Shown here in pieces: positions 1 to 64,000 of a stretch of 64,000 bases of DNA. Position numbers and translations under genes: made by a program. The notes under the pieces were generated by a model, which searched no databases, had not been told where the DNA came from, and saw nothing but the letters and a program-made list of their open reading frames with translations. Positions within the stretch are counted from its first letter, which is position 1; every line of letters begins with the position of its first letter. Source of the DNA: Desulfofustis sp. PB-SRB1 (lineage in GTDB: Bacteria > Desulfobacterota > Desulfobulbia > Desulfobulbales > Desulfocapsaceae); assembly GCA_016722945.1 (NCBI GenBank), contig JAEQMT010000010.1, positions 699,765-763,764 of the forward strand. The letters run 5' to 3'.

Positions 1-302
1 AGTTCGCGGATATAGGAGCCGCCTATCGCCTTGAAGCGGCCGTAGGTATCACGGGCGCGATCAGCGGAATGGATATACATCGCGATAAAGAAAATGGTGA
101 TCAGTACTGCCGTTGACACCACAATGGCAATGCTCAGGCCGATGACAAACAAAATGGCGGAAACCAGCCCCGAGAACAGGGCCACGATGCCGCCGCCCAG
201 GCCGCCCTCATTGGAGCCTGCTACCAAGGCAATGAGAATAAAGACGATCAGTAAAATCGCCCCGGATTGGATCAGCGGATTCTTGAAATCATTATTGTTC
301 AT
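1..302 (-). CDS. Small membrane protein, truncated by the window edge
   Basis: About 100 N-terminal residues are visible; the 3' end lies outside the window. The ATG at 302 is preceded by an AGGAGC ribosome-binding site at a good distance. The protein has a short polar start, a hydrophobic segment, a glycine-rich stretch (EGGLGGG) and then a long hydrophobic region that should form one or two more membrane helices, followed by a basic tail (RARDTYGRF). I do not recognise the family. It lies 100 bp downstream of the M48 protease on the same strand and may be cotranscribed with it. Confidence 0.6.
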   Translation of the reverse strand, partial: MNNNDFKNPLIQSGAILLIVFILIALVAGSNEGGLGGGIVALFSGLVSAILFVIGLSIAIVVSTAVLITIFFIAMYIHSADRARDTYGRFKAIGGSYIRE

Positions 303-402
303 GGCATGCTCCTCTGGGTGTGGTGGGTTAGCGCTCAGAGAACTCTTATCGACTCACTGTAACTAATAGTGGTGCAACTTTCCACCATTGAGTTGTCCAG
401 AT

Positions 403-1647
403 TCATTTTCCATCCACCGACAGCTTGTTAAGAGCGCAAATCCTGGCATCTACCGGCGGATGGCTGTAGTGGCTGTAGACCATAGCCGGATGAGGGGTGA
501 GGTTGGAGAGGTTTTCCCGGCTCAATATTTTCAACCCTTCGATAAGGGCGTTACGGTCGTCGGTGGTCGTTGCGCTGAATCTGTCCGCCTCGAATTCAAA
601 ACGGCGCGACAATGCATTGCTGATCAGATCAGTGACTATGGAAATAGGCGAATAGAGCATAGTAAAAATGACCATGCCGCCAGCGATGGAAGGCGTCATA
701 CCAAGTGCTGCAAAGGGGCCCGGTATGGTTACCATGAGTGAGAAAAGATAGAGCATGAAACCGGACTGCAGGATGGCAACCGCTCCCAGTTTCCAGATAT
801 GATGTTTCTTGTAGTGGCCCATCTCATGGGCAAGCACCGCCAGAATCTGCTGGTTAGTGAGTTTTTCCAGCAGGGTATCGAATAAGACGATCTTTTTGGC
901 ATGGCCGATGCCCGCGAAAAATGCGTTGAGCCGGCTGGAGCGTTTGGAACCGTCCATGGCGTAGATCCCCTGTATCCGAAAGTTCTGCCGGCAGGCATAG
1001 CCTTGCAGCAATTGGGTGAGTTCTTCGTTTGCCAGGGGAGTGAAGGTGTTGAACAGCGGCATGATAACGGTGGGTACCAGGTATTGCATGAAGACGGTAA
1101 AGCCGATCATTGCCAGCCAGCAATAGAGCCAACCGAGTCCGCCGAAACTGGTAAAGAGCCAGATAACGCCAATCAGCAGAGGGACGCCGATGATGGTAAC
1201 GACCAGAGCGGCCTTGATCTTGTCCATGATAAAGGTGGCGACGGTGGTGCGGTTGAAGCCGTAGCGCGTTTCCAGGACGAAGGTTCTGAACCAGCCAAAG
1301 GGAAGGCTGATAAAAGTCGAAGCCAGCAACAGCAGCCCGATAAAGAGCAGGGCGTGGAGGTAGATGGAGTCGCTCACGCTGGTGCTTAATTTTTGCAGCA
1401 GGGAGAAACCGCCGACGCCCATAAAAATCAGCAGGATCACCACCGAACAGGTGGTTTCGACAATGGAGCAGATGGTTGATTGTCTGGTGTAGTGCTGGGA
1501 GCGCTGGTACTCTTCGTCGTCATAAATATCGCTCACCGCGGGTGGCGGGGTTCGGCCAAGGGCGGCGAGGTTCAGCAGGGAGATTCCCACCGAAAAGAGA
1601 TAGTTACCGATGATGGCGCCTAAGATCAGAACAAACCAGATATCCAT
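403..1647 (-). CDS. M48-family membrane zinc metallopeptidase (Ste24/CaaX protease 1-like)
   Basis: A 414-residue integral membrane protease. The zinc motif HEMGH is followed by basic residues (YKKHHIW), and a downstream FEFEADRFSA supplies the third zinc ligand, as in M48A (Ste24-type) peptidases. Several hydrophobic segments precede the motif. The reading frame opens at a TTG one codon upstream, but ATG 1647 is the more likely start. It follows nuoN by 78 bp on the same strand, so it could be the last gene of the complex I transcript; a role in membrane-protein quality control is an inference. The length fits the family. Confidence 0.85.
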   Translation of the reverse strand: MDIWFVLILGAIIGNYLFSVGISLLNLAALGRTPPPAVSDIYDDEEYQRSQHYTRQSTICSIVETTCSVVILLIFMGVGGFSLLQKLSTSVSDSIYLHALLFIGLLLLASTFISLPFGWFRTFVLETRYGFNRTTVATFIMDKIKAALVVTIIGVPLLIGVIWLFTSFGGLGWLYCWLAMIGFTVFMQYLVPTVIMPLFNTFTPLANEELTQLLQGYACRQNFRIQGIYAMDGSKRSSRLNAFFAGIGHAKKIVLFDTLLEKLTNQQILAVLAHEMGHYKKHHIWKLGAVAILQSGFMLYLFSLMVTIPGPFAALGMTPSIAGGMVIFTMLYSPISIVTDLISNALSRRFEFEADRFSATTTDDRNALIEGLKILSRENLSNLTPHPAMVYSHYSHPPVDARICALNKLSVDGK

Positions 1648-1725
1648 CAATGGCGCCGGGTCGGCCTCCCACGAAATTTGTACGGCGCCATCACCATATT
1701 CCGGCCTGCCGGTGCCGGCGGGCGC

Positions 1726-3144
1726 CTACAATATGGCGCCGATGGCGGATGCGGAGATCGCCAGAAACGGGGCCGGCGCCACGCCCATGGCAATGATGAT
1801 AATCAACAGAGCCACCGAGGTGAAAGAAATCGCCGCTGACTGGGCCGGCATCGCCTCGCTGCTGGTTTCCTGATCGGTGCAATAGGCGGCGCGGACGATG
1901 GACAGATAGTAGTAAATGGCGATAGCGGTGTTGATGGCGGCCAGGATGACGGCAATAAGGTAGCCGTCTTTTAAGCCGTTATAAAGCACCATGAATTTGC
2001 CGGTAAAGCCCACGAATGGCGGGATGCCGGCAAGGGCGAACAAGCCGATGGTAAGCGTTAAGGCAAGCAGCGGGGAGCGCTGGTAGAGGCCGTTGAAGCT
2101 CTGTATTTCGAGGTTGCGGCCATCCGGGGTAAGACTGCAGATGACCAGAAAACAGGCAAGGGTCATGACCGCGTAGCCGACAATATAATAGAGTGCCAGG
2201 GCGTAGCCGTTTTCCTGAAAGGTGATCAGGGCGAACAGCACGAACCCGGCGTGCGAGATGCCGGAAAACCCCAAGAGCCGTTTCACATCCTTTTGCGCCA
2301 GGGCGGAGAGATTACCGTAAAACATCGAGCCCACCGCAAGCACCAGCAGCAGGTTTGCCACCATCTCACCATCGGCACTGATCATCGCCACCAGCCGGAT
2401 CATCAGGGCGGCGGCGGCGATTTTGGGAACGGCGGCGATAAAGGCGGTGGTCTCGTTGGCGGCGCCCTCATACACATCGGGCACCCAGAAGTGAAAGGGG
2501 AAGATGGCCAGCTTGTAGAAAAAGGAGACCAGAATCATCAACATCCCCACCAGGGCGGCGGGCTGGTTGTACAATTTGTCGAGACCGGCGATGATGTCGC
2601 TCAGATAGGTGGAGCCGGTCAGCCCGAAGATATAGCTCATGCCAAAGAGCATAAAGGCCGTTGCCATCACCCCGAAGAGCAGATACTTCATGCCCGCTTC
2701 CATCTGGATGCCGTCCGCCGCCGGGCTGCGCATGGACACCATGATGTAAACCGCGAAACTGGAAAGTTCCAGGGCCACGAAGATGGCCAGCAGTTCCACC
2801 GAGGAGACCAGCATCATCAGCCCCAGTACGCCGATGAACAGAAACATGTAATATTCCGCCGTAACATCTTCTCTGATGCCGCCGCCGCTGGGTGAGAAGA
2901 GGATTACCGCGAGGGTGGCGGAGGCGATCAGCACCTTGAAGAGCTGTGAGAAGATATCGACGCTATAGGCGCCGAAAAAGAGCGTACCGTTTTGTTTCAG
3001 GGCAAGCACACTGGTCAGAAACACCAGGGTGGTGAGGATCACAACCAGGCTGCGCAGGGTATCTCGCTTTGGTGTGCCGAGGCTTACCGCGAAAAGCACC
3101 AGACTGCCCATAAGCAGGATCAGTTCGGGAAGAAATAGTGTCAT
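1726..3144 (-). CDS. nuoN: NADH-quinone oxidoreductase subunit N
   Basis: A 472-residue polytopic antiporter-like subunit of the complex I membrane arm, close to the usual NuoN length. Conserved features are the helix-5 glutamate (LAIFVALELSSF), the helix-7 lysine preceding a proline-rich kink (FYKLAIFPFHFWVPD), and a distal FAGIPPFVGF-like motif (FALAGIPPFVGFTGKF). It is the last nuo gene, 35 bp after nuoM. It is expected to translocate protons coupled to quinone reduction in the inner membrane. Confidence 0.93.
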   Translation of the reverse strand: MTLFLPELILLMGSLVLFAVSLGTPKRDTLRSLVVILTTLVFLTSVLALKQNGTLFFGAYSVDIFSQLFKVLIASATLAVILFSPSGGGIREDVTAEYYMFLFIGVLGLMMLVSSVELLAIFVALELSSFAVYIMVSMRSPAADGIQMEAGMKYLLFGVMATAFMLFGMSYIFGLTGSTYLSDIIAGLDKLYNQPAALVGMLMILVSFFYKLAIFPFHFWVPDVYEGAANETTAFIAAVPKIAAAALMIRLVAMISADGEMVANLLLVLAVGSMFYGNLSALAQKDVKRLLGFSGISHAGFVLFALITFQENGYALALYYIVGYAVMTLACFLVICSLTPDGRNLEIQSFNGLYQRSPLLALTLTIGLFALAGIPPFVGFTGKFMVLYNGLKDGYLIAVILAAINTAIAIYYYLSIVRAAYCTDQETSSEAMPAQSAAISFTSVALLIIIIAMGVAPAPFLAISASAIGAIL

Positions 3145-3179
3145 GGCTTATCTATGCCCGGTTTCGGTCAGGGTATGCA

Positions 3180-4697
3180 TTAGTGCACCAGGGTGGCGGC
3201 GAGCATCTCGCTCTTATGGGCGGCAAGATCGGCCAGCAATTCGACCACGCTCACATCGATCATCGCAAGAAACGGCTTCGGGCCCAGGCCGATCCACAGG
3301 ACAAACAGCAGAAACGGAGCCAGGGTGACGATTTCCCGGGTATTGAGATCGGTGAGATACGATTGGTCGGGATTGTTGGCGCCGCCCCAGATCACCTTCT
3401 GCAACATCCGCAACATATAGGCGGCGGCCAGCACGGCGCCGGGAATGGCGGCCAGGGCCAGGGTGAGATCAAATTCAAAGGTGCCGGCCAGGATGAGAAA
3501 TTCACCCACAAAACTGTTGGTTCCCGGAAAGCCGAACGAGGAGAGCGAGAAAAAGGCGAGAAAGGTGACGAACACCGGCATGTACTGGCCGACCCCGCTG
3601 GAGACGTGCAGATCACGGCTGTGGGTGCGTTCATAGATCATCCCGACGCAAAGAAACAGCGCCCCGGTGGTGATGCCGTGATTGACCATCTGTAAAATGG
3701 CGCCTTCGATGCCCTGCTTGTTTAAGATAAAAATACCCAGGGTGACAAAGCCCATATGGCCCACTGATGAGTAGGCGATCAATTTTTTCATATCCTGCTG
3801 GGCCAGCGCGGTCAGCCCGCCGTAGATGATGCCGGCAATGGAGAGCCACAGCACGTAGGGCATCAAGTAGAAGGTGGCATCGGGGACGATGGGCAGGGCA
3901 AAGCGTAAAAACCCGTAGGTTCCCATTTTCAGCAGAATGGAGGCAAGAATCACCGAGCCGGCGGTGGGTGCTTCAACATGGGCGGCGGGCAGCCAGGTGT
4001 GGAAGGGAAACATCGGCACCTTGATGGCAAAGGCCAGGAAAAATGCGAGAAAAATCAGGATCTGTGCGCTGAGTGCATACGGCTGCCACATCATATCGGG
4101 AATGTAAAACGAGAAATCGTTCTGCCAGGCCAGCCAGATAATCGCCACAAGCAGAAGGATGGAGCCCGCCAGGGTATATAAAAAGAACTTGATGGAGGCG
4201 TACACCTTGCGCGGCCCCCCCCAGATGGCGATGATCAGATACATGGGAATCAGCATCGCCTCCCAGAGGATGTAGAACAGCACGAAATCAAGGGCCACGA
4301 AGACCCCGATCATGGCCGTTTCCATGATCAGCAAACAGATCATGAATGGCTTGACCCGTTTTTTGATGTAAGACCATGAGGCGAGCACGCAAAAGGGCAT
4401 GATGAGCGCGGTCATCACCACCAGCAGGATGGAAATGCCGTCTACACCCACCGTGTAGTTGATGTCAAGAGAGGGTATCCAGCGATAGCTCTCGCCGAAT
4501 TGAAACGCCGCCGTGGAGTTGTCGAAGCCGATGACAAGAGCAATGGAAAGCAGGGCGACGAGACCGGTGGCCGCCAGGGAGACGATGCGGCACTGTTCGT
4601 CGCTTTTTACCGGCAGCAGGATGAAACTGCCCACAAGCGGCAGAAACACCATGGCGCTGAGCAGCGGGAAACCGGGATTGAGAAGCAGTTGATCCAT
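3180..4697 (-). CDS. nuoM: NADH-quinone oxidoreductase subunit M
   Basis: A 505-residue antiporter-like proton-channel subunit. The helix-5 glutamate (FYILWEAMLIPMYL), the helix-7 lysine (FAIKVPMFPFHTWLP) and the helix-8 lysine (ILLKMGTYGFLRF) are all in place, and the late FGFPGTNSFVGEF motif is typical of NuoM. The frame extends upstream to a TTG at 4724 inside the preceding gene; ATG 4697 gives the usual N-terminus (MDQLLLNPGFPLL). It lies 19 bp downstream of the NuoL-like gene in the nuo operon. Confidence 0.93.
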   Translation of the reverse strand: MDQLLLNPGFPLLSAMVFLPLVGSFILLPVKSDEQCRIVSLAATGLVALLSIALVIGFDNSTAAFQFGESYRWIPSLDINYTVGVDGISILLVVMTALIMPFCVLASWSYIKKRVKPFMICLLIMETAMIGVFVALDFVLFYILWEAMLIPMYLIIAIWGGPRKVYASIKFFLYTLAGSILLLVAIIWLAWQNDFSFYIPDMMWQPYALSAQILIFLAFFLAFAIKVPMFPFHTWLPAAHVEAPTAGSVILASILLKMGTYGFLRFALPIVPDATFYLMPYVLWLSIAGIIYGGLTALAQQDMKKLIAYSSVGHMGFVTLGIFILNKQGIEGAILQMVNHGITTGALFLCVGMIYERTHSRDLHVSSGVGQYMPVFVTFLAFFSLSSFGFPGTNSFVGEFLILAGTFEFDLTLALAAIPGAVLAAAYMLRMLQKVIWGGANNPDQSYLTDLNTREIVTLAPFLLFVLWIGLGPKPFLAMIDVSVVELLADLAAHKSEMLAATLVH

Positions 4698-4716
4698 TAT
4701 GTACTCTTGTAAGCGA

Positions 4717-6516
4717 TTAATCAATCCAGATATAGGTTATCAAGACGATGGCCACAAACGAGATAGCCAGACACAGGGTCTGCTGAATCTGTCCGCGTTG
4801 CAGCCATTTCGCCACGCCTCTGCCCACACCGCGCACCAACCGGGCGCTGCCGTCCACGATGCCGTCGATGCCGTGCCAGTCGAACCATCCCCAGAACCGG
4901 GCGGTGGTCATCAGGCTGGTGAGTCCCACCACCCGGTAGGCCTTGCCCCAGATTGTGTCAAACCATTGAATCGGGTGCACCGCCAGCCATAAAAACAGCC
5001 GGCCGCCGCGCCGGTAGAACCAGTCCAGATCGAGATAGATCCTATCCCGGCCGACCAGTTTTTTGTGGAAGAACCAGAAGGCCACCGCGGTAAAGGCAAG
5101 TATCTGCAGAGTTTCGCTGAGATGGTACAGATCATAGGGGTGGTAGAAGGCGATATCCTGGTTGGGCAGCATCGAGTAGAGAACCAGGGGATACACGCCG
5201 ATCACAAAACAGAGCAGCCCTGCCCCGATCATCGCCAGCTGCATGTTCCAGGGCGGATCGGCGGCGGCCTCGAAGCATTGACTGTCGAGCTTGGTTTCGC
5301 CGAAAAAGAGCAGGCTCGGCAAGCGCAGCCCGGCCACCAGGAAGGTACCGGCGGAGACCATGGTGAGCACAAATCCGGCCCAGAGGATATGGGCCTCATA
5401 GCTTGCCGCGATAATGATCGATTTGGAGACAAAGCCTGAAAAGAGTGGAAAGGCCGATACCGACACACCACCGATAATCATTGCCAGCATGGTCAGCGGC
5501 ATTTTGCGGTAGAGCCCGCCGAGGCTGGTGAATTTTGCGGTACCGGTGGTATGAATGATGGCGCCCGCCCCCATGAACAGCAATCCCTTGTACAAAATGT
5601 GGGCAAAAGCGTGGGCGGCGGCGCCGTTAATCGCCAGAGCGGTGCCGATGCCGACGCCTGCCACCATGTAGCCCACCTGAGAGATGATTTCCCAGCCGAG
5701 CAACCGGCGGATATCGTTTTCCAGCAGGGCGTAGATGATGCCTACCACGGCCATGACTACCCCCAGGATGATGAGGATATCAAAGCCGGCACAGGCCCGG
5801 GCCAGGGTGTAGATGGCCGTTTTGGTGGTAAAGGCGCACATGAAAACGGCGCCGGTGATGGTGGCCTTTGAATAGGCATCCGGCAGCCATGAGTGCAGCG
5901 GCACCACCGCGGCGTTGAGCATCAGCCCGGACATGATCAGCCAGGTGGACAGTGTTGCGTTGTCGTAGTCGAGCAGTTCAAAGGCGATGGAGCCGGTGGC
6001 CTGATAGCGCAGCACAAAGCCCATAAGCAGCAGCAGACCGCCAAAGGTGTGGACCAGGAGATAGCGCATGCCGGCGGCCGGGGCACCGGCGTCGTCCTTG
6101 TTGAACCAGACCAGAAAGGTGGAGGCAAAGGCCATCATCTCCCAGAATAGAAACAGGCTCAGATAATCGCCCGCATAGATGGCGCCGATGGAGCCGGCCA
6201 CGTAGAACCAGGCCGCCATATGCTGCCAGGCCTCTTTCACGTGGAGCCCGTAGATGGTGCCTAAAATGGCCATCAGCGCCATGATGAAGGCGAAGATGTT
6301 GGAGAGTGTATCGACCCGGCCGAAGACAAGCTGCCACTGCATGAAATTGAACTGGCCATAGGTGCCCTGATTGAATCCGAGATAAACGACCACCATAAAG
6401 GCGGCAATCGGCACCAGTATCAGATAGAGCCGGCGAAACGGCTCTTTGACAAGCGGCAGGAAGACGGCGCCGACAATAAAGAGCAGTGATGGATGCAGGA
6501 AGAAGCTAGTTGTCAT
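4717..6516 (-). CDS. NuoL-like antiporter subunit of complex I (long C-terminal extension)
   Basis: A 599-residue polytopic subunit of the proton-conducting antiporter family. It has the helix-5 glutamate (FLFWEMMAFAS), the HSWLPDAY motif and a helix-8 lysine (FTTKTAIYTLAR). Past residue ~490 a long amphipathic tail (DWFYRRGG..., DGSARLVRGVGRGVAKWL) ends in a final hydrophobic helix, as in NuoL with its transverse arm, so this is the best NuoL candidate of the operon. Unusually, the residue normally lysine in helix 7 is Asn201 (codon 5914-5916). The start overlaps the 82-aa gene by 11 bp. It could instead be annotated as an MrpA/D-type subunit. Confidence 0.82.
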   Translation of the reverse strand: MTTSFFLHPSLLFIVGAVFLPLVKEPFRRLYLILVPIAAFMVVVYLGFNQGTYGQFNFMQWQLVFGRVDTLSNIFAFIMALMAILGTIYGLHVKEAWQHMAAWFYVAGSIGAIYAGDYLSLFLFWEMMAFASTFLVWFNKDDAGAPAAGMRYLLVHTFGGLLLLMGFVLRYQATGSIAFELLDYDNATLSTWLIMSGLMLNAAVVPLHSWLPDAYSKATITGAVFMCAFTTKTAIYTLARACAGFDILIILGVVMAVVGIIYALLENDIRRLLGWEIISQVGYMVAGVGIGTALAINGAAAHAFAHILYKGLLFMGAGAIIHTTGTAKFTSLGGLYRKMPLTMLAMIIGGVSVSAFPLFSGFVSKSIIIAASYEAHILWAGFVLTMVSAGTFLVAGLRLPSLLFFGETKLDSQCFEAAADPPWNMQLAMIGAGLLCFVIGVYPLVLYSMLPNQDIAFYHPYDLYHLSETLQILAFTAVAFWFFHKKLVGRDRIYLDLDWFYRRGGRLFLWLAVHPIQWFDTIWGKAYRVVGLTSLMTTARFWGWFDWHGIDGIVDGSARLVRGVGRGVAKWLQRGQIQQTLCLAISFVAIVLITYIWID

Positions 6517-6754
6517 AGTAGTCTTCCTCCTGCTCGATGCCCGCTCTGCTGTACCAGCGGGCCACGAAGATCAGTACCACCGCCGAGACAATACCGAACA
6601 ACGACCAGAATGCCGGGATATAGTGTTCAAACCAGCTATGACCGTGGGAGGTGTCCACGGTCAGCGACCAGACGATGATCACGGCCACTGTCAGCACAAA
6701 GATGAGCCGCGCCGTGGTCGGCCTGTTTTTCAGATAATCGATTAGCTGAATCAT
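6506..6754 (-). CDS. Small two-helix membrane protein in the nuo operon
   Basis: An 82-residue protein with two hydrophobic segments (about residues 16-32 and 48-66) and an acidic C-terminus (EQEEDYYDN). It overlaps the upstream antiporter-like gene by 4 bp and the downstream NuoL-like gene by 11 bp, so it is almost certainly translationally coupled. I do not recognise a named family. By position it may be an accessory subunit or an assembly factor for the extra antiporter module. No cofactor-binding motifs are visible. Confidence 0.72.
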   Translation of the reverse strand: MIQLIDYLKNRPTTARLIFVLTVAVIIVWSLTVDTSHGHSWFEHYIPAFWSLFGIVSAVVLIFVARWYSRAGIEQEEDYYDN

Positions 6755-8241
6755 TGCATGCCCCCGATAACGGCGGTGACAAACTGCATCATAAAACCAG
6801 GATATATGCCGATAATCACCGAGATGGTGCAGGCGATCAGGATCGGGATCAGCATCGACAGCGGCGCCTCCTTGATGCCGCTCACTCCCGCGCTCGCCGG
6901 CCGTTTCCCAAAAAACGCCCGCAGGGTGATGGGGGCGAAATAGGCGGCGTTAAGCAGGGTGGAGGCGAGCAGGATGAGGACGATGCCGATCTGATGGGCC
7001 TCCACGGAGCCCACCAGCAGGTTCCATTTGGTGACGAAACCGGCCACCGGCGGCGCCCCGATCATCGATAGCGAGGCCACCGCAAAGGCCCCGAAGGTAA
7101 AGGGCATCACCTTGCCCAGCCCTTCCATGTCCGAGATGTCCTTACGATGGGCGGCCACATAGATGGCGCCGGCACAGAAAAACAGCGTGATCTTGGCAAA
7201 GGCGTGATTGACGATATGGATGAGTCCGCCCTGAATGGCGGCAGGCGTCAGCAGCGCCACCCCCATGATGATATAGCTCAACTGGCTCACCGTGGAGTAG
7301 GCGAGCCGCGCCTTGAGGTTGTCCTTGGAAAGGGCGATGATGGAGGCGGCGATAATGGTGAAGCCCACGAAATAAGCGGTGGGCACCCCCAGGTTGAGAT
7401 CCGCCATGAGATCAATGCCGAACACGTAGAGCATCACCCGGGTGGTGCAGAATACCCCGACCTTGACCACCGCCACCGCATGGAGTAGGGCGGAGACCGG
7501 AGTGGGAGCGACCATGGCGCCGGGCAGCCAGTGGTGAAAGGGCATGATCCCGTTTTTAGCAAAGCCGAACAGACAGAACACATAGAGCATGATGACCAGC
7601 CCCTTGCCGGTGTCGGCCGGGATAATGCCGGATGCAATGTTGGTGGCAAAATCAAGCGAGCCGGTGAGCACGTAGATGAGAATCATCGCCGGCAATAAAA
7701 AGGCCTTGGCGGTGAAGGTGAGATAGACCAGGTATTTACGGCCGCCGTCGTAGCCCTCCTTATCCTGATGATGGGCGACCAGCGGATAGGTGCAGACCGA
7801 GACAATCTCGTAGAACAGATACATGGTGAAGAGATTGTCGGAAAAGGCCACCCCGATGGCGCCGAAAATGGCGATGGCGAAACAGGCGTTGAACCGGGTC
7901 TGGGCATGTTCGCGCAGCCCCCGCATGTAGCCCATGGAATAAAATACCGCAATGGTCCACAGCGAAGAGGCGACCAGGGCGAAAATCATCGACATGGCGT
8001 CGGCCCGCAGGGTGACGCTGACGCCGTCGACGATGGTAAAGAGATCCAGAACGAGGATCTTGCCGCCGAGAACGGGTCGGATCAGCCACCCCACGCTGGC
8101 CAGCAGAAACAATGAGGCGACACAGGATATGGCCTCGCGCAGGTTTTCGTTATACCCCTTGATCATCACGCCGATGGCGCCGATGAGCGGGATCAGCAGG
8201 GCGACGAGCAGGACGGGGCTGGTGATTGTATTGGCATCCAT
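6751..8241 (-). CDS. Extra antiporter-like (MrpD/NuoM-type) subunit in the complex I operon
   Basis: A 496-residue polytopic protein of the proton-conducting transporter family. It keeps the helix-5 glutamate (FTMYLFYEIVSVCTYPL), a histidine pair (VAHHQDKEGY), the helix-7 lysine (FAKNGIMPFHHWLP) and the GAPPVAGFVTKW motif. It lacks the long C-terminal helix seen in NuoL. With the 599-aa protein, NuoM and NuoN this gives four antiporter-like subunits instead of three. It follows nuoK by 16 bp. MrpD-type naming is a family resemblance; membership of the complex is inferred from the operon. Confidence 0.85.
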   Translation of the reverse strand: MDANTITSPVLLVALLIPLIGAIGVMIKGYNENLREAISCVASLFLLASVGWLIRPVLGGKILVLDLFTIVDGVSVTLRADAMSMIFALVASSLWTIAVFYSMGYMRGLREHAQTRFNACFAIAIFGAIGVAFSDNLFTMYLFYEIVSVCTYPLVAHHQDKEGYDGGRKYLVYLTFTAKAFLLPAMILIYVLTGSLDFATNIASGIIPADTGKGLVIMLYVFCLFGFAKNGIMPFHHWLPGAMVAPTPVSALLHAVAVVKVGVFCTTRVMLYVFGIDLMADLNLGVPTAYFVGFTIIAASIIALSKDNLKARLAYSTVSQLSYIIMGVALLTPAAIQGGLIHIVNHAFAKITLFFCAGAIYVAAHRKDISDMEGLGKVMPFTFGAFAVASLSMIGAPPVAGFVTKWNLLVGSVEAHQIGIVLILLASTLLNAAYFAPITLRAFFGKRPASAGVSGIKEAPLSMLIPILIACTISVIIGIYPGFMMQFVTAVIGGMQ

Positions 8242-8257
8242 AGCTTCGTGCCGTCTC

Positions 8258-8587
8258 CTACCCGTTGAGGTTGACCATATCTTCGGAATCCACCGATCGA
8301 TAGCGGCGATACACCGCCACCACGATACTGAGCCCGATGGCCGCTTCGGCGGCGGCCACCGCCATGATAAACAGGGCGAAGATCTGGCCGACGGTGGGAT
8401 CCGGGGTGAGAAACCGGTTAAACGCCATGAAATTAATCGACACCCCGGCCAGCAGGAGTTCGGCGGCGATCAGCATACCGATCAGGGTGCGCCGGGCGAG
8501 CAGGCCGTAAATGCCGAGGCCGAACAGCATGGCGCCGAATACCAGGTAGGTGCCCAGGTACTGATGGATGACAAGAAGCTGCATCAC
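8258..8587 (-). CDS. nuoK: NADH-quinone oxidoreductase subunit K
   Basis: A 109-residue, three-helix subunit of the E-channel. Both conserved membrane glutamates are visible (GMLIAAELLLAG and AAAEAAIGLSI). The length is only slightly above the usual ~100. Its start overlaps the nuoJ stop by 4 bp (ATGA type). Confidence 0.94.
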   Translation of the reverse strand: MMQLLVIHQYLGTYLVFGAMLFGLGIYGLLARRTLIGMLIAAELLLAGVSINFMAFNRFLTPDPTVGQIFALFIMAVAAAEAAIGLSIVVAVYRRYRSVDSEDMVNLNG

Positions 8588-9114
8588 TGGTTCCTCCCGC
8601 CCCGGGCAATGACCACCGCGCCGATAATGGCGATGAGCAGAACCAGCGAAATCAGCTCGAATACCATCGAGTAGGTGGTGAGCAGTTCATGGCCGATCTG
8701 TTTTACCGAGCCCTCGTTGATCTTGTCGAATTGCTGCCAGTTGGTGGTGAGCGCCAGTCCGCTCATCCCGGCAAAAATGAGTGCGCCGACGGCAAAGCCG
8801 ATGGGCCCGGCCAGCACCGAGCCGGTGCCGCGCCGCTGCTTTTGCTCCGGTGAGGCGAGCATGATGGCAAAGGAGATGGTGACGCACACCGCTCCTACGT
8901 AGATGAGAATCTGCATCATCGCCATAAAGGGTGAGTTGAGAAAATAGTAGATCCCCGCCACCCCGGTAAAGCAGATAACCAGCCCGGACAAGGCCCGCAC
9001 CAGCCGGTCGGCGGTGGCGGCCAGCAACCCGCCGCAAAAGGTTACCACGATCATGAACAGAAAAATCAGTCCTACCAGGCCGTCGGCGCTGAACAGGCTG
9101 GGAGTCTCAATCAT
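8584..9114 (-). CDS. nuoJ: NADH-quinone oxidoreductase subunit J
   Basis: A 176-residue membrane subunit with about five helices. The helix-3 region reads YVGAVCVTISFAIML, matching the conserved YVGAVMVLFLFVIML-type segment that carries the pi-bulge; here threonine, isoleucine and serine replace some usual residues. The frame is open upstream to 9147, but ATG 9114 overlaps the nuoI stop (8 bp) and gives the standard N-terminus. It passes directly into nuoK. Confidence 0.92.
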   Translation of the reverse strand: MIETPSLFSADGLVGLIFLFMIVVTFCGGLLAATADRLVRALSGLVICFTGVAGIYYFLNSPFMAMMQILIYVGAVCVTISFAIMLASPEQKQRRGTGSVLAGPIGFAVGALIFAGMSGLALTTNWQQFDKINEGSVKQIGHELLTTYSMVFELISLVLLIAIIGAVVIARGGRNQ

Positions 9115-9568
9115 CGCCGCCCCCGGATGCTTTGTTTTGCTCCGCAAGCCGCTCGAGCAGATCGATGATGAAATCTTCCCGCCGGGTGGAGGCGAGATTG
9201 TATTCGTTGGAGAATTTCAGGGCGTTGAAATTGCACGATTCCACGCAGGAGCCGCACAGTGAGCAGGTGGTGAAATCGAGGATATAGCTGGTGAGCACCT
9301 TTTTTTTGCTGCCCTCGGGCTTTTCCCCGGTCATGCTGATGCAGTTTGACGGGCAGGCCCGCTCGCACATGGAACAGACGATGCAGTTGGGGGAGCCGTC
9401 TTCCCCGCCGATCAGCTCGACATGGCCGCGGAAGCGGCGATACATCTTGAGATGTTCATGGGGATAGCCGACGGTTACCGGCCGTTTGGGAAACTCTTTG
9501 AGGGTCACCCACATGCCTTCGAGCAGGCTGACGGCGCCGCCCCAGAGATCGGTAAAATAGCCGCTCAT
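9107..9568 (-). CDS. nuoI: NADH-quinone oxidoreductase subunit I (2x[4Fe-4S])
   Basis: A 153-residue peripheral-arm subunit carrying clusters N6a and N6b. Two ferredoxin-type motifs are present: CIVCSMCERACPSNC (about residues 62-76) and CSLCGSCVESC (about 102-112). The N-terminus contains an amphipathic membrane-contact helix. It is coupled to nuoH (the start shares base 9568 with the nuoH stop) and to nuoJ. It passes electrons toward N2 in NuoB. Confidence 0.95.
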   Translation of the reverse strand: MSGYFTDLWGGAVSLLEGMWVTLKEFPKRPVTVGYPHEHLKMYRRFRGHVELIGGEDGSPNCIVCSMCERACPSNCISMTGEKPEGSKKKVLTSYILDFTTCSLCGSCVESCNFNALKFSNEYNLASTRREDFIIDLLERLAEQNKASGGGDD

Positions 9569-10587
9569 TATGCAAACACCTTGATCAGCGCCGCGGTCAG
9601 CAGCAGGTTAAACAGGGAAAGCGGAATCATGTATTGCCAGGACAGATTCAGCAGCCCGTAAATGGTGGTGCGCGGAAAGGTCCAGCGGATCCAGACGAAG
9701 ACGAAGATGATCAGGTAGAGCTTGAGCAGAAACCAGCCGACGTGATGGGTGAAAGGGAAGAAGCCAAGATCACCAAACGGACAGGCCCAGCCGCCCAGAA
9801 ACAAGATGGTGATTAAACACGCCCCGATAACGATGTTGGCGTACTCGCCCATGAAAAACAGACCGAATCCCATGCTCGAATATTCGGTGTGAAAGCCCGC
9901 CACCAGCTCGCTTTCCGCCTCCCCCAGATCAAAGGGGGCGCGGTTGGTTTCGGCCACCGAGCAGATAAACATGATCATGAAGGAGATCGGCATGAAGATA
10001 TTGAACCCGGCCGATTTCTGAAATGGCCAGATATACCAGTTCCAGATGCCGCCCATCTGGGCCGCGGCTATTTCCGAGAGTTCCAGCGAACCGGCAATGA
10101 GCACTACGGTGATGGTGGTAATCAGCAGTGGTATTTCATAGGCAACCGTCTGCGATACCGCCCGGATCGATGATATCATCGCATATTTGTTGCGTGAACT
10201 CCACCCGGCCACCAGCAGTGACATGGAACCAAGGGCGGCGAAGGCAAAGATCAGCAGTACCCCGACCTCGATGGTGTGGGCCTGGATGGAGGAACTGAAC
10301 GGAATGGTGACGAAGCTGACAAGGGCAGGAAACATGGCCAGCACCGGCGCCACCATGAAGATCGCCTTGTCGACGCCGCCGGGGATCAGCAACTGCTTGG
10401 TCATCAGTTTGATGCCGTCCAGGGGCGGCTGCAGCAGTCCCCACGGCCCGTTCTCGGTGGGACCGGGGCGGCGCTGGAAAAAACCGGCGCCTTTGCGCTC
10501 CCACCAGACCAGATAGGCGGCATTGGCGCCGACAAAGGCAATGGCGATGAAAACCGCGATGAAGGCGTTTAATAGACTCAGTTCCAT
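9568..10587 (-). CDS. nuoH: NADH-quinone oxidoreductase subunit H
   Basis: A 339-residue membrane subunit forming the quinone pocket with NuoB and NuoD. It contains the RRPGPTENGPWGLLQP segment near the N-terminus, the loop ETNRAPFDLGEAESELVAG and a downstream FFMGEYANI motif, all hallmarks of NuoH. The length is standard. It starts 2 bp after nuoD. Confidence 0.95.
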   Translation of the reverse strand: MELSLLNAFIAVFIAIAFVGANAAYLVWWERKGAGFFQRRPGPTENGPWGLLQPPLDGIKLMTKQLLIPGGVDKAIFMVAPVLAMFPALVSFVTIPFSSSIQAHTIEVGVLLIFAFAALGSMSLLVAGWSSRNKYAMISSIRAVSQTVAYEIPLLITTITVVLIAGSLELSEIAAAQMGGIWNWYIWPFQKSAGFNIFMPISFMIMFICSVAETNRAPFDLGEAESELVAGFHTEYSSMGFGLFFMGEYANIVIGACLITILFLGGWACPFGDLGFFPFTHHVGWFLLKLYLIIFVFVWIRWTFPRTTIYGLLNLSWQYMIPLSLFNLLLTAALIKVFA

Positions 10588-10589
10588 GA

Positions 10590-11714
10590 TTATCGATCCA
10601 TCTCCGGAATAACCAGATCGAGGCTGCCCATAAAGGCGAGGGCGTCGGCGATCAGCATGCCCCGGCAGGCCTCGTCAAACAGATGCATGTTGGAGTAGGT
10701 GGGGGAGCGCAGCTTGAGCCGGTAGGCGTTCTTGCCGCCGTCACTGACCAACCGGATACCGAAATTGCCCCGCGCCGTCTCCACCGCGGCGTAATAGTCG
10801 CCCGGCGGCGGTTTGATGATTTTTGGTTTTTTCGCGGGGTTGATCGGGCCTTCCGGCAGCTTGGCCAGAATCTGTTCGATGATGCGCAGCGACTGCACCA
10901 TCTCTTCCATGCGCACCAGATAGCGGGCGTAGGAATCGCAGCCATCATCTACCGGGATGTCGAAATCAAGCTCCGGATAGACCGAATAGGGCTCGTTGCG
11001 GCGCACATCGTAGTTGATCCCCGAGCCGCGGGCCACCGGGCCGGTGGCGCCGTAGCGCTGACACATATTCTGATCGATGATGCCGTGCCCCCGCAACCGC
11101 TTCATGAGGATGATGTTGCCGGTGACCAGCTTGGCATACATCTTCAATTCCTTATACATCCGCTTGACGAACCTGCGGGTACCCTCGATGAAGGGTTCGT
11201 CGATGTCGTTGTAGAGGCCGCCGAAACGAAAATAGCAGTAGGTGAGTCGTGAACCGGTGATTGATTCGAGCAGATCGAGGATGTACTCACGGTCGTCGAA
11301 GCAGTACATCAGCGGGGTGAATCCGCCCAGATCGAGAACGAAGGCGCCCAGCCACACCAGGTGCGAGGATATCCGGTTGAGCTCCACGGTGAGCACCCGG
11401 ATGTACTCGGCCCGTTCCGGCACCTCGATCCCGCAGGCCCGCTCCACCACCAGGGCATAGCCGTGGTTGAAGGCCATGGCGGAGAGATAGTCAAGCCTGC
11501 CCATGTTCGGCATGTATTGGGCGTAGGTGCGGTTTTCCGCCATTTTCTCATGCATCCGGTGGATATATCCAAGCACCGTCTCGGCGTCGTAGATGTATTC
11601 ACCGTCCATGGTCATCTTTACCCGCAAAACGCCGTGAGTGGCGGGATGCTGCGGACCGACGTTGAGAACGAAGGTTTCGTCCGGTTGCAGCTCGATCAGA
11701 TCCATCTGGTTCAT
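10590..11714 (-). CDS. nuoD: NADH-quinone oxidoreductase subunit D
   Basis: A 374-residue 49-kDa-type subunit with NGPQHPATHG-like sequence (NVGPQHPATHGVLR, residues 18-31), the LGYIHRMHEKMAEN region that lines the quinone site, and the C-terminal SMHLFDE/ADALAFMGSLD region. It is separate from nuoC, unlike the fused CD of enterobacteria. It overlaps the nuoC stop by 4 bp. Confidence 0.95.
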   Translation of the reverse strand: MNQMDLIELQPDETFVLNVGPQHPATHGVLRVKMTMDGEYIYDAETVLGYIHRMHEKMAENRTYAQYMPNMGRLDYLSAMAFNHGYALVVERACGIEVPERAEYIRVLTVELNRISSHLVWLGAFVLDLGGFTPLMYCFDDREYILDLLESITGSRLTYCYFRFGGLYNDIDEPFIEGTRRFVKRMYKELKMYAKLVTGNIILMKRLRGHGIIDQNMCQRYGATGPVARGSGINYDVRRNEPYSVYPELDFDIPVDDGCDSYARYLVRMEEMVQSLRIIEQILAKLPEGPINPAKKPKIIKPPPGDYYAAVETARGNFGIRLVSDGGKNAYRLKLRSPTYSNMHLFDEACRGMLIADALAFMGSLDLVIPEMDR

Positions 11715-12229
11715 GCCGTAAAATCCTTCAAAAGCGGGTGAAAATCGGCGTCTTCGGGGAGCAGAAGGGGGATGAGGTTGGGGTGGCCGTCAAATACCAC
11801 GCCGAAGAAATCGTGCGTCTCCCGTTCGTGCCAGTTGGCCCCGGTATAGATTCCGGTAATTGTCGGCAGTCGCGGCTCGTCACGCGGGGTGCGGGTGCGC
11901 ACCACCACCCGGCAGAGGTCGAAATCGTAGCGGCAGAAATCATACACCGCCTCTATCTGCTTTTCCTTCGGCCAGTCGACGCCGGTGATGGATTCGATGA
12001 AGTAGTCAAGCGCAAATAAAATCTCCGCGGCCCGTACCAATTGATCGGGGGCAACGCCGATATCGAGATGAAAGCCGCGGGTGGCGTAATCACGGGCGAC
12101 CACCGGGCCTTCAGCCTCGCTATCTTTCTCCGTCTGCTCCTCGGCAGTTCCATCGACGGCAACAGTGGCGGCTGCTTCTTCGGGGAACAGCTCGGCAAAC
12201 GCCTGTATGGTTTTTTCCAGGATGCTCAT
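11711..12229 (-). CDS. nuoC: NADH-quinone oxidoreductase subunit C
   Basis: A 172-residue 30-kDa-type subunit. The C-terminal half has the diagnostic [31 protein letters not shown] segment (in parts: [13 protein letters not shown], then [13 protein letters not shown]). An N-terminal acidic, low-complexity stretch ([12 protein letters not shown], about residues 30-42) is not part of the conserved fold. It is coupled by 4-bp overlaps to nuoB and nuoD. Confidence 0.94.
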
Positions 12230-12777
12230 GGGGTATTGGGGAATTTCGGCTCATCCAGCCATTGCGGTTCCACTTTTGGCCACCGCCGCCAGCCGGTAAT
12301 CTTATGTTCCAGTTCAATGATGCCTTCGATTAGCGCCTCCGGCCGGGGCGGACAGCCGGGAATATAGACATCCACCGGCAGAAACTGATCGGCGCCTTCG
12401 ACGATGCCGTATTGTCCCTCGTAGACGAACGGCCCCCCGGAAATGGCGCAATTGCCCAGGGCGATGACCCATTTTGGTTCGGGCATCTGGTCGTAGAGGG
12501 TCTTGATGCCGGGCATCATCTTTTTTGAGATGGTGCCGGCCACGATCATCACATCGCTTTGCCGGGGCGAGGGGCGAAACACCTCGGCGCCGAAGCGGGA
12601 CAGATCAAAACGGGCGGCGCCGGTGGCCATCATCTCGATGGCGCAGCAGGCGATGCCGAAGGTCAGCGGCCACAATGAGTTGGCGCGGCCCAGGTTGATC
12701 AGCTTGTCCGCCAGGGCAAACTGAACAAACGATTCCGGAACCGTATTTAGGGCCGGCGGTAGTTTCTGCGTTCCCAC
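12226..12777 (-). CDS. nuoB: NADH-quinone oxidoreductase subunit B
   Basis: A 183-residue PSST-type subunit holding cluster N2. Tandem cysteines in [11 protein letters not shown], plus GNCAISGG and IPGCPPRPE, provide the four ligands. The start is GTG 12777, preceded by AAGGAG at about 7 nt. The first 31 bp overlap the end of nuoA. A basic loop ([16 protein letters not shown]) lines the quinone site. Confidence 0.95.
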
Positions 12778-13160
12778 TTAAATACTCCTTTCGCCCAGGC
12801 ATAGACCACTGCCAGGGAGAGAATTGACACAAAAATCACGATCTCGATCAGATCGCGCCAGACAAAAGGGCCGTCATTGTAGGCCAGCGCCACCGGAAAG
12901 AGAAAGAGCACATCGACGTCAAAGGCAAGAAAGATCAGCGCGTAGAGATAAAAGACCACGCCATAGCGGATCCAGCTGTCGCCGATGGGCTCCATCCCGC
13001 ATTCGATGAACTGGTCGCGCCGGGCATCTATCTGCCTGGTTTTCAGCGGCATGAACAGATAGACAATGGCGATCGGCCCGAGCGCGAAGGCAAAGCCGCC
13101 CATGGCAAACGCGGTAATCCAGAGAATATCGTCGCGGTACTGAAATATTGAGAAGTCCAT
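12747..13160 (-). CDS. nuoA: NADH-quinone oxidoreductase subunit A
   Basis: A 137-residue three-helix subunit. The conserved loop [14 protein letters not shown] (Cys-Gly-x-Glu-Pro) and the following helix with [10 protein letters not shown] are typical of NuoA. It is the first gene of the nuo operon, transcribed away from the divergent LysR gene. No nuoE, nuoF or nuoG lies upstream. Confidence 0.95.
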
Positions 13161-13485
13161 TGGGTTTCTATGGGTAAGCGCCGACCGTTTTTTCCCCGTA
13201 AATCTCGTCCTTCAGACGTTTTTACTAAAATGCGAAAGCTGAGGGACGGTTCACAATTGAAGAAATATCTTCAATTATTATAGGTATTTATATTTTTTCA
13301 GGCTTGCAACTGTGCCATCTTAAGAAATACTTAAAACGGTGTCAATTTTTTTTATGGTGTATAACCCGTCTTCTACTCAAGCGAGGTGGGAACATTTCTG
13401 ATCCATTCCAGAATTGTCTGGCAACAAACTGATACTTAGTGTAGGCAAAAAAGATACTATATATCAGCTAAACTGAATTAAAATC
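13161..13485. promoter_or_regulatory. Divergent intergenic region between nuoA and the LysR gene
   Basis: About 325 bp, AT-rich and gene-free. It holds two inverted repeats: CGTCCTTCAG (13206-13215) paired with CTGAGGGACG (13239-13248), which could form a leader hairpin in the nuo transcript, and a perfect 9-bp-arm palindrome at 13255-13276. LysR-type regulators often bind such divergent regions. I could not assign convincing -35/-10 boxes for either side. Confidence 0.5.
13255..13276. promoter_or_regulatory. 22-bp perfect inverted repeat, candidate operator
   Basis: The arms AATTGAAGA and TCTTCAATT are perfect reverse complements around a 4-nt centre. The repeat lies about 95 bp from nuoA and 210 bp from the LysR start. 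No U-run follows it, so it is more likely a protein-binding site than a terminator; this is inference. Confidence 0.45.
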
Positions 13486-14460
13486 ATGGCAATCACCCTC
13501 AGGCAACTGGAAATTTTCATCGCGGTGGCCGAGACGGCGCAGGTTACCAAGGCCAGCAAAAAACTTTTTGTTACCCAGTCGGCCGTCAGTATGGCCCTGG
13601 CTGAGTTGGAGAACCAGCTTGGCGGTTCGCTGTTTGACCGGCACGGCCGTAGCCTGGTGCTCAATTCCCGCGGCCGCTATCTGTTGCCGTTGGCCAAGGA
13701 TATCGTTACCCAGATCACCAGCATCGAGTCCATCATGTCCGAGCGCAACGATTCGCTCAGGGGCGCAATCAACGTGGTGGCCAGCTCGGCGCTGGGAAAC
13801 TACATTCTGCCTTATCTGATCGGCGCCTTTCGCAAGGCCCACCCGCACGTCCTCGTCAATCTGCTGGTCTACAATACCTCTGTGGCGGAAACCATGGTGC
13901 TGGAGAAACATGCCGACATCGGCTTTGTCGAGGGTAAAATCAGTGCCGCCGCCATCCAGGCCAGGCCTTGGTTTGCCGACGAACTGGTAGTGTTGACGGC
14001 GCCTTCCAATCCGCTTGCCAACCACGATAGTTTCGATTTGTCCCGCGATCTGACGGAAAGCCGGTGGATTATGCGGGAGAAGGGTTCCGGCACAAGGGCC
14101 ATCCTCAAGGAAAGATTAAAAGATTATCTGGATAAGATAAACGTGGTCATGGAAGCGGGACATCCCGAAGCGATAAAGCGGGCGGTTGAATCGGACGTGG
14201 GCATTGCCTGCATGTCGGCCTTGACCATGTGCCGCGAGGTGGAGAATGGCTGGCTTAAAAGCCTCAGGGTGGAGGGCGTAGATATGAAACGTCAACTCCA
14301 TATTATCAGCAGAAAAGATTTGACCGTGACCGACGCCCTCGCTGAATTTCTCGCCTTTTGCGATGTCATGTCGCTCTGTGATGAAGAAAACGTCTGCCTC
14401 TCGTCACCCTGGAAGTTGCAGTCTCTTCTGGCCCGCCATTTAGTTTCCCAAAAACGGTGA
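13486..14460 (+). CDS. LysR-family transcriptional regulator (CysB-like)
   Basis: A 324-residue regulator. The N-terminal winged helix-turn-helix (residues ~1-60) has LRQLEIFIAVAE, a VTKASKKLFVTQSAVSMALAELE recognition region (VTQSAVSMALAELE) and LFDRHGRSL. The remainder is a periplasmic-binding-protein-like effector domain (MREKGSGTR loop near residue 193). It is divergent from the nuo operon, so control of nuo and autoregulation are plausible but unproven. The effector is unknown. Confidence 0.9.
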   Translation: MAITLRQLEIFIAVAETAQVTKASKKLFVTQSAVSMALAELENQLGGSLFDRHGRSLVLNSRGRYLLPLAKDIVTQITSIESIMSERNDSLRGAINVVASSALGNYILPYLIGAFRKAHPHVLVNLLVYNTSVAETMVLEKHADIGFVEGKISAAAIQARPWFADELVVLTAPSNPLANHDSFDLSRDLTESRWIMREKGSGTRAILKERLKDYLDKINVVMEAGHPEAIKRAVESDVGIACMSALTMCREVENGWLKSLRVEGVDMKRQLHIISRKDLTVTDALAEFLAFCDVMSLCDEENVCLSSPWKLQSLLARHLVSQKR

Positions 14461-14466
14461 TGATCT

Positions 14467-14560
14467 TGGGGTCAGGTCTTTTATTTTGGTGTTTTTGCCA
14501 ACTGGACAGCCCGAGAACTCAAAACGAATTAAAAACACCAAAATAAAAGACCTGACCCCA
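14467..14560. repeat. REP-like element: perfect 30-bp inverted repeat
   Basis: The left arm 14467-14496 (starting TGGGGTCAGGTC) and right arm 14531-14560 (ending GACCTGACCCCA) are exact reverse complements, with a 34-nt loop. The GGGGTCAGGTC termini resemble REP sequences mobilised by RAYT (Y1 REP-associated tyrosine) transposases; that assignment is from memory. It lies between the convergent lysR and truA genes, supplies the last codons and stop of truA, and could act as a bidirectional terminator. Confidence 0.8.
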
Positions 14561-15323
14561 GGTAATCCTCATAGTGTACCGTCATCAGGGTGAGGCCGTG
14601 TGCCGGTGCGGTGGGACCGCCGGCACCGCGTTCGGTTGCCGCCATGATCGCGGCAAATTCTTCCACCGTTTTCTTACCCCTGCCCACATCACGGATAGTA
14701 CCCATCAGATTGCGTACCATCTGCTTTAGAAAACCGTCACCGGTGAAGATAAAGTGGTAGGTTTCAGCTGGTTCAATCATCAGGCGGGCCGCGTATATGG
14801 TGCGAAACGGGCCTTTGCCGCTGGTGTAGTGTATATCGCGGGTGCCGCTTGTCTCAAAACTGGTGAAATCGTGGGTCCCCTCGATCATCGCCAGACAGTG
14901 ACGCATGGCCTGAGGGTTGAGGTGGTAGGGATAATGAACCTGGTAGAGGCGGGTCAGGGGGCACTGCACCGCACCGGTGGAGAGCGTGTAGCGATAGGTC
15001 TTGGCCAGGGCCGAGAACCGGGCATGAAAATCCGGGGCGACCTCGCAGGCGTCCGTGATCCGAATCTGGGCGGGTAGCAGGCTGTTGCAGCCGGCCTGCA
15101 GGCGGTTTATGGAAATGGTGCTGATGGTCTGAAAATGGGCGCACATGCCCAGTGCGTGAACCCCTGCATCGGTTCGCCCGGCGCCATTGACAACGATGCG
15201 ATGGTTGCAGATGCGTGCCAGGATTCGCTCAATTTCCGCCTGGATGGTGGGCAGTTCTTTTTGTCGCTGCCAGCCGAAATAGCCGGTGCCGTCAAACGAA
15301 ATAATAAGTTTGATCCGCCGCAT
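14529..15323 (-). CDS. truA: tRNA pseudouridine(38-40) synthase
   Basis: A 264-residue TruA that isomerises uridines 38-40 in tRNA anticodon stems. The catalytic aspartate is in GAGRTDAGVHALG (Asp52), and the N-terminus IKLIISFDGTGYFGWQRQ is standard. The last ten or so codons (LGSGLLFWCF after HYEDY) are read from the right arm of the inverted repeat at 14467-14560, so the native C-terminus was replaced or extended by the repeat. The conserved core appears intact, so the enzyme is probably active. Confidence 0.92.
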   Translation of the reverse strand: MRRIKLIISFDGTGYFGWQRQKELPTIQAEIERILARICNHRIVVNGAGRTDAGVHALGMCAHFQTISTISINRLQAGCNSLLPAQIRITDACEVAPDFHARFSALAKTYRYTLSTGAVQCPLTRLYQVHYPYHLNPQAMRHCLAMIEGTHDFTSFETSGTRDIHYTSGKGPFRTIYAARLMIEPAETYHFIFTGDGFLKQMVRNLMGTIRDVGRGKKTVEEFAAIMAATERGAGGPTAPAHGLTLMTVHYEDYLGSGLLFWCF

Positions 15324-15360
15324 AGAGGGGCTGAAAACAATCCTCTAACAACTTGTTTTT

Positions 15361-16401
15361 TTAAGGGAACAGGGCAACCTGGGAAAGCCCCGCCGTTTCA
15401 TCCAGACCACACATGAGATTCATGTTCTGGATCGCCTGTCCGGCAGCCCCTTTAACCAGGTTATCGATGGCTGAGGTGATGATGAGGCGATTGGTGCGCC
15501 GGTCGACGGCAAGGCCGATATCACAGAAATTTGATCCGCGTACGTGCTGAATAGACGGGGTGCGGTCAGGTGGAAGAACCCGCACGAAATAACACTCCCC
15601 ATAGAAGCTCTGATAGATATCAAAGAGCTGTTCATCTGAAATCGCATCGTTCAAGGGCGCGTATATCGTGCTGAGAATGCCGCGTGAGACAGGCAACAGG
15701 TGCGGAGTGAAAGAGACCCGCAGGTTGCGACCGGCAGCCTTGCTCAATTCCTGCTCAATTTCCGGGATATGACGATGCTTACCGCCGATCTTGTAGGCCT
15801 GAAAACCGCCGTGATTTTCGGCAAAGAGGGTTGCCAGCGAGACACCGCGGCCGGCCCCGGAGATACCTGATTTGGCATCGATGATGATGCCATCGGGATC
15901 AACGAGACCATGGCGAAGGGCGGGGGTAAGACCTAAAATGGCGCTGGTAGGGTAACAGCCGGGGTTGGCGACCAGTTTCGCGCTGCCGATCTCTTTTCTG
16001 TACAGCTCCGGCAGACCGTAGACCGCCTGGTCAAGCAGCCGCGGGGCGGTGTGGGGTTGATACCAGGTTTCATATGTCTGTTGGTCGCGCAGCCTAAAAT
16101 CGGCCGACAGATCGATCACCTTTTTGCCCGCCGCGAGCAGCTGAGGCACGATGTGCATGGCGCTGGCATGAGGCACGGCACAGAAGAATATCTCGGCCCG
16201 TTCGGCCAAAGCGGCAGGTTCGAATTCTTCAAAAGCAAGATCGAGGTGGCCGCGCAGATGGCCAAACATCTCATCGAATCTTTTTCCGGCATGGGTGCGG
16301 GAGGTAATGGCGCTCAGAGTTGCCCGCGGGTGGCAGGCAAGCAGGCGGGCACACTCGCTGCCGGTATAACCTGAGGCGCCGATAATGGCCGCGTTAATCA
16401 T
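15361..16401 (-). CDS. argC: N-acetyl-gamma-glutamyl-phosphate reductase
   Basis: A 346-residue NADPH-dependent enzyme of arginine biosynthesis. The N-terminal Rossmann motif is IIGASGYTGSECARLL; the catalytic cysteine is in VANPGCYPTSAILGL (about residue 148), and GKHRHIPEIEQEL matches the family. The length is standard. It is 37 bp upstream of truA on the same strand and downstream of the rplM-rpsI terminator. Confidence 0.95.
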   Translation of the reverse strand: MINAAIIGASGYTGSECARLLACHPRATLSAITSRTHAGKRFDEMFGHLRGHLDLAFEEFEPAALAERAEIFFCAVPHASAMHIVPQLLAAGKKVIDLSADFRLRDQQTYETWYQPHTAPRLLDQAVYGLPELYRKEIGSAKLVANPGCYPTSAILGLTPALRHGLVDPDGIIIDAKSGISGAGRGVSLATLFAENHGGFQAYKIGGKHRHIPEIEQELSKAAGRNLRVSFTPHLLPVSRGILSTIYAPLNDAISDEQLFDIYQSFYGECYFVRVLPPDRTPSIQHVRGSNFCDIGLAVDRRTNRLIITSAIDNLVKGAAGQAIQNMNLMCGLDETAGLSQVALFP

Positions 16402-16432
16402 GAGAAAGTGTCCTCTATTGTGGTGGACAACG

Positions 16433-16467
16433 AAAAAAGGGGAACAGCATCAACTGCTATTCCCCCT
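16433..16467 (-). terminator. Rho-independent terminator of rplM-rpsI
   Basis: Read on the minus strand, a hairpin with GGGGAA/TTCCCC and AGCA/TGCT helices, separated by one mismatch, is followed by six T residues. It lies between rpsI and argC. Confidence 0.75.
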
Positions 16468-16519
16468 TATGAAGACGAGAACAAAAAAAGGTGCATTCAG
16501 AAAGATATAACGGTCACCA

Positions 16520-16909
16520 CTATCGTTTGGAGAACTGGAATTTGGCCCGGGCGCCTTTCTGTCCATATTTTTTGCGCTCTTTGTTGCGCGGATCGCGACT
16601 GATCAGCCCGGCGCGTTTCAGATCGGTGCGCAATTCCATATCCGATTCCATCAGCGCTTTGGATATGCCGTGTGCCAGGGCGTCTACCTGGGCCGATTTG
16701 CCGCCCCCTTTCAGGGTCGCCACCACGTCGAAGCGATCGGTGGTGTCGGTGACTTGAAATGGTTTGATCAGCTTATGGGTAAGATTGATTCCTCCGAAAT
16801 ATTCTTCGAGGCCTTGCTGGTTCACTAAAACGGTGCCGGTGCCGGGGGTAAGCCATACCCTGGCGACGGCCTTTTTACGTTTACCGGTGGCGTAGAAACG
16901 TTGAGCCAT
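16520..16909 (-). CDS. rpsI: 30S ribosomal protein S9 (uS9)
   Basis: A 129-residue ribosomal protein. The N-terminus has YATGKRKKAVARVWL; the C-terminus has the signature GLISRDPRNKERKKYGQKGARA and the terminal basic FQFSKR tail that reaches the P site. The frame extends to a TTG at 16924, but ATG 16909, with GGAG 9 nt upstream, gives the standard start. It is paired with rplM as in most bacteria (20 bp gap). Confidence 0.97.
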   Translation of the reverse strand: MAQRFYATGKRKKAVARVWLTPGTGTVLVNQQGLEEYFGGINLTHKLIKPFQVTDTTDRFDVVATLKGGGKSAQVDALAHGISKALMESDMELRTDLKRAGLISRDPRNKERKKYGQKGARAKFQFSKR

Positions 16910-16929
16910 AAGTGAATTCTCCAAATGTT

Positions 16930-17358
16930 CTAAATTACCAGCTCTTCTGGCAGCTGAGCGGCGTGGGGGTGGTCGGCCTGGGCGTAGACCTTGAGTTTTT
17001 TCAGTTGCGCCCGGCCCAGTTTGTTTTTCGGAAGCATCCCTTTAACCGCATTGAATACGAGATCAGTAGGGTGTTTGGTCAGCAGTTCGCGGGCCGATGT
17101 CTCTTTGATGCCGCCCATGTAGCCGGTGTGGTGATAGTATTTCTTGTCATCCCACTTGGCCCCGGTGAGCTGGACGTGGGCGGCGTTGGTTACGATGATA
17201 AAATCGCCGTTGTCCATGAACGGGGAAAAAGTCGGTTTATGTTTTCCCCGCAGACGACTGGCGATTTCGGTGGCCAATCGACCCAGTACTTTATCCTTGG
17301 CGTCGATGACGTACCATTTCCGCTCAATGTCGCCGGGCGGGCTGATATAGGTCTTCAT
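16930..17358 (-). CDS. rplM: 50S ribosomal protein L13 (uL13)
   Basis: A 142-residue ribosomal protein with [31 protein letters not shown] and [12 protein letters not shown], the standard L13 signatures. Two adjacent ATG codons exist; the second (17358) is better spaced from the GAGGG site. A terminator-like hairpin lies just upstream (17385-17412) between tRNA-Gly and this gene. Confidence 0.97.
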
Positions 17359-17384
17359 CATTTCCCTCGATGGGTAAGGCTTAT

Positions 17385-17412
17385 AAAAAAAGGTTCGATA
17401 GAAATCGAACCT
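17385..17412 (-). terminator. Intrinsic terminator after tRNA-Gly (possible rplM leader attenuator)
   Basis: On the minus strand a perfect 9-bp hairpin (AGGTTCGAT / ATCGAACCT, 4-nt loop) is followed by seven T residues. It sits 13 bp after the tRNA and about 26 bp before rplM. It should end the tRNA transcript; read-through would feed rplM-rpsI, since no separate rplM promoter is evident. Confidence 0.75.
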
Positions 17413-17425
17413 GAAAACGCGCGTA

Positions 17426-17500
<75 letters not shown>

Positions 17501-17520
17501 TCTAACCCTTAACTTTTAAA

Positions 17521-17549
17521 GCTTTAATGAGATGAACAAAAAAAGTCAA
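17521..17549 (-). promoter_or_regulatory. Sigma-70 promoter of tRNA-Gly
   Basis: On the minus strand, -35 TTGACT (17544-17549), a 17-nt spacer and -10 TAAAGC (17521-17526), about 20 nt before the mature tRNA 5' end. Confidence 0.55.
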
Positions 17550-17726
17550 CAGAAAAAAAGAAAATGGGCTATGGTATGCGCATTGCGGTGGTTCGCTTCC
17601 CGAACAATCATGGAACCTTGGTGTCGGCCATGTTCTGTGGTAGAAGGGGAGCCTCGAGAGTGAACGCAATGCGACCGGCGGGAGTACGAGAACATCAAAC
17701 AAAAGCGTAACCGGGTGACAATGACT

Positions 17727-18317
17727 ATGGAAAATCGATGCGCAGCCGTTTCACGGACAACCGCTGAAACCGATATATCAGTAGCGCTGGATTGTGACGG
17801 TGCCGGCATCCATGAGATTGCCAGCGGGGTCGGGTTTTTGGATCACATGCTGACCCTTCTTGCCGTACATGGCGGTTTTGACATCACCCTAACCTGCAAG
17901 GGCGACATCGGTGTCGATGACCATCACAGCGTCGAGGATATCGGCATCTGCCTTGGCCAGGCGTTTGGTCAAGCTCTGGGCGACAAAGGGGGAATCAGGC
18001 GCTACGGGACGAGCTACATCCCCATGGATGAGACCCTGGCTCGCACCGTGGTGGATATCTCAAACCGCCCCTTTCTGCATTTTGATGTAGCGATAGTTGA
18101 GCAGAAGGTTGGCAACTTCGATACCTGCCTTGTCAAGGAGTTTTTTCGGGCCCTCGTCCAGCACGCCGGTTTTACCGTTCATATCGATCTGCTGCATGGT
18201 GAAAATGGCCATCACATTATCGAGGCCGTTTTTAAGTCATTTGCTCACGCCCTGCGTCAGGCAATCGCCCCTCATGCCATGCAGTCCGGGGTGCTTTCCT
18301 CCAAAGGCAGCCTGTAG
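17727..18317 (+). CDS. hisB: Imidazoleglycerol-phosphate dehydratase
   Basis: A 196-residue Mn-dependent dehydratase of histidine biosynthesis. The family motifs GVGFLDHMLTLLAVHGGFD, DDHHSVEDIG and the second metal site GENGHHIIEAVFKSFAHALRQA are present (split: GENGHHIIEAVFKS). ATG 17727 gives the usual MENRxAxVSRxTxET start; upstream GTG 17715 and ATG 17721 are possible. First gene of a five-gene plus-strand run. Confidence 0.95.
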   Translation: MENRCAAVSRTTAETDISVALDCDGAGIHEIASGVGFLDHMLTLLAVHGGFDITLTCKGDIGVDDHHSVEDIGICLGQAFGQALGDKGGIRRYGTSYIPMDETLARTVVDISNRPFLHFDVAIVEQKVGNFDTCLVKEFFRALVQHAGFTVHIDLLHGENGHHIIEAVFKSFAHALRQAIAPHAMQSGVLSSKGSL

Positions 18318-18349
18318 CCGTTACTCAACCCAATCGACGCGAGGCACCT

Positions 18350-18991
18350 ATGAACCAGGTTCGCATTTTTTATCTACCCGTAGTGCTGGCCGGTATTGTA
18401 CTGCTGTTTACCGGCTGCGCGCCGAAACAGAACCTGCCCACCGACGATCAGCGGCTGGAGGCTCGTAACCGGGTGCGCTGTATTGCTGTTTTACCGGTTG
18501 AAATCGGCACCGAGGGTAAGAGCGACATGAGCTTTGAGGAGGCGGCCATCCTTCAGGATGGCGCCGCCTTTATGGGCACGCTTATCAGAGACCAGCTGGT
18601 GGGCAACAATCATGTCAGATTGCTTAGTTCCCAGCAATATACAAGCCTTTTGCCGGCCAATCTCGGCTCTGAAACGGCCCTGCTGAAAACAATCGGCGCC
18701 CAGCTGGACTGCACCGGCGTCATGCGCACCACCCTGTTTCGTTATGATCAACGTATCGGCGGATCATTTGGCGTCACCAGACCGGCCTCGGTGAGTTTTG
18801 CCATGCATCTGGTCAATATCGCCGATGGAACCACCTTGTGGCGGGCATCATTTGAAGAAACTCAGCAATCCGTCCTGGAGAACGTTCTTACCCCTTCGCG
18901 CGGTCTGCGCTGGCTGACGGTGGAGGAGTTGCTCGACATCGGAGTAACCGAAACCCTGGCGAGGTCTCCCTACTTCGAGTCAAACGGGTAA
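18350..18991 (+). CDS. Predicted lipoprotein, function unknown
   Basis: A 213-residue protein with a lipoprotein signal: a hydrophobic segment ending in LLFTGCAPK gives an acylatable Cys24. The mature part begins with a polar linker and has an AVLPVEI strand near residue 45 and an alternating pattern typical of the soluble, curli-assembly-like lipoproteins (GNA1162/LpoB-like fold; low certainty). It lies between hisB and a TtcA-like gene. No catalytic motif is visible. Confidence 0.75.
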   Translation: MNQVRIFYLPVVLAGIVLLFTGCAPKQNLPTDDQRLEARNRVRCIAVLPVEIGTEGKSDMSFEEAAILQDGAAFMGTLIRDQLVGNNHVRLLSSQQYTSLLPANLGSETALLKTIGAQLDCTGVMRTTLFRYDQRIGGSFGVTRPASVSFAMHLVNIADGTTLWRASFEETQQSVLENVLTPSRGLRWLTVEELLDIGVTETLARSPYFESNG

Positions 18992-18997
18992 GCGTGT

Positions 18998-19723
18998 ATG
19001 GCCACCCAGCGCATGTCGGATCGACTTCGCCGGAACATCGGTCGGGCATTGTCGGATTGGGATATGCTGGCCGATGGTGATCTGGTAGTTATCGGCGTAT
19101 CGGGCGGAATCGACAGCCTGGTAAATGCGTGGGCGCTGAACCGGTGGCGGGAAAAGGCGCCGATACACTACGATCTGTGCCCGGTTTTCGTCGATATCAT
19201 GAGTGAGTATGATGCCGGCTATGTGGCGCGGCTCACCGACATACTCAGCAGCCTGGGCCTGCCCTTGGAGGTGATTCCAGGTATATCGCGGAGCCCGGAA
19301 ACCGGCGATAATTGCTACACCTGCGCCCGCAACCGGCGCACCCAGCTGTTTCAATTCGCCCGGATGCGCGGCGCTACCAAGCTATCGTTTGGTCATCACC
19401 AGGATGACATCATCGAAACCTTTTTTTTAAACGCCCTGTATAGCGGCAATATCTCCACCATGCGACCCCGGCAGGATTTATTTGGTGGAACCTTATCAAT
19501 AATCAGGCCGTTGTCTTATCTTAGTAAAGAAGAGATCGACGAGCTTGCCGTCCATATTGGCATTAGTCCGATGGAGAGTATCTGCCCGGCCCAAGGCGAT
19601 ACCTGCCGCAAGAAGGTGCGCTCAATCCTGGCGCATATCTACCAGCAATTACCTCATGCCAGGCGGTCGCTGTTCAATGCCCTGGGCAATGTCCGCACCG
19701 ACTATTTGCTGATAAGAGATTAA
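18998..19723 (+). CDS. TtcA/TilS-like PP-loop tRNA-modifying protein
   Basis: A 241-residue PP-loop ATP pyrophosphatase. SGGIDS (about residues 35-40) binds ATP; CYTCARNRR (about 107-115) is the CxxC of the TtcA family, followed by LSFGHHQDDIIETFFLN; a third cysteine pair lies in CPAQGDTCRKK. These point to an Fe-S-dependent tRNA thiolase like TtcA (2-thiocytidine-32). It is shorter than E. coli TtcA and the distal cysteine motif differs, so the exact tRNA target is uncertain. Confidence 0.82.
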   Translation: MATQRMSDRLRRNIGRALSDWDMLADGDLVVIGVSGGIDSLVNAWALNRWREKAPIHYDLCPVFVDIMSEYDAGYVARLTDILSSLGLPLEVIPGISRSPETGDNCYTCARNRRTQLFQFARMRGATKLSFGHHQDDIIETFFLNALYSGNISTMRPRQDLFGGTLSIIRPLSYLSKEEIDELAVHIGISPMESICPAQGDTCRKKVRSILAHIYQQLPHARRSLFNALGNVRTDYLLIRD

Positions 19724-19754
19724 GAACATCACGTAACACAAGAGACAAAGGGAT

Positions 19755-21131
19755 ATGGAAAGAGAGCTGATTAAAAACCTGCTCGCCCGCCAGCCGGTGG
19801 GGGAACAGGTCACGGTGGCCGGTTGGGTGAAAACCAGACGCGATGCGAGCGGTTTTTCCTTTCTCGAAATAGGCGACGGTTCCAGCGTCCGGGGGTTGCA
19901 GGTGATTGCCGAGAGCACCTTGGCCAACTATCAGGATGAAATCAAGAAAATGAGTACCGGCTGCAGTGTCATCGTTAACGGCGAGCTGCGCGAATCGCCG
20001 GCCAAGGGGCAGTCGGTGGAACTGCTGGCGAACCGGATCGAGCTGGTGGGATGGGCCGACCCGGCCCACTATCCGCTGCAGAAAAAGCGCCACAGTTTTG
20101 AGTTTTTGCGCGAGATCACCCATCTGCGGCCGCGCACCAATGCCTTGGCGGCGGTGGCCCGGGTCCGTTCGCATCTAAGCATGGCGGTCCATCGCTTCTT
20201 CCAGGAGCGTCAATTCACCTTTATCCATACCCCCATCATCACCACCAGTGACTGCGAGGGCGCCGGTGAGCTCTTTCAGGTGATAACCGAACAGTCGGCG
20301 CAGACCGCGCCACGGGAGCAGGCACGCGATTTCTTCGGCAGACCGGCCGGTCTTACCGTCAGCGGTCAGTTGCAGGCCGAGGTGTATGCCTCGGCGCTGG
20401 GATCGGTATACACCTTCGGCCCCACCTTCCGCGCCGAAAATTCCAACACCAGCCGTCATCTTGCCGAATTCTGGATGCTGGAACCGGAAATGGCATTCTG
20501 TGACCTGGCGTGTGCCGTCGAGCTTGCCCGTGAACTGCTGGTTTTTCTCATTGAATCGAACCTGGAGACCTGCGGCGAGGATCTTGAGCTGTTTGACCGG
20601 TTCGTGGAAAAAGGGCTGCTGGCCAAACTGGGTAAACTGGCGTCAGCCGACTTTGTCCGGATCACCTACACCGAGGCCATCGAGGAGCTTGCCAAAAGTG
20701 GGCGTTCCTTTGAGTTCCCCCATGAATGGGGGATGGATCTGCAGTCGGAGCATGAGCGCTTTCTCGTGGAAGAGGTGTTTCAGGCACCACTCATCGTTAC
20801 CGACTACCCCGCCACCCTCAAGCCGTTTTACATGCGGCTCAACGATGACGGGGTGACGGTGGCGGCAATGGATGTGCTGATCGGCGGTATTGGTGAAATT
20901 ATCGGCGGCAGTCAGCGTGAAGAGAGATATGAGGTTCTGCTGCAACGCATGGAGCAGGGCGGCATCGATATTGAGTCGCTCCAGTGGTATCTCGATTTAC
21001 GCCGTTACGGCACCGTGCCCCATGCCGGATTCGGTCTTGGCTTTGAGCGTCTGATGCAGTGCGTCACCGGTATGGCTAATATCCGCGAGGTTATCGGATT
21101 TCCGCGGGCGCCGGGCTTTGCCCCGTGTTAG
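19755..21131 (+). CDS. asnS: Asparagine--tRNA ligase
   Basis: A 458-residue class IIb aminoacyl-tRNA synthetase. An N-terminal OB-fold anticodon-binding domain ([21 protein letters not shown]) precedes the catalytic domain: motif 2 [27 protein letters not shown] (seen as [15 protein letters not shown]) and motif 3 GFGLGFERL. Asparagine rather than aspartate specificity is suggested by the [15 protein letters not shown] block. Start at ATG 19755 after AAAGGGAT. Confidence 0.95.
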
Positions 21132-21165
21132 CGCAAAGCCGCTCCCCGATCATCTGGAGGTGACC

Positions 21166-21846
21166 ATGAGCCGGGGGGAAGAGGTGCGCCGCATGTTCGA
21201 CGCCATCGCCTGGCGCTACGATCTGATGAACCGGCTCATGACTCTTGGCCAGGACCAGCGCTGGCGGCGTTTTGTGGTCAAGCAGAGCGGTCTGGAAGAT
21301 CATGGCGCGATGCTCGATCTGGCCTGCGGCACCGGTGATATCACAGCCGCCGCCCACCATTCCCATCCCCATTGCACAATTGTCGGTGCCGATTTTTCAC
21401 CGATTATGCTGCATGTGGCGAAAAAGCGCTTTTCTCATCTGCCGATTCATTGGCAGATGGCCGATGCCTATCAATTGCCGTTTCGTTCCGGCTCACTCAG
21501 CGCGGTCACCTTCGGGTACCTGATGCGCAACGTCGATGAACCGGTAGCAGTCTTACGCGAGGTGCACCGGGTTCTGGCGCCGGGTGGCCGGGTCGTGTGT
21601 CTGGATACAACGCCGCCCCGCGGCCTCATGCGGCCGCTGACCAATTTCCATTTTCGGGTAATCATCCCGCTGCTTGGCAGACTGGTGGCCGGTGATCATG
21701 GCGCCTATCAGTACCTCACCGGCTCAACCATGGGTTTTTACGAGGCCGATCAGCTGGCCGGACTTTTCACCGAGGCCGGGTTCAGCGTGGTGGGATTCAG
21801 AAAATTCATGCTCGGCACCATCGCCGTGCATTGGGGCAGCAGGTAG
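21166..21846 (+). CDS. menG: Demethylmenaquinone methyltransferase (UbiE/MenG)
   Basis: A 226-residue SAM methyltransferase that completes menaquinone. Motifs: FDAIAWRYDLMNRLMTLGQDQRWR, the SAM loop LDLACGTGDIT, and RNVDEPVAVLREVHRVLAPGGR. The frame opens at 21118 inside asnS, but GGAGGTGACC immediately before ATG 21166 fixes the start. It is the last gene of the hisB run and fits a menaquinone-based chain with complex I and NrfA. Confidence 0.93.
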   Translation: MSRGEEVRRMFDAIAWRYDLMNRLMTLGQDQRWRRFVVKQSGLEDHGAMLDLACGTGDITAAAHHSHPHCTIVGADFSPIMLHVAKKRFSHLPIHWQMADAYQLPFRSGSLSAVTFGYLMRNVDEPVAVLREVHRVLAPGGRVVCLDTTPPRGLMRPLTNFHFRVIIPLLGRLVAGDHGAYQYLTGSTMGFYEADQLAGLFTEAGFSVVGFRKFMLGTIAVHWGSR

Positions 21847-21887
21847 GATAGCTCCACCAGCCCAGCAAAATTCCCTCTATAGCGCAT

Positions 21888-23324
21888 CTATAGTGCATAA
21901 GAGTTGATCACCAGCATTTTTTCGATTTGCATGTCGCGGATCGTGTGGGGGATGCCGCCGGTGCCGTAACCCGAGTCCTGCAGCCCGGCAAAGGGCATCC
22001 AGTCCACCCTGAATGCGGTATGATCGTTGACCATGACGGCGGAACCGTTGAGCCGTCGATAGACATGCATGGCAATATCGATGTTTTTGGTAAATAGTGC
22101 CGCCTGAAACGATACCGGCAACCTGTTGGCGCGGTGGATGGCCTCGTCAAGCTCGTCGTATTCATAGATGCAGACCACCGGCCCGAATACCTCCCGGGTG
22201 CTTACCCGGACATCATCAGGGGGATTGAAGAGTACCGTACAACTATAGCAGTTGTTTGCTTTTTTCTCGCCGCCGCAGAGAACCTCGGCGCCGCTCCGTT
22301 CGGCCTCCCGAACCCACTCCTCAACCCGGTCGACCTCATTGACATCGATGAGCGGGCCGACGTCGGTGTCGGCCAGAAGCGGGTCACCCACCTTCAGCTT
22401 TGTTGCCGCCTCCGCCAAACGCTCGGCAAAGAGGCGAGCGGAGCCGCGCTGCACGTAAACCCGCTGCACCGATACGCAGACCTGACCGGCATGATAAAAT
22501 CCCCCCTTGAGAATTTTCGGCAGGGTTACATCCATATCGGCGTCAGGGGCGAGGATGACCGGCGCTACACCGCCATGCTCAAGGGCGCACCTGGTACCCG
22601 GTTCGAGCCGTGAGCGCAGCAGCCAGCCCACCCGTGAGCTGCCGATAAAAGATAAAAATCCGATCCGTGTGTTGGTGGCAAGGTAGGTTGCCAACTGCCG
22701 GTCACTGATGACCAGGGCCTGGCACCACTCCTCCGGCAGACCGGCACGATGCAGAATTTCCACAAAATTGAAACACGAAATAGGGGTCTTACCGGCCGGC
22801 TTGACGATGGCCGGACAACCGGCCGCCACCGCCGGCGCCACCTGGTGGACGATGAGATTGAGGGGATGATTAAAGGCGCTGACCGCGGCCACCGGCCCGA
22901 TTGGCTCCAGAGTGGTAAAGGCGAGCCGGTGCGCGGAAGATTCGTTGATACCCATGGGAATCACCGATCCCGCCGTGGTGCGCATGGTCTCCACACAGAG
23001 GCGGACACCGTCGATGGCGCGGTTTACCTCGATCCGGGAATCCTGCAGCGGCTTGCCGCCTTCACGTACGGCATCGGTTACCAGCCGATCAAATTCATCG
23101 CGCATGATGATAGCTGTTTTCTCAAGAATCGCCAGACGCTCAGGCAGCGGCAGCCAGCGGTGACGGTCGCGAAAGAGTTCGTCGGCAATGGCCAGGGCCT
23201 GCTCTACCGCTGCTTCGTTGGCGAGATCGGCAATGCCGATGGTGGAGAAATCATAGGGTGAGGCGATTTCAAGTGCTTCACCGCTGTCTTGGGCGCCGGG
23301 AACAAGGTTGTGCAAATGTCTCAT
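21888..23324 (-). CDS. Aldehyde dehydrogenase (NAD(P)-dependent)
   Basis: A 478-residue ALDH-superfamily enzyme. It has the cofactor loop VSAFNHPLNL, the catalytic glutamate in LEHGGVAPV (about residue 240) and the nucleophilic cysteine in GQVCVSVQRVYV (about residue 275), then EVFGPVVCIYEY. The length is standard. It is cotranscribed with the ThDP enzyme 14 bp upstream. The substrate is not deducible; the pairing suggests an aldehyde from 2-oxoacid or acetolactate chemistry. Confidence 0.92.
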   Translation of the reverse strand: MRHLHNLVPGAQDSGEALEIASPYDFSTIGIADLANEAAVEQALAIADELFRDRHRWLPLPERLAILEKTAIIMRDEFDRLVTDAVREGGKPLQDSRIEVNRAIDGVRLCVETMRTTAGSVIPMGINESSAHRLAFTTLEPIGPVAAVSAFNHPLNLIVHQVAPAVAAGCPAIVKPAGKTPISCFNFVEILHRAGLPEEWCQALVISDRQLATYLATNTRIGFLSFIGSSRVGWLLRSRLEPGTRCALEHGGVAPVILAPDADMDVTLPKILKGGFYHAGQVCVSVQRVYVQRGSARLFAERLAEAATKLKVGDPLLADTDVGPLIDVNEVDRVEEWVREAERSGAEVLCGGEKKANNCYSCTVLFNPPDDVRVSTREVFGPVVCIYEYDELDEAIHRANRLPVSFQAALFTKNIDIAMHVYRRLNGSAVMVNDHTAFRVDWMPFAGLQDSGYGTGGIPHTIRDMQIEKMLVINSYAL

Positions 23325-23338
23325 GGTATGCTCCGCCT

Positions 23339-24979
23339 CTAAAGGAATTTACTGATCTGCTTGATCTCGTAATTGAGGATGCGGTCGTTGTCCGAGTAGT
23401 CGATGGGTATCTCAATCAGGTGCACGCCTTTTTCAGCGCGACACGATTCAATCAGCGGCGCCAGCTCAGCAGCCGCCGTCAGCCGGTGGCCATGGGCGCC
23501 GTAGCTCTGGGCATAGGCGACAAAATCGGGGTTGTTGAAATCGAGACCGAAATCATCAAATCCCATATGGGTCTGTTTCCACTTAATCATCCCGTACCCT
23601 CGGTCGCACAATACCAGAACGATGAGATCAAGGCCAAGGCGAACGGCAGTTTCCATCTCCTGGGAGTTCATCATGAAGCCGCCGTCCCCGCAGATTGCCA
23701 GAATTTCCCGTTCCGGATAGACGATGCGGGCGGCAATGGCGGAGGGCAAACCGGCTCCCATGGATGCCAGGGCATTGTCGAGCAGTACCGTGTTTGGCTG
23801 GTAGGCCGGGTAGTTGCGGGCAAACCAGATCTTATACATGCCGTTATCCAGGGCGATAATACCGTCGTCGGGCATGACCGCGCGGATGTCATGCACCAGA
23901 CGTTGGGGATATACGGGAAATCTCTCGTCATCGATACCGTGCCGGCAATGATTGACCAGGGCCTGGCGGATTTCCCGGAAGTAACTGAAATTCCAATGTG
24001 GCTGCGGGGTTATGGCTTCGCTGAGCTGATATACGGAGTTGGCGATATCGCCGATAACCTCCAGCTGCGGATAATAGACCGGGTCTACAGCGGCGCTCTG
24101 GTAATTGACATGGATGACCTTGAATCCGCCCTGCTGCATGAAAAACGGTGGTTTCTCAACCACATCGTGACCGACATTGATAATCAGGTCGGTATGGCTG
24201 ATGGCCCGATGGACGAAGTCGCCGGCTGACAGGGCCGCGTTTCCCAGAAAAAGAGGGTGACGTTCATCGATGACCCCTTTGCCCATCTGGGTGCTGAAAA
24301 ATGGTATACCCAGTTTGTCGACAAACTGGTGCAGCATACGGCTGGAGAATTTGCGATTGGCGCCGGCGCCCAGAAGCAGCAGGGGACGCTTTGCCTGCTC
24401 GATCATCGCAACGGCCAGCTCTATTGCCTTGGATTCGGCCAGCGGCCGGCGGACTACCGATTTTTCAATGATTTCGGCATCGGACAGTTCCCCGGCGATA
24501 TCTTCTGGAAGCTCGATATGGGCGACCCCGGGCCGTTCTTCCTGGGCCAGCCGAAAAGCTTCGCGAATCCGGGTGGGAATATTCTCGGCACTGGCGATCT
24601 GTTTGGTGTATTTGGAAATGGGGTGCATCATGTCGACCATGTCGACGATCTGAAAATGCCCCTGTTTGCTCGTTTTGATGGGTTTCTGCCCGGTAATCAT
24701 GAACATCGGCATGGCGCCCAGTTGCCCGTAAGCGGCCGCCGTGATCAGATTGGTGGCGCCCGGGCCAAGGGTGGCCAGACAGACCCCGGCCTTGCCGGTG
24801 AGCCGGCCGTAGGTGGCGGCCATGAAACCGGCGGCCTGCTCGTGCCGGGTGACGATAAGCTGGATGGATGAATGTTTGATGGAGTTGAGCAGGTCGAGGT
24901 TCTCCTCACCGGGAATGCCGAAGATGTAATGGACTCCTTCGGCCTCCAGGCACTTGACGAACAGATCAGATGCCTTCAT
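23339..24979 (-). CDS. ThDP-dependent acetolactate synthase-like enzyme (catabolic AlsS type)
   Basis: A 546-residue three-domain ThDP enzyme. The N-terminus has GIPGEENLDLL and the catalytic glutamate in VTRHEQAAGFMA (about residue 47). The ThDP/Mg site is GDGGFMMNSQEMETAVRL, and the C-terminus IPIDYSDN matches catabolic ALS. No separate small subunit is nearby. Operon with OsmC upstream (41 bp) and ALDH downstream. Another ThDP carboligase or decarboxylase activity is possible. Confidence 0.85.
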   Translation of the reverse strand: MKASDLFVKCLEAEGVHYIFGIPGEENLDLLNSIKHSSIQLIVTRHEQAAGFMAATYGRLTGKAGVCLATLGPGATNLITAAAYGQLGAMPMFMITGQKPIKTSKQGHFQIVDMVDMMHPISKYTKQIASAENIPTRIREAFRLAQEERPGVAHIELPEDIAGELSDAEIIEKSVVRRPLAESKAIELAVAMIEQAKRPLLLLGAGANRKFSSRMLHQFVDKLGIPFFSTQMGKGVIDERHPLFLGNAALSAGDFVHRAISHTDLIINVGHDVVEKPPFFMQQGGFKVIHVNYQSAAVDPVYYPQLEVIGDIANSVYQLSEAITPQPHWNFSYFREIRQALVNHCRHGIDDERFPVYPQRLVHDIRAVMPDDGIIALDNGMYKIWFARNYPAYQPNTVLLDNALASMGAGLPSAIAARIVYPEREILAICGDGGFMMNSQEMETAVRLGLDLIVLVLCDRGYGMIKWKQTHMGFDDFGLDFNNPDFVAYAQSYGAHGHRLTAAAELAPLIESCRAEKGVHLIEIPIDYSDNDRILNYEIKQISKFL

Positions 24980-25020
24980 AACGTGATGTTTTATATTGTT
25001 AGGTTGTGGTGGGTAATTCC

Positions 25021-25461
25021 TTAAGCACCAATCATATTCAGCTGGCTGTCTATGATGCGAACTTCATAGCTGATGGCAACCGCCTTTTTCAACATGGCGT
25101 TGACCGGGCAGTAGGTTTCCTGGGAAAGCTGCACCGCCCGCTCCAGCTTCTTGGGGTCAAGTTCGTGGCCGGTAAACCGGTAGATGAGGTGAAGGGCGGT
25201 GTAGACACGCGGATGCTCTTCGCTTTCCTGCGTTTCTATGTCGATGGTAAACTCATCCACGGAGACCTTCATCTTTTTCAGGATGGAGATAACGTCGAGG
25301 CCGGTGCAGCCCGACAAGGCGGCAATCAGCAGAGACTTCGGCCCGGGTGCCGCGCCCGTGCCGCCATGATCCATCGTGGCCTCGGTGCGCACCGCATGGG
25401 AGCCGAGCTGAGTGATGAAGGACATATCCTGCTGCCAGGTCGTGGTAAAGCGCTCTTTCAT
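25021..25461 (-). CDS. OsmC/Ohr-family protein
   Basis: A 146-residue protein of the OsmC family (thiol-dependent peroxide reductase fold). Both characteristic cysteines are present: SGCTGLDVISIL and ETYCPVNAML. The ORF extends to 25500, but ATG 25461 (MKERFTTTW), after a GGGGACCACACC leader, gives the usual N-terminus. It heads the minus-strand run with the ALS-like and ALDH genes, which may link it to reactive aldehyde or peroxide detoxification. Confidence 0.88.
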   Translation of the reverse strand: MKERFTTTWQQDMSFITQLGSHAVRTEATMDHGGTGAAPGPKSLLIAALSGCTGLDVISILKKMKVSVDEFTIDIETQESEEHPRVYTALHLIYRFTGHELDPKKLERAVQLSQETYCPVNAMLKKAVAISYEVRIIDSQLNMIGA

Positions 25462-25622
25462 GGTGTGGTCCCCTCTATTCTTGTGCGGATATTGTGCCAA
25501 TGCGAGTTAATGCTTCATACAGTAGTAATTTTAATCGCCGATGAAAGGAAAATCAGGTATTGATGAGATGTGGCTCATCTCGCGCAATCCATCGAAAAAC
25601 AAACCAGTAGTAAGATAATTTT

Positions 25623-26714
25623 ATGTTAGAAAAAGTTTCTCAGGACAGAACCTTTATCGTCTGGCTGACCCTGGCTCTGCTGGCGGCGGCGTTTTATATG
25701 TTCCGCCCCTACATTAATTTTATACTGGTGGCGGCCGTATTGGCCCTTGCCACCAGTCATGCCCACCTGGCATTGACCGCATTGTGTGAAAAAGTTCTCC
25801 GCCCCGCCTTTGTCGGCGTCAACGCCACCTGGTTTTCCGCTTTGATTTTAAGCGCCTTATTTCTGCTGCTGATCTTTTTCCCGCTCATCTACTTTGTCGC
25901 CACCAGTTATAACCAGGTGATGAGTCTTGATCTGGACGAGCTCGGGCAGACGCTTGCGCTCTTTATCGATAAGGCAACGGCGCTGGTGGATGAAATTCCC
26001 CTGCTTAAAGAGCCGCTTAGTCAGCTTAAAGAGCAGGGACTCGCCTTTGCCAGAGGGCCGATGATCGGCACACTGGTCAACCAGTCAGCCAGTGTGCTTG
26101 CCGGCATCGGCGGCCTGATAATGCAGATCATCTGGATACTCGTATTTTATCTGCTGTTTAACGGCTACAGCCGGCAGATTCTCGGGTTTGTTTCGGCACT
26201 CAATCCCATGAGCAGCGAGCATGAAGGGTATCTGTTGCGGGAATGCACCGGCACCGTGGCGGTGGTGCTCTACGGTACCTTGTTCAATATGGTGGCCCAG
26301 GGCCTTGCCTTCGGTCTCCTGATGAGTTTTTTCCCGGGCTACAATAGCGTGTATCTGGGTGTTCTGGCCGGTTTCTGTTCGGTGATCCCGATTGTCGGCG
26401 CCGCCCTGGTCTATGTTCCCGTGGTTATCATGGAACTTCTTGCCGGGGCTTGGGGCAACGCCCTGATCATCGTGGTGTTTGCCTGGGTGGTGATGGGATT
26501 TATCATCGATAACGTACTGCGGATGATTTTTATCGGCACTCTGAAGCGTATGTTCGGGTTCGAGTATCGGATGAACGAGATACTGATCATGCTCGCCATC
26601 CTGGCCGGCCTGGCCACGTTCGGGTTCTGGGGGCTGATCATCGGCCCGTCGATTCTCGCCCTTGCCCTGGCGGCGGCAAACCTCTACAGCTCAGGACTGG
26701 TTAAGGAAAACTGA
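25623..26714 (+). CDS. AI-2E family (PerM-type) membrane transporter
   Basis: A 363-residue polytopic protein. Early hydrophobic pairs, a central amphipathic segment (residues ~100-150), and the family signatures LFNMVAQGLAFGLLM, FCSVIPIVGAALVYVPV and GFWGLIIGPSILALA place it in the PF01594 permease family. The substrate is unknown; members have been linked to autoinducer-2 export or Na+/H+ exchange. It converges with LysE, 3 bp apart. Confidence 0.88.
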   Translation: MLEKVSQDRTFIVWLTLALLAAAFYMFRPYINFILVAAVLALATSHAHLALTALCEKVLRPAFVGVNATWFSALILSALFLLLIFFPLIYFVATSYNQVMSLDLDELGQTLALFIDKATALVDEIPLLKEPLSQLKEQGLAFARGPMIGTLVNQSASVLAGIGGLIMQIIWILVFYLLFNGYSRQILGFVSALNPMSSEHEGYLLRECTGTVAVVLYGTLFNMVAQGLAFGLLMSFFPGYNSVYLGVLAGFCSVIPIVGAALVYVPVVIMELLAGAWGNALIIVVFAWVVMGFIIDNVLRMIFIGTLKRMFGFEYRMNEILIMLAILAGLATFGFWGLIIGPSILALALAAANLYSSGLVKEN

Positions 26715-26717
26715 CAG

Positions 26718-27350
26718 CTATAAACCGGTAATACCGCTGTAGAAGAAATAGACGGAAAACAGCACGAGAAAGCCGCCGCAAAAACCGATCAGCCCACGAT
26801 ACATGCGATCGCTCATAAAGTGGGTGCCTTTTGCCACTCCGTACGATACCAGGCTGTACCAGGCAAGATCGGCGAAGATATGGCCGACGAAAAAGGCGAT
26901 GACGCCGGCTATGCCGAATTGCATGGCGTACATGATGTAGCCAAGCCCGATGGTGGCCCACCAGATGAGCCAATAGGGGTTGGCCACACTCATGACGATG
27001 CCGGTGAGAACCAGATTGGATGAGCCTCGCTGTTCACCAGTGTTGTGCAGGGTGAGGGAGGGCAGATTTTTCAGCATCATTATTCCCATCCCCAGCAATA
27101 TCGCGCCGCCGACAATGGATACCGCCACAAAAACGCCGCCACGGCTCAGAAACGGGGCCAGGCCCGCCAGTAGCAGGCCGATCAGGAAAAGCTCCAGAAT
27201 GCCATGACCCAGCATCATCAGCGGACCGGCCCACGGACCCCGGCGGGTACTCTCGGTGATGGTGATGGTCAGCACCGGACCGGGCATCAGGGCGCCGGAA
27301 AGTGCGATTACGAATGAAGACGTGAAAATAGCGGCCAGTGTTGCCGTCAT
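26718..27350 (-). CDS. LysE/RhtB-family exporter
   Basis: A 210-residue, roughly six-helix membrane protein. The N-terminal SGALMPGPVLTITI motif and the NPYWLIWWATIG segment are typical of LysE-type translocators for amino acids or related small molecules. It starts 3 bp after the metallo-beta-lactamase-fold gene and is the last gene of the AOR run. Confidence 0.87.
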   Translation of the reverse strand: MTATLAAIFTSSFVIALSGALMPGPVLTITITESTRRGPWAGPLMMLGHGILELFLIGLLLAGLAPFLSRGGVFVAVSIVGGAILLGMGIMMLKNLPSLTLHNTGEQRGSSNLVLTGIVMSVANPYWLIWWATIGLGYIMYAMQFGIAGVIAFFVGHIFADLAWYSLVSYGVAKGTHFMSDRMYRGLIGFCGGFLVLFSVYFFYSGITGL

Positions 27351-27353
27351 CGC

Positions 27354-28154
27354 TTATTGCTCATCAATTCTGATTGTTTCGCCATCCAGAGGGATGGCAG
27401 CTTTTTCCAGAAGCCCCTCATTTTTGAGACGGTCATACAGCTGTTTTCTGGTTATGGGGCAGTGGTTGAGCGCTTCGAGATGGTTGGCGATTACCATCTT
27501 CGGGGCATGCTGTATTACCTCGACAATTTCATCCAGCTGCATCAGTATCGGCCCGCCAATATCGAGTTGTGCTCCCCATGCCGCAACCACCAAAATATCG
27601 GGGCGATACTGCTCGACAGCCTTTCTTACTTGGGTGGTATACACCGTGTCTCCAAAGATATACAGTGACGGCTCGCCGGGCAATCTGAGGACGAACCCGG
27701 TTCCGTTTGCCATCAGGTGATGAATCCAGCCATGTCCGTGACGGGCGGGAATTGCAATAATCTCGCCACCGCAAAATGGCTGCGGCTCGCCGTAGGCAAG
27801 CGCATCACTGACGGTTAAACCGAGCTTCTTGATAAAATCACCATCTTGGGTGCGGCAGATGATGGGGATGCGGCGCTTTTTAAGGAAATCGATACCAGCC
27901 TGGTCGAGATGATCCTGATGATTCAACGCCTTGCGGCCGAAGGTGTGGCAATGGGTGATCAGGCAGAACGTAACCCGGTGGAGAATTTCATCACTGTTTC
28001 TGGGCAACTCAACCAGGGGGTTGCGTTTGGGGCGGAATCGAAAAAATGAAAACGGCGGAATCGAGCCTTTGCCGCCGAGCATCGGATCCACCAGGATATG
28101 CTGGCCGGCGGCCTCGATCACCATCGTTGCATTGCGCAGCTGGTGTATAATCAT
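27354..28154 (-). CDS. Metallo-beta-lactamase-fold hydrolase (UlaG-like)
   Basis: A 266-residue protein with an N-terminal IIHQLRNATMVIEA strand pair and DPML. The zinc motif is spread over LITHCHTFG and NHQDHLDQAG; further ligands are HGHGW, the aspartate of IFGDTVYT and a late histidine in ANHLEALNH. This resembles UlaG-type lactonases and predicted Zn-dependent hydrolases. It lies 33 bp after the MoaD-like gene. The substrate is unknown. Confidence 0.8.
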   Translation of the reverse strand: MIIHQLRNATMVIEAAGQHILVDPMLGGKGSIPPFSFFRFRPKRNPLVELPRNSDEILHRVTFCLITHCHTFGRKALNHQDHLDQAGIDFLKKRRIPIICRTQDGDFIKKLGLTVSDALAYGEPQPFCGGEIIAIPARHGHGWIHHLMANGTGFVLRLPGEPSLYIFGDTVYTTQVRKAVEQYRPDILVVAAWGAQLDIGGPILMQLDEIVEVIQHAPKMVIANHLEALNHCPITRKQLYDRLKNEGLLEKAAIPLDGETIRIDEQ

Positions 28155-28187
28155 GCGTGCAGACTTCCCTGATGCGGTCTGTTCTGA

Positions 28188-28412
28188 CTAGCCGCCGCCC
28201 ACCGGCGGGAATATGCCGAGCCGGTCGCCATCCTTGAGGACGGTATCGGGACTGACATGTACGGAGTTGACGAAAATCAGCCGGATCTCTTCTTGCGGTA
28301 TGCCCAGCCGTGTCAGTACCGCTTCCACGGTAGTGCCCTCGGCAAGTTCAAGGGTGCCGCCGTCAGGGGTGTAGGGCTTCAGTGAGGCAAAGCAATTGAG
28401 AGTTATGATCAT
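28188..28412 (-). CDS. MoaD/ThiS-family sulfur carrier protein
   Basis: A 74-residue ubiquitin-fold protein ending in the diagnostic Gly-Gly tail (IFPPVGGG), which is adenylated and thiocarboxylated in this family. KDGDRLGIFPPVGGG is typical of MoaD. The ORF runs on upstream to 28568, but ATG 28412 gives the family N-terminus. Its place two genes after AOR suggests that it supplies sulfur for the tungstopterin cofactor. Confidence 0.88.
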   Translation of the reverse strand: MIITLNCFASLKPYTPDGGTLELAEGTTVEAVLTRLGIPQEEIRLIFVNSVHVSPDTVLKDGDRLGIFPPVGGG

Positions 28413-28428
28413 GATCCCGGTCTGGTGT

Positions 28429-29016
28429 TCAGGGCGTTGAGACCCGCAGCATGATGTGTCCTGGCTGCGACAGCAGCTCGGCGAGTGCCGCCTCTGAAAC
28501 CTCTTGGTCATCCAGGCTGATCCGGCTGTTCGATAGAAAAAGTGCCGGATGTGCCAGGACGTCGACAAACCGCTCGCTCTCGCACACCAGCCCCCGCGCC
28601 AGCAGCAAAGGCCCCACCTCGCGCATCATGAAGTTGAACAGCCTGACGGTGATAAAACCACGCTGCTTGTCACCGATTACGGCTTCACCATTGTGCGAGA
28701 TGGAGTCGCGCAGGGCAGCCCAGGCGCCGTCCCGGCGCAGACATGCCCCGACCAGGCCGGGCAGGGCGGCGGAAAGGGCGAGAATGCCGCCCTCGCTGAT
28801 ATGGCAGCCGCTCAGATCATCCACCGGTTTTCCCTGCCAGAAAATGGTCTGAATTTTGGCGATACCATCCTCACTGAGGCAGAATTCGCCGCGCAGGAGG
28901 CTGAGCACATCGACACCAAGCTCCACCTCAACGAGCACCCCCCGCTGAAACAGGTTCAGCAGGGGGGGCGGCAGCGGCGGGGTTATCTGTATGTCAATGG
29001 CCGGAAAGGATGTCAC
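28429..29016 (-). CDS. Unknown protein between AOR and the MoaD-like gene
   Basis: A 195-residue protein with a probable GTG start (29016); ATG alternatives immediately upstream run into stops. No signal peptide or membrane helix is evident. There are scattered cysteines (FCLSED, GCHISE, GACLRR, LVCESE) but no clear metal motif. The tight spacing (21 bp after AOR, 16 bp before MoaD-like) makes a function in AOR maturation or cofactor insertion a reasonable guess. I do not recognise the family. Confidence 0.7.
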   Translation of the reverse strand: MTSFPAIDIQITPPLPPPLLNLFQRGVLVEVELGVDVLSLLRGEFCLSEDGIAKIQTIFWQGKPVDDLSGCHISEGGILALSAALPGLVGACLRRDGAWAALRDSISHNGEAVIGDKQRGFITVRLFNFMMREVGPLLLARGLVCESERFVDVLAHPALFLSNSRISLDDQEVSEAALAELLSQPGHIMLRVSTP

Positions 29017-29037
29017 TTCATATGCATGTTGAGTTCA

Positions 29038-30774
29038 TCACCATTGAAATACCTGATCAAGCTCCTGATCCGGCACATCGAACACCACGTTATGGGGCGG
29101 CAACTGCTCCCGCCTGAAGTAGCGCGGCAGCCGATCATCGGCGGCGGTAAAACCGGCCCGGGCGTTAAAGTCACGCTCTTTTTCAAGCACCGACTTGCCC
29201 AGCGCCACCACGTCGTCGGCGGTGAGGCTCAGTCCGTAACAGCCGTTGATGATGTCGATCAGGGCCTGGAAGGTCTCCGGCTGATCGAGTACCGCAAAGG
29301 CGATAAACAGACACATACCGGTGGAATCGACGGCAGCGGTGGCAATCTGCAGGTTCTGTGAGAGTGCCGCTTGGCCCTCTGAGCTGAGCGGATCAACATC
29401 GCCGCCGACTTTGAGGATATTGGTGGCCACCGCGTATCCGGCGGTATGGTCGGCGCCCATGGGGCTGGTGGCATAGGTGACGCCGATTCCCTTGACGGCG
29501 CGCGGGTCGTAGGCGGGCATGCCCTGGCCCTTGACCACCGGTGCCTTTTCAATACCATAGGCACGCGCCGCGGTGGCGGCGCCGCTGCCTAAGATTCGGC
29601 CCAGCGGGGTGCCGGCGCCCACTTCCTTCACCAGCTTGATGGCGCCGTCGGCATCACCGAACTTGAGCAGACCGGCCTCCATGGCCACGCCGATGGTCAC
29701 TCCCATTTCGATGGTGTCCAGGCCGAAATCATCATCGAGATAGTCCAGGGTGGCGATGGCATCCAGATCGCAGATGCCGCAGTTGCCGCCGTGGGCCCAA
29801 ACGGTCTCATATTCCGGCTGCTTGGTGACGTAATTACCATCCTTGTCAAGAAAGGTGCCGGAGCACTGGATGGAACAGCCGCGATGGCAGCCGTGGGTAG
29901 ATACCCCGCCACGGGATATTTCGAGTTCCGCCTGGGTCTCGCCGCTGATCTTGTCGGCATCGGGGAAATTGCCCTGTTTGAAGTTGTAGGTGGGGTAGCC
30001 ACCCGCCTCGTTGAGAACGTTGGTGAGAACGTTGGTGCCGTAGGTGGGCAGTCCCTGGCCGGTGACCGCATGCTTTTTCAATCCCTCGTTGAACCGTTTA
30101 TTGGCGTCGCTGAAGGCCTCCTTGTCCACCGGTTGACGCATGCTGGTGCCGGCGCCGTCCAGCAGAATCACCTTGACGCCTTTGGAACCCATCACCGCGC
30201 CAACGCCGCCGCGACCGGCGTGACGGGTGGGGCGACCCTCCTTATCGGTAACCGCAACGGTGGAGTTGGACAGCCGCATTTCACCGGCGGTGCCGATGGA
30301 GAGCATCGCGCCACTAGAACCGTAGGTTTCCTGAAATTTCTCCATAAGCTGATAGTTGGTCTTCATCTTCAGCTCGTTGGCGGTTTCGATGGTGGCGCCG
30401 TCCTTGGTGATGGTGACCTTGTAGAGGTCTTCACCGTTCCATTCACCTTCCAGAACAATGGCCGCATAGCCCAGGCGGGCCAGTACCTGGGCGCCCTGAC
30501 CACCTGAGTTGGCCTCTTTGATACCGCCGGTAAGCGGGCTTTTGCAGCCCACCGACAGCCTTCCGGAGGTAACCGCGGCGGTGCCGCTGAGCAGGCCGGG
30601 AGCGATAACCAGTTTGTTCTCCGGGCCAAGTGGATGGCAGTCAGCCGGAACTTCCTTGCAGACGATGGTTGAGGTAAGGGCGCGGCCGCCAATCCCGGCA
30701 TAGTCACCGACCGGCTCTTCACGCAGGGCTGGGCCGCCGTCGGCGCCCACATCGATTCGTAAGATTTTGTCCAT
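29038..30774 (-). CDS. aor: Aldehyde:ferredoxin oxidoreductase (tungsten enzyme)
   Basis: A 578-residue AOR-family enzyme that oxidises aldehydes to acids with ferredoxin as acceptor, using W-bis-pyranopterin and [4Fe-4S]. Pterin-binding motifs include GGRALTS, EANSGGQGAQ and RHAGRGGVGAVMGSKG (given in parts). Cluster cysteines are in GCHRGCSIQC; the distal ligand is in DSTGMCLFIAF. The ORF extends to 30900, but GGGAGGAG before ATG 30774 sets the start. First gene of a five-gene run. Confidence 0.93.
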   Translation of the reverse strand: MDKILRIDVGADGGPALREEPVGDYAGIGGRALTSTIVCKEVPADCHPLGPENKLVIAPGLLSGTAAVTSGRLSVGCKSPLTGGIKEANSGGQGAQVLARLGYAAIVLEGEWNGEDLYKVTITKDGATIETANELKMKTNYQLMEKFQETYGSSGAMLSIGTAGEMRLSNSTVAVTDKEGRPTRHAGRGGVGAVMGSKGVKVILLDGAGTSMRQPVDKEAFSDANKRFNEGLKKHAVTGQGLPTYGTNVLTNVLNEAGGYPTYNFKQGNFPDADKISGETQAELEISRGGVSTHGCHRGCSIQCSGTFLDKDGNYVTKQPEYETVWAHGGNCGICDLDAIATLDYLDDDFGLDTIEMGVTIGVAMEAGLLKFGDADGAIKLVKEVGAGTPLGRILGSGAATAARAYGIEKAPVVKGQGMPAYDPRAVKGIGVTYATSPMGADHTAGYAVATNILKVGGDVDPLSSEGQAALSQNLQIATAAVDSTGMCLFIAFAVLDQPETFQALIDIINGCYGLSLTADDVVALGKSVLEKERDFNARAGFTAADDRLPRYFRREQLPPHNVVFDVPDQELDQVFQW

Positions 30775-30850
30775 GATTTCTCCTCCCGGTTTGCATAAGT
30801 ATGAACATAACCCCCCGCTGATGGAGAGGCGCTGAAAATGCAACAGGACA

Positions 30851-30879
30851 AATGTAGCACGGAAAAGGGCAACAGACAA
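30851..30879 (-). promoter_or_regulatory. Sigma-70-type promoter of the AOR operon
   Basis: On the minus strand, -35 TTGTCT (30874-30879), a 17-nt spacer and -10 TACATT (30851-30856), about 77 nt before the aor ATG. The rest of the 293-bp divergent region (30775-31067) holds no other feature I can support. Confidence 0.5.
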
Positions 30880-31067
30880 GGTGATAATGGCGGGAAGCAT
30901 GATATCTGAGCAAGGGTGCCCCTATTGTTCGTTGACTCGTGCCGTTACTCATGATTAGATGCATTGCGAGGGTGTGACGGGGCGCCGCGATAAGCTGGGA
31001 GCGTGGTGCCGCCTGAGAAAGCGCCGTCGGTGCAGCCCCCAGAACCTGAATAAAGGATAAGAGTATC

Positions 31068-33521
31068 ATGGTAATGAATCTGGCAGGCAAAGGGGTGGAG
31101 AGATTTTTTGCGGCCCTGGCCCGCTTCATTATCACCCACCGCATTGTCGTTCTGATAATCGTCTTTGGCGTCGTGGGCGCTCTCGGCGTTCAGATCAGGC
31201 ATCTTCGCTTCGATACCTCAAATGAGGGGTTTCTTCGCGAAAACGACCCGATTTTATCGGTGTACAACGACTTCAGAGACCAGTTCGGGCGCGACGACAT
31301 GTTGGTGCTGGCCATCGAGAGCGACCATATCTTTACCGCCGATTTTCTCGACACCCTGGCACAACTTCATGACGATCTGGCCGAACAGGTGCCCTACGTC
31401 AACGATATCACCTCGCTGATCAACGTGCGCAATACCAGGGGTGAGGGCGACATACTGCTGGTTGACGACCTGCTCGCCGAGCTGCCCGAAAACGAGGCGG
31501 GCTTTACCGCCCTTGCCGAACAGGTGTTGGCAAATCCTTTGTATCTCAACCAACTTGTCTCCGAGGATGGCCGCTTTACCACCCTGCTTATTGAAAGCGA
31601 TGTGTATGCAGGCGACGCCGGGGTGAGCGATACCGCCGATCTGCTGGCCGGTTTCGATGAGATCGCTGCGTCCGCACCCGCCGAGCAGACCTATCTGAGC
31701 GACATCCAGAACGATGCATTCGTGGAGGCGGTGCATGCGGTAACGGCGCGTTATCAGAATGATGATTTCATCATCCATACGGCCGGGCCGCCGGTGAACC
31801 TGCATGCCATCAAATTTTACATGCAGCAGGATGCCAAACGGTTCATGAAGCTCGCCCTTCTCATCATCGGTGTCTGCCTCTACATCATGTTTCGCCGGTT
31901 CAGCGGGGTGGCCCTGCCTCTGCTGGTGGTCGGCCTGGCATTGATCGCCACGGTGGGGCTGATGGCCGGCCTCGGGTTTGCCTTCAAACTGCCCACCACA
32001 ATATTGCCCTCCTTTTTGCTGGCGGTTGGGGTTGGGGGTTCCGTGCATGTGCTCAGCCTCACCTTTCAGTATATGCGCAGGGGTGAGCCGAAGAATCAGG
32101 CGGTGATTGCCGCGTTTGGCCATTCCGGGCTTGCCATCGTCATGACCTCACTCACCACCGCCACCGGGCTCGCCTCCTTTGCCTTTGCCAAGGTGGCGCC
32201 GATTGCCGATCTTGGTATGTTTTCCGCCATCGGCGTGGTCATCTCCCTGATTCTCACCCTCACCATTCTGCCCTGTCTGCTCAGCCTGCTGCCCATTGAC
32301 AAAGGATCTCAGCAGGCGGGAGCGACCCATGGCGCCATCGATCGGCTGCTTGAGTCCATTGCCGATTTCTCCGTGCGTAGGTATCGCATGGTGCTGGTGG
32401 TGGCTGCTTTAATTGCCGTTGTGGGCGCGGCGGGCATTGTCCGGGTGAAGTTTTCCCACGATGGCCTTGTCTGGCTGCCCAAAGATCTGGGCATCCGCCA
32501 GGCCACCGAGGTGATCGACCGTGAACTCAAGGGCAGCGTCGTGCTGGAGGTGCTGGTGGATACCGGTATCGAAAACGGGCTCTACAATCCCGAGATTCTA
32601 CAAGCCATCGATACAATCAGCAAAGAGCTCGAGGCGGACTACCGGGGCGGCACCGTCTTTATCGGCAAGACCATGTCGCTGACCACCATCGTCAAGGAGA
32701 TCCACCAGGCCCTGCATGGCAACGATCCCGCCTTTTACACGATTGCCGACAATGAGCGCCTCATTGCCCAGGAGTTGCTGCTGTTCGAAAATTCCGGCTC
32801 CGACGACCTCAAGGATGTGGTGGACAGCCGCTTTCGGGTGGCCCGCGTCACCCTCAAGGTGCCCTGGCAGGACGCCCTGCTCTACGTGCCCTTCATCGAC
32901 GATGTCAATAAACGGTTCACCACCGGATTTGATGGCCGGGTCGAGCCCGGCGGTGAACCGATGACGGTGCGGGTCACCGGTATCATGTCGCTGTTTGGTC
33001 GGATCATTCACGCCGCCATGTATTCGGCCGCCCAGAGTTACGGAATTGCCCTGGTGGTTATCACGGTGCTGATGATTGTGCTGATCGGCAACTTCAAGCT
33101 CGGTTTCATCAGCATGATTCCCAACCTGATCCCGATTTTCACCTTACTGGGCATGATGGGATGGCTGGGGGTGCGGTTGGACATGTTCACCATGCTGATC
33201 GCCTCCATCGCCATCGGCATCGCGGTGGACGACACCATCCATTTCTTTTACAATTTCAGAAAATATTTTGCCCAGAGCGGCGAGGTGCGTTCCGCCGTCC
33301 ACCGTACCCTGCAGACCGCCGGCCGAGCCATGCTCACCACCTCGGTGGTACTGGCCATCGGCTTTTTCATTTTCATGTTCGCCGACATGAACAACCTCTT
33401 TTATTTCGGTCTGCTCACCGGCACCGCCATCATCCTGGCCCTGGCCGCCGATCTGTGTCTGGCGCCGGCGTTGATGGCCCTGGCGGTGGGGGGCAAGCCG
33501 CGTCTCAACACCTCTTCATAA
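31068..33521 (+). CDS. RND-superfamily (MMPL-type) exporter
   Basis: An 817-residue inner-membrane protein with the two-fold RND layout: an N-terminal helix, a periplasmic domain (~residues 45-270), a six-helix bundle, a second helix and periplasmic domain (~440-650), and a final helix bundle (ASIAIGIAVDDTIHFFYNF). The length is that of predicted exporters acting on lipids or hopanoids rather than AcrB. It is followed directly by a LolA-like protein and an outer-membrane protein, which suggests an envelope lipid-transport system. Confidence 0.9.
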   Translation: MVMNLAGKGVERFFAALARFIITHRIVVLIIVFGVVGALGVQIRHLRFDTSNEGFLRENDPILSVYNDFRDQFGRDDMLVLAIESDHIFTADFLDTLAQLHDDLAEQVPYVNDITSLINVRNTRGEGDILLVDDLLAELPENEAGFTALAEQVLANPLYLNQLVSEDGRFTTLLIESDVYAGDAGVSDTADLLAGFDEIAASAPAEQTYLSDIQNDAFVEAVHAVTARYQNDDFIIHTAGPPVNLHAIKFYMQQDAKRFMKLALLIIGVCLYIMFRRFSGVALPLLVVGLALIATVGLMAGLGFAFKLPTTILPSFLLAVGVGGSVHVLSLTFQYMRRGEPKNQAVIAAFGHSGLAIVMTSLTTATGLASFAFAKVAPIADLGMFSAIGVVISLILTLTILPCLLSLLPIDKGSQQAGATHGAIDRLLESIADFSVRRYRMVLVVAALIAVVGAAGIVRVKFSHDGLVWLPKDLGIRQATEVIDRELKGSVVLEVLVDTGIENGLYNPEILQAIDTISKELEADYRGGTVFIGKTMSLTTIVKEIHQALHGNDPAFYTIADNERLIAQELLLFENSGSDDLKDVVDSRFRVARVTLKVPWQDALLYVPFIDDVNKRFTTGFDGRVEPGGEPMTVRVTGIMSLFGRIIHAAMYSAAQSYGIALVVITVLMIVLIGNFKLGFISMIPNLIPIFTLLGMMGWLGVRLDMFTMLIASIAIGIAVDDTIHFFYNFRKYFAQSGEVRSAVHRTLQTAGRAMLTTSVVLAIGFFIFMFADMNNLFYFGLLTGTAIILALAADLCLAPALMALAVGGKPRLNTSS

Positions 33522-33536
33522 CAACTGAGGATCCCC

Positions 33537-34346
33537 ATGCGAACATACAAACTGGTAACGAATATGCTGCTGGCCCTGTGCCTGCTCGGCCTGCCCTGTA
33601 CCGCATCCGGCGCCGATATTGACGGCCGCTGGATTATGGAGCAGGTAGACGGACGCGACGACGGCGACAGTCAGACCTCGGACACCACCATGACCCTGAT
33701 CGATAGAAACGGTAACGAACGGGTGCGCCGAATCAAGATGTTCAGCAAGGATCAGGGCAAAGATACCCAACGGCTGCAGTTCTTCCTCTCACCCGCCGAT
33801 GTCAAGGACACCGGATTTCTCACCTACGACTATTACAGCGGCGCCACCGATGACGACCAATGGCTCTACCTGCCCGATCTGCGCCGTACCAAGCGCATCG
33901 CAACCTCCGACAAGTCTTCCTCCTTCATGGGCTCTGATTTTTCCTATGCCGATATGACCCGCCGGGTGCTGGACGAGTGGAACTACACCCTGCTCAAAGA
34001 AGATATGGTGGGCGAGCACAAGGTGTGGCTGGTGGAGGCGTTGCCGGTTTCAGAAGAGGTGGAAGAGCGCTACGGCTACACCAAATCCATTGTCTTTGTG
34101 CGGCAGGATAATTTCATGGTGATCCGCGCTATCCACGTGCTCAGCGAGGGTGGCCGGGTGAAGTATATGGAGGTCAACGAACTGCAGGAAATAGACGATA
34201 TCTGGGTGGCCACCGAGATCTCAATGAAGACCACGAAAAACAAGCGGGTTTTGCATTCCACCCTGCTGCAGCTTGAGAACATCACCTTCAACCAGGAGAT
34301 CGATGACGACCTCTTCACCGTCCGCCGTCTTGAAAAAGGATTGTAG
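33537..34346 (+). CDS. Periplasmic outer-membrane lipoprotein-sorting (LolA-like) protein
   Basis: A 269-residue exported protein; the signal peptide ends near CTASGAD. The mature part has the features of the LolA-like family found next to RND exporters: QWLYLPDLRRTKRIA, SSFMGSDFSYADM and a closing DDLFTVRRLEKG. It starts 15 bp after the RND gene. It probably carries a lipid or lipoprotein between the inner-membrane exporter and the outer membrane. Confidence 0.88.
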   Translation: MRTYKLVTNMLLALCLLGLPCTASGADIDGRWIMEQVDGRDDGDSQTSDTTMTLIDRNGNERVRRIKMFSKDQGKDTQRLQFFLSPADVKDTGFLTYDYYSGATDDDQWLYLPDLRRTKRIATSDKSSSFMGSDFSYADMTRRVLDEWNYTLLKEDMVGEHKVWLVEALPVSEEVEERYGYTKSIVFVRQDNFMVIRAIHVLSEGGRVKYMEVNELQEIDDIWVATEISMKTTKNKRVLHSTLLQLENITFNQEIDDDLFTVRRLEKGL

Positions 34347-34352
34347 ACAGAT

Positions 34353-34493
34353 GGGAACCTTGAAAAATGAGGATTTTCGTTCAAGATCAAGGCGCGAGGA
34401 AAATGTTACCGCAGGCATATAATTGATATTGCCAGGATAAAATTTTTAGAGCAACGATGAGATTGGGCGAAAAGGCCATTTTGCAAGGTTCCC
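34353..34493 (+). repeat. Dispersed ~140-bp MITE-like repeat, family A copy 1
   Basis: A 141-bp element beginning GGGAACCTTGAAAAATG and ending CATTTTGCAAGGTTCCC, so it has imperfect ~27-bp terminal inverted repeats. The core contains ATCAAGGCGCGAGG. Other copies: 36404-36543 (same orientation), 51492-51629 and 61684-61825 (opposite). The last 37 bp encode the N-terminus of the outer-membrane protein gene. Confidence 0.85.
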
Positions 34494-35923
34494 AGGTCTT
34501 TTCCAACGGTTTTGGCCTGATCTGCGGGGCCGTTATTCTGCTTACCCTCTGCGCCGCTGATTCTGGAATTACCGCGGAGCTGGACGAGCTGCTGGAGGGT
34601 TTTGAAGAGACAAACCGCACCGATCCACCCCTGGATGAATTGCTCGATGGCTTTAGTGATCAGACGCTGACGGCAGATGATCCGCGGCCGCCCGCCCCCC
34701 CGATCCTGCCATCCTGGCTGGAGCTGCAAGGCGGGGTAAGCCTCTGGGCAATCGCCAATATCGCCCAGCAACCACCGGCGCCGGGTGAGCCTGATTATCG
34801 CGGCCTCTCCATGCTGCGCACCACCGGCGAGCTGATTGCCGATACCCAGTATCGGGGCTGGCGGGGAAGGGTGGGGGTCACCGCGTTTTATGACGCGGCC
34901 TACAGCCTTAACGGCCAGCGCAGCCGCTACACCGACGCATTTTTGGACGAGTACGAGACCGAACTGGAACTCCAGGAGGCCTACCTGCAGGGCACTCTTT
35001 TTCCGTCCCTGGATATCAAGTGTGGTCGCCAGATCGTGGTCTGGGGGAGTTCCGACACCATCCGCGTCACCGACATCATCAATCCCCTTGATCAGCGGGT
35101 GCCGGGAATGGTTGATGTACGGTTTCTGCGATTGCCGGTAACCATAACCAGGCTGGACTATTACAAAGATGGTTGGAACGTGACCGGGTTGCTCATCCAT
35201 GAGCCGCGTTTTACCAAGCTGCCGGTCTATAACGGCGAATTCTTTCCCTTTAACCGCGCCATCTCTGAGAGCGACGATCCTGACTGGTCCCTTGAAGATC
35301 AGCAATTCGGCCTGGCCGTGAACGGGATCTTCAGCGGCTGGGATATGTCGCTCTATGCCGCTTCGGTGTTTGACCCGGTGGGCTACGTCGGCATCAGCGG
35401 GTCGGGCGGGTTGCTCAGATACCACGATCGTGCCGCCATGTTCGGCGGGGCGTTTACCGTCGCCGCCGGCAACTGGCTGGTCAAAGGTGAAACCGCCTAC
35501 TGGTCGGGACTGCGCTACGCCACCACCGAGGATGACAAGGACCGCTTTGATATTCTGGCCGGGCTGGAATACAGTGGGTTTGATGAAACGATGATCTCCG
35601 CGGAATGTGCCAATCGTCACATTCTCGACTTCGAGCAGCAAATGGCGCAACCGCCCGACGGCCAGCAGCAGGACTGGACCCAGTATTCCCTGCGGATGAC
35701 CCGCGATTTTTATAACGACCGGCTGCAGCTCACCATCCTGCTCTCATCATTTGGCCTGCTGCTCACCGACGGCGGTTTCGCCCGCGCCCAGCTGGAATAT
35801 GAACTAAACGAACACGCCGCCATCACTGGCGGCACGGTCTTCTATCGAAGCGGCGATTTTCCCGGTTTCAACGACATCGGCAACAACGACCGAATCTTCA
35901 CCAAACTGGAGTATCGGTTCTAA
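34457..35923 (+). CDS. Outer-membrane protein, DUF1302-like
   Basis: A 488-residue protein. After a hydrophobic export signal (about residues 19-40, ending DSGITA) come two copies of a short LDELLxGF motif (residues ~44 and 58), then an aromatic-rich beta-strand pattern ending in LEYRF-like (KLEYRF), typical of outer-membrane beta-barrels. It closes the RND/LolA-like/OMP set. The first 12 codons lie in repeat family A copy 1, giving an unusually long polar n-region. No other in-frame ATG precedes the signal. Confidence 0.8.
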   Translation: MRLGEKAILQGSQVFSNGFGLICGAVILLTLCAADSGITAELDELLEGFEETNRTDPPLDELLDGFSDQTLTADDPRPPAPPILPSWLELQGGVSLWAIANIAQQPPAPGEPDYRGLSMLRTTGELIADTQYRGWRGRVGVTAFYDAAYSLNGQRSRYTDAFLDEYETELELQEAYLQGTLFPSLDIKCGRQIVVWGSSDTIRVTDIINPLDQRVPGMVDVRFLRLPVTITRLDYYKDGWNVTGLLIHEPRFTKLPVYNGEFFPFNRAISESDDPDWSLEDQQFGLAVNGIFSGWDMSLYAASVFDPVGYVGISGSGGLLRYHDRAAMFGGAFTVAAGNWLVKGETAYWSGLRYATTEDDKDRFDILAGLEYSGFDETMISAECANRHILDFEQQMAQPPDGQQQDWTQYSLRMTRDFYNDRLQLTILLSSFGLLLTDGGFARAQLEYELNEHAAITGGTVFYRSGDFPGFNDIGNNDRIFTKLEYRF

Positions 35924-35985
35924 CTCCGCCGGTCGAGAAAGTATGATGAACCACTAAAAACCCCGGTAAAACGACCGTTAAAAAT

Positions 35986-36118
35986 GATGAAATCGTAAAA
36001 ACCTTGAATTTGCTTGGTAACGTCATTCCCGCGAAAGCGGGAATCCAGTAATTTCAAATAATTATGGATTTCGATTCGACTCCGTAATGACCGTAATTGG
36101 AGTTTTTACGAAGCCATC
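35986..36118. repeat. Short dispersed repeat, family B copy 1 (TCGTAAAAA termini)
   Basis: A 133-bp element bounded by GATGAAATCGTAAAAA and the near reverse complement TTTTTACGAAGCCATC. Inside is a perfect-stem REP-type hairpin, CCCGCGAAAGCGGG (about 36030-36043), within CATTCCCGCGAAAGCGGGAA. The related element at 49215-49375 shares the termini but not the core. Confidence 0.75.
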
Positions 36119-36126
36119 AAAAATAG

Positions 36127-36402
36127 TTGGAACAATTAAAGCAAATAACGCCGAAGAAAAAGAATACTGGAATAAAGGAAATGAGAGATAATTACGACTT
36201 TTCAAAAATAAAAGGACGAAAAAATCCATACATTAAATATTTAAAACAACCCGTTACAATTCGCCTTGATCGAGATTCCGTGGAATATTTCAAAAGTCTA
36301 ACGGAAGAAACAGGCATCCCTTATCAGACCTTAATTAACCTCTATTTACGTGATTGCGCCGTCAACAAACGTAAGCTCAACATGCAATGGGCTGCAAATT
36401 AA
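36127..36402 (+). CDS. BrnA/CopG-type antitoxin (orphan)
   Basis: A 91-residue protein. The first codons are TTG-initiated and lysine-rich; from MRDNYDFSK (ATG 36181) the sequence matches the ribbon-helix-helix antitoxins often annotated BrnA: NYDFSKIKGRKNPYIKYLK, QPVTIRLDRDSVEYFK and GIPYQTLINLYLRDCA. No BrnT-like toxin lies next to it; a repeat fills the upstream side. The composition is AT-rich, unlike the chromosome core. The start could be 36127 or 36181. Confidence 0.75.
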   Translation: MEQLKQITPKKKNTGIKEMRDNYDFSKIKGRKNPYIKYLKQPVTIRLDRDSVEYFKSLTEETGIPYQTLINLYLRDCAVNKRKLNMQWAAN

Positions 36403-36403
36403 T

Positions 36404-36543
36404 GGGTGCCTTGAAAAATGAGAATTTTTGTTCAAGATCAAGGCGCGAGGATAATTTTACCACAGGCATATGATTGATATTCCGAGGATAAACTTTCTGA
36501 GCAACACGGAAATTGAGCGAAAAAACCATTTTTAAAGGTTCCC
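36404..36543 (+). repeat. Dispersed ~140-bp repeat, family A copy 2
   Basis: A 140-bp copy of the element at 34353-34493, same orientation, beginning GGGTGCCTTGAAAAATG and ending AAAGGTTCCC. The 82 bp after it, up to 36626, hold nothing I can support. Confidence 0.85.
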
Positions 36544-36626
36544 TACTCGCCCAGTTAAGAGTTCCATCTGACTTGTGCCGTTTCGCAGCTCAGGGTTGGT
36601 TAACTCATCGCTATTTGGTTTGATCA

Positions 36627-37052
36627 ATGCTTAACATTGAAGTAATCGAACGTCGGGTTATGGAAATGCTGCTTGCGGGTGAGCACCCGACTCTGGAAAC
36701 GCTGCGGCGACAATTCCATCGCAGCTACGTTTCAGGTCGCGACTATACTGGGGTCGGTTTTTTCACTTCATTCAAGGTTCGAGATTGCCTGCCACGGGTT
36801 GAACCGCCGATGCGAATCGTCATCGACGATGTTTGTGCTGATGTAGACGGTCTCGAATATGGATGCGGGTTTATTCTGTTCGTGGACGATGGCCTGCTGG
36901 GGACTCTGGAGTGCCATCTTTGGGGCGATGATGCATTTCCGGAAAACCCTCGGTATACTCGCTTGTATTACATTCATCAGCCTAATCCCTCCATCGTCGC
37001 GGAGACGAAAGAGCGCGACATGGAAGCCCTAATCAAAGAGCTGGTCAAATAA
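36627..37052 (+). CDS. Hypothetical protein
   Basis: A 141-residue protein with no signal peptide or membrane helix. A helical N-terminus (MLNIEVIERRVMEMLLAGEH) and a middle stretch of beta character (GVGFFTSFKV, GCGFILFVDDGLLGTLECHLW) end in a charged helix (KERDMEALIKELVK). I do not recognise a named family. It sits at the left of the restriction island and is followed by a terminator-like hairpin. Confidence 0.6.
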   Translation: MLNIEVIERRVMEMLLAGEHPTLETLRRQFHRSYVSGRDYTGVGFFTSFKVRDCLPRVEPPMRIVIDDVCADVDGLEYGCGFILFVDDGLLGTLECHLWGDDAFPENPRYTRLYYIHQPNPSIVAETKERDMEALIKELVK

Positions 37053-37062
37053 GTATACATGC

Positions 37063-37090
37063 GCCCGAGCGGCGAAGTCGGGCTTGTTTT
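37063..37090 (+). terminator. Putative intrinsic terminator
   Basis: GCCCGA (37063-37068) pairs with TCGGGC (37078-37083) around a 9-nt loop and is followed by TTGTTTT. It would end transcription of the 141-aa gene. Confidence 0.45.
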
Positions 37091-37121
37091 GAATGGACAC
37101 TCTCTCGTCGCCGCCGGGTGA

Positions 37122-37358
37122 ATGTTGACGTTCCGCATAGAGAAGATGAAACAACCCGACTCAGCCACATTCGTTGTGGAAGTAGAGCAGGCCTTCGGGT
37201 TTTTGCGCGACAACGGTTTTACGAGTAGCGTAGCCGATCGCACGGACACGGCGCCCACAGCCGGCCTGCTCTTTCGTGGAACCAACCTTGCTACGGCAAT
37301 TGAAGAAGGAGAACCACTAATATGCCCAGCGCCGAACAACTTCGCAGTCGCCTGTTGA
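37122..37358 (+). pseudogene. Truncated ORF upstream of mod
   Basis: A 78-codon frame. Residues ~9-60 (DSATFVVEVEQAFGFLRDNG ... GLLFRGTNLATAIE) look like the start of a longer soluble protein; the sequence then loses character (GEPLICPAPNN) and overlaps the first 37 bp of mod in another frame. Probably the remnant of a gene cut when the restriction locus arrived. The AAGGAG that serves mod lies inside this frame. Confidence 0.4.
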
Positions 37359-40300
37359 AGAAGCTTTCCGAGCTGTTCCAGCTCGACCAGCCGGATCTTG
37401 ATTTCGGCTTTTACCGCATCATGCACGCAAAGAGTGCCGAAGTGCACGACTTCATCACCACCGACCTGCTGAAAATCGTGGCGGATGCCTTCGCTGATAT
37501 GGACGAGGTCCGCAAGGCTGAATTGCAAGCCGCTTACGACAACACGCTCAGAGAGGCGAAGGAAGAATACGGAATAACCGAACCGGAGAAAACGCCCAAA
37601 GTACAGAAAGCCAAGGCCGCGCTGGATGCGGCCAAGGATACCGCCGGCGCCGAGGCTGAGGTGTATGACCACCTCTATCGCTTCTTTGAACGCTATTACG
37701 ACGATGGCGACTTCATCTCCCGCCGCTATTACACCCGGGAAACCTCCGGCAAGGCGGCGCCTTTTGCCGTGCCCTACAACGGCGAGGAGGTGAAGCTGCA
37801 CTGGGCCAACGCCGACCAGTATTACATCAAGAGCGCCGAGTACTTTTCCAACTTCACCTTTGACTTGGGGCAGGCGAAGGAAGTCAGAGCAGCCCAGGGA
37901 AGTCTGCCGATGGGAGGCATTGAAGCACCCCGGATGGTTCATTTTCGCGTCGTCGAGGCCACCGAGGGCGAGCACGGCAACGTCAAGGCCTCCGAGGCCA
38001 ACAAGCGATTCTTCATCCTGCATGCCGAAGACCCCGTCGCCCTGAGCGAAACCGGCGAGCTGGTCGTCAATTTTGAATACCGGCCTGATCCCGAAAAAAC
38101 CGGCCAGGAAAACACCTGGCGGGACAAGCGCAACGCCGAGGCGGTGGCGACCATCCTGGAGCACCTTGAAAATATGGCTGCAACCGGTGGCGAACACGAA
38201 AAACAGATCGAACAATATCTGCGCCTCTTCAAGATTCCCGCACCAACCGAGAAAGACAAGAAGCGCCCCGTGCTCGCCAAGTATGTGAACCAGTACACCG
38301 CCCGCAACACCATGGACTATTTTATCCATAAGGATCTGGGCGGCTTTTTGCGCCGGGAGCTGGACTTCTACATCAAGAACGAGGTCATGCGCCTTGATGA
38401 CATCGAAAATGCCGACGCCCCGGCGGTGGAAAGCTATCTGGCGACAATCAAGGTGCTACGCAAAATCGCCGGCAAGCTGATCGACTTTCTCGCCCAGCTT
38501 GAGGATTTTCAGAAAAAGCTCTGGCTCAAGAAGAAATTCATTGTCGAAACCAACTACTGTATTACCCTCGACCGGGTTCCCGAGGAACTCTACGCGGAGG
38601 TGGCCGCCTGTGATGGGCAGTGTGACGAGTGGATCAAACTGTTTGCCATCGACGAGATTCAGGCCGATCTGCACAGTCCCGGTTTCTCTCGGCCTCTGAC
38701 GGTCGAGTTCCTCAAGGCCAATAACAAGCTGGTGCTGGATACCCGCTTCTTCGATAACAGCTTCAAGGCCCGGCTGGTGGCATCGATTGAGAATTTCGAT
38801 GAGCAGTGTGATGGTCTGCTGATTCACTCGGAGAATTTTCAGGCGTTGAACCTGTTGCAGGAGCGGTATCGCGAGCAGGTGAAGTGCGTGTATATTGACC
38901 CGCCGTATAACACCGGTTCGGATCCTGATTTTTACTACAAAGACGCCTACAAATATTCATCATGGATTACTATGATCAGTGATCGAGTATCATCTTCAAA
39001 ATCAATGCTTCAACATAAAGGGAGCTTATTTGCACAAATTGATGATTACGAAGAACATCATTTAAGAATGATCTTGGATTCAATTTTCACAGAAGCTTTA
39101 CGTATTAATCGAATCGCCTGGGTAAGAACATTCAATTCTGGCTCATCAAAGGGGCTGTCTCGCAAACTCCCTTCAAACTTGGACACCCTATATTGGTATG
39201 CAAAATCAAATGATTTTGAACATAAGAAAGAACTACGACCGTATTCTGATGGAGCAATGAAAAGATATGACAAGGAGGATGAAAAGGGACGGTTCAAATG
39301 GAATCCTATGAAAACATATTCTCGGGAAAAGTTGGATCGCTTAATTGCTAGCGGAGATGCAATATGGACTGAGAATTCAAAATACCCAGTATATAAAAAA
39401 TACCTTGATGAAAATTCAGGAGCTCCACTGGACAACAATTGGAGCGATATCGCAGGTATAGGAACTTTTGCATCGGAACGCACAGGATTTGTAACACAAA
39501 AACCGGCAAAGCTGATTGAGAGATGTCTAAAGTTAACTAATGTTGATTTGGCCCTCGACTACTTCGCTGGCTCAGGCACGACCGGCCATGCTGTCATCAA
39601 CATCAACCGTGAAGATAGCGGAAACCGCAAATTCATCCTCGTCGAAATGGGCGACTATTTCGATACCGTCCTGAAGCCCCGCATTGCCAAAGTGGTTTAT
39701 TCCGAAAGCTGGAAAGACGGCAAACCCAAAGCGCGCCATACCGGCATATCCCACTGCTGCAAATACCTCCGTTTGGAATCTTACGAGGATACGCTCAACA
39801 ACCTGCGCTTCGATGACGGGCCGAGCAATAGTGCGCTATTAAAAAACCCTTCCCTCAAAGAAGACTACATGCTCCGCTACCTGCTGGATGTGGAGACCCG
39901 GGGCAGTCAATCACTTCTCAATATCGACGCCTTTGTCGATCCGACCAGCTACACCCTGGAGGTCAAAAAGCCGGGGACGGACGAATACGTCACCCGTGCG
40001 GTGGATCTGATCGAGACCTTCAATTATCTGATCGGCCTGCGGGTGGTGCATTACGCCGCACCGCGGGAGTGCACCGCCACGTTTATGCGCGTCGAAGACC
40101 CCGCGGTGCCACAGGGCCGACAAACCAAACTCGTCCTTGATGGGACATTACAGCCAATCGAAAATCCGCAATCTGCAATCAGCAATCCTGTTTGGTGGTT
40201 CCGCACGGTCGAGGGCTGGACGCCCGCCGACCCGGCCAATCCCAACAATGGCCGGCGGGAGAAGGTCCTGATCGTCTGGCGCACACTCACCGGCGACATC

Positions 40301-40492
40301 GAGCAGGACAACCTGATGCTGGATGAATGGTTCCAGAAGAACCGCATCAGCACCCGCGATTTCGAGTTCGACACCATCTACGTCAACGGCACCAACAATC
40401 TGCCCAATCTGAAGCTTGATGACGAGAACTGGAAGGTTCGCCTCATCGAAGAAGAGTTCATGAAGCGCATGTGGAATATGGAGGTCATATAA
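37322..40492 (+). CDS. Type III-like DNA adenine methyltransferase (Mod)
   Basis: A 1056-residue N6-adenine/N4-cytosine methyltransferase. A long N-terminal region (~1-510) with charged helices precedes the catalytic domain: DPPYNTGSDPDFYYKD (motif IV, about residue 524) comes before FAGSGTTGHAV (motif I, about 746), the beta-class order of type III Mod. The DNA between these motifs (38950-39550), the likely target-recognition domain, is strikingly AT-rich. An in-frame NPQSAISNP insert lies near residue 950. Partner of the helicase at 42271. Confidence 0.9.
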   Translation: MPSAEQLRSRLLKKLSELFQLDQPDLDFGFYRIMHAKSAEVHDFITTDLLKIVADAFADMDEVRKAELQAAYDNTLREAKEEYGITEPEKTPKVQKAKAALDAAKDTAGAEAEVYDHLYRFFERYYDDGDFISRRYYTRETSGKAAPFAVPYNGEEVKLHWANADQYYIKSAEYFSNFTFDLGQAKEVRAAQGSLPMGGIEAPRMVHFRVVEATEGEHGNVKASEANKRFFILHAEDPVALSETGELVVNFEYRPDPEKTGQENTWRDKRNAEAVATILEHLENMAATGGEHEKQIEQYLRLFKIPAPTEKDKKRPVLAKYVNQYTARNTMDYFIHKDLGGFLRRELDFYIKNEVMRLDDIENADAPAVESYLATIKVLRKIAGKLIDFLAQLEDFQKKLWLKKKFIVETNYCITLDRVPEELYAEVAACDGQCDEWIKLFAIDEIQADLHSPGFSRPLTVEFLKANNKLVLDTRFFDNSFKARLVASIENFDEQCDGLLIHSENFQALNLLQERYREQVKCVYIDPPYNTGSDPDFYYKDAYKYSSWITMISDRVSSSKSMLQHKGSLFAQIDDYEEHHLRMILDSIFTEALRINRIAWVRTFNSGSSKGLSRKLPSNLDTLYWYAKSNDFEHKKELRPYSDGAMKRYDKEDEKGRFKWNPMKTYSREKLDRLIASGDAIWTENSKYPVYKKYLDENSGAPLDNNWSDIAGIGTFASERTGFVTQKPAKLIERCLKLTNVDLALDYFAGSGTTGHAVININREDSGNRKFILVEMGDYFDTVLKPRIAKVVYSESWKDGKPKARHTGISHCCKYLRLESYEDTLNNLRFDDGPSNSALLKNPSLKEDYMLRYLLDVETRGSQSLLNIDAFVDPTSYTLEVKKPGTDEYVTRAVDLIETFNYLIGLRVVHYAAPRECTATFMRVEDPAVPQGRQTKLVLDGTLQPIENPQSAISNPVWWFRTVEGWTPADPANPNNGRREKVLIVWRTLTGDIEQDNLMLDEWFQKNRISTRDFEFDTIYVNGTNNLPNLKLDDENWKVRLIEEEFMKRMWNMEVI

Positions 40493-41599
40493 ATGGGAAA
40501 CTCGCTCGACAAGCTGACCATTCGCGGCTTCAAGTCCATTCGAGAGCTTGAGAATTTCGAACTGAAAAACCTAAATGTTTTTGTCGGAGCCAACGGAGCG
40601 GGGAAAAGCAACCTGATTTCCTTTTTCCGCATGCTTCAGGCATTGATTGAAGGGAGTCTTGCTGACTACGTCCGTGATAGCGGCGGTATTGGCGACCTAC
40701 TTTACAATGGGCGAAAAGCAACTCAGGAAATGAAGTTCGAAACCCGTTTTGGAGTGCGCGGTTTTCGTTTTACCATCAAGCCTGGACCTGGAGAAGGTTT
40801 TGCCCTAACGGATGAAGCGCGCTTCTACTCCCCTGGCCGCACGGGTTGGTGGGAGCTTGGAAGCAGCAATAACAGCTCCTCTCTCCTGGTCAAAGAAGCG
40901 AAAGGAACTTCTTCTGATAGCCAATACAGCAGACCTGTTTACGATGCTATTAATTCTTGGAAAATTTACCACTTCCACGACACCAGCTCGACAGCAGCCA
41001 TGCGGCATGCTGAAATTGTTGAGGACAATAAAGCGTTACGATTCGACGCATCCAACATCGGTCCGTTTTTGCTACGTCTCCGAAATGAAAAGAAGGCCTA
41101 TTATGACGAAATACTGAATGCATGCCGGCTGGTTGCTCCTTTTTTTGACGATTTTCTACTCGACCCTCAACAGTTGGGGCCAAAGACTAAGGTTTCCCTA
41201 ACATGGGAAACCAAGGGCTCCGATTATCCCATGCAGCCTTATCACCTCTCAGACGGCAGCATTCGCTTTATCTGCCTCGCCACGGCACTTCTACAACCGA
41301 ATCAGCCATCCACCATCATCATTGATGAACCTGAGTTAGGCTTGCATCCAGAAGCGATACGAATCCTTGGTGAGCTCATTGAAGACGCAGCTAAACGAAC
41401 ACAGATCATTGTCGCAACGCAATCCCCTCTCTTGCTCGATCAGTTTTCCATCGAGGATATCGTCGTGGTGAACCGCAAAGAGGGACAATCGTCTTTTGAA
41501 CGGCTGAAACACTCGGATTTCAATGAATGGCTGGAGGTCTATTCAGTCGGCGAACTCTGGACAAAAAATGTGATCCAGGGAGGCACAACCAATGAGTAG
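40493..41599 (+). CDS. RecF/OLD-like AAA family ATPase
   Basis: A 368-residue ABC/SMC-type ATPase. Walker A is GANGAGKSNLI (about residues 31-41) after IRGFKSIRELENF; the signature-like HLSDGSIRF (about 250) and Walker B STIIIDEPELGLHPEAI (about 275) follow, then a switch ATQSPLLLDQF. This is the AAA_21 type that forms two-gene systems with Toprim-like effectors. It starts 1 bp after the mod stop and overlaps the DUF4276 gene by 8 bp. Confidence 0.9.
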   Translation: MGNSLDKLTIRGFKSIRELENFELKNLNVFVGANGAGKSNLISFFRMLQALIEGSLADYVRDSGGIGDLLYNGRKATQEMKFETRFGVRGFRFTIKPGPGEGFALTDEARFYSPGRTGWWELGSSNNSSSLLVKEAKGTSSDSQYSRPVYDAINSWKIYHFHDTSSTAAMRHAEIVEDNKALRFDASNIGPFLLRLRNEKKAYYDEILNACRLVAPFFDDFLLDPQQLGPKTKVSLTWETKGSDYPMQPYHLSDGSIRFICLATALLQPNQPSTIIIDEPELGLHPEAIRILGELIEDAAKRTQIIVATQSPLLLDQFSIEDIVVVNRKEGQSSFERLKHSDFNEWLEVYSVGELWTKNVIQGGTTNE

Positions 41600-42284
41600 T
41601 TATGCGGAAGTGGTTGTGCTTGTGGAGGGGCCAACGGAACAGCGATTCGTCAAACATTTGCTTGCACCGTATTTGGCAGACCGTAGTGTGTATCTGACTC
41701 CAATCATTCTGGATAAGCCCGGTGAAAGAGGTGGTGATGTAAAGTTTGCACGAGCCAAGAATGACATCGGAAGGCATCTCAAGCAAAGAAGGGATACCTG
41801 GATTACGCTTCTTGTCGATTACTACGGCATCCGCGGTGATTGGCCGGGGTATGCTGAATCGAAACGGCAAATCGATCACACCCAAAAAGCTGCCATTATG
41901 AATCAGGCCACGGCTGAACAAGTTCAACAGCTTTTCCCGAAGCAAAATCAGTCAAGTCGGTTCATACCCTATGTGTCTATGTATGAGATTGAAGCATTAT
42001 ATTTCAGCGATCCCGCATGCATCGCCAAAAAGTTAGGGGTCGCTCGACGGCAAGTTGACGCGATCCTTGAGGAGTGTAAGGAACCGGAACAGATTAACGA
42101 CCATAGCACTAAAGCACCCTCAAAAAGACTGGATGGGCTGTCTGATCGTTTCAAGAAAACTTCTACCGGCATTGCTATAGCTGAAGAAATCGGAATTTGC
42201 AAAATGCGGGAAGCGTGCCCGCTTTTTGACGCCTGGCTTACGAAACTGGAATCACTGGTGGAGAGCAAAGATGGCGAAGCGTAA
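41592..42284 (+). CDS. DUF4276 family protein (Toprim-like)
   Basis: A 230-residue protein. VLVEGPTEQRFVKHLLAPYL (residues ~9-28) carries the EGxxE pattern typical of Toprim motif I, and LLVDYYGIRGDWPG (about 74) resembles the acidic second motif; a third conserved block is SMYEIEALYFSDP. This fits DUF4276, which accompanies AAA_21 ATPases. It could be the nuclease or effector half of a two-gene defence module. Overlaps both neighbours; translationally coupled. Confidence 0.82.
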   Translation: MSSYAEVVVLVEGPTEQRFVKHLLAPYLADRSVYLTPIILDKPGERGGDVKFARAKNDIGRHLKQRRDTWITLLVDYYGIRGDWPGYAESKRQIDHTQKAAIMNQATAEQVQQLFPKQNQSSRFIPYVSMYEIEALYFSDPACIAKKLGVARRQVDAILEECKEPEQINDHSTKAPSKRLDGLSDRFKKTSTGIAIAEEIGICKMREACPLFDAWLTKLESLVESKDGEA

Positions 42285-45200
42285 AGCCAGAGGGCCGAGG
42301 CCACATTCATTCAGAAACAAGCTACTGCTCAACCAGTGGCTTGTCAGTCTGTTCGGAATCGATCCGTTGGTGGAGCATAAGGTTAATGGAAAAGTAGTCC
42401 GTCCTTTCCATAGGTTGGCAGCTCCGATCCGAGATTCGAGGATGGAAGGGTTGGATGCGGATAATATCCATAAATTTTATCACAACTTGGTGAACAGTGA
42501 GCTGTTCTGGAATGAACGGTGCGCTCTCAGCAAGGAACAGATTCTTTTTTATGAGCAGAACATCGTCCGTCATACCCAGGCGATCAATGAAAAGCGTCAC
42601 CGCCCCATTGGGTGGAAATATTACCAATGGCTGACCCTGATCTTTGTTGAAATCTACCTGGATCGCTTTTTTGGCAATCGTGAAGGGATGCTCGCCGATC
42701 TCAATGCGTTCGCCCGGCGTTTCAACCGCCACTGGGACGATTACGCCGATGTGCCGCCTTACAATGAGGATGACCTGAACAAGCTCTGTATGCAGAACGC
42801 CACCGGCAGCGGCAAGACGCTGCTGATGCACGTCAACCTGCTGCAATACCGGCACTACTGCGCAAGGCATGGAAAGGATAAGGAACTCTCCCGCGTTATC
42901 CTGCTGACGCCCAACGAACGCCTTTCGGAGCAACATATCACCGAATTGCGGGAGAGCGATATCTCGGCAGGCAGCTACCTGCAATCCCGAGGTGGCCTCT
43001 TCGGCCTGGCCCAGGGCCTTGCGCGGGTGGATGTGCTGGAGATTACCAAGCTGGCTGATCAGGAGGGACCGAACACCATCGCCACGCGAAGCCTGGGAGA
43101 TCAGAATCTGCTTCTGGTGGACGAGGGGCATCGTGGCATGAGCGGCAAAGAGGAAGGCGTCTGGTTCACCCGGCGCTCCGATCTCTGCGCCAAGGGGTTC
43201 ACCTTCGAGTATTCGGCCACCTTCGAGCAGGCCGTTCAGGCATCCGGCAATGCCGATTTTGAGAATAGCTACGCCAAGACGGTTCTGTTTGATTACTCCT
43301 ACCGGTGGTTCTATGAGGACGGTTTCGGCAAGGATTATCAGATCCTGAACTTGCCGGAATCTTTCGAGCAGACCCAGTCCCTCTACATGACCGCCTGCCT
43401 GCTGAAATTCTATCAGCAACTCCGGATCTACGAGGAAAAGGCCAAAGATTTCGAGCCGTTCAATCTGGAAAAGCCGCTGTGGGTCTTTGTCGGCAGCACG
43501 GTTTCCTCGGGTAAGATGAGCAAGGATGAACAGATCGTGGCAACCGACGTGGCGCTCATCATCCAGTTTATCGCCGACTTTCTCGACAACCAGCAGGTGG
43601 CATTGCAACGCATGCACCAGATCATCACCGGCAAAGGCCAGGATACCGGCCTGCTGGACAAGGATGGGAACGACATCTTTGCCGGGGCCTTCACCTATCT
43701 GGCCCGGGCAATGAATGGCGGCGAAACCGCCCACACCCTCTACCGGGATATTCTCGCCAGGCTATTCAACCATGCCGCGGGCGGGCATTTGTCACTTACT
43801 CGCATCAAAGGGGAATCCGGCGAAGTGGCCCTGCAGGTGGGCACAAGCGAGACGCCGTTTGGTCTGATCAACGTTGGTGATGCCAAGAGGTTGTGCGACC
43901 ACGTGGCCGAAGTGGCGGCGATAAACGGCACACGACTGAGCGTGGAAGACAGTGACTTTACCGAGGCGATGTTTGGCTCCGTGAAGGATTCCACCTCACC
44001 GGTCAACCTGCTTATCGGCTCGAAAAAATTTGTCGAAGGCTGGGATTGCTGGCGCGTCAGCACCATGGGCCTGATGCATGTTGGCCGCTCGGAGGGCTCA
44101 CAGATCATTCAGCTCTTTGGGCGTGGTGTCCGCTTGAAGGGGTATGAGTGGAGCCTCAAACGCAGCGGCCATTCCCATGCGCCGCTTCGGCCGACCTTCA
44201 TCGAGGAATTGGAGACCTTGGGCGTGTTCGGTATCGAGGCCGACTTCATGGAGAAGTTCCGCGACTTCCTCAAAGAGGAAGGCTTACCCGGCAACGAGCG
44301 CCGCAAGATCATCACCATCCCGCTCAATGTCACCTATGACTTCGGTAAGAAGTTGAAAATCCTCCGTCCCAAGCGGAAGTCTTCGGACGGCAAGGAATAC
44401 GATTTCAAGAAAGATGCGGCGGTACCCACTGTCGGGGATATCCCCGACCACATGACGCTACGCCCGGTGGTCGCCGACTGGTACCCGCGCATTCAGGCCA
44501 TGCAGTCACGAGGTTCATCCCTGGCGACCCAGAAGGACAAGGTCTCCTTGGGTGAACAGCATGTGGCTCTGCTGGACTATGACACGCTCTTTTTCGAGCT
44601 GGAGCGATTCAAGCGCGAACGGGGCTGGTACAACCTCAATATCACCAAGGCTGGCATCAAACGCCTGCTTGGGGACCCGAGTTGGTACACCCTTTACCTG
44701 CCCGCAACCCATCTGAACCCGGCAACCTTTGATGGCGTGCTCTTGCTGCAGCAGGTGGCGACCGAGCTTCTGAAGCGATATTGCGATCACTACTACAACT
44801 ATCGTAAACGGGAATACATCGAACCGCGTCTGGGGCTACGTGACTTGACGCCGGATGATGACAACATCCCGCGGGAGGAATTCTACCAGCTCATCGTTGA
44901 TGGCGATGAGGAACAGGTCATCCAGGGAATCCAGCAGATCAAGAAGGATCTGGAGCAGAAGAAGGATGATCTGCTGAAGGTTGGCGATCTGCACGGTTGT
45001 AATTTCGGCACGCACCTCTTCCAGCCGCTCTTTCACGTCCGGCGCGGAGGGAAAATCACCATCCTGCCCGTCGCCTTGGGCGAGAGCGAATATCAGTTTG
45101 TCGAAGACTTGAAGAAATATGTGGATGAAAACATCAAAAATCCAAAATCAAAAATCGCCAATTGCGAACTATTCCTGCTCAGGAACCTGAGCCGGGGCAA

Positions 45201-45570
45201 GGGCGTGGGATTCTTCGAGGCGGGCAACTTTCATCCGGATTTCATTTTGTGGATGCTGATGGGCGGCAAACAGTATGTCACCTTCATAGAGCCACACGGT
45301 CTATTGCACGAAGGCCCCGCCAGCGAGAAGGTTCTGTTTCACAAACGGATCAAGGATGTCGAAGGGCGGCTGGAAGACCCCACCGTGGTCCTCAACAGTT
45401 TCATCCTTTCCTGGACGCGATACCCGCAACTGAAGTGGGACAACACACAGGACGAACTCGAGGATATGCACGTGCTCTTTATGACCAATGATCGGGACAA
45501 CTATATCGACAAGCTGTTTGCCCGGCTGAGGGGGATGTGCTCCGAAAGGTCAGCTTATCATTACGCATAA
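42271..45570 (+). CDS. Type III-like restriction helicase subunit (Res)
   Basis: A 1099-residue SF2 helicase. Motif I is QNATGSGKTLLMHV (about residue 185), motif II LLVDEGHRG (DEGH, about 290), motif III YSATF, and motif VI QLFGRGVRLKG (about 615). The distal region should hold the nuclease domain; no PD-ExK motif is certain by eye. ATG 42271, preceded by GGAGAG, overlaps the DUF4276 stop; the frame itself extends upstream. An in-frame NPKSKIAN insert occurs near residue 958. Confidence 0.88.
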   Translation: MAKRKARGPRPHSFRNKLLLNQWLVSLFGIDPLVEHKVNGKVVRPFHRLAAPIRDSRMEGLDADNIHKFYHNLVNSELFWNERCALSKEQILFYEQNIVRHTQAINEKRHRPIGWKYYQWLTLIFVEIYLDRFFGNREGMLADLNAFARRFNRHWDDYADVPPYNEDDLNKLCMQNATGSGKTLLMHVNLLQYRHYCARHGKDKELSRVILLTPNERLSEQHITELRESDISAGSYLQSRGGLFGLAQGLARVDVLEITKLADQEGPNTIATRSLGDQNLLLVDEGHRGMSGKEEGVWFTRRSDLCAKGFTFEYSATFEQAVQASGNADFENSYAKTVLFDYSYRWFYEDGFGKDYQILNLPESFEQTQSLYMTACLLKFYQQLRIYEEKAKDFEPFNLEKPLWVFVGSTVSSGKMSKDEQIVATDVALIIQFIADFLDNQQVALQRMHQIITGKGQDTGLLDKDGNDIFAGAFTYLARAMNGGETAHTLYRDILARLFNHAAGGHLSLTRIKGESGEVALQVGTSETPFGLINVGDAKRLCDHVAEVAAINGTRLSVEDSDFTEAMFGSVKDSTSPVNLLIGSKKFVEGWDCWRVSTMGLMHVGRSEGSQIIQLFGRGVRLKGYEWSLKRSGHSHAPLRPTFIEELETLGVFGIEADFMEKFRDFLKEEGLPGNERRKIITIPLNVTYDFGKKLKILRPKRKSSDGKEYDFKKDAAVPTVGDIPDHMTLRPVVADWYPRIQAMQSRGSSLATQKDKVSLGEQHVALLDYDTLFFELERFKRERGWYNLNITKAGIKRLLGDPSWYTLYLPATHLNPATFDGVLLLQQVATELLKRYCDHYYNYRKREYIEPRLGLRDLTPDDDNIPREEFYQLIVDGDEEQVIQGIQQIKKDLEQKKDDLLKVGDLHGCNFGTHLFQPLFHVRRGGKITILPVALGESEYQFVEDLKKYVDENIKNPKSKIANCELFLLRNLSRGKGVGFFEAGNFHPDFILWMLMGGKQYVTFIEPHGLLHEGPASEKVLFHKRIKDVEGRLEDPTVVLNSFILSWTRYPQLKWDNTQDELEDMHVLFMTNDRDNYIDKLFARLRGMCSERSAYHYA

Positions 45571-45582
45571 AAAGGAAACGAC

Positions 45583-45699
45583 ATGGAATGGTTGATAGTG
45601 CCCGCTTTTTTTGCACTGGTAGTACTACTAATACTCGCAATACTTACTAAAAAAAGGGGCGGCACAGATGAGTTTGCTTACGAAAAGAATGAGCCGTAG
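45583..45699 (+). pseudogene. 38-codon stub resembling the N-terminus of a DUF2726 protein
   Basis: ATG 45583 follows AAAGGA at a good distance, 12 bp after res. The product has one membrane helix (LIVPAFFALVVLLILAIL) then KKRGGTDEFAYEKNEP and a stop. DUF2726 proteins often begin with such a helix followed by a (F/Y)xYxKxxPL segment leading into the domain, so this may be a truncated remnant. It could also be a genuine small membrane peptide of the locus. Confidence 0.45.
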
Positions 45700-45816
45700 C
45701 ATGCAAATTCGTTACAAAGAAATTTTGTTCACTTCCAGGCAGGTCGTTTTTTCCCATGCGCTTTAGTAACTCGGACCGATCTTTCGGAATCACCTTTTTC
45801 TGCTTTTCTTTTGTTG

Positions 45817-46794
45817 ATGACTGCTACTGCTACGGTTGAGGTCGCCATCGTCGGCGCCGGTATGGCTGGACTGGCGGCTGCACAGGATCTGCTTCGTGCC
45901 GGAGTGCGGACGATAGTGGTGGAAAAAAGTCGTGGCCTCGGCGGGCGGGTGGCAAGCCGGCGGTTCGGTGAGGCGCTCATCGATCATGGGGCCCAATTCA
46001 GCACCGCCCGCACCCAACGCTACCGCATCCTGCTCAGCCAGTGGCAGGAACAGGGGAGGGCGGCTGTCTGGTTCACCGGAAAGCACCACGGTCATCGTCG
46101 CTGGCGGGGGGTACCGGCGATGAACACCTTGGCGAAAATGCTCGGCAAAACCGTGCCGGTCGAGTTGAATACCATGGTCGTCACCATAGATCAGGATCAC
46201 CATGGGTGGCGAATTATAACGGCCGGCGGCAGCGAGATAACCGCAGCAGCACTGATCCTGACCCCGCCGGTTCCGCAAATCATCGCGCTGCTGCAGGCAA
46301 GCGAGCTGAGCCTGCCGGTATCGCTTCTCAAACAACTTGAAATGCTCACCTATGAGTCGTGTTTTGCGGTGCTGGCCTGCTGTGACGCTCCGACTGCCCT
46401 GCCACCGCCGGGTTATGCGGCTTCTCTAAAAGAACCGTTGGCATGGATCGCCGATAATCAGCAGAAAGGTACGTCGCCAATCCCGGGGCTTACCATTCAC
46501 GCCACCGCTGAATTCAGTAGCGCGCGGTGGGAGCATGAACGGCGGGCCGTCGGCAAAACCTTGCTCGAAGCCGCTCGTCCCTACATTGGCAAGGTTACCA
46601 TTATCGACTACCAGGTGCATGGCTGGCGATACAGCAAACCACGGCAGGTGTATCCCGAACCCTGTCTTATGGTATGTGAAAAACCGCCGCTGATCCTCGC
46701 CGGTGATGCTTTTGCCGGTCCCCGAGTCGAAGGAGCGGTCTGTTCCGGCTGGGCGGCAGCGGCACTGGCAAAGGAATTACTTACCCCACATTGA
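45817..46794 (+). CDS. FAD/NAD(P)-dependent oxidoreductase (renalase-like)
   Basis: A 325-residue flavoprotein. The N-terminal dinucleotide fold is VAIVGAGMAGLAAAQDLLRAG, followed by VEKSRGLGGRVASRR and DHGAQFSTAR, the pattern of renalase-like amine oxidases. The C-terminal FAD motif is LAGDAFAGPRVEGAVCSGWAAA (split: GDAFAGPRVEGAV). Start at ATG 45817, two codons inside the open frame. It precedes a Nudix gene by 9 bp. The substrate is unknown. Confidence 0.88.
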   Translation: MTATATVEVAIVGAGMAGLAAAQDLLRAGVRTIVVEKSRGLGGRVASRRFGEALIDHGAQFSTARTQRYRILLSQWQEQGRAAVWFTGKHHGHRRWRGVPAMNTLAKMLGKTVPVELNTMVVTIDQDHHGWRIITAGGSEITAAALILTPPVPQIIALLQASELSLPVSLLKQLEMLTYESCFAVLACCDAPTALPPPGYAASLKEPLAWIADNQQKGTSPIPGLTIHATAEFSSARWEHERRAVGKTLLEAARPYIGKVTIIDYQVHGWRYSKPRQVYPEPCLMVCEKPPLILAGDAFAGPRVEGAVCSGWAAAALAKELLTPH

Positions 46795-46803
46795 CGAAAT
46801 ACC

Positions 46804-47376
46804 ATGACAAACTCATCCGAGCCCGCGGATTGGCAGGTTGATGAACCACGCCAATTGCTGGAAACTCCCATTGGTACGATTACCGCCGGTCGTCTTTTTC
46901 ATCGCATACGACAAAAAGAAAGAACCTTCTATCGTCTTGAAGCACCGGACTGGGTCAATATCATCGCCCGCACCCCATCTGCTGAGATCGTTCTGATTCG
47001 CCAATTTCGCTACGGCAGCCGCCAGGTGGAGGTGGAAATTCCCGGCGGCGCCGTCGATCCCGGTGAAACCCCCGAGGCTGCCGGGACCAGGGAGTTACTT
47101 GAAGAAACCGGCTTTGCCGGTGATCCGCCGCTGATGCTGGGATGGGTCAAGCCAAATCCGGCATTGCAGAACAACCGCTGTTATACCGTCTTGATCGATC
47201 AGGCGCGGCAGGTTACACCGCCCGCCTTTGATGAGATGGAAGATATCAGCTCATTTCTGATCCACGAAGCCGAGATTTTCAAGGCCGTTGCAACCCAGCC
47301 GATTACCCATGGATTAGTGCTCAATGCCCTGCACTGGTTCCGGCTGTGGCGTGAGGAAAACAGCAGCCGATCTTGA
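46804..47376 (+). CDS. Nudix hydrolase (ADP-ribose pyrophosphatase-like)
   Basis: A 190-residue protein with a complete Nudix box: GGAVDPGETPEAAGTREL followed by LEETGF (about residues 80-103), matching GX5EX7REUXEEXGU. The preceding strand VLIRQFRYGSRQVEVEIPGG resembles ADP-sugar pyrophosphatases. It may be coupled to the flavoprotein upstream, suggesting nucleotide-cofactor turnover. Confidence 0.9.
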   Translation: MTNSSEPADWQVDEPRQLLETPIGTITAGRLFHRIRQKERTFYRLEAPDWVNIIARTPSAEIVLIRQFRYGSRQVEVEIPGGAVDPGETPEAAGTRELLEETGFAGDPPLMLGWVKPNPALQNNRCYTVLIDQARQVTPPAFDEMEDISSFLIHEAEIFKAVATQPITHGLVLNALHWFRLWREENSSRS

Positions 47377-47743
47377 GCGAAGCAACCTTTGCCGGGGTCG
47401 TGTCGTTATTGGTTGACACGTCAAACGGTAAGGGGAGGATCGAAGCAGCAGTCTGTTTGCGCCGTTCGTTTTCTGCCATCTGTTCATGATCATCCAAGCT
47501 GTACCAATACTCAAGGCTTCTTGCTAAGCTATTCGCGTTGTTTAGAGGCGCGGCTAACCAGAAAAGAGAAGAATTTCTTGCAGGCTGTGGTACAATAGTT
47601 GGATGCTCTGAAACCACTTGGGAACCATAAGAGAGGGCAGCGGTGTTTTTAGCGGATGCAACGGCGCGGCATCGTTTCCAGCCTGACAGTGTCTCAGGTC
47701 ACCCCTTGCTTGGTGGCTCAAATACTCACACATGGAGGGTACC
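47377..47743 (+). promoter_or_regulatory. nrfA upstream region
   Basis: A 367-bp gene-free stretch. The only signal I can point to is an extended -10-like TGGTACAAT (47588-47596), 148 nt before the nrfA ATG, without a good -35. No FNR/NarL-type palindrome was found by eye. Confidence 0.3.
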
Positions 47744-49216
47744 ATGAACAGAAACACGCTGATTGTTGGAGCTATATTGAGCGCTTTTACGACAGCGGGG
47801 ATGGTTTCGCTGGCCGGCGCCGATAGCCATGGCGATGCGGAACGATCACCCGTGCGGGCGAAAAGTGAAGACTGGCAGGAGGAATTTCCAGATTTTTACG
47901 AGGCCTGGCGACGGACGGGCGAAAGTGATGAGATCATCGATATGCTCAAAAAGAACCCGCAGATGGTCATCCTCTGGGCGGGGTACGGTTTCGCCAAAGA
48001 TTATAACAAGGCACGCGGACACATGTTTGGCGTGCTGAGCAATGCCAACTCCCTGCGCACCGGCGCCCCCACCGGCCCCACTGACGGCCCCATGCCGACA
48101 GCATGCTGGACCTGCAAATCGCCTGATGTACAGCGGGTGATTACCGAGGTGGGGGAGAATGAGTTTTTCACCGGCAAATGGGCCCGGTTGGGAGATCAGG
48201 TGGTCAATGCCATCGGCTGTGCGGATTGTCACGACAGTGAGACCTATGAACTGGTGGTAACACGCGATTATTTACAGCGCGCCCTGGATGCAAGTCCAAA
48301 AGATTATGGTGACATAGATGATTCGGAAATTCGCACACTGGCGTGTGCGCCGTGTCATGTTGAGTATTATTTCAAGCCCACCGAGTACACCGACAAGGCG
48401 GGGGCCGAGCAGAAAGCCCTGGTGGTGACGCTGCCGTGGGATCAGGGATTTCTCGCCGAAGAGGCGGAGGCGTATTACGACGGCATGGACTTTGTCGACT
48501 GGACGCACGGGATCAGCAGGGCGCCGATGATCAAGGCCCAGCATCCTGATTACGAACTTTACACCACCGGCCTTCATTACAGCCGCGGGGTCTCTTGTTC
48601 TGACTGCCATATGCCCGAAACAGAGGATGGCGTGCCCGATCATGCGGTAAGCAACCCGATCACCCATATCAAACAGAGCTGCCTGGGCTGCCATGATCAG
48701 ACTGAAGAAGAGCTTAAGCAGACCCTGGCAATCAAGTACGAGCGCAAAGAACAGCTTAATCAAATAGCGATGAATACCCTTGCCACCGCTCATCTGGAAG
48801 CAGGCAGGGCGTGGGAAGCAGGCGCCACCGAGGCTGAAATGGCGGAGGTTCTGCAATTGCTGCGTTCCGGCCAGTGGTTCTGGGATTATGCCATTGCCAG
48901 CCATGGCGGCTACATCCATGCCCCGGAAGAGACGCTGCGGGTTCTTGGCATTGCCATCGACAAAGGATCACGGGCCCGCATCGAGCTTGCCGGTATCCTC
49001 GCCGCGCATGGGGTGATGAATTACGAAGTGCCTGATTTTTCCACAAAAGAAAAGGCGCAACAGCTTGCCGGTGTCGATCTGGAGAAAGAGGTCAAGGCGA
49101 AGATCGAGTTTCGCAACACCCTGTTTAAAGAGTGGACCGCTTCGGCAATCGAGAACGGCTATCTCGATCCGCGCCAAAGAGAGGGGTTAAGCGATAACAC
49201 TTCGTATAAGAAGTGA
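47744..49216 (+). CDS. nrfA: Ammonia-forming cytochrome c nitrite reductase
   Basis: A 490-residue periplasmic pentaheme enzyme that reduces nitrite to ammonium. The signal peptide ends near SLAGADSHG. Heme 1 has the special lysine ligand (CWTCK, from Cys121); the others are CADCH, CAPCH, CSDCH and CLGCH. CAPCHVEYYF is a hallmark of the Ca site region. The frame opens at 47732, but GGAGGGTACC before ATG 47744 sets the start. No nrfH quinol dehydrogenase gene is adjacent. Confidence 0.96.
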   Translation: MNRNTLIVGAILSAFTTAGMVSLAGADSHGDAERSPVRAKSEDWQEEFPDFYEAWRRTGESDEIIDMLKKNPQMVILWAGYGFAKDYNKARGHMFGVLSNANSLRTGAPTGPTDGPMPTACWTCKSPDVQRVITEVGENEFFTGKWARLGDQVVNAIGCADCHDSETYELVVTRDYLQRALDASPKDYGDIDDSEIRTLACAPCHVEYYFKPTEYTDKAGAEQKALVVTLPWDQGFLAEEAEAYYDGMDFVDWTHGISRAPMIKAQHPDYELYTTGLHYSRGVSCSDCHMPETEDGVPDHAVSNPITHIKQSCLGCHDQTEEELKQTLAIKYERKEQLNQIAMNTLATAHLEAGRAWEAGATEAEMAEVLQLLRSGQWFWDYAIASHGGYIHAPEETLRVLGIAIDKGSRARIELAGILAAHGVMNYEVPDFSTKEKAQQLAGVDLEKEVKAKIEFRNTLFKEWTASAIENGYLDPRQREGLSDNTSYKK

Positions 49217-49375
49217 TGGCGTCGTAAAAACTTCGCTCTACGGCTCAAAGGATCATTTTGACTTCTCGGCGTACCACCTGTACGCCTGCGAGGTCAAAAT
49301 GACCACCACTCCTAGTATAGCTTTGTTTTTACTTAGCCATCCTAGGCGGCTAGGCTGACTTTTTACGATTTCATC
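49215..49375. repeat. Short dispersed repeat, family B copy 2 (TCGTAAAAA termini)
   Basis: A 161-bp element bounded by GATGGCGTCGTAAAAA and TTTTTACGATTTCATC, abutting the nrfA stop codon. The core forms a long hairpin from 49252: TCATTTTGAC, GGCGTAC, a CACCT loop, GTACGCC, GTCAAAATGA. The right terminus is the exact reverse complement of the left terminus of the 35986 copy. Confidence 0.75.
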
Positions 49376-49411
49376 AGAAGTGATGGCTCATACCCGATAG
49401 CGGAGAAAACT

Positions 49412-49450
49412 CCCCTGTTACAGTCGTTGTCTGTAGCAGGGGATTTTTTT
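49412..49450 (+). terminator. Rho-independent terminator downstream of nrfA
   Basis: CCCCTGTTACAG pairs with CTGTAGCAGGGG (one mismatch, 7-nt loop) and is followed by ATTTTTTT. The rest of the intergenic region, to 49642, shows nothing I can support. Confidence 0.85.
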
Positions 49451-49642
49451 GCTGGGTTACAACTCTCTCATCGTCAATGTCGTACACCTCTTGTAAAACT
49501 GATGCGGTGGTTTATTTTCGTGGGTGCCTCATCAGACCAACTGCTGTGTTGCTTGTCTACGGATAACGAAGGTGCGAGCTGCAGTGGGTTTTACCCGTTA
49601 TCTCACATTCATTGATGGTTCCTGTGCCGCCCGTATGGTGCG

Positions 49643-50830
49643 GTGCGTGTTGGTGTTTCATTCATCGTGCGTGTACTGATAATCTCCGACGTCTATTTTC
49701 CCCGGGTCAACGGAGTATCTACCTCTATCCAGAATTTTGCCGGCCAATTCGTCGACAAGGGGCACGAGGTAACGCTGATTGCTCCAGACTATGGTCACGC
49801 CGAGCCGGAGCCGTTTTCGGTGATCCGGATTCCATCCCGCCATCTCTTCTTCGATCCTGAGGATCGGATGTTGCGCTGGGGGCTGGTACGTGAGTATCAC
49901 AGCCGGCTGGCAGCCGCTCAGTTTGATATTGTCCATATTCACACCCCGTTTATCGCCCATTATCTGGGGCTTGGTCTGGCACGCCGGCTGTCGCTACCGA
50001 AGATGGTGAGCTATCACACCTTTTTTGAACAGTACCTTGATAAGTATGTGCCACTTGTTCCCTCCGCTTTACTGCGCTTGATCGCCCGGCGATTTTCCAA
50101 GGCCCAGTGCAATGGTGTCGATCTGCTGGCGGTGCCGTCGTGGGCTATGATGAAGGTATTGCGAGCTTACGGCATTACCACCCCGGCGGAGGTTGTGCCC
50201 ACCGGAATCGATCTCAACCGGTTCGGCAGTGGCGAAGGGTTGCGGTTTCGCTGTGCTCATGGGATAGCACAACACCGCCCGTTGCTTCTCCACATCGGTC
50301 GGCTGGCATTTGAGAAGAACAGTGAGTTTCTGCTGCGCATGCTTGTCCGGGTACGTGCCGAAATACCAGATGTGTTGCTGGCCATGGTGGGTGAGGGACC
50401 GGCACGGCGTTCGCTCAAGCGCTTGTGTGCCGACCTTGGACTGGCCGATAACGTGAGGTTTGTGGGGTATCTGAGCCGCGACGGAGCGCTTCAGGATTGC
50501 TTTGCCGCCGGTGATGCATTTGTTTTTTCGTCGCGCACCGAAACCCAGGGGCTGGTGCTGCTCGAGTGTATGGCAATTGGTACGCCGGTGGTTGCTCTGT
50601 CGGAAATGGGAACCAGCGAGATTCTTGACAACGGAAAAGGGTATTTGGTGGCCCGTAACGATGAGGCCGATTTTGCCGCATGCTGCCTGCGGTTGCTGCG
50701 TGAGCCGGGTCTTGGCGAGACCCTGTCACGAGCCGGTCGTGAGCACGCTAAACAGTGGTCGGCGTCGGTTCTTGCCGACCGGATGCTGGAACTGTATGAA
50801 CGCTGCATTGCCGATGCAGCCGGACGTTAA
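49643..50830 (+). CDS. GT4-family glycosyltransferase
   Basis: A 395-residue GT-B glycosyltransferase. The N-terminus has ISDVYFPRVNGVSTSIQNFA and KGHEVTLIAPDYG; the C-terminal nucleotide-sugar domain has LLHIGRLAFEKN, MVGEGPAR and ETQGLVLLECMAIGTPVVA with the E-x7-E pair. The N-terminal PRVNGVSTS pattern resembles glycolipid mannosyl/glucosyl transferases. The start is uncertain: GTG 49643 or GTG 49667, the latter giving MRVLIISDVYFP. It stands alone. Confidence 0.9.
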   Translation: MRVGVSFIVRVLIISDVYFPRVNGVSTSIQNFAGQFVDKGHEVTLIAPDYGHAEPEPFSVIRIPSRHLFFDPEDRMLRWGLVREYHSRLAAAQFDIVHIHTPFIAHYLGLGLARRLSLPKMVSYHTFFEQYLDKYVPLVPSALLRLIARRFSKAQCNGVDLLAVPSWAMMKVLRAYGITTPAEVVPTGIDLNRFGSGEGLRFRCAHGIAQHRPLLLHIGRLAFEKNSEFLLRMLVRVRAEIPDVLLAMVGEGPARRSLKRLCADLGLADNVRFVGYLSRDGALQDCFAAGDAFVFSSRTETQGLVLLECMAIGTPVVALSEMGTSEILDNGKGYLVARNDEADFAACCLRLLREPGLGETLSRAGREHAKQWSASVLADRMLELYERCIADAAGR

Positions 50831-50850
50831 AAGGTAGTGTGCCGGTACAC

Positions 50851-51426
50851 TTAGTTTGTTATATAGAACTTGTTGAGAAAATCGGCGACACATCCCTCGA
50901 TCCCGTCCTGGATAGAGTTTTTGAATAAGCCGGCAAGGGGATTGTTGGTCTGAAACACCCCTTCAAACGAGACCCGTGAAGTGGTTTCCGAGATTCGCTC
51001 AATAATCCAGGTGGCTGAGAAAAAGCTGAACGGCGTATTGTGCTCCAGATCATAGGTCTTGCGCAATCTGTCGGCCTCTTGTTTCTCCGGGTATTTTGTC
51101 GTGATGACGACGGTGTCTTCGTCTACGAAGGTGTATTCATTGGTGGAAAAGTATTTATAGGTGCCGATCAGACTTGCCGAGTGTGTCCAGAAATAGACGT
51201 GGGAATCATCGCCTTGCTCAATAAGGTCCTGGCAGACGACTTCCTCTACTTCATACTTACACTCTTTACAGTAGTTTTCGAAGTCGCGAGAAATATCGAT
51301 GATATTTTCGAAGCTGTTTTCAATGATCTCACTCGCCTCGTAGGTAAACGTTCTCTCTCCCGCCCATAACAGAGTCGGGGTCAGCAGAAGCGCACCCATA
51401 ATCTGAAAAACAATAAAACCTTTCAT
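50851..51426 (-). CDS. Secreted protein of unknown function
   Basis: A 191-residue protein with a signal peptide (MKGFIVFQIMGALLLTPTLLWA, cleaved near WAGE). The mature part has an N-terminal helix with a Cys pair (NYCKECKYEVEEVVC), then alternating strands (HVYFWTHSAS, RVSFEGVFQTNNP) and a C-terminal helix, reminiscent of the START/SRPBCC fold. I do not recognise it with certainty. Converges with the glycosyltransferase. Confidence 0.72.
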   Translation of the reverse strand: MKGFIVFQIMGALLLTPTLLWAGERTFTYEASEIIENSFENIIDISRDFENYCKECKYEVEEVVCQDLIEQGDDSHVYFWTHSASLIGTYKYFSTNEYTFVDEDTVVITTKYPEKQEADRLRKTYDLEHNTPFSFFSATWIIERISETTSRVSFEGVFQTNNPLAGLFKNSIQDGIEGCVADFLNKFYITN

Positions 51427-51491
51427 ACGACATCCCTGTGCTGAAAATCACCCTCCAGGCCTTAACTCTATCGCCTGGCACTCCCATTTGA

Positions 51492-51629
51492 GAGCCTTAC
51501 AAAATGGCCTTTTCGCCCAATCTCCGCGTTGCTCAAAAAATTTTATCCTGGCAATATCAGCTATATGCCCGCGGTAAAATTTTCCTCGCGCCTTGATCTT
51601 GAACGAAAACTCTCATTTTCAAGGTTCTC
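51492..51629 (-). repeat. Dispersed ~140-bp repeat, family A copy 3
   Basis: A 138-bp copy of the 34353-34493 element in reverse orientation, starting GAGCCTTACAAAATGG and ending TTTCAAGGTTCTC, with the conserved core CCTCGCGCCTTGATCTTGAA. It lies upstream of the secreted-protein gene. The AT-rich stretch 51630-51738 holds nothing I can support. Confidence 0.85.
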
Positions 51630-51738
51630 ATATCTATCAGATATTGTTGTAAAATAAAACGACAACACTAGCACAGTGCAAAATAATCGCAAGACTTTTT
51701 TTATTACGGGGACAGTATATACTAAAAGTAACTAAATT

Positions 51739-51903
51739 TCATGCTGGTGAATTTCGTCCTTCATGGAAAAGGAGATGTGGTGAATCGCTTTCGTACAGAA
51801 CGATAAAAAAAGCAAACACCAGCGGCGCCACCATACATTCCGCCAGATAGCTGAGCAGCAGCAGGGGAACTCTCGCTTTGACGAAATCGAGGAAGCGAGA
51901 CAC
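51739..51903 (-). CDS. Possible small membrane peptide or gene remnant
   Basis: A 54-codon frame from GTG 51903 with one long hydrophobic segment (PLLLLSYLAECMVAPLVFAFFIVLY) and a polar tail. The character is that of a membrane helix pair, but there is no clear ribosome-binding site and no recognised family. It may be a fragment of a larger membrane-protein gene. Confidence 0.3.
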   Translation of the reverse strand: MSRFLDFVKARVPLLLLSYLAECMVAPLVFAFFIVLYESDSPHLLFHEGRNSPA

Positions 51904-52037
51904 GTCTAGGTTTTTTCAATACCGTTTTCCCTGAACCATGAAATTTATCATTGCCGTCAGCTTCATCCCGACGGCACCGCGGTATCGGCACATTGGACCT
52001 CACCGGTATGCATTTTATGTATGATTGCATTCATTAT

Positions 52038-52065
52038 TTGTTCACAAATGTATAATTGTTCACAA
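52038..52065 (+). promoter_or_regulatory. Two direct repeats TTGTTCACAA, candidate activator sites
   Basis: Identical 10-mers at 52038-52047 and 52056-52065, 18 bp apart start to start. They lie 54-81 bp upstream of the sigma-54 promoter of the pspA-like gene, where an enhancer-binding protein would bind. Confidence 0.5.
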
Positions 52066-52118
52066 GTATTTCTCTGTAAAATACAACAATACCAGGTAGT
52101 TAAGAGAATAATCATCGC

Positions 52119-52134
52119 TGGCCTGCAAGTTGCT
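52119..52134 (+). promoter_or_regulatory. Sigma-54 (-24/-12) promoter of the pspA-like operon
   Basis: TGGCCTGCAAGTTGCT matches the consensus TGGCACG-N4-TTGCW at all positions except the two bases after TGGC, with the correct GG-to-GC spacing. It is about 59 nt upstream of the ATG. The enterobacterial psp operon is also sigma-54 dependent, which supports the call. Confidence 0.7.
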
Positions 52135-52192
52135 TTTTGAATCAGCAATACCGTACCAGACAGACGGTTCATTACTACCAGGAGGAGGATAT

Positions 52193-52891
52193 ATGAAAAC
52201 CATTAAACGATTTATGTTCGGTGTCAGTGCAAAAATGGAAGAGCTTGTGGGGCAGATGGAAAATCATGAAGCGGTGGCGGCAAGCATGATTGCCGAAGCG
52301 CAGCGCAGTGCCGCCGCCGCCCGAATTCAGCTTGGCCGGGTCCGAGCCGACCGGGACAGGCTGCATACGCGTCTGGGGCAGCTCACGCAAAGCGAAAAGC
52401 AGTGGAAAGTACGGGCCAGAAAAATGGCCACCGAAAACGAAGATGGCGCCATCGAGTGCGTGCGCAGAATAAAACAGGTGCGAAAAGACATTGAGCAAAC
52501 CACCCGTGATGCTGCCGAGGTTGATGAGGTTGAAAGGAAGCTGCGCAAGGTTCTTGCCGAGATCGAGGATAAAATCCGTCTGCTGCGCCGTAAAAAACAT
52601 GCCCTCAGGTGCCGCCAGAGCTGTGCCGAGGCGGTTGAGGTGGTGAGCTGCGACGGCCTTGGCCGTGCCGATGAGATTGACGAGTTGCTGACCCGTTGGG
52701 AAACAAGCGTGGTGGAAAAAGAAATTCGCTTCGATATCGATCACCACCACGACGTCGACGAATTCGCCCGAACATTCGAGAACGAGGAGCAGCGGGACGA
52801 ACTCAAACAGATGCTCGATGAGATCATCGTAACTGCTGACTCAGATCCGGCATCACAAGGTGGAGCAGAAAAGGAGGACATACCGTCATGA
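52193..52891 (+). CDS. pspA: Phage shock protein A homologue (PspA/IM30 family)
   Basis: A 232-residue, almost wholly helical coiled-coil protein. The N-terminus MKTIKRFMFGVSAKMEELVGQMENHEAV is the membrane-binding amphipathic helix plus first hairpin of PspA; a long charged coiled coil follows (residues ~30-150). AGGAGGAGG directly before ATG 52193 fixes the start; the frame opens earlier. It overlaps the next gene by 4 bp. No pspF, pspB or pspC is nearby. Confidence 0.82.
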   Translation: MKTIKRFMFGVSAKMEELVGQMENHEAVAASMIAEAQRSAAAARIQLGRVRADRDRLHTRLGQLTQSEKQWKVRARKMATENEDGAIECVRRIKQVRKDIEQTTRDAAEVDEVERKLRKVLAEIEDKIRLLRRKKHALRCRQSCAEAVEVVSCDGLGRADEIDELLTRWETSVVEKEIRFDIDHHHDVDEFARTFENEEQRDELKQMLDEIIVTADSDPASQGGAEKEDIPS

Positions 52892-54276
52892 ACACGATGA
52901 CCACTTCACTCAGGGGAGAGCAGGTTGGCCACTCAGGCGGTGCTGATTCCATGTTTATCCAGGGCGAGACGCTGGAGCTTGCCGAAGAGCTTCAGTTCAC
53001 CGATGAGCCACAACGCTTTGGCATCCTTCGTTATCTTCCGGCCCTGTTGCGCTGGCTCGGGGTGGCGGCCCTGGCGGGCGGGGCCGCCATCTTCATGATG
53101 CAGGGCTTTCAAACAATCAATCTGGTAGCACGGCATTACGTCTTTCTGGGTATTGCCATAGCCTTTGGGATTACCGGTTTTTATCTGGCAATTCGGCTGC
53201 GGGAAACTCGGGGGGCCAGAACCTTCCTGGGGCTGACCATCGCCGCCATGCCGGTGCTGTTTTCCCAGCTCGGCGGCATGCTCTTGAACCAGGTGGCGCC
53301 AATGGATGTGGAGATGCCGCGGGTGTTTATGGCGGCCTCCGCATCGGCGTGGCCGGTGGCGCTTCACATCGCCATTACCTCTGTCCTGATGGCGCCCCTT
53401 GTTTACTACGGTTTCAGAATTCTTGCCGGGCAGCGGGCATATCTTTTTACCTCGCTGTTTTTTCTTACCAACGCGGCACTGTTGATACCGATAAGGGAGA
53501 CTTCAATTATCGGCCCACTGCTGTTGATTTTGATCGTTGTCCTGCAGACCATTGATACCATCTACTGCAAAAACGAGGTGCGACTGCATAATCTGGAGGG
53601 GCTGGCGGTACGTCTGATGATGGTGGCGCCGTTGATGGTGATGTTTACCAGAAGCCTCTATTATGGAGTTGATAATGTCTTCGTTGGTGCCTTGGTCAGT
53701 GGTGTCGGCTATATACTGCTTGCCGGTGTCAGAGGGTATCTCAGCGGTTCGGGTGTTAAAACAATAGTCGAAAGCGCCGGGTTGTTGACCATCGTCATGG
53801 GATGGTTGCTCTGCGCAATACCCAGTGCGGAAACATTTGTTTCATCACCTGCCGGGAAAATCGCTTTTCTCGGATTGCCGGCGGCGGCACTGATCGCCGC
53901 GCTGGCCAGTATGCCGGGTATCGGTGCTACCCGTGGGTGGTCGTGGTCGGCCTTTATTGCCGCGGTTACCCTGACCATGGTGTATTGCGTCGATGGCCAT
54001 CCGGCACTGACCGTGCTCGGCGTGACGGTTGGCTCCGGGTATGCGATTATGGCCTTTCTCAAAGGTGAGAAATTCCCCTTTTTTGCCGGTGTTTTTATGG
54101 TGGCCGGTGGGCTTGCCGCCGGTTGCTGGCAGGCGGTGGCCGATAACACCACGTTTGCCTGGGTGTTTCTCATCGCCCTTGGTGCCCTCACCGTGGTCAG
54201 CGGTTCGCTGGTGGAGCGGTATCGGCCAATGATTGGAAAATGGCATGGAACATTGAACAACCGTTTTACCCCATAA
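52888..54276 (+). CDS. Polytopic membrane protein of unknown function, paired with PspA
   Basis: A 462-residue protein with a ~45-residue cytoplasmic N-terminus (GETLELAEELQF) and about twelve hydrophobic segments from residue ~50 to 445, ending in a basic tail. No transporter motif is evident to me. The 4-bp overlap with pspA and the shared sigma-54 promoter imply a joint role, perhaps as the membrane sensor or anchor that PspB/C provide elsewhere. Family not recognised. Confidence 0.75.
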   Translation: MNTMTTSLRGEQVGHSGGADSMFIQGETLELAEELQFTDEPQRFGILRYLPALLRWLGVAALAGGAAIFMMQGFQTINLVARHYVFLGIAIAFGITGFYLAIRLRETRGARTFLGLTIAAMPVLFSQLGGMLLNQVAPMDVEMPRVFMAASASAWPVALHIAITSVLMAPLVYYGFRILAGQRAYLFTSLFFLTNAALLIPIRETSIIGPLLLILIVVLQTIDTIYCKNEVRLHNLEGLAVRLMMVAPLMVMFTRSLYYGVDNVFVGALVSGVGYILLAGVRGYLSGSGVKTIVESAGLLTIVMGWLLCAIPSAETFVSSPAGKIAFLGLPAAALIAALASMPGIGATRGWSWSAFIAAVTLTMVYCVDGHPALTVLGVTVGSGYAIMAFLKGEKFPFFAGVFMVAGGLAAGCWQAVADNTTFAWVFLIALGALTVVSGSLVERYRPMIGKWHGTLNNRFTP

Positions 54277-54288
54277 TCAGGTGATAGC

Positions 54289-54322
54289 TTCCCGCCGGCT
54301 TCAGGGGTCGGCGGGAATTTTT
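54289..54322 (+). terminator. Rho-independent terminator of the pspA operon
   Basis: TTCCCGCCG pairs perfectly with CGGCGGGAA (11-nt loop), followed by TTTTT. The next 90 bp, to the promoter at 54413, hold nothing notable. Confidence 0.9.
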
Positions 54323-54412
54323 GTTTTTGGGGGCATCATCTTTTTCATCCAGCCATGTTAGCAACCAATACATTTTTCCGGTTTTTCTCACGACACCCGT
54401 TATCAGTATGTA

Positions 54413-54441
54413 TTGACAAGCCGAAAAGGAGATGATAACCA
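54413..54441 (+). promoter_or_regulatory. Promoter of the metal ABC transporter operon
   Basis: -35 TTGACA (54413-54418), a 17-nt spacer and a weaker -10 TAACCA (54436-54441), 57 nt before the ATG. Confidence 0.45.
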
Positions 54442-54469
54442 GTAATACAAAATAATTATTCGTGTTACT
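54441..54469 (+). promoter_or_regulatory. Imperfect palindrome, candidate metal-regulator operator
   Basis: AGTAATAC and GTGTTACT (7 of 8 complementary) flank an AT-rich centre containing AATAATTATT. The position just downstream of the -10 suits a repressor such as a Fur-type or molybdate/tungstate sensor. Confidence 0.35.
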
Positions 54470-54498
54470 ATTCTCATTTCAGCCATTGGAGAAATTTT

Positions 54499-55599
54499 AT
54501 GCGCATTTTCATTGTCCTGGTAACTTGTCTGCTTGTTTCCCACACTGCTGGTGCCGCCGACCGAACGTTTACCGATGCCCTCGGCAGAGTTGTATCGGTG
54601 CCGGAGACGGTTGACCGGGGCATCTGTTCCGGTTCCGGTTGTCTTCGCCTGTTAACGTATCTGCAGGCCGAGGACATGATCGTGGGCGTCGATGACATGG
54701 AAGGGCGCCGCAGCAAATTTGCTGCACGGCCTTACGCCCTGGCCAACCCTCAGTTCAAAACAATGCCGATTTTCGGAGAATTTCGCGGCCATGACAACCC
54801 GGAGCTCATCCTCACCCTTGAACCGCCGCCGCAGGTCGTGCTGAAGACCTATACCTCCTCGATGGGATATGATCCACAGGAGTTGCAGGACAAGACCGGT
54901 ATTCCTGTCGTTGCCCTCAATTACGGCAACCTTGGCGATCTGCGCCCCGCACTCTATGAAACGCTGAGGCTGATGGGCGATATCGTCGGCAAAACTGAGC
55001 GGGCCGAAGAAGTAATCGCCTTCATTGATGGTGCCATCGCCGATCTGCAGAGCCGCACAGCTGACATTGCGGCAGAACAACGCCCGGCTGTCTTCCTCGG
55101 CGGGGTCGCCTTCAAAGGCCCCCATGGCCTGCAATCAACAGAACCGGCTTATCCCCCGTTCGTGCTGCTCAATGCGAACAATCGTGCCTTTGACCCGTCA
55201 TTTTCCCAAAAGGAGTTGAGCAACTCCACTGTTTCCAAAGAACAGATTGTTGCCTGGGATCCCGAATACCTGTTTCTCGACCTCGCGACTCTGCAGATGG
55301 GCGAGGGGGCGGGCGGACTGCACGAATTGAGGACGGATCCGGCCTACCGCCTGCTGTCTGCTGTCGAAAATAATCGGGTTTTCGGCGTGTTGCCGTACAA
55401 CTGGTACACCGCCAACTACGGCTCGATCCTCGCCAATGCCTATTTCATCGGCACCATTCTCTACCCCGAACGTTTCAAAGATGTCGACCCCAGGCAGAAA
55501 GCCGACGAGATCTACCGGTTTCTCGTCGATAAACCTGTTTTCGGGCTTATGGATGATTCCTTCCAGAACCTCGTTTTCAGAAACATTCCCGTGAAGTGA
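54499..55599 (+). CDS. ABC transporter periplasmic metal-chelate-binding protein
   Basis: A 366-residue TroA/BtuF-type binding protein. The signal peptide ends near SHTAGAAD. The mature start RTFTDALGRVVSVPETVDR and the domain connected by a rigid helix (YETLRLMGDIVGKTERAEEVI) are typical of iron-siderophore, cobalamin and MolA-type binders. GICSGSGCLRLLTYL replaces the usual binding-lobe start. The substrate is not certain; the FmdE partner makes molybdate/tungstate or iron likely. Confidence 0.88.
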   Translation: MRIFIVLVTCLLVSHTAGAADRTFTDALGRVVSVPETVDRGICSGSGCLRLLTYLQAEDMIVGVDDMEGRRSKFAARPYALANPQFKTMPIFGEFRGHDNPELILTLEPPPQVVLKTYTSSMGYDPQELQDKTGIPVVALNYGNLGDLRPALYETLRLMGDIVGKTERAEEVIAFIDGAIADLQSRTADIAAEQRPAVFLGGVAFKGPHGLQSTEPAYPPFVLLNANNRAFDPSFSQKELSNSTVSKEQIVAWDPEYLFLDLATLQMGEGAGGLHELRTDPAYRLLSAVENNRVFGVLPYNWYTANYGSILANAYFIGTILYPERFKDVDPRQKADEIYRFLVDKPVFGLMDDSFQNLVFRNIPVK

Positions 55600-55603
55600 C
55601 GCC

Positions 55604-56674
55604 ATGCATTTTGGCGATGGGGAAATACCTGAGGAGTATCGCCGCTATGTCGGCAGGAAGGTGCTGTTCATCACCGGAGCTACAGCCGCCCTCATCTTTT
55701 CCCTGGTGTTTTCACTATCCATGGGGGCTGCTGAAGTACCCGCGGTCGAGGTCATACGAAGCCTTCTGGGGAGTGCGGTATCTGAGCGATCGGATATCAT
55801 CGTCATCAATATCAGACTGCCGCAGGCCGTCGCCGCGGTACTTGCCGGAGCGGGTCTCGCCGCGGCAGGGGCTACCATGCAGTCGATCCTGCGTAATCCG
55901 CTGGGCTCGCCCTTTACCCTGGGCATCTCCCACGCCGCTGCTTTCGGTGCGGCGTTCGCCGTCATGGTTCTGGGCGGCGGTGTCATGTCTTCCAAGACGG
56001 TCGGCGCCGTCAGCATAACCAACCCTTACGTCACCACGCTGGCGGCGTTCATCTTCAGCCTGCTGGCTGCCGCCGTCATCATCGGGATATCAAGAGTGCG
56101 CGGCGCCAGCCCTGAGGTGATGGTGCTGACCGGTGTGGCCCTGGGAGCGCTCTTCACCGCGGGCACGATGTTTCTTCAATACTTCGCCGATGATGTGCAG
56201 CTGGCGGCCATGGTCTTCTGGACATTTGGGGACACGGCCCGGGCAACCTGGACCGAACTCGCGGTTATTGCCGGTGTCTGCGTGGTGTGCTTTGTCTATT
56301 TCATTGCCAATGGCTGGAACCTCAACGCGATCGATGCCGGCGACGAAACCGCCAAAGGCCTCGGTGTCCGGGTCGAGCGGTTACGCTTGGTGGGCATGCT
56401 GCTGGCCTCGCTTCTGACGGCGGTGATCATCTCTTTTCTCGGTATCATCGGCTTCGTCGGCCTGGTTGCACCCCATATGGTGCGCAGGATCATCGGTGCT
56501 GATCATCGTTTTCTGATGCCGGCCGCCATGCTCATTGGCGCGCTGCTTCTGCTCCTCTCAGACACGGCCGCCCGCCTGATGCTGGCTCCTCATGTTTTAC
56601 CGGTATCGGTGCTCACCGCGTTCATGGGCGCCCCGGTTTTTCTTTTGCTCATACTCAGGGGAAGGCGGAAATGA
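55604..56674 (+). CDS. ABC transporter permease (FecCD/BtuC family)
   Basis: A 356-residue, about ten-helix permease. The early VINIRLPQAVAAVLAGAGLAAAGATMQSILRNPLGSPFTLGIS block (seen as RNPLGSPFTLGISHAAAFGA) and the late GIIGFVGLVAPHMVRRIIGADHRFLMP are classic BtuC/FecCD signatures; ETAKGLGVRVERLR is the coupling region. It overlaps the ATPase gene by 4 bp. Confidence 0.95.
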   Translation: MHFGDGEIPEEYRRYVGRKVLFITGATAALIFSLVFSLSMGAAEVPAVEVIRSLLGSAVSERSDIIVINIRLPQAVAAVLAGAGLAAAGATMQSILRNPLGSPFTLGISHAAAFGAAFAVMVLGGGVMSSKTVGAVSITNPYVTTLAAFIFSLLAAAVIIGISRVRGASPEVMVLTGVALGALFTAGTMFLQYFADDVQLAAMVFWTFGDTARATWTELAVIAGVCVVCFVYFIANGWNLNAIDAGDETAKGLGVRVERLRLVGMLLASLLTAVIISFLGIIGFVGLVAPHMVRRIIGADHRFLMPAAMLIGALLLLLSDTAARLMLAPHVLPVSVLTAFMGAPVFLLLILRGRRK

Positions 56675-57474
56675 TTCTTGATGTCAGGGGGCTCGCCTTT
56701 TCCTACAACTCTCATCCGGTGCTGGAGGGAATCGAGTTCTCCCTGGGCGCGGGCGAGCTTCTGGCCATCCTCGGGCCCAACGGAGTCGGGAAGACAACCC
56801 TGCTGAAATGCATGAACGCCATCCACAAACCGACGGGCGGGGCTGTCTATGTTCACTGGCGCAGCGTCCTGGAACTCTCCCCTCGCGATATTGCCCGGGA
56901 TGTGGCATACGTGGCGCAGCGCAGCGAGGTTGCCCGTCTCACCGTATTCGATACCGTTCTTATGGGCCGGAAGCCTCACATTCGCTGGAAGGTTTCAGAT
57001 ACGGATGTAAAAATAGTTGATGCCGCTCTCAGCCGCCTTCATCTGAATGCGCTTCGTCTGCGCTATATCGACACGCTCAGCGGCGGTGAGTTGCAGAAGG
57101 TGTCCGTTGCCCGGGCTCTGGTGCAGGAGCCCCAGATCCTTTTACTCGACGAACCGACGAGCTCGCTTGACCTGAAAAACCAGATCGATATTCTGACCAT
57201 GATTCGAAGGGTCGTTGACGAACACCAGATAGCCGCCGTGATGACCATGCACGACCTGAACACCGCTTTGCGCTTCGCCCACAAGTTTTTGTTTCTCAAA
57301 AGCGGGCGCATTCACTCCGCCGGCGCGATACAGGAAATGACCGCCGAGATGATCGAGTCCGTTTACGGCCTTCCGGTGGCGGTCCACCACCATTACGGCC
57401 GCCCCCTTGTCGTGCCGCTCTGTGAGGATGTCCCGGCACCATTACCGACGAGGAGCGCGGCGCAAATAAATTGA
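56671..57474 (+). CDS. ABC transporter ATP-binding protein
   Basis: A 267-residue FecE/BtuD-type ATPase. Walker A GPNGVGKTTLL (about residues 35-45), Q-loop VAQRSE, signature LSGGELQKVSVARAL, Walker B ILLLDEPTSSLD and the switch MTMHDLN are all intact. It energises the FecCD-type permease upstream. Confidence 0.96.
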   Translation: MILDVRGLAFSYNSHPVLEGIEFSLGAGELLAILGPNGVGKTTLLKCMNAIHKPTGGAVYVHWRSVLELSPRDIARDVAYVAQRSEVARLTVFDTVLMGRKPHIRWKVSDTDVKIVDAALSRLHLNALRLRYIDTLSGGELQKVSVARALVQEPQILLLDEPTSSLDLKNQIDILTMIRRVVDEHQIAAVMTMHDLNTALRFAHKFLFLKSGRIHSAGAIQEMTAEMIESVYGLPVAVHHHYGRPLVVPLCEDVPAPLPTRSAAQIN

Positions 57475-57492
57475 TTAGGGGAGTATACCGAG

Positions 57493-58104
57493 ATGTCATG
57501 CACCATTGATCCTGAGACCATTGAACACCTCACAACATTCCACGGACATAGCTGCCCCGGGCTGGCCATTGGCATCCGCGCCGCGGAAGCAGCTCTCGAG
57601 CGATTTGCCGGGGCTGATCCCGCGGATCTCGTGGCCGTGGTGGAAACCGACATGTGCGGAGTTGACGCAATCCAGTACCTGACCGGCTGTACCATGGGGA
57701 AAGGAAACCTGATTCACCGTGACTACGGCAAGATGGCCTTTTCGTTTTTCCACCGACCCAGCGGAACAGGTATCAGACTTCTCCTTAATCCCGAATTGCA
57801 TAAGGGAAGGGGCGCGGAACTGGCTGAACTCATGAGCAGGAAACAAAACGGTGAAATCACCCGGACCGAAGAAGAGCGCATTGCCGTTCTGCGTGTGGAG
57901 CTTAAGCGACTCTATATGGGGGCATCGTTAAAGGAGATGTTCTCGTGTGAGGCATCGGATAGTCCGCCGCCGCGCCCTGCACGAATTCTGCAGAGCCTTG
58001 CCTGCGATGGTTGCGGAGAACACGCCATGGAATCCAGAACCCGCCGCTTTGGCGGGCGCACGCTTTGTCTGCCGTGCTTCGAACTGGTTGAGCAGAAAAT
58101 ATAG
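57493..58104 (+). CDS. FmdE-family protein with C-terminal zinc ribbon
   Basis: A 203-residue protein of the family named after formylmethanofuran dehydrogenase subunit E. The N-terminal domain has FHGHSCPGLAIGIRAA, ETDMCGVDAIQYLTGCTMGKGN and a DYGKMAF strand; the C-terminus has a CDGC ... CLPC zinc ribbon. In anaerobes such genes often follow metal ABC importers. Here the 18-bp gap makes it the fourth gene of the operon; a role in handling the imported metal (Mo/W or Fe) is inferred. Confidence 0.9.
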   Translation: MSCTIDPETIEHLTTFHGHSCPGLAIGIRAAEAALERFAGADPADLVAVVETDMCGVDAIQYLTGCTMGKGNLIHRDYGKMAFSFFHRPSGTGIRLLLNPELHKGRGAELAELMSRKQNGEITRTEEERIAVLRVELKRLYMGASLKEMFSCEASDSPPPRPARILQSLACDGCGEHAMESRTRRFGGRTLCLPCFELVEQKI

Positions 58105-58133
58105 TATGCTCAACACCTGATGCGGCGGCCGCC

Positions 58134-58170
58134 GACAACCGCCTCCGGGGACAACCGCCTCCGGGGACAG
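58134..58170 (+). repeat. Small tandem repeat with REP-like end
   Basis: The 16-bp unit GACAACCGCCTCCGGG occurs twice (58134-58149, 58150-58165), then GACAG. The following GGGGACAGTTTATTTATTTT (58163-58182) resembles other REP-type sequence ends; no inverted partner is seen. Confidence 0.6.
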
Positions 58171-58217
58171 TTTATTTATTTTGACGGCAAACTGGTGAAC
58201 CGGGGAGGGGCAGAGAT

Positions 58218-58451
58218 CTACACCTCCACCTCGATAAAATCCGCTTCGTTGTTGCGCAGGGTGAGGGTGGCGCCGTTTTTCAGGCGCAGGGCCACCGGAT
58301 CGTTGAGGGGGGCGCGGCCCTGGATGATGATTTCCGCACCGGGCACCAGCCCCATGTCTCTGAGGCGGCGGCCGAGAACTCCGGCGGCCTTGACGGCGCG
58401 GATGGTGCCTGATTGCTGTTTGGCCATCCGGCGCATGGATATAGTCGGCAT
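58218..58451 (-). CDS. feoA: FeoA-domain protein
   Basis: A 77-residue SH3-like protein. AAGVLGRRLRDMGLVPGAEIII and ALRLKNGATLTLRNNEADFIEV match FeoA, the small cytosolic partner of the FeoB ferrous iron transporter. No feoB is in the window; it follows glnS by 13 bp. It could be a stand-alone FeoA-like regulator. Confidence 0.85.
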   Translation of the reverse strand: MPTISMRRMAKQQSGTIRAVKAAGVLGRRLRDMGLVPGAEIIIQGRAPLNDPVALRLKNGATLTLRNNEADFIEVEV

Positions 58452-58464
58452 GATGTTTCTCAGC

Positions 58465-60153
58465 TTATTTTTGACTCAGCTTTGCCCAGGAATCGCGCAG
58501 GGTTACGGTACGGTTGAAAAGCGGCGCCAGCGGGTCTTCCTGGCGCTGATCCTTGCAGAAATACCCTTGGCGCTCGAACTGTACCGGCTTACCGATGGGT
58601 AAATCAGCCAGGGCCGGTTCCATGTAGCAGCCTTGCAGCAAGCGGCGTGAGTCGGGGTTGAGATGTTCGGTAAACTCAGTCTCTTTGTCGCTTTCCGGAT
58701 CCTCCTCCATAAAAAGCCGGTCATAGAGCACCACCGCACAGGGTCGCGCATGGGCTGCGGAGAGCCAGTGAATAACCCCTTTGACCTTGCGTCCTTCCGG
58801 GGTTCCCCCTTTTGAAGCGGGATCGTAGGTGCAGTGCACAACGCTGATTTCACCGGTTTCAGGATCTTTTTCATAGCCGGTGCAGGTGATGTTATAACCG
58901 TAGCGCAGCCGTACTTCACGGCCGGGTCCGAGACGGAAGAATTTTGCGGGCGGATCCTCCATGAAATCGTCCTGTTCGATCAAAATCTCCCGGGAAAACG
59001 GCAGCTCACGGTTTCCCAGTTCGGGCCGCTTGGGGTGATTGGCGGCGGTGACCATCTCCACCTGATCGTCCGGGTAATTGTCGATGATTACGGTAAGCGG
59101 TTTGAGCACCGCCATGGCGCGTGGGGCGTGCTCGTTGAGGTCGTTGCGTACCGCGTTCTCCAGCACGCCCATGTCGATCCAGCTCTGTTTTTTACCCACC
59201 CCGATCTCCTCACAGAAACCGCGGATCGCCCGTGGTGTGTAACCGCGCCGCCGCAGCCCGGAGATGGTGAGCATGCGCGGATCGTCCCAGCCGTCGACCA
59301 GGCCGTTTTCAATGAGTAGGCGCAGCTTGCGCTTGCTCATGACCGTGTAGCTGAGATTGAGCCGGGCAAACTCGTACTGGCGCGGATGGATAGGCGTGTG
59401 CAGGGTGTCCAGTACCCAGTCATAAAGGGCCCGGTTATCCTGAAACTCAAGGGTGCAGAGCGAATGGGTGATGGATTCCAGCATATCGGAGAGGCAGTGG
59501 GTAAAGTCATACATCGGGTAGATACACCACCTGTCACCGGTGCGGTGGTGGTGCGCCCGAAGAATCCGGTAGAGCACCGGGTCACGCATGAGCACCACCG
59601 GTGAACCCATATCGATCTTGGCACGCAGCACCCGGCTGCCGTCATCAAATTCACCGGCCCGCATGCGCCGGAACAGATCGAGATTTTCGCTCACCGGGCG
59701 ATCCCGATACGGGCTGTTGGTACCGGGCTCGGTGAGGGTGCCGCGCAGTTGCCTGATTTGCTCGGCACTAAGATCGCAGACATAGGCATTGCCCTGCTCG
59801 ATGAGCTGCTCGGCGAACTGGTAAAGCTGTTCGAAATAATCAGAGGCGAAATAGAGGTGCTCCCCCCAGTCAAAGCCGAGCCAGCGCACATCCTCCTTGA
59901 TGGAGGTGACATAGGCTTCTTCTTCTTTGGTGGGGTTGGTGTCGTCGAAGCGCAGGTGGCAGCGCCCCTGAAATTCGCCGGCGATTCCAAAATTGAGGCA
60001 GATCGACTTGGCGTGGCCGATGTGCAGAAAGCCGTTGGGTTCGGGCGGGAATCGGGTGATGGGGGCGGGGTGTTTGCCGCTTTCCCGGTCGCGCGCGACG
60101 ATCTGACGGATAAAATCCAGTGGTTTGGCTTCGCTGGTGTGCGGTTCGTTCAT
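58465..60153 (-). CDS. glnS: Glutamine--tRNA ligase
   Basis: A 562-residue class I synthetase. The HIGH motif is in [19 protein letters not shown] (about residue 43), with DDTNPTKEE, and the KMSKS equivalent is VMSKRKL (about residue 272); the C-terminal half is the beta-barrel anticodon-binding domain. The length equals E. coli GlnRS. It starts 8 bp after gltX, so both glutamyl- and glutaminyl-tRNA synthetases are cotranscribed. Confidence 0.95.
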
Positions 60154-60161
60154 GGGAGATT

Positions 60162-61643
60162 CTACTGGTAAAGGCGCGGGGTGTTGCGCAGCCGCTGGAT
60201 CACCTTGTCGCGGCCGATGGTAATCAGAATGTCAAAGAGTGACGGCCCGGCCAGTTGCCCGGTTACCACGGTACGCACACCGTTGATGATGACTCCCGGT
60301 TTCACCTGCACCGAGTCGGCAAACTGCCGGGTAACCCGCTCGGTTTCGGTCAGGGAGAAATCGGCCAGTCTGGTAAACTCGTCGGCAAGTGCCGGTAGCC
60401 AATTTTCAAGATCCGGGTATTTGAGGATGTTTTTGTTAAGCGGTTTGGCGTCCACCACAAAATCATCGCTGAAGTAGGCACGGCCTGCACCGATGAAATC
60501 TTTTACGGTATGAAAGCGGGACCGGATGAGATCGATGGTGTGGTGGAACCACGCTTTATCCTCATGCTCGTAGCTCTGCCGCCAGATGTTCTCCGCCACG
60601 AGTTCTGCTTGTACCAGCGGCGCCAGTTCATCCACGGGCATGGTGCGCAGATAGTGCTCGTTGATGGCAATAGCCTTGGGGTCGGTGAAGAATTTGGGGT
60701 CGTTTTTATGGTAGTTGAAGATAGCCGGGGCCTTGGATATCCGCTCCAGACTGAAGGCGTCGATTAATTCGGATCGTGAAAAAAACTCTTGATCATCGCC
60801 CGGCGACCAGCCCAGCAGCACCAGATAGTTGTTGAAGGCCCAGGGTAAAAAGCCGTGGTCTCGATAAAACTGCACGGCAACGATTTCCCCGTGGCTGCGT
60901 TTTGAGATCTTCGCCCGTTTCGGATCAAGGGTCAACGGCATGTGAGCAAATGTCGGCAGCTCCGCCGCCAGCGCTTCGTAGAGCAGGAGCTGCCTGATCG
61001 TATTATCCTTATGATCCTGACCGCGGATGACGTGGGTGATCCGGTCACGGATATCGTCGACCACGTTGCAGAGCAGATAAAGCGGGGCGCCGTTGGAGCG
61101 GACGATGACAAAATCGTCCAGTTCCTGGTAATTTGTTTCGATGCGCCCCAAGATGACATCGTCGTAACCCAGCGTGCCGGTGCGCTCCGGCACCTTGAAG
61201 CGGATCACCGATGGCTGCCCGGCCGCCTGCCGGGCGCTGAGATCGGCCTCGCTCAGGTTACGGCAGGCGCCGTCGTAGCCGACTTTGGTTTTGGCGGCAA
61301 GAGCGGCATCACGTTTGGCATCCAGCTCCTCTTTGGTACAAAAACATCTGTAGGCATGCCCATTTGCAAGCAGCTGCTGAGCTGCAGTCCGGTGTTCATT
61401 GCCGAACTCGCTCTGGAAGTAAGGGCCTTCGTCCCAGTCTATCCCCAGCCATTTCAGCCCCTCCACGATACCGGTAATGGATGATTCACTGGAGCGCTCG
61501 GCATCGGTGTCCTCGATGCGCAGGATCATCGATCCGCCATGCTTTCTGGCAAAGAGCCAGTTAAAAAGAGCGGTGCGGGCGCCGCCGATATGCAGATAGC
61601 CGGTGGGACTGGGCGGGAAACGAACACGAACTGGCTTTGTCAT
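60162..61643 (-). CDS. gltX: Glutamate--tRNA ligase
   Basis: A 493-residue class I synthetase. It has [21 protein letters not shown] (HIGH equivalent), RCFCTKEEL at the zinc-binding insertion, and KISKRSHG (KMSKS equivalent, about residue 249). The ORF extends to a TTG at 61658; ATG 61643 (MTKPVRVRF) is the standard start although the ribosome-binding site is weak. First gene of the gltX-glnS-feoA run. Confidence 0.95.
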
Positions 61644-61683
61644 GTGATATCTATACAAGTTCTAGGGAAGCAGACTGACTAAA

Positions 61684-61825
61684 GTGAACCTTAAAAAATG
61701 AGAATTTTCGGCCAATCTCCGCGTTGCTCAAAAAATTTTATCCTGGCAATATCAGTCATATGTCCGCGGTAACATTTCCCTCGCGCCTTGATCTTGAACG
61801 AAAATTATCATTTTTCAAAGCTCCC
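61684..61825 (-). repeat. Dispersed ~140-bp repeat, family A copy 4
   Basis: A 142-bp copy in reverse orientation, from GTGAACCTTAAAAAATG to TTCAAAGCTCCCC, close to copy 3 over the core (GCGTTGCTCAAAAAATTTTATCCTGGCAATATCAG, matching copy 3 over this stretch). It lies 41 bp upstream of gltX. The remaining 61826-62091 upstream of serA holds a CTGCCG/CGGCAG hairpin near 61878 but no clear promoter. Confidence 0.85.
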
Positions 61826-62091
61826 CAAAGCTCAATTAACTAATCATCAATCGATACTATGCAAAGCGGTGCTGCTGCCGCGGGCAACGGCAGTGCGTTT
61901 ATAGCGGGTGGATTTGCTTTGATCAACGATTTTGCGTGATGGTGCGGTAAATCATCTCTCCGCCGTGTTGAACTAACTGATTTCGTTGAATAATCTTTCT
62001 GCTTGTTTTTGATGGACAAAACAATTTATGATTATGGGTTAACCATTTAATTTTTAGATTTAAGGATCAATACCAAATTTAGAGAGGGAAC

Positions 62092-63699
62092 ATGAAGGTT
62101 CTGGTAAGCGATAACTTATCGCCGTTGGGGGTCGACATACTCACTCGGGCCGGTTTTCAGGTGGATGTAAAGACGGGGCTCAGTCCGGCTGAACTTATTG
62201 ACATCATCGGCTCATACGAGGGGCTTGTCATCCGCAGTGCCACCCGGGTAACCGCCGAGCTGCTGGCCGCCGCAAAACGACTCAAAGTAGTGGGCCGGGC
62301 CGGGATCGGTCTTGATAACGTCGATATCGGGGCTGCCTCGGAAAAGGGCGTGGTAGTGATGAATACGCCGGACGGCAACGCCACCACCGCGGCTGAGCAT
62401 GCCATCGCCATGATGATGGCGCTGTCGCGCAATATTCCCCAGGCAACCGTATCCATGAAGGCGGGCAGGTGGGAGAAGAAAAATTTCATGGGCCGCGAAT
62501 TGACCGGCAAGGTGTTTGGCGTCATCGGGTTTGGCCGTATCGGCTCCATTGCGGTGAACAGGGCGCAGGGGTTGAAAATGAAGGCTATCGCCTATGATCC
62601 GCACATGCCACAGGAGATCGCTGAAAAAAGCGGGGTGGAACTCACCACTCTGGCAGAGCTCGCCCGGCAGGCGGATTATATCTCCGTCCATGTGCCGCTT
62701 ACCAAGGAAACCAAACATCTCGTTTCCACCGAGTTTTTCAAAAACATGAAATCAGATGCAATGTTTATTGACTGTGCTCGGGGCGGGGTATGTGATGAGG
62801 ATGCCCTGTACCAGGCCCTGAAAGAAGGTGAAATAGCCGGCGCCGCCATGGATGTGTTCAGCCAGGAACCCACTACCCTGGAGAACTGCCCGTTGCTGGC
62901 GCTTGACAATTTTATCTGCACGCCGCATCTGGGCGCCTCCACCAGCGAGGCCCAGGAAAATGTGGCGGTGGCCATCGCCCGCCAGATTGGCGACTACTTA
63001 AAAAACGGCACCGTAACCAACGCGGTGAACGTGCCGTCGGTAAGCGCCGAGGTCCTCGCCAAAACGGGGCCATACATAACCCTGGCGGAGATGTTGGGCG
63101 CCATGCATATGCAACTGGCTCGTGGCGGCGTCCGGGAAATTGCCGTGGAATATGGCGGCGGCCTTGCGGAGATGGACACCGGACCGATTACGGTGGCTTT
63201 TCTCAAAGGGCTGTTCACCCCCATCATCAAAGACGCCGTCAATTATGTGAATGCGCCGATTATTGCACGGGAACGAGGGATCAAAGTGATCGAGTCGCGT
63301 ACCAACCGCACCGACGACTTCATCAACACCCTCACCGTCAAGGTCCTGGCCGACGACGGAGAGAATGTGCTGGTGGGCACCGTCTTTGGCAAAAATGAAC
63401 CGCGTCTGGTCAGGCTCAACACATTCCGTCTCGAGGCGCTGCCGGCTGGGCCGATGCTGCTGGTTTTCAACAATGACGTACCGGGCGTGATCGGCGCTCT
63501 GGGCACCGAGTTGGGGCGGGCCGGCGTCAATATTTCGCGGATGACGGTGGGGCGTGAGGAGACCAGCAATCAAAATATTATATTTCTCGGAACCGATTCA
63601 GTGATTACTGATGAAGTGCTGAACAAGGTTCGCGGTCTGGCGAATATATACGGGGCTCAGGCACTTGAGCTTTCGCGCTATGACATCGGGCAGAGTTAA
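62092..63699 (+). CDS. serA: D-3-phosphoglycerate dehydrogenase (long form with ACT domain)
   Basis: A 535-residue enzyme of serine biosynthesis. The NAD fold GVIGFGRIGSIAVNRA (about residue 141), catalytic CARGGVCDEDAL and the histidine in TPHLGASTSEAQENVA are present. After residue ~320 comes the allosteric substrate-binding domain, and from ~455 a C-terminal ACT domain (PGVIGALGTELGRAGVNISR). AGAGAGGGAAC before ATG 62092 is a good start signal. Confidence 0.96.
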   Translation: MKVLVSDNLSPLGVDILTRAGFQVDVKTGLSPAELIDIIGSYEGLVIRSATRVTAELLAAAKRLKVVGRAGIGLDNVDIGAASEKGVVVMNTPDGNATTAAEHAIAMMMALSRNIPQATVSMKAGRWEKKNFMGRELTGKVFGVIGFGRIGSIAVNRAQGLKMKAIAYDPHMPQEIAEKSGVELTTLAELARQADYISVHVPLTKETKHLVSTEFFKNMKSDAMFIDCARGGVCDEDALYQALKEGEIAGAAMDVFSQEPTTLENCPLLALDNFICTPHLGASTSEAQENVAVAIARQIGDYLKNGTVTNAVNVPSVSAEVLAKTGPYITLAEMLGAMHMQLARGGVREIAVEYGGGLAEMDTGPITVAFLKGLFTPIIKDAVNYVNAPIIARERGIKVIESRTNRTDDFINTLTVKVLADDGENVLVGTVFGKNEPRLVRLNTFRLEALPAGPMLLVFNNDVPGVIGALGTELGRAGVNISRMTVGREETSNQNIIFLGTDSVITDEVLNKVRGLANIYGAQALELSRYDIGQS

Positions 63700-63741
63700 C
63701 CACGAAACGAGACAAATTTTCCAGCAATTAAGAGCGATGCG

Positions 63742-64000
63742 ATGAGTGAAGATAAAAACATACAGGACTGCTTGTGCGAGGAGGGAAAGGTTCCCGATAC
63801 GAAGGGCGGCTGCGTCATGCCGGAGGTTACCTTTTCCACCTTTGTCATGTCACTGAACACCTCGGCACTGTTTCATCTGGGTGAGATCCCCGATCCGCGG
63901 ACGGGGGCAAAAACAGTGGAGATCGATCTTGCCCGGCACGCCATCGACACCCTCACTGTACTTCAGCAGAAAACCAAGGGTAACCTCAGCGAGGATGAGG
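63742..64000 (+). CDS. DUF1844 family protein, truncated by the window edge
   Basis: About 86 N-terminal residues are visible. VTFSTFVMSLNTSALFHLGEIPDP and IDLARHAIDTLTVLQQKTKGNLSEDE are diagnostic of DUF1844, a small family of unknown function common in Desulfobacterota and relatives. A CLCEEG cysteine pair lies near the N-terminus. It begins 42 bp after serA and is likely cotranscribed. Confidence 0.88.
   Translation, partial: MSEDKNIQDCLCEEGKVPDTKGGCVMPEVTFSTFVMSLNTSALFHLGEIPDPRTGAKTVEIDLARHAIDTLTVLQQKTKGNLSEDE

Follow-up and report, generated by a model that had tools for sequence, protein, structure and literature searches.

The Locus and Its Genes

The stretch of DNA considered here, called the window throughout, is 64,000 nucleotides long and covers positions 699765-763764 of contig C1 in a draft genome of 4.69 Mb (71 contigs, 97.6% complete). 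A defence cluster occupies 37322-45570 of the window, where a type III methyltransferase and a type III restriction enzyme flank a HEC-01A/HEC-01B pair recognized by PADLOC. Further along, a 766-bp intergenic region leads on the plus strand into a predicted operon of two genes. The first of these (52193..52891, with its ATG at 52193) encodes a 232-amino acid protein and is preceded by an AGGAGG ribosome-binding site at 52180..52185 on the same strand, located by eye. Its product is a very divergent member of the PspA/IM30 family that passes the PF04012 profile with 56.8 bits against a cut-off of 33.9 (E 3.2e-15), and the original prediction of a pspA homologue downstream of the control region is upheld by this family assignment. 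The same protein falls far short of the PspA equivalog TIGR02977, scoring 33.1 bits where the cut-off is 242.95.

The second gene (52888..54276, plus strand) starts 4 bp inside the end of the first and encodes a polytopic membrane protein of 462 amino acids with many hydrophobic segments. It has no family match in Pfam and NCBIfam, and AlphaFold, run on it without an alignment, gave a mean pLDDT of 49.9. The operon in the window holds no pspB- or pspC-like gene, and only this protein without a family follows the pspA-like gene.

The genome has three genes of the PspA family, each in a different context. Apart from the one in the window, there is a canonical PspA gene on contig C6 (150.6 bits), with PspB- and PspC-like ORFs downstream, as judged by eye, and a divergently oriented gene for a 340-amino acid activator that passes the PspF equivalog TIGR02974 with 455.7 bits against a cut-off of 443.55. 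The third, on contig C15, lies amid genes that by eye resemble those of NfeD and flotillin. BLAST of the 232-amino acid product against the canonical PspA (best E 0.81) and the C15 PspA (E 1.3) gave nothing meaningful. Relatives of this protein were likewise missing from the contig collection (scanned with the single sequence), the plasmids, 57 related genomes and 394 genomes of the phylum, the last two sets having some genomes in common. For the 462-amino acid protein, no relatives were seen in viral contigs or the same 394 phylum genomes, and BLAST at 11 compared PspA-family loci gave a best E of 0.015 and no meaningful relative.

Upstream of the pspA-like gene, the 10-mer TTGTTCACAA occurs twice, at 52038..52047 and 52056..52065, a start-to-start distance of 18 bp that leaves a gap of 8 bp and confirms the two identical repeats first noticed there. 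Each copy is a palindrome centred on TC; the first extends to ATTTGT-TC-ACAAAT, with arms of 6, and the second to AATTGT-TC-ACAAGT, with one arm mismatch. No further copy with up to one mismatch is found elsewhere in the 64-kb window.

Promoter Candidates and Chance Expectation

A sigma-54-like -24/-12 element, TGGCCTGCAAGTTGCT, lies at 52119..52134 on the plus strand, 74 bp before the start codon of the pspA-like gene, and would place the start of transcription near 52145. The consensus of such promoters is TGGCACGN4TTGCW, with which TGGCCTGCAAGTTGCT agrees in 10 of 12 letters, C and T standing for A and C after TGGC. For the sulphate reducer Desulfovibrio vulgaris, the two boxes are given as tGGcacg and tTGCt in the portion of PMC4641369 that was available. 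The reading of 52119 as a -24/-12 match is borne out by its letters, but not by its rarity, as the window holds four 10-of-12 matches where 6.4 are expected and two instances of the stricter TGGCN7TTGCW where 1.84 are expected; taken alone across the window, the match is unremarkable. Within the intergenic region and on the right strand, the stricter element has a chance of about 0.7% (20,000 shuffles) and a 10-of-12 match one of about 2%.

A promoter model built from 29 of the bacterial family's pspA promoters likewise gave TGGCCTGCAAGTTGCT a low score of 3.8 bits (rank 117 of 127,970), compared with 12.5-24.4 bits in the training set and 15.4 bits for the genome's own canonical pspA promoter, which was held out, although a model so specific to pspA orthologues may undervalue other sigma-54 promoters. 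Compared by eye, TGGCCTGCAAGTTGCT and this canonical C6 promoter, TGGCATGCAACATGCT, have 13 of 16 letters in common, the spacer TGCAA included. The genome has the sigma-54 gene, whose absence had been named beforehand as a reason to abandon such a promoter, in the form of a single PF04552 match of 214 bits (rpoN).

Other promoters were also considered. A weak sigma-70-type alternative at 52059..52087 on the plus strand, in which a TTCACA within the second palindrome is separated by 17 bp from a TACAAC, was picked out by eye; a sigma-70 pattern scan returned no plus-strand match at these positions. On the minus strand there are two overlapping sigma-70-like matches at 52033..52080, TTTACA-17-AATTAT and TGAACA-18-AATAAT, each with 9 of 12 letters, and four sigma-70-like matches were counted in the region where 1.7 are expected. 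Because the two minus-strand matches overlap the palindromes and point away from the pspA-like gene, the palindromes may act on a divergent transcript. As for the sigma-54-like element at 52119, it may have matched by chance or be a genuine second promoter.

To gauge how improbable the pair is, the 766-bp intergenic region was shuffled 20,000 times with its dinucleotides preserved. Two identical 10-mers no more than 40 bp apart appeared in 2.2% of the shuffles, palindromic ones in 0.02% (4 of 20,000), and a close repeat of this kind, palindromic or not, along with a TGGCN7TTGCW element in only one of the 20,000 (0.005%), all of these being tests that were picked after the sequence was seen, so that the figures flatter the pair and the element. 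That the palindromic pair should arise by chance in this intergenic region is very unlikely.

The Search for a Regulon

The exact 10-mer TTGTTCACAA has 14 copies in the genome, as against one for the reversed control, an excess that is probably due to coding bias (GTG-AAC-AA codons). Of the 12 copies outside the window, most lie inside ORFs of at least 70 amino acids, and none has a second copy (up to two mismatches, about 120 bp) beside it. When the whole pair was sought with up to three mismatches, there were 44 matches per strand (the window among them) as opposed to 22 for the control, and the sole other pair in the genome with two mismatches falls inside an ABC-transporter-like ORF. The pair is unique in the genome and shows no regulon; the further pairs that the original prediction had proposed to look for were not found in this search, and its hope that the site sequence might identify the activator came to nothing.

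The same search across 257 genomes of the order found six pairs with up to two mismatches outside this genome, compared with five for the reversed control, and no psp gene was seen beside any of the six. A 28-bp stretch in another genome of the order (G460; L191 1501-1528) is identical to the window pair and its spacer in 25 of 28 positions (7 of 8 in the spacer) and lies just upstream of a gene that by eye is laccase-domain-like; this resemblance is probably chance. Paired TTGTNNACAA sites followed by TGGC gave six matches in five of the 257 genomes, this one included, and the control gave five matches in three. Because these counts are so near each other, the arrangement is not enriched over control in the order. 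Among individual cases, G011, a relative from the same family, carries the pair TTGTCGACAA/TTGTTGACAA (L206), with a TTGACA within the second site, upstream of a GntR/FCD gene (PF00392, 44.7 bits; PF07729, 82 bits) that is followed by a gene of the dihydrodipicolinate synthase family. The G483 pair is intergenic, between an amidohydrolase gene and an 89-amino acid ORF, and the contexts in G011 and G483 are suggestive. The two G021 copies make up the arms of a single long inverted repeat; those in G020 both lie within an ORF.

A Predicted PspF Site in the Bacterial Family

PF04012 matches occur in 41 of the 93 genomes of the bacterial family, with 48 matches in total. The site model draws on 30 of these loci, namely the C6 locus of this genome and 29 others; 11 more were seen for context only and five were not included. 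A PspF-like divergent ORF is present at 24 of the 30, and also at L065, while at the other five it was at a contig edge, was not found or had a wrong start. The inferred PspF site, derived from the 150 bp that precede the -24 box at the 29 other loci, is a palindromic 17-bp ATGGTTAAATTAACCAT with the core TGGT-N7-ACCA. A motif width of 17 was used; a width of 18 mixed two registers, and one of 19 had the same core and a slightly better score. The pspF-pspA intergenic regions of the family (L046/L023, L055-L083) mostly contain two or three such sites spaced about 20 bp apart, near -81, -101 and -121 from the -24 box, and three of the 30 loci (L055, L056 and L061) have a single peak over 5 bits.

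The model recovered the held-out C6 locus, with sites of 13.9, 7.5 and 8.4 bits. In the upstream region of E. coli K-12 pspA, also held out, it found TTAGTGTAATTCGCTAA at -81 with 8.7 bits, which we take to be the E. coli PspF site. The best site per canonical locus reaches at least 8.37 bits at all 30 loci, 29 of which are the training set. In the 150 bp before the window promoter, by comparison, the best PspF-type site scores only 2.7 bits, below the 3.6 bits that are the mean best of single-letter shuffles, whose 95% point of 8.4 bits makes a weak PspF site indistinguishable from noise. The palindromic pair itself scores below zero. Conversely, none of the 30 canonical pspA upstream regions has a TTGTNNACAA site, the region at L063 having TTTTTCACAA.

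Possible Regulators of the Palindromic Pair

The interpretation favoured by a small margin, to which a probability of about 0.4 can be attached, is that the control region serves an operon, wired apart from PspF, in which a divergent PspA paralogue is coupled with a multi-helix membrane protein. A single dimeric regulator would occupy the two identical palindromes as adjacent operators, covering or freeing a promoter at or near them. By the A/T-rich TTGT-N2-ACAA half-sites, this regulator would most likely be of the FadR subfamily of GntR factors, its gene lying elsewhere in the genome; that the sites bind a protein, the family of that protein and the promoter used are predictions. The sites of the FadR subfamily, as described in the sections of PMC4494728 that were available, are A/T-rich palindromes with conserved TKGT/ACMA boxes in which GT and AC are separated by 3 nt in the majority of groups and by 2 nt in several others, and double or triple sites are quite common. 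The window sites agree with this consensus in its 2-nt form, and the improbable palindromic repeat (0.02% of shuffles) counts for operators, as does the GntR/FCD gene that follows a similar pair in G011 for a regulator of this kind.

There are also points against a GntR factor. A centre of 2 nt is less common in the subfamily than one of 3 nt, going by the same partial source (PMC4494728), the plus-strand sigma-70 alternative is weak, and the pair lies at a normal enhancer distance from the sigma-54-like element, as the original prediction had correctly pointed out, which favours an enhancer-binding protein. No GntR gene was recognized by eye among the window ORFs of at least 90 amino acids, and the one regulator checked is of the LysR type. 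Nor was an orthologue found in the 57 relatives and 394 phylum genomes to show conservation.

Second choice, and only slightly less probable, is a sigma-54 promoter at 52119 whose activator would be some enhancer-binding protein different from PspF; measured from the predicted start, the two TTGTTCACAA copies to which it would bind lie near -102 and -84. The genome has rpoN and many sigma-54 activators, which the original prediction had proposed to look for, with 30 PF00158 hits (22 of them at 198 bits or more), and the letters of TGGCCTGCAAGTTGCT, its position before the start codon, its likeness to TGGCATGCAACATGCT and the rarity of a close repeat with the stricter element in shuffles all point the same way. 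On the other side are the failure of the element to exceed chance in the window, its poor score on the family pspA promoters and the lack of any PF00158 hit, and hence of a sigma-54 activator gene, in the window. At the 30 PF00158 loci, searched about 1.5 kb to each side, there is no TTGTNNACAA pair, and six hold single sites with up to one mismatch. A text search for a published TTGTNNACAA site of an enhancer-binding protein did not find the string, a weak result from a limited search. The half-sites of the pair are 2 bp apart, whereas TGT and ACA are 9, 11 or 12 bp apart in three groups of D. vulgaris activator motifs, in the part of PMC4641369 that could be consulted; as 16 of the 33 motifs there resembled no other, other shapes exist. 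A GntR-type operator is preferred because the window sites fit the 2-nt FadR form and these three activator groups are wider. A second sensor-less sigma-54 activator of 340 amino acids, whose best NCBIfam score is to NifA but below the cut-off, is encoded on contig C45 (L050 5908-6930); as an orphan partner of the pair it was set aside, as nothing connects the two.

Rather improbable is a third view, in which another dimeric regulator, for example of the MarR, LacI or TetR type, binds the pair, perhaps on behalf of one of the overlapping minus-strand promoter-like matches, or the pair is a functionless remnant. It would suit the two sigma-70-like matches and the want of a regulon or of conservation, the pair being unique in the genome and having no clear counterpart in 256 other genomes of the order, but an unselected duplicated palindrome would be expected to decay, and it turns up in so few shuffles.

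Direct control by PspF, the heart of the original prediction, fares worse. In that scheme PspF, freed by membrane stress, would activate the window operon through the TTGTTCACAA pair, and PspF, rpoN and a PspA-family product are indeed all in the genome. The pspF gene is neither adjacent to nor divergent from the window gene, its place being on C6 next to the canonical pspA; a PspF target need not adjoin pspF, as is seen from E. coli pspG, according to the accessible part of PMC9239133. The inferred PspF site is, however, absent at the window promoter (2.7 bits as against at least 8.37 at 30 of 30 canonical loci), while both held-out controls pass. PspF control through the pair is judged unlikely on this site model, because the window promoter scores below shuffles, the pair scores below zero and no TTGTNNACAA occurs in the 30 canonical regions, and the stress-driven scheme as a whole has very little probability left.

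NifA, whose sites have the form TGT-N10-ACA, can be rejected as an activator with near confidence, for although TGTATAATTGTTCACA at 52049-52064 has this form and an activator beside nifH (L005) passes the NifA cut-off with 548.3 against 528.85, the sole such match before this genome's nifH lies about 30 bp from the start codon, which is not an enhancer distance, the 64-kb window has three such matches and the duplication would be left unexplained.

Implications

A broader and rather doubtful idea is that a PspA-family membrane-remodelling protein, together with a large membrane partner of a new kind, has moved from the PspF circuit to a dedicated regulator, be it a metabolite-sensing GntR factor or an unrecognized enhancer-binding protein. 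If true, different signals would elicit separate PspA responses, two in number and independent of each other, in one cell. It is easily assumed that PspF control comes with a PspA-family gene; here the two come apart, with PspF-type sites present before the canonical C6 pspA and absent before the window gene, the two of the three PspA-family genes that were scanned. The family-wide site model, TGGT-N7-ACCA, is a testable by-product for calling PspF targets from sequence in this group.

Comparison with Known Systems

The psp response has been placed under sigma-54 in a sulphate reducer before. In the available part of PMC4641369, DVU2989 is the sigma-54 regulator of DVU2988-2986, the phage shock response of D. 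vulgaris, and the psp operon there is thus already assigned to sigma-54 control. The portion of PMC9239133 at hand states that beyond the Proteobacteria the core PspABC keeps its genome location only in the Desulfobacterota; by the same account, descriptions of the PspF of the Psp response had been confined to the Enterobacteriaceae.

Like the canonical pspF-pspA loci of E. coli, C6 and D. vulgaris (DVU2989/DVU2988-2986), the window has a possible sigma-54 promoter followed by a PspA/IM30 gene and then a membrane partner. Unlike them, it has no pspF beside it, no PspB/PspC-like gene and no PspF-type sites, its PspA is beyond the reach of BLAST, and its partner is one large, unrelated membrane protein. 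The pair resembles the operators of FadR-subfamily GntR factors, as far as these are set out in the available text of PMC4494728, in being an A/T-rich palindrome with TTGT/ACAA boxes, a 2-nt centre and paired sites, but differs from them in having no recognized regulator gene nearby and a PspA-like operon as its target.

Three relatives have a short PspA-like gene (PF04012, 53-57 bits) between VWA-like (by eye) and small membrane-protein-like genes, with a response regulator gene and a kinase-like one running divergently (L164 3397-8501, L165 266-5000 and L166 3310-8501); BLAST found no meaningful similarity between this cluster and the window gene pair. With these paralogues and the flotillin/NfeD-like context on C15, the window has in common a PspA-family protein that adjoins a membrane protein outside the canonical locus, and it stands apart from them in a 462-amino acid partner that has neither a BLAST relative at the 11 loci nor a Pfam or NCBIfam match. 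Neither this partner nor this control region came up in the searches. A divergent PspA paralogue outside pspABC is itself an already known kind of thing, because PspA paralogues within one genome, in the part of PMC11237479 that was available, do not keep the same domain architecture and context.
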